Assembly: GCA_025935675.1 (NCBI GenBank) | Contig: JAICUU010000009.1 | Span: 1 to 35,306 of the forward strand | Direction: 5' to 3' | From: Burkholderiales bacterium | GTDB taxonomy: Bacteria; Pseudomonadota; Gammaproteobacteria; Burkholderiales; Casimicrobiaceae | Length of the DNA: 35,306 nt | Shown: positions 1-35,306 of the stretch, piece by piece | How the letters are laid out: the number at the start of each line of letters is the position of its first letter | How positions within the stretch are numbered: position 1 is the first letter of the stretch | Translations under genes and position numbers: made by a program | Notes under the pieces: model-generated | Told to the model about the DNA's origin: nothing | Databases searched by the model: none | What the model saw: only the letters and a program-made list of their open reading frames with translations

Positions 1-1
1 C

Positions 2-328
2 ACGGTCGAGATGCCGGCGTCGAAGGTCAAGGTCGCGATCGCCAAGGTCCTCAAGGACGAGGGCTACATCGACGGCTTCAAGGTCGGCGGCGAAGAGGCG
101 AAGCCGCAGCTCGAGATCGCGCTGCGCTACCACGCCGGCCGGCCGGTGATCGAGAAGCTCGAGCGCGTGTCCAAGCCCGGGCTGCGAATTTACAAGGGCA
201 AGGACGACATCCCGCGCGTGATGAACGGCCTCGGCATCGCCATCGTGTCGACGTCACGCGGCGTGATGACCGACCGCAAGGCGCGCGCCACCGGCGTCGG
301 CGGCGAAGTCCTCTGCTTCATCGCCTGA
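2..328 (+). CDS. rpsH: 30S ribosomal protein S8, 3' part (5' end outside window)
   Basis: The reading frame is open from base 2, and the first visible codons ([21 protein letters not shown]) are the middle of the S8 N-terminal domain, so about 23 residues lie upstream and the ATG at 11 is an internal methionine. The C-terminal RNA-binding core is complete, with the conserved [13 protein letters not shown] segment and the end [10 protein letters not shown]8 binds the central domain of 16S rRNA in the small subunit and in E. coli also represses the spc operon. It is followed after 13 nt by rplF, the normal spc order. Confidence 0.97.
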
Positions 329-341
329 CGGAGCCACGAGA

Positions 342-869
342 ATGTCGCGAATCGGCAATCATCCCATTCCGCTGCCGGCCAAGGTCGACGTGACCATGGC
401 CGCCGGCGAGATCACCGTCAAGGGCCCGCTCGGCACGCTGTCGCGCAAGTACCCGGAGGAGCTCTCGATCAAGCGCGACGGCGACACGCTGGTGTGCGAA
501 GGCGGCGGTCCGCTCTACAACGCGCTGCACGGCACGCTGCGCGCCAACGTCGCCAACATGGTGAAGGGCGTCAGCGTCGGCTACGAGAAGAAGCTCTCGC
601 TGGTCGGCGTCGGCTACCGCGCGCAGGCGCAGGGCGACAAGCTCAACCTGTCGCTGGGCTTCTCGCACCCGGTCGTGCACGCGCTGCCGAAGGGCGTGAA
701 GGCCGAGACCCCGGTGCAGACGGAGATCCTGATCAAGGGGATCGACAAGCAGCAGGTCGGACAGGTCGCCGCGGAGATCCGCGCCTATCGCCCGCCGGAA
801 CCGTACAAGGGCAAGGGCGTGCGGTATGCCAACGAGGTCGTGAAGCTCAAGGAAACGAAGAAGAAGTAA
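342..869 (+). CDS. rplF: 50S ribosomal protein L6
   Basis: This 175-residue protein is close to the usual L6 length of about 177. It starts [15 protein letters not shown], has the two repeated L6 folds, and carries the C-terminal 23S rRNA-binding signature [16 protein letters not shown] before a lysine-rich tail. L6 binds 23S rRNA near the sarcin-ricin loop and the factor-binding site. The ATG follows the rpsH stop by 13 nt with a GGAG-like element in between. Its stop codon lies only 4 nt before the two-hairpin element at 874-947. Confidence 0.98.
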
Positions 870-873
870 CCAT

Positions 874-947
874 CGGCGAAAAGTGCAAACCTGCTTTTCG
901 CCGGCTTAGTTACCTTCGAATCGCCGGCAAAGCCGGACGATTCGAAG
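874..947 (+). ncRNA. Two-hairpin structured RNA element, copy A (rplF/rplR spacer)
   Basis: Hairpin 1 (874-903) pairs CGGCGAAAAG with CTTTTCGCCG around a TGCAAACCTG loop. After exactly 10 nt, hairpin 2 (914-947) pairs CTTCGAATCG with CGATTCGAAG and has an apical CCGGC-AAA-GCCGG stem with one bulged A. A second element with the same 74-nt length, the same 10-nt linker and mostly compensatory base changes lies at 6881-6954. No T-run follows, so it is not a standard intrinsic terminator. It fills the only long spacer in the spc part of the cluster, just after the rplF stop. I recall an Rfam family called Betaproteobacteria toxic small RNA with a similar form, but membership is untested. Confidence 0.6.
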
Positions 948-971
948 AGCAAAGGCTACGAAGGAACGAGT

Positions 972-1325
972 ATGAACAAGAAGCAAGCTCGTGTTCGCCG
1001 CGCCCGCAAGACCCGGGTGCGCATCGCCGAGCAGCGCGCGACACGCCTTGTGGTCGGGCGCTCGAATTCGCACATCTACGCGCAGGTGATCGCCCCCGAG
1101 GGCGACCGTGTGCTGGCGAGCGCGTCGACGCTCGAGAAGGACGTGCGCAAGGACCTCAAGAGCGGCGGCAACGCCGCTGCGGCGGCGCTCGTCGGCAAGC
1201 GCATCGCCGAGAAGGCGAAGGCGCTCGGCATCGAGGCGGTGGCCTTCGACCGCGCCGGTTTCCGATTCCATGGCCGCGTCAAGGCGCTGGCCGATGCCGC
1301 CCGCGAGGGCGGCCTCAAGTTCTAA
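972..1325 (+). CDS. rplR: 50S ribosomal protein L18
   Basis: This 117-residue protein matches the L18 length and starts [18 protein letters not shown], the basic N-terminal tail of bacterial L18. The core motif [14 protein letters not shown] and the end [17 protein letters not shown] are typical. L18 binds 5S rRNA and attaches it to the large subunit. The start is preceded by GAAGGAACGAGT, a good ribosome binding site. The 102-nt gap after rplF is unusual for this operon and is largely taken up by the two-hairpin element. Confidence 0.98.
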
Positions 1326-1343
1326 GAGGCGGACGATCGACTC

Positions 1344-1874
1344 ATGGCAATGAACCCGAAGATGGCGCGCATGCAGCAGCAGGACGATCGCAGCGACGGC
1401 CTCAAGGAGAAGATGATCGCGATCAACCGCGTCACCAAGGTGGTGAAGGGCGGTCGGATCATGGCGTTCGCGGCGCTCGCCGTGGTCGGCGACGGCGACG
1501 GCCGGGTCGGCATGGGCAAGGGCAAGGCCAAGGAAGTGCCGGTCGCCGTGCAGAAGGCGATGGACGAGGCGCGCCGCAACCTGCGCAAGATGCGCCTGAA
1601 GGGCGGCACGCTCCATCACGCGGTCGAAGGCCGTCACGGCGCGACGCGCGTGTTCATGCAGCCCGCCGCGGACGGCACCGGCATCATCGCCGGCGGCGCG
1701 ATGCGCGCGGTGTTCGAGGTCGTCGGCGTGCAGAACATCCTCGCCAAGTGCCATGGCCCGACCAACCCGTACAACGTCGTGCGCGCGACGCTCGACGCGC
1801 TGGACAAGGGCAGCGCGCCCGCCGACATCGCCGCGAAGCGCGGCAAGTCGGTCGAAGAGATCATGGGAGCGTGA
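1344..1874 (+). CDS. rpsE: 30S ribosomal protein S5
   Basis: The protein is 176 residues long. The N-terminal double-stranded-RNA-binding domain contains [18 protein letters not shown] and [19 protein letters not shown], followed by the S5 C-terminal domain ([18 protein letters not shown], then [19 protein letters not shown]). S5 sits near the decoding and mRNA-entry regions of the small subunit and affects translational fidelity. The ATG at 1344 lies 18 nt after rplR. An alternative ATG two codons later is possible but less likely given the spacing. Confidence 0.98.
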
Positions 1875-1878
1875 CGAG

Positions 1879-2076
1879 ATGACCGCGAGGAAGACGATCA
1901 GGGTGACGCTGGCCAGGGGCGTCGCCGGCACCAAGCAGGATCATCGCGACACGGTGCGCGGGCTCGGCCTCAAGTGGACGAACCACACGGTCGACGTCGT
2001 CGACACGCCGTCGACGCGTGGAATGATCGCCAAGGTCGGCTACCTGTTGAAGGTCGCCGGTCCCGACGCCAAATAA
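1879..2076 (+). CDS. rpmD: 50S ribosomal protein L30
   Basis: This small protein of 65 residues begins [19 protein letters not shown], and the L30 core includes [32 protein letters not shown]. The ATG at 1879 lies 4 nt after the rpsE stop, a normal coupled arrangement; a longer frame that starts inside rpsE is not needed. L30 is a peripheral large-subunit protein present in proteobacteria. A short 7-bp hairpin at 2079-2098 follows its stop. Confidence 0.97.
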
Positions 2077-2078
2077 GC

Positions 2079-2098
2079 TCGTTGCGTAGCGGCAACGA
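2079..2098 (+). other. Small hairpin in the rpmD-rplO spacer
   Basis: TCGTTGC (2079-2085) pairs perfectly with GCAACGA (2092-2098) around the 6-nt loop GTAGCG. It starts 3 nt after the rpmD stop and ends 25 nt before the rplO ATG. No T-run follows. It may affect mRNA processing or simply be a weak stem; function is not shown. Confidence 0.4.
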
Positions 2099-2123
2099 AA
2101 CGGACAAGACACAGGATTTCGCG

Positions 2124-2555
2124 ATGCGCCTCAACACGATCAAGCCCGCTGCGGGCTCGAAGAAGCCGCGCCGCCGCGTCGGCCGCGGCATCGGCTCCGG
2201 CCTCGGCAAGACCGCGGGCCGCGGCCACAAGGGCCAGAAGTCGCGCTCGGGCGGCTTCCACAAGGTCGGCTTCGAAGGCGGCCAGATGCCGCTGCAGCGC
2301 CGCTTGCCGAAGCGCGGCTTCGTGTCGCCCTCGCGCGACGACACCGCCGAGGTGCGGCTGTCCGACCTCGCGCGGCTGCCGGTCGCCGACGTCGACCTGC
2401 TCGCGCTCAAGGCCGCGGGCATCGTGCCGGCCGGCGCCAAGCAGGCGAAAGTGATCAAGACGGGCAAGCTCGAGAAGGCCGTGAAGCTGACGGGCGTGCT
2501 CGCGACCAAGGGTGCCAAGGCGGCGATCGAGGCCGCCGGCGGCAGCCTCGCATAA
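2124..2555 (+). CDS. rplO: 50S ribosomal protein L15
   Basis: The protein has 143 residues and starts [20 protein letters not shown]. The Gly/Arg/Lys-rich N-terminal tail ([20 protein letters not shown]) is the extension that threads into 23S rRNA, and the C-terminal globular part ends [16 protein letters not shown]15 is a late-assembly large-subunit protein. The ATG at 2124 was chosen because this is where L15 homology begins; frames extending upstream run through the rpmD gene. Confidence 0.98.
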
Positions 2556-2579
2556 CCGCAGGAATCGACAGGCAATCGC

Positions 2580-3902
2580 GTGGCAATCGCCAATCCCGCA
2601 CTGAAGAGCGGATCCAAGTACGCCGACCTGAAGCGGCGTCTGTGGTTCCTGCTGGGGGCGCTCGTCGTCTACCGGATCGGCACGCACATCCCCGTGCCGG
2701 GGATCAACGCGTCGGTGCTCGAGGACCTGTTCAAGTCGCAGGAAGGCGGCATCCTCGGCCTGTTCAACGTGTTCTCGGGCGGCGCGCTGTCGCGCTTCTC
2801 GATCTTCGCGCTCGGCATCATGCCGTACATCTCGGCGTCGATCATCATGCAGCTGTGCACGGTGGTGGTGCCGTCGCTCGAGGCGATCAAGAAGGAAGGC
2901 GAGGCGGGGCGCCGCAAGATCACCCAGTACACGCGCTACGCGACGCTCGGCCTCGCGCTGTTCCAGGCGCTGGCGATCTCGGCGGCGCTGGAATCGCAGG
3001 CCAACCTCGTGATCGAGCCGGGCCTGCAGTTCCGCATCGTCTCGGCCGTGACGCTCGTGACCGGCACGATGTTCCTGATGTGGCTCGGCGAGCAGATCAC
3101 CGAGCGCGGGCTGGGCAACGGCATCTCGCTCATCATCTTCGCCGGCATCGCCGCGGGGCTGCCGAACGCGATCAACCTGACGCTCGAGCAGGGCCGCACC
3201 GGCGCCTACTCGTGGCTGCTGATCATCGGCATCGTCGCGCTGGTGATCGGCGTCACCGCGTTCGTCGTGTTCGTCGAGCGCGCGGTGCGCAAGATCCTCG
3301 TCAACTACGCGAAGCGCCAGGTCGGCAACAAGGTCTACCAGGGGCAGAGCTCGCACCTGCCGCTCAAGCTCAACATGGCCGGCGTGATCCCGCCGATCTT
3401 CGCGTCGTCGATCATCCTGTTCCCGGCGACGATCGCGCAGTGGTTCGGCTCGGGCGAGCACACGGTGTGGCTGCGCGACCTGGCGGCGGGCCTGGCGCCC
3501 GGCCAGCCGGTGCACGAGATCCTGTACGCGGCGGCGATCATCTTCTTCTGCTTCTTCTACACGGCGCTGCAATACAACCCGAAAGAGACGGCGGACAACC
3601 TCAAGAAGAGCGGCGCGTACATCCCGGGCTATCGGCCGGGCGAGCAGACGGGCAAGTACCTCGAGAAGATCACGCTGCGCCTGACGCTGATCGGCTCGCT
3701 GTACCTCGTCGTGGTGTGCTTCATCCCGAACTTCCTCATCGCGTGGAAGAACGTGCCGTTCTATTTCGGGGGAACGTCGCTTTTGATCATCGTCGTGGTG
3801 ACGATGGACTTCATGACGCAGGTCCAGGCGTACATGATGTCGCAGCAGTACGAGAGCCTGCTGAAGAAGGCCAATTTCAAGGGGGGATTGCCGACGCGAT
3901 GA
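2580..3902 (+). CDS. secY: Protein translocase subunit SecY
   Basis: SecY is the channel of the SecYEG translocon in the inner membrane. The 440-residue protein has the expected ten membrane segments, the conserved [20 protein letters not shown] loop, and the C-terminal cytoplasmic region [23 protein letters not shown] that contacts SecA and the ribosome. The start is GTG at 2580 ([23 protein letters not shown]), as family homology begins there. It is the last large spc gene, 24 nt after rplO. A 77-nt spacer with a long hairpin separates it from infA. Confidence 0.98.
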
Positions 3903-3906
3903 TCTC

Positions 3907-3955
3907 CTCACCCGTTCCCCCTCTGCTGCACGCGGTCGAGGGGAAACGGGATGAG
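3907..3955 (+). other. Long imperfect hairpin between secY and infA
   Basis: CTCACCCGTTCCCCCT (3907-3922) can pair with AGGGGAAACGGG-A-TGAG (3939-3955). The stem is about 16 pairs with one C/A mismatch and one bulged A, and the loop is 16 nt. It starts 4 nt after the secY stop and ends 24 nt before the infA ATG. No T-run follows, so read-through into infA is expected. It may attenuate or mark the spc/alpha boundary, or be a dispersed intergenic repeat. Confidence 0.5.
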
Positions 3956-3979
3956 TCGCTGGCGCGCCTGATTTGACGC

Positions 3980-4198
3980 ATGGCCAAGGAAGACGTCATA
4001 CAGATGCAGGGCGAGGTGGTGGAGATGCTGCCGAACGCGACGTTTCGCGTGAAGCTCGAGAACGGCCATGTCGTCCTCGGGCACATCTCCGGGAAGATGC
4101 GGATGCACTACATCAAGATCCTGCCGGGCGACAAGGTGACGGTGGAGCTGACGCCGTACGACCTGACCCGCGCGAGGATCACGTTCCGCGCCAAGTAG
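3980..4198 (+). CDS. infA: Translation initiation factor IF-1
   Basis: This 72-residue single S1/OB-fold protein begins [20 protein letters not shown] and includes the conserved [19 protein letters not shown] and the end [14 protein letters not shown]-1 binds the ribosomal A site with IF-2 and IF-3 during initiation. Its position between secY and rpmJ is typical of betaproteobacteria and Gram-positives and unlike E. coli, where infA lies elsewhere. This supports the taxonomic guess. Confidence 0.97.
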
Positions 4199-4221
4199 GC
4201 GCGGGCGACGAGGAGAACGAC

Positions 4222-4335
4222 ATGAAGGTTTTGGCATCGGTCAAGAAAATCTGCCGCAACTGCAAGATCATCCGCCGCAACGGCGTGGTGAGGGTCATCT
4301 GTACCGACCCGCGCCACAAGCAGCGCCAGGGCTGA
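4222..4335 (+). CDS. rpmJ: 50S ribosomal protein L36, zinc-binding form
   Basis: The protein has 37 residues ([20 protein letters not shown]...DPRHKQRQG). It keeps the Zn ligands CRNC, then C, then H (C-x2-C-x12-C-x4-H), so it is the zinc-containing paralogue type rather than the zinc-independent form. The ATG at 4222 is preceded by GAGGAGAACGAC, a strong ribosome binding site, 23 nt after infA. L36 sits in the large-subunit core near helices of 23S rRNA. Confidence 0.96.
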
Positions 4336-4376
4336 TCGCACCGGCATCTAGCACATCGACGAACAGGTAGAAGACC

Positions 4377-4757
4377 ATGGCCCGCATCGCAGGCGTCAAC
4401 ATCCCGAACCACTCGCATGCCGAGATCGCGCTCACCGCGATCTACGGCATCGGCCGCCCGCGCGCCAAGGCGATCTGCGCCGCGGCCGGCGTCGATCCGC
4501 ACGTCAAGGTCAAGGACCTCAACGACACGCAGATGGACAAGCTGCGCGAGCAGATCACCAAGTTCACCGTCGAGGGCGACCTGCGCCGCGAGGTGACGAT
4601 GAGCATCAAGCGCCTGATGGACCTCGGCTGCTATCGCGGCACGCGCCATCGCAAGGGGCTGCCGGTGCGCGGCCAGCGCACGCGCACCAACGCGCGCACC
4701 CGCAAGGGCCCGAAGAAGGGCCGCACCGTGGCGCTGTCGAAGGGCGTCACCAAGTAA
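4377..4757 (+). CDS. rpsM: 30S ribosomal protein S13
   Basis: The 126-residue S13 starts [22 protein letters not shown], with the helix-hairpin-like [11 protein letters not shown]. It has the basic C-terminal tail [20 protein letters not shown] that reaches into the P site and contacts the inter-subunit bridge. It is the first gene of the alpha operon. The 41-nt upstream spacer is too short to show the long S4-binding leader known in gammaproteobacteria. Confidence 0.98.
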
Positions 4758-4792
4758 TCGCCGCCGGACACGAGGCATAGACAGGACACACG

Positions 4793-5203
4793 ATGGCACA
4801 GCAACCGTCACACAAGGCCGCCGCCGCGGCGCGCGTGCGCAAGAAGGTCAAGAAGAACATCTCGGAAGGGATCGCGCACATCCACGCGTCGTTCAACAAC
4901 ACGATCATCACGATCACCGACCGCCAGGGCAACGCGCTGTCGTGGGCGACGTCCGGCGGCGCGGGCTTCAAGGGCTCGCGCAAGTCGACGCCGTTCGCCG
5001 CGCAGGTGGCGTCGGAAGCGGCCGGACGCGCCGCGCAGGAATGCGGCGTCAAGAACCTCGAGGTGCGGATCAAGGGACCCGGCCCGGGGCGCGAGTCGGC
5101 AGTGCGCGCGCTCAACGCGCTGGGCTTCAAGATCTCGTCGATCACCGACGTCACGCCGGTGCCGCACAACGGCTGCCGGCCGCCGAAGCGTCGCCGGATC
5201 TAG
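4793..5203 (+). CDS. rpsK: 30S ribosomal protein S11
   Basis: This 136-residue protein begins with a basic tail ([20 protein letters not shown]). It has the S11 core [21 protein letters not shown] and the signature [20 protein letters not shown], ending [14 protein letters not shown]11 lines the mRNA exit region of the platform and is needed for mRNA selection. The gene lies between rpsM and rpsD as usual, with 35 nt before it and 17 nt after it. Confidence 0.98.
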
Positions 5204-5220
5204 GACACGGAGAAGAGAAA

Positions 5221-5844
5221 GTGGCTCGTTACATCGGACCGAAATGCAAGCTGGCGCGGCGCGAAGGCACCGACCTCTTCCTCAAGAGCGCGCGGCGCTC
5301 GCTCGACTCCAAGTGCAAGCTCGACACCAAGCCGGGCCAGCACGGCGTCAAGTCGGGCATGCGCACGTCGGACTACGGCGTGCAGCTCCGCGAGAAGCAG
5401 AAGCTGCGCCGCATCTACGGCATCCTCGAGCGCCAGTTCCGCCGCTACTTCGCGGAGGCCGCGCGCCGCAAGGGCTCGACGGGGGAGAACCTGCTGAAGC
5501 TCCTCGAGTCGCGGCTCGACAACGTCGTCTACCGGATGGGCTTCGGCTCGACGCGCGCCGAGGCGCGCCAGCTCGTCACGCACGGCTCGATCACCGTCAA
5601 TGGCAAGCGCGTCAACGTGCCGTCGGCGCTCCTAAAGGGCGGCGACGCGGTGTCGGTCGCCGAGAAGTCGAAGACGCAGCTTCGCATCACCGACTCGCTG
5701 CAGCTCGCCGAGAAGGTGGGCTTCCCGTCGTGGGTCGAGGTCGACGCCAAGAAGCTGGCCGGCACGTTCAAGGGCGCGCCGGACCGCTCGGAGTTCGGCC
5801 AGGACATCAACGAGAGCCTGGTGGTCGAGCTCTACTCGAAGTAA
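5221..5844 (+). CDS. rpsD: 30S ribosomal protein S4
   Basis: The 207-residue S4 starts at GTG 5221 ([23 protein letters not shown]), preceded by CGGAGAAGAG as ribosome binding site. The N-terminal domain includes [12 protein letters not shown]. The S4 RNA-binding domain covers roughly residues 95-160 ([25 protein letters not shown]...[11 protein letters not shown]). S4 nucleates 16S 5'-domain assembly and in E. coli is the alpha operon repressor. Longer frames starting inside rpsK are not S4-like. Confidence 0.98.
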
Positions 5845-5856
5845 CGCATTGGTTTT

Positions 5857-5882
5857 GCATCGGCGCGGGGCCGCGCCGGTGC
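5857..5882 (+). other. Stable hairpin in the rpsD-rpoA spacer
   Basis: GCATCGGCGCG (5857-5867) pairs with CGCGCCGGTGC (5872-5882), 11 pairs including one G-U, closed by the 4-nt loop GGGC. It lies 12 nt after the rpsD stop and 26 nt before rpoA. No T-run follows. It could modulate processing or relative rpoA expression; this is inference. Confidence 0.45.
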
Positions 5883-5908
5883 GTCACGGATACGCATAAG
5901 GGATCCGC

Positions 5909-6886
5909 ATGCAAAGCAACGCCTTGTTGAAACCGCGCATCATCGACGTGCAGAGCACCTCGCCGTTCCACGCCAAGGTGGTGATGGAGCCGTTCGAGCG
6001 CGGCTACGGGCACACGCTGGGCAACGCGCTGCGTCGCGTGCTGCTCTCGTCGATGCCGGGCTACGCGCCGACCGAGGTCAAGATCACCGGGGTGCTGCAC
6101 GAGTACTCGGCGCTCGACGGCGTGCAGGAAGACGTCGTCGACATCCTGCTCAACCTGAAGGGCGTGGTGCTGAAGCTCCACAACCGCGACCACATCGCGC
6201 TGCGCCTCGCCAAGTCGGGCGAGGGCCCGGTCACGGCCGCCGACATCGAGCCCAACCACGACGTCGAGATCATCAATCCCGAGCACGTGATCGCGCACCT
6301 GACCGCCGGCGGCAAGATCGAGATGGAGATCCGCGTCGAGAAGGGCCGCGGCTATCAGCCCGCCACCGCGCGCGCCAAGCCGGAAGGCGGCCGCTCGATC
6401 GGCAGCATCCTGCTCGACGCCTCGTTCTCGCCGGTTCGTCGCGTCAGCTACGCGGTGGAAAGCGCGCGCGTCGAGCAGCGCACCGACCTCGACAAGCTTG
6501 TCCTCGACATCGAGACCAACGGCGTCGTCGAGCCGGAGCAGGCGGTGCGCTTCGCCGCGAGCGTGCTCGTCGAGCAGCTCTCCGTATTCGCGGACCTGAA
6601 GGGCACCGATTCGCCGGCGTCCGAGCGCGCGTCGCCCCAGGTCGATCCGATCCTGCTGCGCCCGGTCGACGACCTGGAGCTCACCGTGCGCTCGGCCAAT
6701 TGCCTCAAGGCCGAGAACATCTATTACATCGGCGATCTGATCCAGCGCACCGAGACCGAGCTCCTGAAGACGCCGAACCTCGGCCGCAAGTCGCTCAACG
6801 AGATCAAGGAAGTGCTCGCGTCGCGCGGCCTGTCGCTCGGCATGAAGCTCGAGAACTGGCCTCCCGCGGGGCTGGATAGGCCCTGA
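5909..6886 (+). CDS. rpoA: DNA-directed RNA polymerase subunit alpha
   Basis: The 325-residue protein is the alpha subunit, which dimerises to nucleate core RNA polymerase. The N-terminal assembly domain (about 1-230) contains [21 protein letters not shown] short linker precedes the C-terminal domain (about 250-325: [20 protein letters not shown], then [14 protein letters not shown]), which contacts UP elements and activators. The ATG at 5909 follows AAGGGATCCGC. The TGA stop at 6884-6886 lies inside the 5' arm of the first hairpin of element copy B, so terminating ribosomes would interact with that fold. Confidence 0.98.
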
Positions 6887-6954
6887 AAAGTAAACCCCTA
6901 CTTTTCAGGGGTCCGGCTTCCTGAAAATCGCCGGTGGAGCCGGACAATTTTCAG
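6881..6954 (+). ncRNA. Two-hairpin structured RNA element, copy B (rpoA/rplQ spacer)
   Basis: Hairpin 1 (6881-6910) pairs CCCTGAAAAGTA with TACTTTTCAGGG. After a 10-nt linker, hairpin 2 (6921-6954) pairs CTGAAAAT with ATTTTCAG and carries an apical CCGG-containing stem. Length, linker and fold equal copy A at 874-947. Pairs 2-29, 3-28 and 4-27 of hairpin 1, and 3-32, 4-31 and 5-30 of hairpin 2, differ by compensatory changes between copies. One pair (9-26 of hairpin 2) is lost in this copy. The rpoA stop codon is in the first arm. The linker GTCCGGC is also a perfect complement of GCCGGAC inside hairpin 2, so an alternative fold exists. Confidence 0.6.
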
Positions 6955-6974
6955 CGGCAACGACGACGAAACAC

Positions 6975-7004
6975 CGGTCGATGCGATACCGATCGCTTCG
7001 ACCG
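6975..7004 (+). other. Third hairpin upstream of rplQ
   Basis: CGGTCGA (6975-6981) pairs with TCGACCG (6998-7004), and GCGAT (6983-6987) pairs with ATCGC (6992-6996), separated by a T/T mismatch and closed by the ACCG loop. This 12-pair hairpin lies 20 nt after element copy B and 65 nt before the rplQ ATG. Together with copy B it makes the 183-nt rpoA-rplQ spacer highly structured. Confidence 0.5.
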
Positions 7005-7069
7005 ACGGAAGCAAACAAGAAGAACCGAGCGCCGTGAGAAGCGTCGCCGCCACATGAAAGGGTAGTGCC

Positions 7070-7477
7070 ATGCGTCACCGTCACGGGCTTCGCAAGCTCA
7101 ACCGCACCAGCGCGCATCGCCTCGCGATGCTGCGCAACATGACCGTCTCGCTGTTCACGCACGAGGCGATCAAGACGACGCTGCCGAAGGCGAAGGAGCT
7201 GCGCCGCGTCGCCGAGCCGCTGATCACGCTCGCCAAGGAGCCGACGCTCGCCAACCGGCGGCTCGCGTTCGACCGCCTGCGCGACCGTGACATCGTCGGC
7301 AAGCTCTTCAACGAGCTCGGCCCTCGCTACAAGGCGCGCCCGGGGGGCTACCTGCGGATCCTGAAGTTCGGCTTCCGCCAGGGCGACGCCGCGCCGATGG
7401 CGCTCGTCGAGCTGCTCGACCGGCCCGCGCCCGCGGACGCCGCGACCGACGACAAGACGAAGGCCAAGTCGAAGTAG
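7070..7477 (+). CDS. rplQ: 50S ribosomal protein L17
   Basis: The 135-residue L17 starts [20 protein letters not shown] and has the conserved [20 protein letters not shown] and [15 protein letters not shown]. An Asp/Ala/Lys-rich tail ends it. L17 lies near the exit tunnel of the large subunit. AAAGGG upstream of the ATG acts as ribosome binding site. It is the last alpha operon gene. The convergent phosphodiesterase gene ends only 13 nt beyond its stop, and no intrinsic terminator is visible between them. Confidence 0.98.
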
Positions 7478-7490
7478 AAGTCGAACGTAG

Positions 7491-8225
7491 CTAAGGCAGC
7501 CTGCCGGCCTCGCGCAAAACCGCGAGCGCCATCGTCGGGTAATCGCTGGTGATGGCGTCGACGTCCCAGTCCAGCAGCGTCGCGATGGCCTCCGGCGAAT
7601 TGCCCTGCCAACCTGTCACTTCCATGCCCGCGGCGTGCGCCTCGCGCACGCGCGCCGGCGAGCCGGTCTTGATCGGTATCGCGCAGTGACGTGCGCCGAC
7701 CCTGACCGCGGTCGCGAGATCCGCGCCTGAGTCGAACTTGCCGATGAAGCCGCGGCGCTGGTCCGGCGCGAGGCGTGCCACCGCCTCGAGCGCGACCGGG
7801 TCGAACGACGTCACCGTCGCGCGGGCCGCGAGGTCGTAGCGGCGGATTGCCGCCATCACGAGCTCCGCGACGCGCGCGAGCCGTTCGGGCGTGTCCGTCT
7901 TCATCTCGATTTCCATCCGCTTGGCGCCGCCGATCAGGTCGAGCACCTCGGCGAGCGTCGGCACGCCCGCGGGCTCCGGCCACTCGGGAAAGATCGACCG
8001 CGCATCCAGTCGCGCGAGCTCGGCCGTGGTCATGCCGGCCACCGCGCCCTTGCCGTTGGTCGTGCGGTCGACGGTGGGGTCGTGGATGACCGCGAGCTGG
8101 TCGTCGGCGGTCAGGTGCACGTCGAACTCGAACGACTCGACGCCATTGCCGAGCGCGTGGCGAAACCCGGTCAGCGTGTTTTCCGGCGCCTCGTTGCGCG
8201 CGCCGCGGTGCCCGTACAGGATCAT
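7491..8225 (-). CDS. Glycerophosphodiester phosphodiesterase (GDPD family)
   Basis: The 244-residue enzyme would hydrolyse glycerophosphodiesters to sn-glycerol-3-phosphate and an alcohol. A TIM-barrel GDPD domain spans nearly the whole length. The catalytic and metal motifs are visible: GHRGARNEAPENT (His6, Arg7, Glu15), E33-x-D35, and HD at 48-49, then MEIEMKT. The start ATG at 8225 follows GAGGAG with good spacing and places GHRG at residue 5, the family norm. There is no signal peptide, so it is probably cytoplasmic like UgpQ. It is divergent from a SorC-type regulator and a CUT1 ABC importer; size and context recall ugpQ, but the link is inferred. Confidence 0.92.
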   Translation of the reverse strand: MILYGHRGARNEAPENTLTGFRHALGNGVESFEFDVHLTADDQLAVIHDPTVDRTTNGKGAVAGMTTAELARLDARSIFPEWPEPAGVPTLAEVLDLIGGAKRMEIEMKTDTPERLARVAELVMAAIRRYDLAARATVTSFDPVALEAVARLAPDQRRGFIGKFDSGADLATAVRVGARHCAIPIKTGSPARVREAHAAGMEVTGWQGNSPEAIATLLDWDVDAITSDYPTMALAVLREAGRLP

Positions 8226-8255
8226 TGGTCTCCTCGCCTTCGCGCGCCACGATAC

Positions 8256-8269
8256 CGGCCGATCGGCCG
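8256..8269. promoter_or_regulatory. Perfect 14-bp palindrome in the divergent GDPD/regulator region
   Basis: CGGCCGATCGGCCG is a perfect 14-bp palindrome 31 bp upstream of the GDPD start and 12 bp before the TTGACA box of the opposite promoter. In GC-rich DNA such a palindrome can occur by chance. Its position between divergent genes makes it a candidate operator. Confidence 0.35.
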
Positions 8270-8280
8270 CGGCGTGCGCG

Positions 8281-8309
8281 TTGACACACCTCGAAGTGCG
8301 CGTTAGTGT
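8281..8309 (+). promoter_or_regulatory. Candidate sigma-70 promoter of the SorC-type regulator, with 9-bp direct repeats
   Basis: TTGACA (8281-8286), a 17-nt spacer, and TAGTGT (8304-8309) resemble a sigma-70 promoter with a consensus -35 and a weak -10. The predicted transcription start near 8316 leaves a leader of about 50 nt. The 9-mer GTGCGCGTT occurs twice, at 8274-8282 and 8296-8304, 22 bp apart (two helical turns). One copy overlaps the -35 and the other reaches the first base of the -10. This layout is typical of a repressor site, probably for the encoded regulator. Confidence 0.5.
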
Positions 8310-8367
8310 AGGCGCCGTTTGAGCAATTGTCCACGCACAAACGTGCAGCGCATGAGGGGCCGCATCG

Positions 8368-9411
8368 GTGATGGTCGACGACGCCGGTAGTGTCGTGACG
8401 TCCGGGGGAACGCAGCTCGGCCTTAACGGCCCGGGTTTGCCTGCGGCCGCCGCCACCGTCGCCGCCGAATCCGACGACGACGTGACGTCGGTGGCGCGTC
8501 TCTATTACCTCGACGGACTCGGGCAACAGGCGATCGCCGCGATGATCGGCGTGTCGCGCTCGACGGTCTCGCGTCTCCTCACCGCCGCGCGCGAGCGCGG
8601 CATCGTGCGCATCTCCGTCGATCCCTGGGATCCGCGCGACGCGGCGCTCGAGCGGCGCCTGTGCGAGCGCTTCGAGCTTCGTCACGCGGTCGTCATCCGC
8701 ACGTTGCGGCGATCGCCGGAAGCGGTGCGGCGCGCGGTCGGCTACTACGCGGCCGCGGCGGTGGCGGAGCGGTTCCAGCCCGGCCAGGCGGTCGGGCTCG
8801 CGGGCGGTCGCACGCTGTACGAGCTCGTCAACGCGCTGGCAGCGGTCCATCCTCCGACTCGGCCCCGTGTCGTGCAGCTGATGGGCAACATCGATCCGAC
8901 GGCGAGCGTCATCGACCCGACCGAGCTCGCGCGGATGCTTGCCGCGCGCTTCGAGGGCACCTGCTACACGCTCAACGCGCCCGCGTTCTCGAGCGATCGC
9001 CGCACGCGCGACGTGTTCGTCGACCACGAGCACATCCGCACGATCCGCGACCTCTTCGCCGCGCTCGACGTGGCGCTGGTCGGCATCGGCTCGCTCGACG
9101 AGTCGGCGTTCGTCGAGCGCGGCGTGCTCAACGCCGCCGATTTCGCGGCGCTGCGCGACGCCGGCGCGATCGGCGAGATCTGCGGCCGCTTCTACGATCG
9201 ATCGGGCCGCGAGTGCACGACCGAGTACCGCGACCGCGTCGTCAGCATCGAGCTCGACACGCTGCGGCGCTGCCCGGAAGTGGTCGGCGTCACCAACGGC
9301 CCGCGTCGCGCGCGTGCGGTGCTCGCCGCGCTGCGGGGGCGTCTTGTCAATTCGCTCGTCATCGACCAGCAGGGCGCCGAAGCGCTGCTGGCGGAACGCG
9401 ACGGGCGCTGA
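8368..9411 (+). CDS. SorC/DeoR-type sugar-responsive transcriptional regulator
   Basis: The 347-residue protein has an N-terminal helix-turn-helix (about residues 40-75: VARLYYLDGLGQQAIAAMIG, then SRSTVSRLLTAARERGIVRI). A C-terminal sugar-phosphate-binding domain of the SorC type (about 85-340) follows, including LAGGRTLYELVNAL and GIGSLDESAF. Such regulators bind DNA as oligomers and respond to phosphorylated sugars or polyols. GTG at 8368 was preferred because GAGGGG (8354-8359) lies 8 nt before it; ATG at 8371 is the alternative. It stands directly upstream of an ABC importer, and repression of that operon is the likely role. Confidence 0.85.
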   Translation: MMVDDAGSVVTSGGTQLGLNGPGLPAAAATVAAESDDDVTSVARLYYLDGLGQQAIAAMIGVSRSTVSRLLTAARERGIVRISVDPWDPRDAALERRLCERFELRHAVVIRTLRRSPEAVRRAVGYYAAAAVAERFQPGQAVGLAGGRTLYELVNALAAVHPPTRPRVVQLMGNIDPTASVIDPTELARMLAARFEGTCYTLNAPAFSSDRRTRDVFVDHEHIRTIRDLFAALDVALVGIGSLDESAFVERGVLNAADFAALRDAGAIGEICGRFYDRSGRECTTEYRDRVVSIELDTLRRCPEVVGVTNGPRRARAVLAALRGRLVNSLVIDQQGAEALLAERDGR

Positions 9412-9458
9412 GCGATTTTCGGGCCGCCAGCGACGCATCGATGGCGATCGCAGTCTGC

Positions 9459-9478
9459 CACCGCATCGACATGCGGTG
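9459..9478. promoter_or_regulatory. Perfect inverted repeat just upstream of the ABC importer ribosome binding site
   Basis: CACCGCAT (9459-9466) and ATGCGGTG (9471-9478) form a perfect 8-bp inverted repeat around CGAC. It ends 7 nt before the AAGGAGG ribosome binding site (9486-9492) of the binding-protein gene. It may be an operator for the neighbouring regulator or an mRNA hairpin separating regulator from transporter expression. Confidence 0.45.
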
Positions 9479-9499
9479 ACGAACCAAGGAGGAGTCATC

Positions 9500-10825
9500 G
9501 TGGCAAATCAGGATGAAAACGCAAGGCAACGGCGGCAGCCGCAGGCGAGCCGCCGCACATTCCTCCGCGGCGCGACCGCGGCGGCCGGCAGCGCCGCGAT
9601 CACGGGGATCGCGGGCTTGCCCTTCGTGCGCAGCGCCCGCGCCGCCGACGCGCCGGTCGAGATCGTGTTCATGCACGTATGGGGCACGCCGCCCGGCGAG
9701 AAGGCCGCGGCGATCAAGCACCCGGCGACGCAGCTGATCGAGGCCTTCAACGCGAAGAATACGGGCGTCACCGTGCGCGGCGAGACGCCGAGCGGCGATT
9801 ATTTCCAGACGCTCACGAAGGCTCAGGCGCAGATCGCCGCCGGCAAGCCGCCGGCGCTCGTGACGACGCCATGGTCGAACATCAACTACGCGGTGCAGGG
9901 ATTGCAGGTCCTGTCGCTCGAGAAGCTCGGCGGCAGCGAGGCGAAAGGGGTCCTCGCCAACTACAAGCCCGAGGTGCTGCCGCTCGTGACGATGAACGGA
10001 CAGACGATCGGCCTGCCGCTCGCGTTCTCATGCCCGGTGATGTACTACAACAACGAGATCATGAAGCAGGCGGGCGTCGATCCCGCCGAGATGTTCAAGG
10101 ACTGGGCGTCGTTCAAGCGGCTCGGCGCCAAGGTGAAGGCGGTCACCGGCAACCCGATCCTCGGCCTCGGCAACAACGCCGACTGGGAGGCGCAGAGCAT
10201 CATCCAGTGCAACGGCGGGCGCGTGCTCGACGACAACGCGCGGCCGGCGTGGGACAGCCCGGAGGCGATCGCGGCGATGGCGATGATGGCCGACCTCAAC
10301 AAGGCCGGCCTCTACCTGCAATCGACGACGAAGGAAAGCAATGCCGCGTTCATCGGCGGCTCGCTCGCGATCTGGATGGCGAGCATCGCGTCGCTCGGCG
10401 GCCTCAGCAAGCAGGTGAAGTTCGACCTGAAGACGTCGCCGTTCCCGGTGTTCGCCGGCAAGCCGCGCAAGATGTCGAGCGGCGGCTCGTTCATCGGCTG
10501 CTATGCGCGCGACAAGGACCAGCAGCGCGGCGCGTGGGAGTTCCTCAAGTTCGTCGCGTCGAAGGAGGGGATGGACATCTGGCTCAAGACCGGCTACCTC
10601 AATGCGACGAAGTACGACGAGCCCGTCCTGCCCGGCCAGGACTCGGCGTATACGCAGCTCGCGGAAGGCCTGACGCGCGAATCGCCGTGGCCCGGCTCAC
10701 GCGCGGCGGAAGTGCAGAAGGTCTGGGGCACCTACGTCGAGCGCATCTGGGCGGGCGACATCAGCGCGGAGGACGGCTGCAAGCAGGCCAAGCAGCAGGT
10801 GCTGCCGCTGTTGCCGAAGACCTGA
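9500..10825 (+). CDS. CUT1 ABC transporter substrate-binding protein, Tat-exported
   Basis: The 441-residue protein is an extracellular solute-binding protein of the sugar (family 1, MalE/UgpB-like) type. It begins with a Tat signal: SRRTFLRG (Arg18-Arg19), a hydrophobic Ala/Gly stretch, and a likely cleavage after SARA. The mature part starts VEIVFMHVWGTPPGE and ends in the typical helical C-terminus. The GTG at 9500 has a consensus AAGGAGG 7 nt upstream. Tat export suggests folding or cofactor binding before secretion, seen in a minority of such proteins. Two permease genes follow at 19 nt and then with an 8-nt overlap. The substrate is unknown; GDPD nearby suggests a polyol or glycerol-phosphate compound. 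Confidence 0.88.
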   Translation: MANQDENARQRRQPQASRRTFLRGATAAAGSAAITGIAGLPFVRSARAADAPVEIVFMHVWGTPPGEKAAAIKHPATQLIEAFNAKNTGVTVRGETPSGDYFQTLTKAQAQIAAGKPPALVTTPWSNINYAVQGLQVLSLEKLGGSEAKGVLANYKPEVLPLVTMNGQTIGLPLAFSCPVMYYNNEIMKQAGVDPAEMFKDWASFKRLGAKVKAVTGNPILGLGNNADWEAQSIIQCNGGRVLDDNARPAWDSPEAIAAMAMMADLNKAGLYLQSTTKESNAAFIGGSLAIWMASIASLGGLSKQVKFDLKTSPFPVFAGKPRKMSSGGSFIGCYARDKDQQRGAWEFLKFVASKEGMDIWLKTGYLNATKYDEPVLPGQDSAYTQLAEGLTRESPWPGSRAAEVQKVWGTYVERIWAGDISAEDGCKQAKQQVLPLLPKT

Positions 10826-10844
10826 CGCACGACGGGGAACGGCG

Positions 10845-11834
10845 TTGGCGGTCGCGATCGAGGAAGGCACGGCGGGCGCGCCGGACGCGGGTCACGGCAC
10901 GCGCGCGCTCGCCGAGCCCGTCGACCGGCGTCGCGTCTTCGCCTGGAATCGTTACCGGTTCTGGGAGAAGGCGACGCCGTTCCTCTTCGTCGCGCCGGTC
11001 ATCGCCATCGTCGGTGTCTTCACGTACTGGCCGCTGATCTACTCGATCTGGCTGTCGTTCTTCGACTGGAACTTCGTCTCGCCGGTCAAGGAGTTCGTCG
11101 GCTTCGCCAATTTCACGCGCCTCGTCGACGATCCGCGCTTCCACCGCGCGCTGTGGGGCACGCTCGTCTACATCCTCGCGCTGGTGCCGGCGCAGGTGTT
11201 GTTGCCGCTGGGCCTCGCGCTGCTCTTGTGGCCGATCCGGCGCTCGCGGGCGCAGGCGGTGTACCGCGTGACGCTGTTCAGCCCGACCGTGATTTCCTTC
11301 TCGGTCGCGGCGCTCTTGTGGCTGTGGATCTTCAACCCGCTGCAGGGCATCCTCAACAAGGTGATCTTCGAGTTCGGCTTCGCCAAGGTGAGCTGGCTGT
11401 CGAATCCCAACACGGCGATCTGGTGCGTGATCGTCGTGTCGATCTGGAAGACGATCGGGTTCAACCTGCTGCTCTACCTCGCCGCGCTGGAGGCGGTGCC
11501 GAACGACTACATCGAGGCCGCGTCGCTCGACGGCGCGAGCGGCTGGCAGATGTTCCGCCTGATCCGCTTCCCGCTCATCACGCCGACGTTCTTCTTCGTG
11601 CTGGTCACCACGATCATCTCGGTCAACGACGAGGTGTTCGGCGCGATCAACGTGATGACCGACGGCGGCCCGTTCGACCGGTCGAGCAACATCGTCTACT
11701 ACCTGTACGAGCAGGGCTTTCGCATCTTCCAGATCGGCTCGGCGAGCGCCGTGTCGCTGCTCATCTTCGCCGGCACCGCGATCCTCACGTGGGTGCAGTT
11801 CCGCTTCGTCGAAAGGCACGTCCACTATGGCTAG
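10845..11834 (+). CDS. CUT1 ABC transporter permease (MalF/UgpA type)
   Basis: The 329-residue inner-membrane protein has about six membrane segments after a polar N-terminus. The EAA loop that docks the ATPase is EAASLDGASGWQMFRLIRFP. The N-terminal segment PFLFVAPVIAIVGVFTYWPL and the SIWLSFFDWNF motif are typical of MalF/UgpA permeases. The start is TTG at 10845 with GGGGAA at 10834-10839; no ATG or GTG fits better. It overlaps the next permease gene by 8 nt. It works with the preceding binding protein and an ATPase encoded elsewhere. Confidence 0.9.
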   Translation: MAVAIEEGTAGAPDAGHGTRALAEPVDRRRVFAWNRYRFWEKATPFLFVAPVIAIVGVFTYWPLIYSIWLSFFDWNFVSPVKEFVGFANFTRLVDDPRFHRALWGTLVYILALVPAQVLLPLGLALLLWPIRRSRAQAVYRVTLFSPTVISFSVAALLWLWIFNPLQGILNKVIFEFGFAKVSWLSNPNTAIWCVIVVSIWKTIGFNLLLYLAALEAVPNDYIEAASLDGASGWQMFRLIRFPLITPTFFFVLVTTIISVNDEVFGAINVMTDGGPFDRSSNIVYYLYEQGFRIFQIGSASAVSLLIFAGTAILTWVQFRFVERHVHYG

Positions 11835-12711
11835 CGTCGCGCGCAACGCCACGCAACCCGGCGCGGTGGGCGCGGCACGCTGGCCGCGCCGGATCGGGCG
11901 CGGCGCCGCGCACACCGTGGTGATCCTGCTCTGTCTCGTCACGCTGTTCCCGATGCTGTGGATGCTGTCGACGTCGTTCAAGATCCCGACCGAGGTGTTC
12001 ACCCGCGACATCCAGATCCTGCCGCGCACGCCCACGCTGTTGAACTTCCCCGAAGCGTTCCAGTATTTCCCCGTCGCGAACTGGTTCTGGAACAGCCTCC
12101 TCATCGCGGTCGTGACGACGCTCGGCAAGCTCGCGATCAGCATCCCCGCGGCGTTCGCGTTCGCACGCCTGCGCTTCCGCGGCAACAACCTGTGCTTCGC
12201 GGCGGTGCTCGGCACGATGATCGTGCCGGCGGTCGTGACCTACGTGCCGAACTACATCCTCGTGTCGAAGGCCAACTGGATCAACACCAACTGGGGCGTC
12301 ATCGTCCCGTCGCTGGCGAGCTGCGCGTTCTACATCTTCCTGATCCGGCAGTACATCCGCACGCTGCCGCAGGAGATCCTCGACGCGGCGAAGATCGACG
12401 GCGCGTCGACGTGGAAGACGCTCTGGCACATCGTGCTGCCGAACATCCGGCCGGCGCTCGCCGTCGTCACGATCCTGTCGTTCCTGCATTCGTGGAACCA
12501 GTACACGTGGCCGCTGCTCGTCCTCGACAACATGAAATCGAAGACGCTCGCCGTCGGCATGCAGGTATTCGCCTCGAACAGCGAGTCGGCGCAGCTGTGG
12601 GGGCCGATGATGGCGACGGCGGTGCTGGCGACGGTGCCGCCGCTGCTCCTCTATGTCTTCGCGCAGAAGCAGATCATCTCCACGTTCGTCACCTCCGGGA
12701 TGAAGGGATGA
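11827..12711 (+). CDS. CUT1 ABC transporter permease (MalG/UgpE type)
   Basis: The 294-residue protein is the second integral membrane subunit, with about six membrane segments. Its EAA loop is DAAKIDGASTWKTLWHIVLP, and the C-terminus FAQKQIISTFVTSGMKG is the classic MalG-like ending. The ATG at 11827 overlaps the previous stop by 8 nt (ATGGCTAG), so translation is probably coupled. No ATPase gene follows; the operon ends here and a repeat array begins 9 nt later. The missing ATPase is probably a shared MsmK/UgpC-like protein. Confidence 0.92.
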   Translation: MASVARNATQPGAVGAARWPRRIGRGAAHTVVILLCLVTLFPMLWMLSTSFKIPTEVFTRDIQILPRTPTLLNFPEAFQYFPVANWFWNSLLIAVVTTLGKLAISIPAAFAFARLRFRGNNLCFAAVLGTMIVPAVVTYVPNYILVSKANWINTNWGVIVPSLASCAFYIFLIRQYIRTLPQEILDAAKIDGASTWKTLWHIVLPNIRPALAVVTILSFLHSWNQYTWPLLVLDNMKSKTLAVGMQVFASNSESAQLWGPMMATAVLATVPPLLLYVFAQKQIISTFVTSGMKG

Positions 12712-12719
12712 CGCGACCC

Positions 12720-13052
12720 GCCGTCATCCCCGCGAAAGCGGGGATCCAGTCTTGACACCCAAGTGGGCGGTACGCGCGCGCCGTTGATGCGTCACGACTG
12801 GATTCCCGCTTGCGCGGGAATGACGGCGTGACATCCCGATCGGCTGAACGCGCAGGCCGTTGATGCGTCACGACTGGATTCCCGCTTGCGCGGGAATGAC
12901 GACGTGACATCCCGATCGGCTGAACGCGCAGGCCGTTGATGCGTCACGACTGGATTCCCGCTTGCGCGGGAATGACGGCGTGACATCCCGATCGGCTGAA
13001 CGCGCAGGCCGTTGATGCGTCACGACTGGATTCCCGCCTGCGCGGGAATGAC
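12720..13052. repeat. Array of 76-bp repeats with dRS3-like palindromes
   Basis: Three full 76-bp units start at 12783, 12859 and 12935, and a partial one (42 bp) at 13011; copies differ by about one base. Each holds a perfect hairpin ATTCCCGC-(T/C)TGC-GCGGGAAT (12802-12821, 12878-12897, 12954-12973, 13030-13049). It fits the neisserial dRS3 form ATTCCC-N8-GGGAAT. The left end is a diverged, oppositely oriented hairpin ATCCCCGC-GAAA-GCGGGGAT (12726-12745). The array fills the whole gap between the convergent ABC permease (stop 12711) and livF (stop 13058), so it may stop transcription from both sides. Frames through it yield spurious IPAQAGIQ-like peptides. Confidence 0.9.
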
Positions 13053-13057
13053 GGCGG

Positions 13058-13798
13058 CTACACGCCGAGATAGGCGCGCTTGACGTCGGGATCGTCGGCG
13101 AGCTCTGCCGCCGGTCCCTCGCGGACGATACGACCGGTCTCCATCACATAGGCGCGGTCGGCGACCTGGAACGCCGAGTGCACGTCCTGCTCGACGAGCA
13201 GCACGGTGACACCTTCCTTGCGGATGTCGGCCAGCACGTCGAGCAGGCGGTCGACGATCGCCGGCGCGAGGCCGAGGCTCATCTCGTCCACCATCAGGAG
13301 CTTGGGCGCCGCGACCATGGCGCGCGCCATCGCGCACATCTGCTGCTCGCCGCCCGACAGGCTGCCGGCCCATTGCGCGCGGCGCTCCTTCAGCACCGGG
13401 AACAGCGTGTAGACGCGCTCCATGCTGGCCGTGACGCCGGCGCGATCACGGCGGCGGAACGCGCCCATCAGCAGGTTGTCGTGCACGCTCATCCGGTCGA
13501 AAAGCTGGCGGCCTTCCGGCACCTGCACGAGGCCCAGGTCGAACGCCGCGTCGGACGCGAGCGATTCGATGCGCTGGCCCGCGAACACGATCGAGCCGCT
13601 GCAGTCGATGACGCGCGACAGCGCGCGCAGCAGCGTCGTCTTGCCCGCGGCGTTGCTGCCGACCACCGCGACGATCTCGCCGGTGCGGATCGACAGGTTA
13701 ATGTCGTTGAGCACCGCCAGCTCGCCGTAGCCGGCCGACAGGTTGCGCACGTCGAGCAGCACGGCGCCGCCGCTCGCACCATTGCCCGGCGCGCTCAC
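13058..13798 (-). CDS. livF: Branched-chain amino acid-type ABC transporter ATP-binding protein LivF
   Basis: The 246-residue ATPase has Walker A GSNAAGKTT (Ala replaces the usual Gly, seen in LivF relatives), signature LSGGEQQM, Walker B LLMVDEMSLGLAP, and a conserved switch His region. It couples ATP hydrolysis to import with LivG. The start is GTG at 13798 and overlaps the livG stop by 4 nt (GTGA), a coupled pair. It is the last gene of the operon, and the 76-bp repeat array begins right after its stop. HAAT-family systems also carry urea, amides or aromatic acids, so the substrate is open. Confidence 0.93.
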   Translation of the reverse strand: MSAPGNGASGGAVLLDVRNLSAGYGELAVLNDINLSIRTGEIVAVVGSNAAGKTTLLRALSRVIDCSGSIVFAGQRIESLASDAAFDLGLVQVPEGRQLFDRMSVHDNLLMGAFRRRDRAGVTASMERVYTLFPVLKERRAQWAGSLSGGEQQMCAMARAMVAAPKLLMVDEMSLGLAPAIVDRLLDVLADIRKEGVTVLLVEQDVHSAFQVADRAYVMETGRIVREGPAAELADDPDVKRAYLGV

Positions 13799-14535
13799 GC
13801 GCGCCTCCGGCCGAGGTACGCCTCGACGACGCGCGGATCGTTGAGCACGGTGTCCGGCGCGCCGTCGGCGATCTTCTCGCCGTGATGCAGCACGAGCAGG
13901 CGATCGGACAGGCTGCGGATCGCCTTCATCACGTGCTCGATGACGAGGATGCTCATCCCCTGGTCGCGCACCTTGCGCACGATGGCGATCACCGCTTCGA
14001 TCTCGACGTTGTTGAGTCCGGCCATCACCTCGTCGAGCAGCAGCACGCGCGGGTTCATCGCCAGCGCCTTCGCGAGCTCGAGGCGCTTGCGGTCGGGGCC
14101 GCCCAGCGCCTCGGCGCGCTGCGCCGCGCGGTGCGCGAGGCCGACGAACTCGAGCTTCTCCATCGCGCGCTCGCGCGCCTTCGCGAGCTCGCGCTCGCCG
14201 CCGCCGGTGCCGAACAGCGCGCCGACGGCGACGTTGTCGACGACGCTCAAGCCGGGGAACGGCCGCATGATCTGGAACGTGCGGCCGATACCGAGCTGCG
14301 CGCGCCGGAACGCGGGCATGTCGCCGAGGATCTCGTTGTCGAACACGATCTCGCCGGAGGTCGCCTCGAGCGTGCCGCTGACCAGGCTCACGAGCGTCGT
14401 CTTGCCGGCGCCGTTGGGCCCGATCAGGCCGAGGATCTCGCCGGGCGCGAGCGAGAACGTGACGTTCGACAGCGCGGTGAGGCCGGCGAAGCGCTTGGTG
14501 AGGCCCCGCACGTCGAGGATGGGAGCGGCCGGCAT
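13795..14535 (-). CDS. livG: Branched-chain amino acid-type ABC transporter ATP-binding protein LivG
   Basis: The 246-residue ATPase carries Walker A GPNGAGKTT, Walker B VLLLDEVMAGLNN, and the end EAYLGRRRA typical of LivG. The signature region reads LGGPDRKRLELAKAL rather than canonical LSGGQ, a variation known in LivG proteins. It starts with ATG at 14535, 4 nt after the livM stop. With LivF it forms the ATPase heterodimer on the cytoplasmic side of the LivHM permease. Confidence 0.93.
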   Translation of the reverse strand: MPAAPILDVRGLTKRFAGLTALSNVTFSLAPGEILGLIGPNGAGKTTLVSLVSGTLEATSGEIVFDNEILGDMPAFRRAQLGIGRTFQIMRPFPGLSVVDNVAVGALFGTGGGERELAKARERAMEKLEFVGLAHRAAQRAEALGGPDRKRLELAKALAMNPRVLLLDEVMAGLNNVEIEAVIAIVRKVRDQGMSILVIEHVMKAIRSLSDRLLVLHHGEKIADGAPDTVLNDPRVVEAYLGRRRA

Positions 14536-14539
14536 GTCG

Positions 14540-15490
14540 TCAGAGGCGGTTGCGGCGCACGTTCTCGGCGAAATAGCGCCAGCCGACGCTGCGGAAGCGG
14601 CGGCCGAGATCGGCGAGGCCGCGCGGCATGAACACCACGGCGACGATGATCACGAAGCCGAAGAAAAGGCTCGCCAGCGTCGAGATCTTGGTGGACAGCA
14701 CCTCGGAAATCGCCGAGAGCAGGAATGCGCCGACCACGGGCCCGAAGATCGAGCCCGGCCCGCCGAACACCGCCATGATGATCATCTTGACGTTCAGCGT
14801 GATGTCGAACGCGCTGACCGGATCGAGGAACGTGATCCAGTAGGCGTGGATGCCGCCGGCGAGCGACGTGAAGAAGCCGGAGATCGCGAACGCCGCCACC
14901 TTGTAGCGCGTGGTATCGACGCCCATCACCGCCGCGGCTTCCTCGTTCTCGCGAATCGCGATCAGGCCGAAGCCGAAGCGGCTGCGCGCGATGTAGGCGA
15001 CGGTCAGCGTCGTCAGCGCGAGGAGGCCGAGCGACAGCTCGTAGAACAGCGCATCGCCACGCAGGAGCGGCAGCACGAGGCCGGTGTTGCGGCCGGCGAT
15101 CTCGAGGTTCGACACGATCGCGGTCATCACCTCGGCCAGCGCCAGCGTGCAGATCGCGAAATAATGGCCGCGCAAACGCAGCACGGGCAGGCCGATCAGG
15201 AGCGCGAACAAGAGCGCGAGCACGGCGCCGAATGCCAGGCCGACGCCGAACGGCAGGTTCCATTGCACCATCGCGATGGCGACGCCGTAGCTGCCGAGGC
15301 CGTAGAACACCGAGTTGCCGAACGACGCGTAGCCCGTGTAGCCGCCGATGATGTTCCAGCTTTGCGCGAGCACCGCCATCAGGAGCGTGCTGATGCCGAA
15401 CTGGATGATGCTCGGCGAGGCGATCCACGGCACCGTCGCGAGAAGCGCCAGCACGACCACGACGATGGCCACCACGCCGAAGCGATTCAT
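14540..15490 (-). CDS. livM: Branched-chain amino acid-type ABC transporter permease LivM
   Basis: The 316-residue inner-membrane protein has eight to ten hydrophobic segments. It has the LivM core SWNIIGGYTGYASFGNSVFYGL near residue 45, and near 175-185 the ATPase-contacting region (RSRFGFGLIAIRENEEAAAVMG). The C-terminal end is GFVIIVAVVFMPRGLADLGRR. It starts at ATG 15490, 40 nt after livH, and pairs with LivH to form the pore. Confidence 0.93.
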   Translation of the reverse strand: MNRFGVVAIVVVVLALLATVPWIASPSIIQFGISTLLMAVLAQSWNIIGGYTGYASFGNSVFYGLGSYGVAIAMVQWNLPFGVGLAFGAVLALLFALLIGLPVLRLRGHYFAICTLALAEVMTAIVSNLEIAGRNTGLVLPLLRGDALFYELSLGLLALTTLTVAYIARSRFGFGLIAIRENEEAAAVMGVDTTRYKVAAFAISGFFTSLAGGIHAYWITFLDPVSAFDITLNVKMIIMAVFGGPGSIFGPVVGAFLLSAISEVLSTKISTLASLFFGFVIIVAVVFMPRGLADLGRRFRSVGWRYFAENVRRNRL

Positions 15491-15530
15491 CGCGCGGGTC
15501 TCTCCGCGCGCGCCGGCCGCGCGGCCGCGA

Positions 15531-16394
15531 TCAAGCGGTCCTCCCGAGGAGCCCGGACGGCCGGAAGATCAGCACCAGCACGAGGATGCCGAAGCTCGCC
15601 ACGTCGCTGTACGTGGGGCCGATGTAGAGCGACGTCAGCGACTCGACGATGCCGAGGAAGAGCCCGCCCACGATCACGCCGAGCGGGCTGTCGAGTCCGC
15701 CGATGATCGCGATCGCGAACGACTTGGCGGTGAGGCTGCCGCCGATGTACGGGTTCACCTGCGACACGACGCCGTACAGGCTGCCCGCCGCGCCCGCGAG
15801 CGCCGCGCCGAGCGCGAACGTCAGCGCGTAGACGCGCCGCGGCTCGACGCCATAGAGCCGCGCGGCGACGAGGTTCTGGGCGGTGGCGCGGATCGCGCGC
15901 CCAAGGCGCGCGCGCGTGAGGAACAGCCACAGCAGCAGCGTCAGGCCGACGGCGATCCCGAACGCGATCACGCGCACGAACGGCACGGTCGCGCTGCCCA
16001 GCATGAAGTTGCTGCCGGCGTAGGTGGGGTTGATCGTGCGGAAATCGGCGCTGAACGCGAGCTGCGCGAGCAGCGTCAGCACGACGTCGATGCCGAACGT
16101 GATCAGCAGCGTGTTGAACATCGGCGCGCGGATCACGAGGTTGAGCAGGTAGCGCTGGACGACGTAGCCGAACACGAACAGCGCCAGCATGGCGAGCGGC
16201 AACGCGGCGAACGGGTCGAGCCCGAGGCCCGCGAACAGGTAATAGCAGACATAGGCGCCCAGCATGATGAAGGCGCCGTGCGCGATGTTGACGATGTTGA
16301 GGACGCCCCACACGAGCGCGAGGCCGAGCGCCATCAGCGCGTACAGGCCGCCGAGCAGCACGCCGTTGACCAGCACCTGCCAAAGGAGGTCCAA
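15531..16394 (-). CDS. livH: Branched-chain amino acid-type ABC transporter permease LivH
   Basis: With the TTG start at 16394 the protein has 287 residues and begins MDLLWQVLVNGVLLGGLYAL, exactly where LivH homology begins. GGGGGAG lies about 8 nt upstream. It contains LALVWGVLNIVNIAHGAFIM and the ATPase-contact loop GRAIRATAQNLVAARLYGV. A longer version from ATG 16460 adds 22 low-complexity residues and would read through the perfect hairpin at 16417-16444, so it is less likely. It forms the membrane pore with LivM. Confidence 0.9.
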   Translation of the reverse strand: MDLLWQVLVNGVLLGGLYALMALGLALVWGVLNIVNIAHGAFIMLGAYVCYYLFAGLGLDPFAALPLAMLALFVFGYVVQRYLLNLVIRAPMFNTLLITFGIDVVLTLLAQLAFSADFRTINPTYAGSNFMLGSATVPFVRVIAFGIAVGLTLLLWLFLTRARLGRAIRATAQNLVAARLYGVEPRRVYALTFALGAALAGAAGSLYGVVSQVNPYIGGSLTAKSFAIAIIGGLDSPLGVIVGGLFLGIVESLTSLYIGPTYSDVASFGILVLVLIFRPSGLLGRTA

Positions 16395-16416
16395 GCCTTG
16401 CGCTCCCCCTGTCGTC

Positions 16417-16444
16417 CGCGGCGTGCCGCAAGGGACACGCCGCG
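16417..16444 (-). promoter_or_regulatory. Perfect 9-bp hairpin between the binding-protein gene and livH
   Basis: CGCGGCGTG and CACGCCGCG pair perfectly around a 10-nt loop, in the 140-nt spacer after the binding-protein stop and 22 nt before the livH TTG. There is no T-run. Intercistronic hairpins at this place commonly protect the binding-protein message or lower permease expression; that role here is inferred. Confidence 0.5.
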
Positions 16445-16534
16445 AAGCGCCGCACGCCATCTACGTGCCGCGCACCTCCGATCCCGAACCCGCGACGATG
16501 CCCGACCGCCGCGGGTCTCCCTGCGCCAGGCTCG

Positions 16535-17728
16535 CTAGCGCTTGTCCCACGCCGGCATAGGATAACGCGGCTTTTCGATGAAGCCCTTGCCGCCGTAGAT
16601 CGGCACGACCTTGCCGTCCTGCACCTGGATCACGGTCTGCGGCAGGCTGATCTGGCCTTTTTCGTCGAACTTGATCGGACCGTACAGGCTGTCGAAGTTG
16701 AGCTTGGCGACGGCGTCGCGGACCTTCTGCGGGTCGGTCGAGCCGGCCGCCTCGATCGCCTTGGCGTAGGCCTCGACGTCGGCGACCGCCGATGCGGCGT
16801 GGTAGTCGGGCTCGTAGCCGAAGCGCGCCTTGTAGGCCTGCTCGAATTTCTCGGCGTTGCCGAACCACTGGTCGGTCAGCGTCGCCGTCGGCAGCCACGA
16901 CGTCATGCCGAACGCGAAGTCGGCGTCCTTGCCCAGCGCCTTGCGGAAGTCCGCGCTCGGCACGCCGACGGTGAAGCTGTAGATCTTCGGGCTCACCGAC
17001 AGGCTCTTCGCCTGGCGGATGAAGTTGAGGATCTCGGTCTCGTGGCCGGCCACCAGCACGGCGTCGACGTTGGCGCTCTTGATGCGCGCGAGCAGCGACG
17101 CGAAGTCCGACGCGTTGGTGCTGTAGCGCTCGTCGAGCGCGGTCGTCAGGCCGGCGGCCTTGATGAGGTCGCGCGTGCCCTTGGCGACCGACACGTCGAA
17201 CGCGTCGTCGGCGTAGAGCAGCGCCACCGTCTTGGGCGCGGGATTGAGCTTGCCCATCGCCTCGATCGTGCTCTCGAAGTACTTGGTCGCGGCCGGCAGC
17301 GTGCCGAAGATGTACTTGTAGCCGCGGCTGTAGATCTGGTCCGAGGCGCCGCCGCCCTGGACCATCGGCACCTGGTACTTCTCGGCGACCGACGACGTCG
17401 CGATCACCGCGTCGCTGGCGAACGGCCCGAGCAGCAGGCTGATCTTGTCCTGCGTGACGAGCTGCACGTACTGCCGCACGGCGAGGTTGTTGTCCGACTG
17501 GTTGTCGAGGATCTTGAGCTCGAGCTGCTCCGACTTGCCGCCGACCTTGACGCCGCCGGCCTTGTTGATGGTGTCGATCGCCATCTCGTAGCCGTCGCGG
17601 TAGTAGCGGCCGGTGTTGGCGAGCGGGCCGGAAAGCTGCACCGAGGCGCCCAGCGTGATCACGGCGCTCGCCGACGCCGCGACGAGCGCGGCGGCGATGC
17701 CTCCAATTAACGAGACCAGAGTCTTCAT
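16535..17728 (-). CDS. ABC transporter substrate-binding protein (LivK/HAAT type)
   Basis: The 397-residue periplasmic protein begins with a Sec signal peptide ([22 protein letters not shown]). The mature domain is a type I periplasmic binding fold: [20 protein letters not shown], then [20 protein letters not shown]. The ATG at 17728 has a strong AGGAGGAAGCGA upstream; longer frames are low-complexity. It is the first gene of the five-gene importer operon. Family members bind branched-chain amino acids, amides, urea or aromatic acids; the ligand cannot be told from the sequence. Confidence 0.92.
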
Positions 17729-18111
17729 TCGCTTCCTCCTCAATATTGCAAGACGTGATTGGGGGCGGTCGTGCGGCAATCGCCGACCACGCGTACGTTC
17801 TCCGCTGCGCCGGCCCGGAGGCCGGCCGCAACATCGACCGAACGCGGGCTCCGTGCCATTTGATGGTCTCTGGTGCGCCCCTGTTCTCATGATCCCATGC
17901 CGCCGCGAAATGGTCACTTGCGCACCGGCAAAGAGCTTGACAGGGGCCGCGGGTCGGCGCCGGACGGCTTGGCGGGGGGCGATGGGGTAGCATCGGTCGC
18001 GTGGGTGCGCCGGGCCGCCCCAGGCGCCGGTCGTGGCAACTGCTTGGGCACCGAGAGCGTGGGGCCGAGGGCAGCTCCTGGAAGTGCGCTCGTTGCGCGG
18101 AGGTCGTCGAA
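17729..18111. other. 383-bp divergent intergenic region (Liv operon / galE)
   Basis: No coding frame with family-like sequence is seen. It should hold promoters for both sides. One perfect hairpin, GCCGGCC-CGGA-GGCCGGC, lies at 17809-17826. A TTGACA at 17937-17942 points toward galE but has no acceptable -10 at 16-18 bp. AATATT near 17742-17747 could belong to the Liv operon promoter, but no matching -35 is clear. Confidence 0.5.
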
Positions 18112-19128
18112 TTGGGCTCAACGGTTCTCGTCACCGGCGGTGCCGGCTATGTCGGCTCGCATGTCGTCGCGGCGCTGGCCGCGGCCGGCCGGGACCCGGT
18201 CATCCTCGACAACTACGCCAACAGCGAGGCCGGCGTCGTCGACCGGCTGCGGGTGCTGACCGGCAAGTCGATCGACGTGGTGGAGGCCGACATCCGCGAC
18301 GTCGAGGCGCTGCGCCGCACGTTTCATGACCATCCGATCGGCGCGGTCATTCACTGCGCGGGCCTCAAGGCCGTGGGTGAGGGCGAGACGCGTCCGCTCG
18401 CGTACTACGACGTCAACGTCGGCGGCACGTTCACGCTGGCCGAGGTGATGGGCGAGGCCGGGGTGGGCACGCTCGTGTTCTCGAGCTCGGCCAGCGTCTA
18501 CGGCCAACCCGATTCGCTGCCGGTGCCAGAGTCCGCGCCGCTGCGTCCGCAGGGCGTCTACGGGCGCACCAAGCGCACGGTCGAGGATTTCCTGCGCGAC
18601 CTCGGCCGCGCGAATCCCAACTGGCGGATCGCGATCCTGCGCTATTTCAACCCGGCCGGCGCGCATCCGTCGGGACGGATCGGCGAGGCGCCGCGCGGCA
18701 GGCCCGACAACCTCGTGCCACTCCTGTGCCGGATCGCCTCCGGCGAGTTCGCCGAGCTCCTGATCTACGGCAGCGACTGGCCCACGCCCGACGGCACCGG
18801 CGTGCGCGACTACCTGCACGTCGAGGATCTCGCGCGCGGCCACGTCGCCGCGCTCGAGCATCTCGCGGGCGCGCAGGGAGCGTTGACGCTCAACCTCGGC
18901 ATGGGCCGCGGCGCATCGGTGCTCGAGGTCGTGGCGGCGTTCGAGCGCGCATGCGGTCGTCGCATCGCGAAGAGCTTCGCGCCGCGCCGCGCGGGCGACG
19001 TCGCCGCCTCGTATGCCGACCCGTCGCTCGCCGAGCGCACGCTCGGTTGGCGTGCGCGCCGCGACGTCGACATCATATGCGCCGACGCCTGGCGCTGGCA
19101 GCTCAACGGCGGCCGCTACACGCGATGA
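18112..19128 (+). CDS. galE: UDP-glucose 4-epimerase GalE
   Basis: The enzyme interconverts UDP-glucose and UDP-galactose for surface polysaccharide and galactose metabolism. From the TTG at 18112, with GGAGG 8 nt upstream, it has 338 residues, the E. coli GalE length. It is an extended SDR protein: NAD-binding [10 protein letters not shown] at 8-17, the DNY segment at 33-35, FSSSASVYG at 123-131, catalytic Tyr150 and Lys154 in [18 protein letters not shown], and [16 protein letters not shown] longer frame from 18001 adds an N-terminus with no family similarity. The next gene overlaps its stop by 4 nt. Confidence 0.93.
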
Positions 19129-19442
19129 AGCGCGTCTACATCTCGAGCAACCGCACCGACGCGTACCTCGTGCGCGACCGGCTGCGGCATGCCGGCATCG
19201 CCGTGCACGTGTTCAACGAGCACGCGCAGTCGATCGTCGGCGACGTGCCGCCCGATGTCGCGTGGCCGCAGGTGTGGGTCGACGACGACGCCGACGCGGC
19301 ACGCGCGGAGCAGGTGATCGGCGAGTTCCGCCGCGAGCGCATGCGTACCGGGCAGTGGCACTGCCGCCAATGCGGCGAGGACAACCCGGCGACGTTCGAC
19401 TTCTGCTGGAAGTGCGGCTCGGCGCCGACCACGGCCGGGTAG
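19125..19442 (+). CDS. DUF2007-like protein with C-terminal zinc ribbon
   Basis: The 105-residue cytosolic protein starts [20 protein letters not shown], the beta-alpha pattern of DUF2007 (putative signal-transducing, PII-like fold), with GIAVHVFNEHAQSIVGDVPP. The C-terminus holds a zinc ribbon: CRQC at 80-83 and CWKC at 94-97. The ATG at 19125 overlaps the galE stop (ATGA), so the two are translationally coupled. The exact function is unknown for the family; a regulatory or binding role is only a guess. Confidence 0.8.
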   Translation: MKRVYISSNRTDAYLVRDRLRHAGIAVHVFNEHAQSIVGDVPPDVAWPQVWVDDDADAARAEQVIGEFRRERMRTGQWHCRQCGEDNPATFDFCWKCGSAPTTAG

Positions 19443-19575
19443 CTTGCGGGCGGCCGGAACACGCGTCCCGGCGACGATGTCACACAAGGGGCGGCACAGG
19501 TTCGGTGCGGGCTTGCGATCGACCTGATCCACGCGTCGGAACGCCGCCCGGCACTCACCGGAAGGACACACCACC

Positions 19576-20073
19576 ATGAGAGACACCGTTCCCCAGGCAC
19601 GCCTCAACTACGGCCAGCAGGCGCCCGAGCTCGCGAAGAAGCTGCAGGAGCTCGGCATGGCCATCGACAAGGGGGGCCAGCTCGAGCCGTTGCTCGGCTA
19701 CCTCGTCGACATCCGCGCCTCGCAGATGAACGGCTGCGCGTTCTGCCTCGACATGCACGTCAAGCAGGCCAAGATCGCCGGCGAGCGCGAGATCCGCCTA
19801 CACCACGTGGCGATCTGGCGCGAATCGCCGCTGTTCACCGCGAAGGAGCGGGCCGCGCTGGCGCTGACCGAGGCGCTGACGCACATCGCGCCGACCGGCG
19901 TTTCCGACGCGATCTACGCCGAGGCGAGAGGGCAGTTCGACGACAAGGCGCTGGTGGCGCTGGTTTTCCGCATCATGACGATCAACGCCTGGAATCGCGC
20001 CAACGTCGCGTTCCACACGCCGCCCGGCATCCTCGACAAGATGTACGGCCTCGACAAGGCGGGACTGGGCTAG
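19576..20073 (+). CDS. AhpD-like / carboxymuconolactone decarboxylase family protein
   Basis: The 165-residue all-helical protein contains the AhpD redox motif NGCAFCLDMH (Cys54, Cys57, His61), preceded by LVDIRASQM. In AhpD, this CxxC with the nearby His carries out peroxide or disulfide reduction. The ATG at 19576 follows GGAAGGA. It stands alone, with a 133-bp spacer before it and a convergent receptor gene after it. The physiological substrate is unknown, and a true decarboxylase function is unlikely given the CxxC-H motif. Confidence 0.88.
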   Translation: MRDTVPQARLNYGQQAPELAKKLQELGMAIDKGGQLEPLLGYLVDIRASQMNGCAFCLDMHVKQAKIAGEREIRLHHVAIWRESPLFTAKERAALALTEALTHIAPTGVSDAIYAEARGQFDDKALVALVFRIMTINAWNRANVAFHTPPGILDKMYGLDKAGLG

Positions 20074-20099
20074 CCGTTTGCATCCCGCCATCGCCGACG

Positions 20100-21074
20100 C
20101 TACTCGGTCATGACGATCCCCGACTTGGCGATGACCTCGCTCAATCGCTCGCGCTCCTTCGCGATGAATGCCGAGAACGCCGCGGGTGAATCACCTGCGG
20201 GAACCAGTCCGGTGACCTGTACCTTGTGAACGGTATCCGGGTCATGCATCACCTTCTCGATCGCTTCGCTCAATTTCGCAACGACCGCGGGCGGTGTGCC
20301 GGCCGGCACGGCGAGGCCCCACGACTGCGAGATCTCGTAGCCGGGGATGGTCTCGCCGATGGTGGGCAATTCGGGTAGCACGGGATTGCGCTCCTTCCCC
20401 GTCGTCGCGAGGGCCCGCACGCGACCGCTCTTCATGTGCGCGCTCGCAGACAGCGGCGACGTGATCATCATTTGCGCGGTGCCGCCGATCACGTCCATCA
20501 GCGCCGGTGCGGAGCCCTTGTACGGGATATGGACGAGCTTGATGCCGGCGAGGAGGTTGAGCATCTCGCCTGCAAGGTGCGCGGGCGATCCGACACCGGC
20601 ACTCGCGTAGTTCAGGACGCCGGGCTTCGACTTCGCCAGCTGTACGAGGTCGGCGACGGATTGCACCGGCAAGGACGCGTTCACGACGAGCACATTCGAC
20701 GAGGTCGCGAGCCGCGAAACCGGGATGAAATCCTTGACGGGATCATAGGGCAGCTTCTTGTTGAGGTACGGAAGGATGGCGTAGATGGCCGTCGTGACCA
20801 TCGTGACGGTATAGCCGTCCGGCGCTGATTTCGCGCCCGCCTCGGTCGCGAGCACGCCCGCGGCGCCCGGCTTGTTGTCGACGAAAACCGGTTGCCCGAG
20901 CACGTCCGAGAGCTTCTGGGCAACGAGCCGTCCGAGCTGGTCGGGCGAACCGCCGGGGGCGTCGGGAACGATCATGCGAACCGCTCGATCGGGGTACGCC
21001 TGCCCATGGACGCTCAAGGGCAGGGCCGAGGCCGCTATCGCGGCGAGCACCAGCAGCATGCGTATTGCAGTCAT
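20100..21074 (-). CDS. Bug/TctC-family tripartite tricarboxylate transporter receptor
   Basis: With the ATG at 21074 the protein has 324 residues: a Sec signal peptide (MTAIRMLLVLAAIAASALPL, cleavage near VHGQA), then the Bug fold (YPDRAVRMIVPDAPGGSPD, DNKPGAAGVLATEAGAKSAP, LVHIPYKGSAPALMDVIGG). Such periplasmic receptors bind organic acids. GGGGGA lies 4-5 nt upstream; ATG at 21086 is an alternative. No tctA or tctB membrane genes are adjacent, as usual for the expanded Bug families of betaproteobacteria. It lies 21 nt downstream of the sulfatase and is probably co-transcribed, suggesting uptake of a substrate or product of that enzyme. Confidence 0.9.
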   Translation of the reverse strand: MTAIRMLLVLAAIAASALPLSVHGQAYPDRAVRMIVPDAPGGSPDQLGRLVAQKLSDVLGQPVFVDNKPGAAGVLATEAGAKSAPDGYTVTMVTTAIYAILPYLNKKLPYDPVKDFIPVSRLATSSNVLVVNASLPVQSVADLVQLAKSKPGVLNYASAGVGSPAHLAGEMLNLLAGIKLVHIPYKGSAPALMDVIGGTAQMMITSPLSASAHMKSGRVRALATTGKERNPVLPELPTIGETIPGYEISQSWGLAVPAGTPPAVVAKLSEAIEKVMHDPDTVHKVQVTGLVPAGDSPAAFSAFIAKERERLSEVIAKSGIVMTE

Positions 21075-21095
21075 GATTTCCCCCATGTCTTCGAG

Positions 21096-22547
21096 TCAGT
21101 CGAGTTCCGCGCGTGTTCCCGGCGCGGGAGTAAAGCCGAGGTCGCCGCGCGCCAGTGCCTTGTCGCGACCCCCGAACGCCTCCAGCAGTTGCGCCTGACG
21201 GGCCTTTGCTCGTGCATCGACCGCTTCGGGATCCAGGAGAGTGCGAAGCCGCGCCTCGCACCGCCGGAGGATGCTCACGTGCCCCGCATCGGTGGCCAGG
21301 TCGACGAGCTCGTCGGGATCCTCGGCGAGATCGAACAACTGCGGTGGCCGCCCGACGTAATGGCAGTACTTGTAGCGATCGTGGCGCAGCATGAAGCCGC
21401 CGCTCGACGAGCCGATGGCGTGGTATTCGCAAAGGACCGGGCGCGCCGGCATCGCACCGTTGGCGATGTCGAACAGCGAGTGGCCTGACAGCGGGCCGAG
21501 CGGTGCCGCGCCGGCTGCATCCAGGATTGCGGGCGCGCAATCGACGTGGGACACCGGCAGATCCACCACCATACCGCGCGGCAAGCCGGGCCCCGCGACA
21601 ATCATCGGCACGCCGGCGGACTCCTCGTAGAACGTCGATTTGCCCCACAACCCGCGCGCACCGGTGTTGTCCCCATGGTCGCTGGTGTAGATGACGGCCG
21701 TATCGTCCGCCAATCCCGCGTCGTCCAGCGCCCGCAGCACCTTGCCGACGTTCTCGTCCATGGCCGACACCAGGCCCGCGTAGCCGGCGAGCGCGCGGCG
21801 CACATCGCGCTCGTCGGCGAAGTGGGGGTCGTAATCAACGACACGTGCGTATTCGTCGATCGCGGGATGACGTGGACGCTCGTCACTCCGGTATTGCTTG
21901 GGCATCGGCAGATTCATGCCGGCGTATCGATAGAACCATTCGGGGGGCGCGGTGAGCGGGAAATGCGGGGCAACGAACGATACGAAGAGCACCCACGGTG
22001 GCCCCGCGTCCCGCGTGCCATCCTCATGCAGCCAGATCTGCGCGCGGGACGCGATGTCGCGGTCATACACGGTATAGGTGGATTCGCCGGGCCCGGCGTA
22101 CTTCGCCATCTTGTCGCCGCCCTTGCGCGTCGGGATGTCGTCGCGCACGAGGCCTTTCACGTCGCCAATGCCGTCCACGACGTGCATCGGCACGATTTCG
22201 CGCGTGAATCCGTGATCGTCCCCTGGCTGCCCGCGAAAGTGCAGCTTGCCGATCGACACGACGCGATGTCCGCCTGCGCGCAGCGCGTGATGCCAGCTCG
22301 GTATCGAGCCGTCATAGGCGTCGCCGTTGTCCCAGAATCCGATCTCGTGAACATAGCGGCCCACCGCGAACGCGGCGCGCGCCGGCACGCAGATGGGACA
22401 CGTCGTGTAGGCCGAGGCAAAGCGCGTTCCCCGTGCGCAGAGCGCGTCGAGGTTCGGCGTCGCGATGTAGGGATGTCCGGCGGCACCGAGATACTTCGGG
22501 TTGTGCTCGTCGGACATGATGACGAGGACGTTGCGCGGCTCGGTCAT
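21096..22547 (-). CDS. Sulfatase (formylglycine-dependent, choline-sulfatase/arylsulfatase type)
   Basis: The 483-residue enzyme is an alkaline-phosphatase-superfamily sulfatase. The activation motif CVPAR (Cys53), converted to formylglycine, is intact. Metal and substrate motifs include IMSDEHNPKYLGAAG near the N-terminus, VSIGKLHFRG, and YTSDHGDNTGARGLWGKSTF. There is no signal peptide, so it should act in the cytoplasm on an imported sulfate ester, as choline sulfatase BetC does. It is the first gene of a two-gene operon with a Bug receptor, divergent from a LysR regulator. The substrate is not determined. No formylglycine-generating enzyme is in the window. Confidence 0.9.
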   Translation of the reverse strand: MTEPRNVLVIMSDEHNPKYLGAAGHPYIATPNLDALCARGTRFASAYTTCPICVPARAAFAVGRYVHEIGFWDNGDAYDGSIPSWHHALRAGGHRVVSIGKLHFRGQPGDDHGFTREIVPMHVVDGIGDVKGLVRDDIPTRKGGDKMAKYAGPGESTYTVYDRDIASRAQIWLHEDGTRDAGPPWVLFVSFVAPHFPLTAPPEWFYRYAGMNLPMPKQYRSDERPRHPAIDEYARVVDYDPHFADERDVRRALAGYAGLVSAMDENVGKVLRALDDAGLADDTAVIYTSDHGDNTGARGLWGKSTFYEESAGVPMIVAGPGLPRGMVVDLPVSHVDCAPAILDAAGAAPLGPLSGHSLFDIANGAMPARPVLCEYHAIGSSSGGFMLRHDRYKYCHYVGRPPQLFDLAEDPDELVDLATDAGHVSILRRCEARLRTLLDPEAVDARAKARQAQLLEAFGGRDKALARGDLGFTPAPGTRAELD

Positions 22548-22607
22548 GGCGGGTCATTCTGGCAGTGCCCGCCATCGCTCCGCAATGGCAGATCGGCACT
22601 ATCAGCT

Positions 22608-22622
22608 ATTCCACGATGGAAT
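22608..22622. promoter_or_regulatory. LysR-type dyad (T-N11-A) between sulfatase and lysR genes
   Basis: ATTCC-ACGAT-GGAAT is a perfect 5-bp inverted repeat containing T-N11-A, the common LysR-family binding core. It lies 61 bp upstream of the sulfatase start and 67 bp upstream of the lysR start, in the 141-bp divergent region. It is a good candidate site for autoregulation and for control of the sulfatase operon. Confidence 0.6.
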
Positions 22623-22688
22623 GAAAAAGATGGACGTCGAGTGCCGCCCGACCCTATGCTGGGCACGCCACCATCGTGGGAGCGTCAG

Positions 22689-23672
22689 ATGCTTCTGGAA
22701 CAGTTGCGGGACTTCCTGGCGGTTGCTGCGGCGGGAAGTTTCTCGCGCGCAGCCATACTTTCCGGCGCCACCCAGTCGGCCATCAGCAAGCGCGTCCTCG
22801 CGCTCGAGCGCGATCTCGGCGCGACGCTTTTCGAGCGCACCGGACGCGGCGCCCGGATGACGGAGGCCGGTCGGGCACTGTGGCCAAGGGCCGACATTCT
22901 CGTCAAGGAAGCGGACGCCCTCAGCGATGTCGTGGCCGCCGATTCATCGCGGCCACGCGGGATCGTGCGCGTGGCGATCCAGCCGTCCGCCGCCTGGCCT
23001 CTGTTGCGCGACCTCTACGTCGGCGTACGCGATGCGTACCCCTCCATCCATCTGCAGGTCGCCGAAGCCCCGACCGCGCAAATCGCCGAGTGGCTTCGCG
23101 ATGGTCGGCACGACCTCGGCGTGCTGTCGCAGGCCGCGCACAAGGCGCTGCCCGACGCGCAGCTGCTGTTCGCCTCGTCATTGCAGCTCGTCTCGCGCGC
23201 GGGCGATCCGCTTACCCGCAGGTCCACCATCGCGTTCGACCGCATCGCGAAATTGCCGCTGGTGGTCGCCGTCATGCCCAATGGCGGCCGGGTGCTGCTC
23301 GAGGAGGTCGCGAGGCAGCGTGGCGTGCGGCTCAACGTGGCCATGGACGTTTACTCCATTCACCTCATCAAGAATCTCGTGCGCGAAGGCCTGGCTTACA
23401 CCATTGCTCTCGCGAGCGCGATTGCGGACGAGATCGAGACCGGGCAGCTCGCGGCGGCGCGAATCGCGCAACCATCGATAACCCAGGCGTTCTACCTGTC
23501 GACGAGCCCGGCACGGCGGCCGTCGGCGGCGGTGCGCGCCGTGGCGGAAATGATTCGAACGCTCACCCATGCCCCGGCGCGGGCCATGTCAACGTCCGTT
23601 GCGCGACACGCCGCCTTGCGCCGCAGCGAGCTGTCTACCAGTGAAACGCGACGCCCACCATCGGACCGCTGA
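22689..23672 (+). CDS. LysR-family transcriptional regulator
   Basis: The 327-residue protein starts MLLEQLRDFLAVAAAGSFSR, the winged helix-turn-helix of LysR regulators (residues 1-60, including SGATQSAISKRVLALERDLG and LFERTGRGARMTEAG). A two-lobed effector domain runs from about 90 to 295. The ATG at 22689 is where family homology begins. It is divergent from the sulfatase-Bug operon and probably controls it through the dyad at 22608-22622. Its 3' end overlaps the convergent outer-membrane protein gene by 38 bp. Confidence 0.93.
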   Translation: MLLEQLRDFLAVAAAGSFSRAAILSGATQSAISKRVLALERDLGATLFERTGRGARMTEAGRALWPRADILVKEADALSDVVAADSSRPRGIVRVAIQPSAAWPLLRDLYVGVRDAYPSIHLQVAEAPTAQIAEWLRDGRHDLGVLSQAAHKALPDAQLLFASSLQLVSRAGDPLTRRSTIAFDRIAKLPLVVAVMPNGGRVLLEEVARQRGVRLNVAMDVYSIHLIKNLVREGLAYTIALASAIADEIETGQLAAARIAQPSITQAFYLSTSPARRPSAAVRAVAEMIRTLTHAPARAMSTSVARHAALRRSELSTSETRRPPSDR

Positions 23673-24504
23673 ACGTTGCACCCTCGAGCCTGGATCCGGA
23701 CTTGAATCGATAGTCGAGGTATCGCCACCCGCCGAGCACGTCGCCCCACCCGAACGAGTAGCCGATGCCGCCCAGGGCCTGCCAGGTGAAATCGGAGTCG
23801 CCTGCGCCGGCGTCCACGTAGAACGGCACGAACCATTGCTGTCGGTCGCCGAAGGCGAAACGACCCTTGGCGCCGACGATCGCGTCCCAGTTCGTCGGGT
23901 GCAGCACCGAGTTGCCCGAGCGGTCCGGCGCGATCGGACCCAGGTCGGCGCTGAATTCCCAGCCCAGCGTCTGCTTGTAGTCGAGCACGCGAAATCCGCC
24001 GACGAGGTCGAGCGTCGTACCGCGCTCGTTCACCGCGCGATACGTTCCCGCGAGCTCCCAGACGGTGCCCTTGATGTCGAGCGTGGCATTCGCCGTCACG
24101 CCGTCGGGCAACGTGATGCCGCCGACGTTGATGTCGCGTGTGCGGGTCTTGCCGCCGCCGAGATCCATGTACAGCACGTCGGCGAGCACGCCCCAGCGTC
24201 CCCTGTGCGCCTCGAACGTCCCCATGAAGGTGAACTTGAGGGAGTCGATGATCTTGTCCGAGTCGATGTCGACGCTCGAGCCGCCGGAGCGCTCGGGGAA
24301 CTTCGACGTTCCGCTGATCGACGGGAAATACCCGTAGATGACGGCGTCGAAGCGCCAGTCATCGCCTTTCATCTCGGCGGCTGCCGCAGGCAGGGCCAAG
24401 GCGAGCAGCACGACGGCGCCGGCGTTACGCGACACGCGCCGAAGGGCGTGGCGTCGCGCGCCATGCATCGGCGGGACGGGGCAATTGCCGTGGTCGACGT
24501 TCAT
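23635..24504 (-). CDS. Predicted outer-membrane beta-barrel protein
   Basis: The 289-residue protein has a long N-region and a hydrophobic signal segment (NAGAVVLLALALPAAAAE), then alternating amphipathic strands rich in Trp, Tyr and Gly. It ends MVGVAFHW, with the C-terminal aromatic used by the barrel assembly machinery. Motifs include WRFDAVIYGYFPSISG, GGFRVLDYKQTLGWEF and GGWRYLDYRFKSGS. The ATG at 24504 was chosen because AAAAGGA lies 7 nt upstream; ATG at 24468 would give a more usual signal peptide but lacks a binding site. I recognise no specific function. Confidence 0.8.
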   Translation of the reverse strand: MNVDHGNCPVPPMHGARRHALRRVSRNAGAVVLLALALPAAAAEMKGDDWRFDAVIYGYFPSISGTSKFPERSGGSSVDIDSDKIIDSLKFTFMGTFEAHRGRWGVLADVLYMDLGGGKTRTRDINVGGITLPDGVTANATLDIKGTVWELAGTYRAVNERGTTLDLVGGFRVLDYKQTLGWEFSADLGPIAPDRSGNSVLHPTNWDAIVGAKGRFAFGDRQQWFVPFYVDAGAGDSDFTWQALGGIGYSFGWGDVLGGWRYLDYRFKSGSRLEGATFSGPMVGVAFHW

Positions 24505-24566
24505 GCAGGGGTCCTTTTGCCGGGGGCGCGGGCGCGCAATGCTTCATGATATCCCGAACGCGTCGA

Positions 24567-24953
24567 TCACTTGATCTCGTCGCGGACGATCGTCGCGAGG
24601 CGAAACGTCCTGGAGATCCCGCCCGGACAGGAGCCGTCGTTGCGCGGCGAGCCGCAGATGACGAGCGCATGGGTCGGCATCGCCGGGTCGGACCAGGCCT
24701 TGCGCGCAGCGTCGATGCGCTCGCGCGCGGCGAGCCACTCGACCGAGAGCTCGTATTCGGGGTCCGCGTAGCCGGGGCCCGCCTTGCGCGTCACGGGCGC
24801 CTTGCGGCCGTCGCCGTATGCGCCCCATGCGATCGCCTCGAGGCGCGCAATCGCTGCGTCCTCCGCGCGAAACGCCGGGTCGTAAAACCGCTGTCGCCGT
24901 TCGAGCGATATCCGATGCGCTATCCTGCGCCATGCTCGAGGCGTTCGGACCAC
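24567..24953 (-). pseudogene. Truncated flavodoxin/NADPH-dependent FMN reductase-like gene
   Basis: The frame encodes RFYDPAFRAEDAAIARLEAI, a linker (KAPVTRKAGPGYADPEYELS), and then HALVICGSPRNDGSCPGG, which looks like the first strand and FMN phosphate-binding loop of the flavodoxin-like reductases. It stops about 15 residues later, at 24567, whereas the fold needs about 150 more residues. The outer-membrane protein gene starts 62 bp on. The only in-frame start is a GTG at 24953, which overlaps the divergent DUF4336 start, while an ATG at 24933 is in another frame. The gene is therefore probably a remnant. Family assignment is from the motif alone. Confidence 0.5.
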
Positions 24954-25615
24954 GCTTGTACGCGGCCGACGGACCGGCCGTGTCGTTCTACAGCTTTCCG
25001 TATCCGACGCGCATGGCGGTGGCGCATTTGTCGGACGGCAGCGCGTGGGTCTGGTCGCCGGTGTCACTGACCGGCGATCTCGCGCGCGCCATCGACGCGA
25101 TCGGACCGGTGAGGCATATCGTCTCGCCGAACAAGCTCCACCATCTGGCGCTTCGCCAATGGTCCGTGCGCTGGCCCGAGGCGCGCGTCTACGCGCCGCC
25201 CGGGCTCGCGCGCAAGACGCCGGACCTCCGCTTCGACGCGGAGCTCGGCGATGTCGCCGACCCCGCGTGGTCCGCGGACATCGACCAGGTGGTCTTCCGC
25301 GGCTCGTTCGCGATGGCGGAGGTCACGTTCTTCCATCGCGCATCGAGCACCGCGATCTTCGGCGATCTCATCCAGCGGTTTCCGGAGTCGTATGTCACCG
25401 GATGGAAGCGGACGCTGCTCCGCTGGGGCGGCCTGCTGGGCGATCGCGGCGGGACGCCGCCCGACTGGCGCTCGACGTTTCTCCGCCGGAGCCAGGCGCG
25501 CGCCGCGCGCCAGCGCGTGCTCGACTGGAACCCGACGCGCCTCCTGATCGCGCACGGGACCTGCGCGCAAGCGGGCGCGAGGGCGATCATCGCCGACGCG
25601 TTGCGCTGGATGTAG
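24932..25615 (+). CDS. DUF4336 domain protein (MBL-like fold)
   Basis: The 227-residue protein begins MLEAFGPRLYAADGPAVSFY and contains IDAIGPVRHIVSPNKLHHLA and FFHRASSTAIFGDLIQRFPE, patterns of the DUF4336 family, which resembles metallo-beta-lactamase folds but has no fully described activity. There is no signal peptide. The ATG at 24932 fits the family start. It is divergent from the truncated flavodoxin-like gene, and the MFS gene follows 39 bp later in the same direction. Confidence 0.82.
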   Translation: MLEAFGPRLYAADGPAVSFYSFPYPTRMAVAHLSDGSAWVWSPVSLTGDLARAIDAIGPVRHIVSPNKLHHLALRQWSVRWPEARVYAPPGLARKTPDLRFDAELGDVADPAWSADIDQVVFRGSFAMAEVTFFHRASSTAIFGDLIQRFPESYVTGWKRTLLRWGGLLGDRGGTPPDWRSTFLRRSQARAARQRVLDWNPTRLLIAHGTCAQAGARAIIADALRWM

Positions 25616-25654
25616 CCGGTCAGCGGTAGCGAACGTCATCTGCGGCCACTGGCC

Positions 25655-26848
25655 TTGCGAACCCTGACCGTCGAGCGCGCGCTGCGCGCGACCCGCGTGC
25701 AGTTCCTCGTGCTCGGTATCGTCGCCGGCACGTGGGGGACGCACATTCCCGCGGTCGGCGCGCGCTACGGATTGACCGACATCGTGCTGTCGGTCGTGCT
25801 GCTTTCGGTGGCGATCGGCACCGTGTCGGCGCTCTTCGTCGCGGGCCCCGTCATCGGCCGCATCGGCGCGCGCGCCACGGCCGCGACATTCGGGATCGCG
25901 ATGGGTTTGTCGCTGTGCCTGCTGCTTCACTATCCGTTGCTGCCGGTGCTTGCCGTGGCGGCCTTTCTTCTCGGCGCGTTCATGAGCCTCTTCGACATCG
26001 CCATCAACACCGAAGGCTCGGAGCTCGAGGCGCTCGCCGGCCGCCCGGTGATGAGCAACCTGCACGCGATGTTCAGCGTCGGCGGCATGCTGGGCGCAGC
26101 GCTGACGTACGGATTGCTGGAGTTGCACGCAGCGCCCGCGGCGCGCCTGCTCGCCGTTGGCGTGGGCATCGCCACGGTTGCGCTGCTCGTGTCGCGCGCC
26201 ATGCTGGAGACGCATGCGAAGGCCGACGCCGACGCGCGGCACTTCGCATGGCCGAAGGGCATCCTGCTCCTGATCGGCCTTCTCGTCTTCGCGGGCATGA
26301 CGGCGGAAGGCGTGCTGTACGACTGGAGCGTGCTCTATCTTCGCGACGACGTCGGCCTCACGGCCTCGCACGCGTCGCTCGGCTACGCGACGTTCACCGC
26401 GGCGATGGCGGTCGCGCGCTTCGCCGGCGATGCGCTACGCGCGCGCTTCTACGAGCGTGCGGTGCTGCGCACCAGCGCGCTGGTCGCGGCGCTGGCGATG
26501 GCGGTGCTGCTGCTGGCGGGCACGCGGTGGGCGGCGTTCGTCGGGCTCGCCGCGGTCGGCGCCGGGCTCGCGCCGGTGGCACCGATCCTCTTCAATGCGG
26601 CGACGCGCGTGCCGGGGGTGAGCCGCGCGGCGGCGATCGCCTCGGTGACGACGATCGGCTACAGCGGCTTCCTGATCGGCCCGCCGATCATCGGCAGCAT
26701 CGCATCGCAGACCTCGCTGGCGACGGCGCTGTGGCTCGTCGTCGTGGCGGCCGGCGTCGTCGCCTGCGGCGCCGGATTCGTGCCGCAGCCACGCGCGCCG
26801 ACGGGCGGGCCCGCGTCGCTCAGTCCGCCGCCAGCGCGCTCACGCTGA
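25655..26848 (+). CDS. MFS transporter (YbjJ-like)
   Basis: The 397-residue inner-membrane protein has about twelve hydrophobic segments. It shows the pattern of the YbjJ-like MFS group: GTWGTHIPAVGARYGLTD in the first segment, MSNLHAMFSVGGMLGAAL mid-way, and EGVLYDWSVLYLRDDVGL after the central loop. The start is TTG at 25655; the only near in-frame alternative, GTG at 25697, would cut the first segment. Substrate is unknown. Its last 9 bp overlap the end of the convergent DUF1801 gene. Confidence 0.88.
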   Translation: MRTLTVERALRATRVQFLVLGIVAGTWGTHIPAVGARYGLTDIVLSVVLLSVAIGTVSALFVAGPVIGRIGARATAATFGIAMGLSLCLLLHYPLLPVLAVAAFLLGAFMSLFDIAINTEGSELEALAGRPVMSNLHAMFSVGGMLGAALTYGLLELHAAPAARLLAVGVGIATVALLVSRAMLETHAKADADARHFAWPKGILLLIGLLVFAGMTAEGVLYDWSVLYLRDDVGLTASHASLGYATFTAAMAVARFAGDALRARFYERAVLRTSALVAALAMAVLLLAGTRWAAFVGLAAVGAGLAPVAPILFNAATRVPGVSRAAAIASVTTIGYSGFLIGPPIIGSIASQTSLATALWLVVVAAGVVACGAGFVPQPRAPTGGPASLSPPPARSR

Positions 26849-27259
26849 CTTGGCGGTCTTCCCGCCGCGGGATTTCGCGGTGTTGTGGGCGATCGCGGCG
26901 CGGAGCAACGCCGTCAGCGCTTTCGCGTCGATCGCGTCGCCTTCGCGGAAGTCGATCGCGCGGCGTGTGTTGCCATCGAGGCTCGCGTTGAAGAGCTTGG
27001 ACGGATCCTTGAGCGCCGCGCCGTTGGCGAACGTCATCTTGACGACGTCCTTGTACGTCTCGCCGGTGCAGATCATGCCGTCGTGATACCAGACGGGGAC
27101 GCCGCGCCACTTCCATTCCTCGACGACGTCGGGATCGGCGTCCTTGATCAGCGCGCGCAGGCGGGCGAGCGTCTCGCCGCGCCAATCGCCGAGCGACTCG
27201 ATGCGCGCGTCGATCATTGCCGAGGGCGATGTGCTCGACGGTGCCTCGCTCTTCTTCAT
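26840..27259 (-). CDS. DUF1801 (YdhG-like) domain protein
   Basis: The 139-residue protein starts MKKSEAPSSTSPSAMIDARI, then has the DUF1801 core: ADPDVVEEWKWRGVPVWYHD, GMICTGETYKDVVKMTFANGA, and LKDPSKLFNASLDGNTRRAI. A lysine/arginine-rich tail ends it. Function is unknown; the fold is small and soluble. It is the third gene of the ArsR-SRPBCC-DUF1801 operon, 37 nt after the SRPBCC gene. DUF1801 and SRPBCC genes commonly occur together in such operons. Confidence 0.87.
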   Translation of the reverse strand: MKKSEAPSSTSPSAMIDARIESLGDWRGETLARLRALIKDADPDVVEEWKWRGVPVWYHDGMICTGETYKDVVKMTFANGAALKDPSKLFNASLDGNTRRAIDFREGDAIDAKALTALLRAAIAHNTAKSRGGKTAKSA

Positions 27260-27296
27260 GGTTTTGGAACCTCCCGGGTGTGGTGCCAGGTCCGCG

Positions 27297-27860
27297 TCAT
27301 GCCGGCGAGCCCCTCGCCGGCCATTGCGGCGGCTCGACACCGAACTGCCGCGCGTATTCGAGGTTGAGCCGCGGCCAGTCGAACCGCATCGCATCGCCGC
27401 CGACGATCCGGCCGAGCGGCTCGCCGTCGAGCAGGTGCTGGAGCACGTCGAGGCAGATGTGCCAGCCTGCCGCGCCCATCGAGATGAAGCCCTTGTCGAT
27501 CGCATGCCAGAGCGTGAGGCGCGTGCCGTCGCCCATGCGCTCCAACTGCCAGCGCATCGCATTGCCGCCCCACGTGTACTCGAGCAGCCGCGGCGCGTCG
27601 GCACGCGTCACCTCGCTGTCGGAGACGTTCGGCGTGGGCGTGCCGACCGTCGCGAGCTTCACCGGCCCCGGCGCGCCAAGGCCGCGGTCGGCGTCGAACG
27701 GCGCCCATTCACGAAGCTCGGCGGGATCGGTGAGCGCGCGCCAGACCTTCTCCGGTGCGTGGCGAAGCTCGCGCGTCAGCACGAGCGTCCAGCGATCGCC
27801 GTCTTTGACGACTTCCGCGCCGGCCGCAGGCCCCGGCCGGTAGCTGTCGCGTCCACTCAT
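27297..27860 (-). CDS. SRPBCC / AHSA1-like domain protein
   Basis: The 187-residue protein has the START-like SRPBCC fold of the AHSA1 family: LTRELRHAPEKVWRALTDPA at the N-terminal strand-helix, EWAPFDADRGLG, RLLEYTWGGNAMRWQLERMG, and RLTLWHAIDKGF. Such domains bind small hydrophobic ligands. The ATG at 27860 overlaps the arsR stop by 4 nt (ATGA), which fixes the start. An ArsR regulator followed by an AHSA1 protein is a common unit whose ligand is usually unknown. Confidence 0.9.
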   Translation of the reverse strand: MSGRDSYRPGPAAGAEVVKDGDRWTLVLTRELRHAPEKVWRALTDPAELREWAPFDADRGLGAPGPVKLATVGTPTPNVSDSEVTRADAPRLLEYTWGGNAMRWQLERMGDGTRLTLWHAIDKGFISMGAAGWHICLDVLQHLLDGEPLGRIVGGDAMRFDWPRLNLEYARQFGVEPPQWPARGSPA

Positions 27861-28192
27861 CGCCGGCGGCTCCGTGGACGTGCGACGGGATGCAGGCGGT
27901 CGAGATGACGCTCGAGCGCGTCGACATGCGCCGACCAGTAGCGCCGGAACGGCGCGAGCCACGCATCCACCTCCTTGAGCGGCTCGGGCCGCAATCGATA
28001 GAGGCGCCGCTGCGCGTCGACGCGCGCCTCGACGAAGCCCGCCTCGCGCAGGACGCGCAGGTGCTTCGACACCGAAGGCTGCGGCAGGCGCAGTGCGTGG
28101 CCGATGTCGCCGACCGACCGCTCAGCCGAGGCGAGCAGCGACAGGATCGCGCGGCGGCTCGGCTCGGCGATGACGGTGAACGTGGTTTCCAT
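27857..28192 (-). CDS. ArsR-family transcriptional regulator
   Basis: The 111-residue winged-helix protein begins METTFTVIAEPSRRAILSLL and has the recognition helix LPQPSVSKHLRVLREAGFVE, then the wing RVDAQRRLYRLRPEPLKEVD. No metal-binding cysteines are present, so it belongs to the non-metal ArsR group often paired with AHSA1 proteins. The ATG at 28192 is only 7 nt from a good -10 box, so its mRNA may be leaderless and lacks room for a ribosome binding site. It likely represses its own operon through the dyad in its promoter. Confidence 0.92.
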   Translation of the reverse strand: METTFTVIAEPSRRAILSLLASAERSVGDIGHALRLPQPSVSKHLRVLREAGFVEARVDAQRRLYRLRPEPLKEVDAWLAPFRRYWSAHVDALERHLDRLHPVARPRSRRR

Positions 28193-28198
28193 GCCCGG

Positions 28199-28229
28199 AT
28201 ATATACCGCTGGAGGAATATAAGTGTCAA
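28199..28229 (-). promoter_or_regulatory. Promoter and candidate operator of the arsR operon
   Basis: On the minus strand TTGACA (28229-28224), an 18-nt spacer and TATATA (28205-28200) form a strong sigma-70-like promoter. Only 7 nt separate the -10 from the arsR ATG, so transcription should start at or next to the start codon. An AT-rich imperfect dyad, TATATT (28221-28216) with TATATAT (28205-28199) on either side of TCCTCCAGCGG-like sequence, lies between -35 and -10. It is a natural ArsR operator. Confidence 0.65.
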
Positions 28230-28303
28230 GCGCGTCTCCTCGCGAGGGCTGGGGCAGGCGACGGCGATGCCGCGCCGCGTGGGGCGGCACGGCAGGCGTG
28301 CGG

Positions 28304-28571
28304 CGGCGTTGCCGCCGGAACCATTTGCGACCGTTCGCGCTGGCGATGCACGCGTGGGACGAGCCGGCAAAGACGCTGCTGTCGCTCGGCCGCGCGCGTC
28401 ACGCCGCTCGTGCTGCCGATGCTGGGTGAAGCGGTCGAGCCCTCGATCGCGCCGCCGCCGCGCGCATGGTGGCGCGGCGCGGCGTCGCCGGCCGCCGCAG
28501 CCGAGCCCGACGCGCAGTCGCCCCTCGAAACGTCGCTCCGCGCACGCGAGATTCCCTCGCCGATCGATTGA
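28304..28571 (+). pseudogene. Probable frameshifted 3' remnant of a UlaG-like MBL-fold hydrolase gene
   Basis: One frame reads HLRPFALAMHAWDEPAKTLL (28322-28381), then SLG. After a one-base shift near 28385-28398 the next frame reads VTPLVLPMLGEAVEPSIAPP (28398-28457), then PRAWWRG. The joined text resembles, from memory, the C-terminus of UlaG-like MBL-fold hydrolases (HxxxFxLAxHxWDEP ... GE.V.P ... WWR). No catalytic HxHxDH part is found upstream, where the arsR promoter lies. It would be a decayed fragment. The call rests on pattern memory. Confidence 0.4.
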
Positions 28572-28591
28572 GCGGCGCGCGCATTGCGTCG

Positions 28592-28607
28592 CCCCGCGCA
28601 TGCGGGG
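28592..28607. repeat. Solo palindrome related to the 12726-12745 repeat
   Basis: CCCCGC-GCAT-GCGGGG, flanked by GTCG before and ATCCC after, resembles the diverged left-end hairpin of the 76-bp array (GTC-ATCCCCGC-GAAA-GCGGGGAT-CC). It lies 18 bp beyond the ltrA stop and may act as an mRNA 3' end structure. Confidence 0.4.
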
Positions 28608-28625
28608 ATCCCGCCGGCGCGACCG

Positions 28626-29897
28626 TTAGTCGAGCCGCCTCGGCGCTGCGTCGCGCTCGGCGAGCGCCTCGGCGAGGTGCCGATGGCCAGCGGCCTCGTA
28701 GCCGACGACGGTGACCGCCGGCGCGAGCATCAGGATCGCGAGGCACACCGCCACGTCGACGCCAAGTCGCGCGGCAACGATCGCCACCGCGATCACCGCG
28801 GCGCTTGCGGCGAGCAACACGAGATGGAGCGGGTCGACGCGACGCATCAAATACGCGTAGAGCGCGTGGATCGACGCGAGGAACACGCCGACGGGTATCG
28901 CCGTGGCGAGGACCGTCGCGATCGGCCCGAGTGCGCTGTTGTGCTCGATGAAGTACGCGGCGACATGCAGGCCGGCGCCGGTGGCGACGATCGCGGTGAC
29001 CACGAGCATCTGGCCGTAGCCCCAGACGAACGAGCGGTCGCGGTGCCGGTGCAGCACCTCTCCCGAAGGCACGATGAAGTACACCCACCAGATGCCGAAC
29101 GTCAGCCCGACGCCCGCGACCGAGACGAGCGCCGCATCCATCGTCCAGCCCTGCGCCTCGATGACCGCGGAGAGCGACGCGACGGTGCCGACGACGCCTT
29201 CGCCGAGCGCGATCACCGCGAACGCCGCGTAGCGGTCGGCGATGTGGTGCGGATGCCACGGTGTGCCGCCGTCGCGGCGCTCGGCGAGCACCGGCCCTGC
29301 GAGCTCGACCAGCATCAGCGCAGCGCTTAGCGCCAGCGTCGCGCCGAACGGGAAGTCGACGAAGATCTGCACGATCCAGCCAACCTGTGCGACCGATACC
29401 GCGGTCACGTAGGTCAGGCAGGCGCGTCGGCGCGCCGGGTCCTGCTTCGCGGCGCGCAGCCACTGCGACACCAGCGCGAGGCGCATGATGACGTACCCCA
29501 GCACGATGACCGAGTTGTCGACGTGCTCATGGTGCTCGATCGACGTGTAGAGGCGCGGCAGCCCGATCGCGATGACCAGCACGCCGATCATCTGCGCCAT
29601 CGTCATCACGCGGTAGATCCAGTCGTCGGTGTCGTATGCCGACGAGAACCACGAGAAGTTGATCCACGCCCAGCAGATCGCGAAACCCGCGAAGCCGAAG
29701 CCGGCGACCGCGGAGAGGACGTGGCCCTCGGCGAGCATGTGCGCGAGCTCCGCGGCGGCGAGGCTGAAGCTCGTTGCGAACGTCAGGTCGAACAAGAGCT
29801 CGAGCGGCGTCGAGACGCGGTGGGGCTCGTGCGGATCGCGCCCTGCCATCCGGCGCGCGTGGTGGTGGAGGGCCTTCGGGGCGGGCGATGTCGTCAT
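28626..29897 (-). CDS. Low temperature requirement protein A (LtrA) family membrane protein
   Basis: The 423-residue inner-membrane protein has about ten to twelve hydrophobic segments. LtrA hallmarks are STPLELLFDLTFATSFSLAA near the start, FAICWAWINFSWFSSAYDTD, and DRYAAFAVIALGEGVVGTVA. The name comes from a Listeria locus; molecular function is unknown. The ATG at 29897 was chosen because LtrA homology begins shortly after it; the longer frame upstream is Arg-rich and reads into the ccmH end. No strong ribosome binding site is visible. It lies 67 bp downstream of ccmH on the same strand. Confidence 0.9.
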   Translation of the reverse strand: MTTSPAPKALHHHARRMAGRDPHEPHRVSTPLELLFDLTFATSFSLAAAELAHMLAEGHVLSAVAGFGFAGFAICWAWINFSWFSSAYDTDDWIYRVMTMAQMIGVLVIAIGLPRLYTSIEHHEHVDNSVIVLGYVIMRLALVSQWLRAAKQDPARRRACLTYVTAVSVAQVGWIVQIFVDFPFGATLALSAALMLVELAGPVLAERRDGGTPWHPHHIADRYAAFAVIALGEGVVGTVASLSAVIEAQGWTMDAALVSVAGVGLTFGIWWVYFIVPSGEVLHRHRDRSFVWGYGQMLVVTAIVATGAGLHVAAYFIEHNSALGPIATVLATAIPVGVFLASIHALYAYLMRRVDPLHLVLLAASAAVIAVAIVAARLGVDVAVCLAILMLAPAVTVVGYEAAGHRHLAEALAERDAAPRRLD

Positions 29898-29964
29898 CGG
29901 GGTCTCGCGCGGGCGACGACGCCGGGCCTGGGCTGGCGTGCGCGCCCGTAGCGCGCAGCGCGCG

Positions 29965-30429
29965 TCAGGACTCGAGCAGCGAGCGGCCGCGCGCAGCCGC
30001 GGCGCCGTCGTCCGCGGCTTGCGATTCGCGTGCACGCCGTCTTCCCATCCGCCACCAGATCGCCGCACCGGCGACGAGCAGCGCGAAAGGCCCGAACCAC
30101 AGCACGAAGGTGTTGCGCTGCACCGGCGGATCGTAGAGGACGAAGTCGCCGTAGCGCGACGTCAGGAAGCCGCGGATGTCGTCGTCGCTCTTGCCGCCTT
30201 GCGCGAGCTCGCGGATCTCGCGCCGCAAATCGGCGGCGAGCGGCGCATCGGAATCGGCGAGGGTCTGGTTCTGGCAGACGAGGCAGCGGAGCGTGAGCTC
30301 GAGGCGCTTCAAGCGCGCGTCCAGCGCGGCGTCGGCCGGCGTTTGCGCGGGAGCGATCGACGAAGCCAGGGCGAAGACTGTCGCCACGAGCCCGAGCGCG
30401 ATGACCCCCGCAAGCGACGTAACGCGCAT
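29965..30429 (-). CDS. ccmH: Cytochrome c-type biogenesis protein CcmH
   Basis: The 154-residue protein has a signal peptide, the redox motif LRCLVCQNQT (Cys49 and Cys52), RREIRELAQGGKSDDDIRGF, and a C-terminal membrane anchor (FVLWFGPFALLVAGAAIWW). CcmH keeps the apocytochrome c CxxCH thiols reduced for heme attachment with CcmF. The ATG overlaps the ccmG stop by one base (TGATG). The TPR part found as the C-terminal half of E. coli CcmH (CcmI in others) is absent and not encoded next door. Confidence 0.95.
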   Translation of the reverse strand: MRVTSLAGVIALGLVATVFALASSIAPAQTPADAALDARLKRLELTLRCLVCQNQTLADSDAPLAADLRREIRELAQGGKSDDDIRGFLTSRYGDFVLYDPPVQRNTFVLWFGPFALLVAGAAIWWRMGRRRARESQAADDGAAAARGRSLLES

Positions 30430-30965
30430 CACGATTGCTGCAGCCGCCGCACCAGCGGCACGATCGTCTTCGCCAGCACGTCGGCGTTGACCGGGCCGAT
30501 CTGCTTGTAGCGGATGATGCCTTCCTTGTCGACGACGAACGTCTCGGGCACGCCGTAGACGCCCCAGTCGATGCCGACGCGGCCGTCGCCGTCGACGATC
30601 GATACCGAGTATGGATTGCCGCGATCGGCGAGCCACTTCTTGCCGAGGTCGTCCTTGTCCTTGTAGTCGAGCCCGACGATCGGCACGATCTTCTGGCGCG
30701 CGAGGTCGACCAGCAGCGGATGTTCGATCCGGCACGACTCGCACCACGACGCCCAGACGTTGAGCAGCCACACCTGGCCGCGCATGTCGGTGGTGCCGAA
30801 CGTGCGGCCGGGCTCGTGCAGGTCGCGCAGCGCGAACGCCGGCGCCGGCTTGCCGATCAGCGGCGAGGGCACTTCGCGCGGATCGCGGAAGAGGCCGGTG
30901 TAGAGGAACACGGCGAGCGCCGCGAACACGAGGAACGGCAGCGACCAGCGCCACGCCGACTTCAT
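30429..30965 (-). CDS. ccmG: Thiol:disulfide interchange protein CcmG/DsbE
   Basis: The 178-residue protein has an N-terminal membrane anchor (SLPFLVFAALAVFLYTGLF) and a periplasmic thioredoxin domain with WASWCESCRIEHP (Cys75, Cys78), the acidic GLDYKDKDDLGKKWL, and the conserved cis-Pro GVPETFVVD. It passes reductant from CcdA/DsbD to CcmH and apocytochrome c. The ATG at 30965 overlaps the ccmF stop by 4 nt (ATGA), which fixes the start. Confidence 0.95.
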   Translation of the reverse strand: MKSAWRWSLPFLVFAALAVFLYTGLFRDPREVPSPLIGKPAPAFALRDLHEPGRTFGTTDMRGQVWLLNVWASWCESCRIEHPLLVDLARQKIVPIVGLDYKDKDDLGKKWLADRGNPYSVSIVDGDGRVGIDWGVYGVPETFVVDKEGIIRYKQIGPVNADVLAKTIVPLVRRLQQS

Positions 30966-32938
30966 GCGGCGGCTCTCGCAGCAAGCGCCGCGACGCGCGC
31001 CTTGACGGCGATCCGGTAGCGGCGATCGCCGATCGCGATGAAGCCGCCGAGCGCCATGATGAATGCGCCAACCCAGATCCAGTCGACGAATGGCTTGATG
31101 TAGACGCGCACCCCCCACGCGCCGTTCTCGGCGACCGGCTCGCCGAGCGATACGTAGAGGTCACCGCGGATGCGCGTCGCGATCGCCGCCTCGGTCATCG
31201 TCTGGCCCGAGGCGTCGAACACGCGCTTCTGCGGATGCAGCGTGCGCACGAGCCGGCCGTTGCGCGAGACGTCGATCGTGCCGACCAACGCCTTGTAGTT
31301 GGGCCCCGGCGCGGGCACGACACCGCGGAACGTGAAGTCGTAGTCGCCGACGCGCACCGCCTGGTCGATGTCCATCCGCACGTCGCGCTCGACCTCGTAG
31401 CTTCGCACCATCGTGACGCCGACGATGAATACCGCGATCCCGACATGCGCGACGAGCATGCCGTACCACGCCGCCGAGTTGGCGCGAAGCTTCGCCGCGA
31501 GCCCGCGCTGCGGCGCGCCACGCAATCGCTGCACGACCATCGCCACCGTCGACGTCGCGACCCACAGCGCGAGGAAGAGCGCGAACGCGACGAGCGGCCG
31601 GTAACTGCCGAGCGTGAGCGGCAGCAAAAGCGCCGTGACGAGCGCGACGCCGAACGCCCAGCGCACGCGGATCCACAGCGCCGGCAGCTCGGCCTTGCGC
31701 CACGCCGCGACGGGACCGAGCCCCATCAGGAACACGAGCGGCGCCATCGCCGGCACGAACACGGCCTGGAAGTAGGGCGGCCCCACCGAGATCTTGCCGG
31801 CGTCGAAGGTGTCGAGGATCAGCGGGTAGAGCGTGCCGAGCAGCACGCTCGCCATCGCGACGACGAGCAGGATGTTGTTGGCGAGCAGCATCGACTCGCG
31901 CGACAGCGGCGCGAACGACGCGCCGCCGCCGACCGCGCCGGCGCGCCACGCGAAGAGCGCGAGCGAACCGCCGACGACCACGACGAGGAAAGCGAGCACG
32001 TAGACGCCGCGCGCGGGGTCGGTCGCGAACGCGTGCACCGACGTCAGCACGCCCGAGCGCACGAGGAACGTGCCGAGCAACGACAGCGAGAACGCGACGA
32101 TCGCGAGCAGCACCGTCCAGCTGCGGAACGTGCCGCGCTTCTCGGTGACGGCGAGCGAGTGGATCAGCGCCGTGCCGACGAGCCACGGCATGAACGACGC
32201 GTTCTCGACCGGGTCCCAGAACCACCAGCCGCCCCAGCCCAGCGTGTAGTAAGCCCACGCGCTGCCGAGCGCGATGCCGATCGTGAGGAAGCACCACGCG
32301 AGCGTCGTCCACGGCCGCGACCAGCGCGCCCAGCTCGCGTCGAGACGGCCGCCGATGAGCGCCGCGATCGCGAACGCGAACGCCACCGAGAAGCCGACGT
32401 AGCCCATGTAGAGCATCGGCGGATGCACGACCATGCCGGGGTCCTGCAACAATGGGTTGAGGTCGCTGCCTTCGAGCGCGGCGGGCAAAAGCCGCGCGAA
32501 CGGGTTCGACGTGAACAGCAGGAACATGAGGAAGCCAGCGGCGATGAAGCCCATCACCGCGAGCACGCGCGCGGCGAACGCCTCCGGGAGGTTGCGACTC
32601 GCGATCGCCACGGCGCAGGCCCAGCCCGACAGCATCAGCACCCACAACAGCAGCGAGCCCTCGTGCGACCCCCACGTTGCCGCGAACTTGTAGCGCGTCG
32701 GCAGCGTCGAGTACGAGTGCTCGGCGACGTTCAGCACCGAGAAGTCGCTGGTGACGAACGCGTACGCGAGGCAGCCGAACGCGAATGCGACGAGCGCCGC
32801 GGTGAGCATCGCCGCCGGCCGCGCCACGGCCATCAGCGCCATGTCGTTGCGCGCCGCGCCCCACATCGGCACGCTCGCCTGCACCAGCGCGACGAGCAGT
32901 GCGACGACCAGCGCGAAATGGCCGAGCTCGGGAATCAT
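30962..32938 (-). CDS. ccmF: Heme lyase subunit CcmF
   Basis: The 658-residue membrane protein is the heme-handling core of the CcmFH synthetase. It has about fifteen membrane segments, the periplasmic WWD domain [19 protein letters not shown], and flanking His-containing helices ([36 protein letters not shown]). The large C-terminal periplasmic loop lies before the final membrane segment. The ATG at 32938 overlaps the ccmE stop (ATGA). Length matches the family (about 650). Confidence 0.96.
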
Positions 32939-33408
32939 GGCGAGCCCTGCATGCTCTTGGTCTCGACGCTCTGCATCGTCATGCCCTCGCGCGCCTCCTT
33001 GACCGCCTTGGCCGCGTCGGGCGGCATGTAGTTCTCGTCGTGCTTGGCGAGCACCTCGGTCGCGTGGAACGTGCCGTCGCCGCCGAGCGAGCCTTGCGCG
33101 ACCACGCCCTTGCCCTCCTTGAAGAGGTCGGGCAAAAGGCCGGTGTACGTGACCGGCACCGTGTGCACGGTGTCGGTGACGTCGAAACGCACGGTCAGCG
33201 AGCCCGGCTCGCGCTTCAGCGAATGGTCGACGACCATGCCGCCGATGCGGAACGCGCGTCCCTGCGGCGCCTCGTGGGCGAGCACCTGCGACGGCGAGAA
33301 GAAGAACACGAGGTTCGAGCGGAACGCCGACAGCACGAGCGTGGCGGCGACGCCGAGCGCGACGAGGCCCGCGGCGATCAGGCCGAAGCGGCGCTGGCGC
33401 GGCGTCAT
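32935..33408 (-). CDS. ccmE: Cytochrome c maturation heme chaperone CcmE
   Basis: The 157-residue periplasmic heme chaperone has an N-terminal anchor ([20 protein letters not shown]), the OB-fold core ([40 protein letters not shown]), and the covalent heme site HDENY (His123, Tyr127) followed by MPPDAAKA. The ATG at 33408 overlaps the ccmD stop (ATGA), so it is preferred over ATG 33438, which would lie inside ccmD. Confidence 0.95.
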
Positions 33409-33545
33409 CGCGGCGTACCCTCGGCGCGCGAGCGCCATTGCGACCGCGCGCGGGCGAGGCGTGCGCGAACGAGCGCAATCTCGATCGCGATCGCGATCGC
33501 GAAGGCGCCGTAGGCGCCGACGAGGTAGAACGCGTAACGCTCCAT
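33405..33545 (-). CDS. ccmD: Heme exporter protein CcmD
   Basis: This 46-residue protein starts [20 protein letters not shown], a single membrane helix followed by a basic cytoplasmic tail ([14 protein letters not shown]), the usual CcmD form. CcmD helps release holo-CcmE from the CcmABC complex. Its stop overlaps the ccmE ATG (ATGA). The helix is coded partly by a short tandem of GATCGC (33483-33502) giving Ala-Ile repeats. It is separated from ccmC by a 150-bp insertion holding a repeat ORF. Confidence 0.9.
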
Positions 33546-33564
33546 CAGATTTCCATCCTGCCGC

Positions 33565-33699
33565 TTATTGACCCGTCCTTCGCGCTTCGCGCTTCGGTGC
33601 CGATTCGCGCTTGGGACGGCCCGGCGCGCGGTTTGAACGCGACCTTCGCGCTTCGCGCTTCGGTGCCGATTCGCGCTTGGGACGGCCCGGCGCGCTCAT
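33565..33699 (-). CDS. Hypothetical 44-aa basic repeat peptide between ccmC and ccmD
   Basis: The frame starts with ATG overlapping the ccmC stop (ATGA) and encodes two 22-residue-period copies of APGRPKRESAPKREARR, then ends at TAA 20 bp before ccmD. It is extremely basic, with no hydrophobic segment and no resemblance to a Ccm protein known to me. The stop overlap would allow coupled translation. The same DNA is a dispersed-looking direct repeat, so the frame may be incidental. I treat it as a possible gene only. Confidence 0.3.
   Translation of the reverse strand: MSAPGRPKRESAPKREARRSRSNRAPGRPKRESAPKREARRTGQ
33577..33695. repeat. 53-bp direct repeat, two copies, period 66 bp
   Basis: The 53-bp sequence beginning CCTTCGCGCTTCGCGCTTCG is present at 33577-33629 and again at 33643-33695, identical as far as I can align them, separated by 13 bp. 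The second copy ends directly at the ccmC stop codon. The period is a multiple of three, so the minus-strand frame stays open through both copies. Such GC-rich units look like an intergenic repeat family, not part of the ancestral ccm operon. Confidence 0.85.
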
Positions 33700-34430
33700 G
33701 CGGGTACGCGGCGCGCCATCCACGCGGCCCCTTCCTCGCGCTCGACGATGATCGCCTGCACGCGCCACAGCACGACGCCGATGCAGTAGCACCAAAGCGC
33801 CAGCGTCATCACCAGCATCCCGGCGAGCATCGTCATTGCCATCGTCGGTGCCGCCGTGAGGCTCACCGACGAGCCCTGGTGCAGCGTGTTCCACCACTGC
33901 ACCGAGAAATAGATGATCGGCACGTTGACCACGCCCACCAGCGCGAGAACCGCGCAGGCGCGGTCGGCGCGCCGCGGCTCGTCGATGGCCGCGCGCAGCG
34001 CGATCACGCCGAGGTAGAGGAACAGCAGGATCAGCGTCGAAGTCATTCGAGCGTCCCACGCCCAGTAGGTTCCCCACGTGGGGCGGCCCCAGAACGCGCC
34101 GGTCCACAACGCGAGGAACGCCATCGACGCGCCGGTGGGCGCGAGCGCCTGCGCCATCATCGCGGAGAGCCGCGTGTTGTAGCCCAGCGCGAGGGCGCTC
34201 CAGCCGGCCATCACCACGTAGATCAGCATCGCCATCCATGCCGCCGGCACGTGGATGAAGATGATCCGGTAGGCGTCGCCCTGCGTCGCGTCGGTCGGCG
34301 CGATCACGAGACCGATCGCGAGCCCGGCGATGCCCAGCACCACGGCGGCCGCGGCGAAGCCGCGCGCGAGGCGGCTCGCGAGCGGCAGGAAGCTCGCCGG
34401 CGAGGCGTATTTGAACCAGTTGACGTTCAT
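33696..34430 (-). CDS. ccmC: Heme exporter/transfer protein CcmC
   Basis: The 244-residue membrane protein has six membrane helices and the periplasmic WWD-type motif WGTYWAWDARMTSTLILLFL, flanked by heme-ligating histidines (IIFIHVPAAW and WWNTLHQGSS). It loads heme onto CcmE. The ATG at 34430 (MNVNWFKYASPASF) lies 7 nt after the ccmB stop and is where CcmC homology begins; the longer frame adds an Arg/Ser-rich tail. Length is normal for the family. Confidence 0.95.
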   Translation of the reverse strand: MNVNWFKYASPASFLPLASRLARGFAAAAVVLGIAGLAIGLVIAPTDATQGDAYRIIFIHVPAAWMAMLIYVVMAGWSALALGYNTRLSAMMAQALAPTGASMAFLALWTGAFWGRPTWGTYWAWDARMTSTLILLFLYLGVIALRAAIDEPRRADRACAVLALVGVVNVPIIYFSVQWWNTLHQGSSVSLTAAPTMAMTMLAGMLVMTLALWCYCIGVVLWRVQAIIVEREEGAAWMARRVPA

Positions 34431-34437
34431 CGACCGA

Positions 34438-35142
34438 TCATTCGAGCGCGATGCGCACCGCTGCGGACGTGGCGAGCGGCGCACCGACCGCCGCCGCGAG
34501 CAATCCCGCGGCGAGCAGCGCGAGATGCGGGGCGCCGCCGAGGCCCGCTTGTACGGCGCCGACCGCGCCGGCGCCGAAGATCAGCACCGGCACGTAGAGC
34601 GGCAGCACCAGCAACGCGAGGAGCCCGCCGCCGCCACGGGCACCGAGCGTCAGCGCCGCGCCGATCGCGCCCAGCATCGAGAGGATCGGCGTGCCGAGCG
34701 CGAGGCCCGCCACCAGCACCGCGATGTCGGCCGCCTCCGCGCGGTAGGCCAGCGCGATGAGCGGCGCCAGCACCACCACCGGCAAGCCCGTCGTCAGCCA
34801 GTGAGCCGCCATTTTACCGGACACGAGCGCGGCGAGCGGCCGCGGCGACAACGCGATCGCGGCCAGCGTGCCGCTCGCGAAATCGGCGGCGAAGAGCCGC
34901 GGCAGCGCGAGCAGCGACGCGAGCAGCGCCGCGACCCACAGCACGCCGGGCGCCAGCGTGCGCAAGAGCGCCGGATCGGGCGCGAGCGTCAGCGGAAAGA
35001 GGCTCGCGACCAGCACGAAGAACAGCAGCTCGACGCCGAGCTCGCCGCGCGTGCGCACGGCGATCGCGAGGTCGCGCGCGAGCGCCCAGCGGAGCGCGGC
35101 GCCGATCGCCTGCGGGTCGCGCGCCGTGACTTCGTCAGTCAC
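34438..35142 (-). CDS. ccmB: Heme exporter ABC permease CcmB
   Basis: The 234-residue protein has six membrane segments after the amphipathic start ALRWALARDLAIAVRTRGEL. It has the CcmB core FFVLVASLFPLTLAPDPALL and LPRLFAADFASGTLAAIALS. With CcmA it forms the ABC complex that powers release of holo-CcmE. The GTG at 35142 overlaps the ccmA stop by 4 nt (GTGA), which fixes the start; the longer frame upstream runs through ccmA and is Arg-rich. Confidence 0.93.
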   Translation of the reverse strand: MTDEVTARDPQAIGAALRWALARDLAIAVRTRGELGVELLFFVLVASLFPLTLAPDPALLRTLAPGVLWVAALLASLLALPRLFAADFASGTLAAIALSPRPLAALVSGKMAAHWLTTGLPVVVLAPLIALAYRAEAADIAVLVAGLALGTPILSMLGAIGAALTLGARGGGGLLALLVLPLYVPVLIFGAGAVGAVQAGLGGAPHLALLAAGLLAAAVGAPLATSAAVRIALE

Positions 35143-35306
35143 AGCGTCATCTCCGCGACGCGCGCGCCGGGGACGTCGATCGGCGCGTGCGTCGACACGA
35201 CGGCGACGCCGCCTTGCGCGAGGTGGCCGGCGAGCCGCGCGCCGAGCCAGCGCACGCCGGCCGCATCGAGCGCGGCCGCGGGCTCGTCGAGGATCCACAA
35301 CGGCCG
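35139..35306 (-). CDS. ccmA: Heme exporter ATPase CcmA, C-terminal part (cut by window end)
   Basis: The last 55 codons of CcmA are present. They read RPLWILDEPAAALDAAGVRW, the Walker B and D-loop of an ABC ATPase, then GGVAVVSTHAPIDV with the switch histidine, and end RVAEMTL. It hydrolyses ATP in the CcmABCD complex. The stop overlaps the ccmB GTG. The Walker A part lies beyond base 35306. Confidence 0.92.
   Translation of the reverse strand, partial: RPLWILDEPAAALDAAGVRWLGARLAGHLAQGGVAVVSTHAPIDVPGARVAEMTL

Follow-up and report, generated by a model that had tools for sequence, protein, structure and literature searches.

A dispersed intercistronic repeat found as a tandem pair between ccmC and ccmD in a Burkholderiales genome

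The ccmC-ccmD junction and the repeat unit

The window, meaning the whole 35,306-nt stretch of DNA that was analyzed, carries a ccm operon on the - strand in the order ccmB, ccmC, ccmD, ccmE, ccmF. All junctions of the operon are tight save that between ccmC and ccmD: ccmB and ccmC are 7 nt apart, and both ccmD-ccmE and ccmE-ccmF are 4-nt ATGA overlaps. The ccmC stop codon lies at 33696-33698 (- strand) and ccmD starts at 33545, leaving a gap of 150 nt (33546-33695). CcmB, CcmC (Cytochrom_C_asm) and CcmE scored above their Pfam cut-offs, and CcmD, at 24.7 bits, fell slightly below its cut-off of 25.6.

Within the gap are two 59-nt repeats of 97% identity (33637-33695 and 33571-33629), the first 53 nt of which (33643-33695 and 33577-33629) are identical. 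The repeats are spaced 66 nt start to start, and hence a 44-codon frame is kept across both. This mini-ORF (33565-33699) has ATGA as its first bases, placed over the ccmC stop, and it ends 19 nt short of the ccmD start, so that its downstream side is near the next gene without overlapping it. The 44-residue product matched no Pfam family at E 0.01. An earlier note on this DNA had described the 150-bp gap among tight junctions, the identical 53-bp repeats, the open frame coupled by ATGA to ccmC and a strongly basic product. The coordinates and spacings hold on re-reading, as does the basic composition when read over the copies. The features are as follows.

33565..33699, - strand: mini-ORF of 44 codons (MSAPGRPKRESAPKREARR...TGQ), two repeat units, ATG over the ccmC stop (ORF read, translation predicted)
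33637..33695, - strand: repeat copy 1, adjoining ccmC; the unit including the preceding ATGA starts at 33699 (repeat comparison, blastn)
33571..33629, - strand: repeat copy 2, 97% identical to copy 1, 53 nt identical (repeat comparison, blastn)
33696..33699, - strand: ATGA, in which the ccmC stop and the mini-ORF start overlap (sequence read)
33673..33695, - strand: hairpin 1 of copy 1, stems GCGC/GCGC and GGG/CCC; in copy 2 at 33607-33629 (covariation, 58 distinct 5' blocks)
33648..33658, - strand: hairpin 2 of copy 1, GCGC-GAA-GCGC; in copy 2 at 33582-33592 (hairpin counts over copies)
33577..33581, - strand: purine-rich GAAGG, Shine-Dalgarno (SD)-like, at the 3' end of copy 2, not directly preceding the ccmD start; in copy 1 at 33643-33647 (sequence read)
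33696..34430, - strand: ccmC, the upstream gene (ORF, Pfam)
33405..33545, - strand: ccmD, the downstream gene, starting 19 nt past the mini-ORF stop (ORF, Pfam just under cut-off)

Copies of the unit share a 30-nt 5' block, ATGAGCGCGC(A/C)GGGCCG(C/T)CCCAAGCGCGAA. The 3' block occurs as the window type (...GCCCCGAAGCGCGCAGCGCGGAGGG...), a second type containing TACCGGAGTGCGCAGCACGAAGGTA and a third type, CCCCCTCGGGGGG...AAGGGGG. The commonest form spans 65 nt from one RTG to the following RTG and has a mini-ORF of 22 codons. Mini-ORF length was read in 88 copies (89 matches minus one duplicate), which comprise all 34 of the window genome and 54 of the 83 from other genomes of the genus; copies of G001, G002, G006, G011 and G019 and some of those of G009, G013 and G017 were left out. 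The length was exactly 22 codons in 38 copies, 28 codons in 5 and 26 in 4. An NTGA-type stop/start overlap (50 copies) is trivial because any first base is accepted, and the RTGA count was used instead: RTGA is the ending of 35 of the 37 distinct 22-codon copies. In 34/50 copies the start is preceded by an SD-like 4-mer, at a single spacing in 32 of these. A minority of copies are fused in frame to the next gene. Loci L195, L198, L199, L204 and L205 represent a subtype with a shifted middle, in which ELPRSA.. or ELPRNA.. replaces ESAPKR.. and offsetting indels hold the length at 22 codons.

Copies, empty sites and placement

Counting copies genome-wide was a check proposed in the earlier note. 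With an E value of 4e-7 or lower, blastn located the 66-nt unit at 24 places on 19 contigs of the window genome (a 96% complete draft of 3.68 Mb in 410 contigs). A 29-nt pattern taken from the 5' block, allowing up to 3 mismatches, matched 34 places, and the reversed pattern matched none, which speaks against chance as the origin of the copies. The insert in the window consists of two tandem units of this dispersed intercistronic repeat.

The same pattern at the same tolerance, where some 3-mismatch matches look doubtful (e.g., L162, L164 and L165), was present in 19 of 61 genomes: 14/22 of the same genus, with 1 to 34 copies each, 5/15 others of the family and 0/24 from other families of the order. 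With a degenerate pattern at no more than 1 mismatch, 10 of 399 genomes drawn from the order were positive, the window genome among them. An exact 29-nt motif found 60 stretches in a named genome collection, titled Castellaniella, Achromobacter, Bordetella, Ramlibacter, Rubrivivax, Aquincola, Zoogloea, Burkholderiales, Betaproteobacteria and Proteobacteria/Pseudomonadota. The element is thus patchy among other betaproteobacteria. A MAG titled Bordetella parapertussis (CALQLA02, G025; L050, L055, L071 and others) has 46 matches and was placed in the family of the window genome, and its title is probably a mislabel. A plasmid-borne element was rejected or at least weakened, as a single 69-nt consensus had no match in a plasmid collection at E 1e-5. 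No description of the element was found in searches of open-access papers.

Spacing between ccmC and ccmD in relatives, also proposed as a check, was read in 20 other genomes of the genus. None of the 20 had the element, and in 18 the genes abut or overlap through a direct RTGA or TGATG-type junction. The remaining two have a short spacer (L152) and a longer spacer with a different hairpin repeat (L154, genome G002). The L154 repeat, TCGTCCCCGCGCATGCGGGGACCCAG...TTCCCGCTTGCGCGGGAATGACG, resembles a second hairpin repeat family at 12709-13088 of the window, which has a 76-nt unit in ~3.8 tandem copies with 97% matches and carries CCCGCTTGCGCGGGAATGACG; a palindrome of the CCGTCATCCCCGCGAAAGCGGGGATCCAG type adjoins it.

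Five further element sites of the window genome were read in the same way. At C53 the element was absent from all 13 relatives read (the best 13 of 23 non-own matches), and all 13 had RTGA. At C234 it was absent from the best 19 loci, one of them incomplete; the 18 readable junctions were 13 RTGA, 4 CTGA and 1 TTGA. At C248 it was absent from 18 relatives (the best 18 of 19), with CTGA in 12 and RTGA in only 2. The element was also absent from the best five relatives at C270, which had mixed spacers (paralogues of ~30% identity were left out there), and from the best four at C130, which had mixed junctions. Insertion is therefore well shown at ccm and supported at the five other sites, and only ccm and C53 display an unambiguous RTGA target. 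At the MutL-MutE junction, where the window genome has three tandem copies, locus L315 of G013 has an unrelated spacer of ~34 nt with ATGA at both ends and GGAGG before the second ATGA.

Placement relative to the flanking genes was scored by a codon model, on the first copy of an array for the upstream gene and on the last copy for the downstream gene. Three locus sets were used: the window genome, other genomes of the genus and loci from the motif scan. As the last set overlaps the genus and family genomes (G001, G006, G013, G017 and G025 are in both), tallies were not summed. The upstream coding frame ended at the TGA of the element in 20/29, 33/49 and 41/44 loci, respectively, continued in frame into the mini-ORF in 6, 8 and 1, and fitted neither expectation in 3/29, 8/49 and 2/44. 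The downstream gene was in sense with the element in 29/29, 43/49 (one not scored) and 46/49 last copies and antisense in 0, 5 and 3. Its frame was that of a start that overlaps the stop of the mini-ORF at 22, 24 and 24 loci; 6, 16 and 17 loci had the fused frame and 1, 3 and 5 the third frame. The bases of the left and right NTGA were identical in only 20 of 35, so a 4-bp RTGA target duplication is not demonstrated.

The neighbors are ordinary gene pairs, among them NADH oxidoreductase chain 4L, a response regulator with a sensor kinase, ABC permeases, an acyltransferase with YgjP, MutL with MutE, LppC with UPF0102, acetate kinase and PhoU. None of the 30 flanking stretches scanned contained a transposase family, and 3 lacked any match. 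Downstream of the element at L029 (C331, between a response regulator and a sensor kinase) lies another mini-ORF, MTGGALR, which is 7 codons long and ends on a GTGA that seems to be the kinase start, giving an apparent chain of two couplings.

Hairpins, the mini-ORF and competing explanations

Base pairing is conserved across the copies and the peptide sequence is not. In 58 distinct 30-mers, 97% of the cells of the hairpin 1 outer stem pair. Pair 7-25 is G-C in 46, C-G in 8, A-T in 2 and other in 2, and in none of 500 shuffles did the pairing or the count of compensatory cells come up to the observed level. The other register, that of the energy minimum, was 85% paired with no compensatory changes. 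For the inner GGG/CCC stem, 8/500 shuffles reached the observed value. A double change in hairpin 1, which recurs in other genera (G269, G295, G272 and G416), converts Ala to Pro and Arg to Gly, indicating that pairing rather than peptide is kept. In hairpin 2 the stems vary (GCGC, GTGC, CGGC, CCGC, CGAC and others) around a GNA or GNNA loop. Of 141 copies, 107 carry this hairpin, and shuffled sequences gave 5.5 on average and 13 at most, although the copies share ancestry and neither the hairpin nor the placement counts are independent events. The loop was closed by C in 106/107, and other loop-end letters reached at most 49. The GNA loop alone was found in 88/141 copies versus 17 and 26 flanks, which may themselves hold tandem copies. 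Note that the C-GNA-G loop is exceptionally stable in single-stranded DNA. RNA folding energies of five sequences compared with shuffles gave z of -0.43 to +0.59, and thus no support for structure. A known Rfam RNA was rejected, since nothing exceeded a gathering score: the window copy had only three sub-threshold matches nearby and ten loci had none.

Taken together, the dispersed copies, empty sites and placement make it likely that the element is a dispersed, probably mobile intercistronic repeat that sits at stop/start junctions and relays ribosomes by termination-reinitiation. Three other explanations were weighed. The first, to which we give a small probability, is a REP-type extragenic palindrome that a RAYT/Y1 transposase moves to arbitrary sites and that persists where it falls in operon junctions; on this view the mini-ORF and its coupling are incidental. 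Two conserved hairpins, variable stems and patchy copy numbers would fit such an element. Y1_Tnp (PF01797) is encoded by 10 of the 22 genus genomes, 8/14 with copies versus 2/8 without, a weak trend (Fisher p 0.20). However, Y1_Tnp is absent from the two copy-richest genomes of the genus, the window genome (G000, the 96% complete draft) and G013, and a RAYT-moved REP as the present mover is accordingly rejected or at least weakened. Moreover, the 5' end falls on the upstream stop far more often than the other frames would give, and random landing would need very strict selection to produce this.

Still less probable is a cis-regulatory mRNA element, a hairpin spacer that sets the ratio of its neighbors by mRNA processing or translation and is kept for regulation. 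The conserved hairpins and an SD-like 3' end at fixed spacing are what such a spacer might have, but the neighbors are unrelated housekeeping pairs and the element is missing from the same junctions in relatives.

The open frame itself carries little weight. It is open in 85/88 copies, with a premature stop in 3/88. The other sense frames are open in 84 and 71 of the 88 and the antisense frames in 59, 87 and 86, and since other frames of this GC-rich element are equally open, openness of the mini-ORF frame is no evidence. Placement at stop/start junctions, rather than the open frame, is the telling feature. In codons 2-19 of the 37 distinct 22-codon copies, substitutions at codon positions 1, 2 and 3 numbered 84/84/68, or 56/64/45 when five divergent-middle copies were removed. 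Third positions vary least, which is not the pattern of a conserved peptide. A functional family of basic small proteins, the other possibility raised in the earlier note, is therefore unlikely and the least probable of the explanations: it has a start codon, the open frame and the strongly basic composition on its side, and against it are the missing third-position excess, stem-preserving changes that alter the residues, unrelated 3' peptides in the other subtypes, fusions to different proteins and the lack of any Pfam match.

If the favored reading of a ribosome-relaying intercistronic repeat is correct, the element would have spread as a mobile or selfish sequence recognized through its hairpins, and the stop/start overlaps would be either its target or the sole places that tolerate insertion. 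A ribosome finishing the upstream gene (ccmC) would reinitiate on the overlapping RTG (ATG in the window), translate 22 codons (44 in the window) while melting the hairpins, and be handed on to the next start or its vicinity, with the SD-like 3' end aiding restart there. This would preserve translational coupling and spare the distal ccm genes polar effects, and the basic peptide would be a by-product. Duplication of the 66-nt unit, with the frame retained, may have produced the pair seen in the window. As the last step must span 19 nt in the window, ccmD may be less strongly coupled than the downstream gene of a typical copy. Judged from sequence, ribosomes can probably cross the repeat. The proposal in the earlier note of a selfish repeat tolerated because it is translatable finds support in outline from the dispersed copies, the empty sites, the placement and the RTGA ending of the commonest mini-ORF; its avoidance of polarity is something we infer. 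Such an element would also explain why annotation might list short basic "proteins" and N-terminal extensions as if they were real.

Relation to known systems

REP/REPIN sequences with their RAYT (Y1) transposases resemble the present element in being short dispersed hairpin repeats of patchy copy number with a conserved stem-loop. They differ in that the present element lies mostly on stop codons, is in sense with both genes and occurs in a genome lacking Y1_Tnp. Rickettsia palindromic elements and the Cod-2 family, as far as described in the available part of PMC2267715, are repeats within coding sequences. They share with our element short length and ribosome read-through, but theirs are inside genes whereas ours is intergenic apart from a minority of in-frame fusions.

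The closest comparison is with MIRUs (mycobacterial interspersed repetitive units), which are usually regarded as a mycobacterial peculiarity. Insertion into DTGA sites has reportedly been proposed for them. The empty-site junctions agree with a DTGA-type site at ccm (18/20) and C53 (13/13); RTGA is found in 13/18 at C234 and 2/18 at C248, and C270 and C130 are mixed. MIRUs (Supply et al. 1997) are described as 40-100 bp long and present at dozens of loci (PMC2734929), with an ORF coupled to the neighboring gene at -4 nt spacing (PMC12548453). On these descriptions both are short intergenic repeats, often tandem and apparently mobile, with an ORF coupled to a neighbor. The present element is likewise short, dispersed, intergenic and in the direction of the operon genes in the large majority of last copies, and its ORF overlaps the flanking stop/start, at the 5' side in most copies and by RTGA at the 3' side in nearly all distinct 22-codon copies. 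The 3' side of the window copy, with its 19-nt gap, does not match the MIRU layout. The hosts also differ (no mycobacterium is among the 60 stretch titles of the exact 29-nt motif scan), and the present element has two covarying hairpins.

We therefore describe the element as MIRU-like, a likeness of layout, taken from descriptions, that need not mean kinship. Tentatively, it may represent a new class of mobile element of betaproteobacteria, convergent with MIRUs, that recognizes stop/start overlaps, is mobilized via its hairpin pair by a putative enzyme, carries a ribosome relay and so could settle in essential operons without causing polarity. Finding this layout in betaproteobacteria would point to the stop/start junctions of coupled genes as a niche open to tiny inserts in general, and compared with MIRUs a betaproteobacterial element would offer non-pathogenic hosts for testing repeat movement and the role of the mini-ORF in operon expression.
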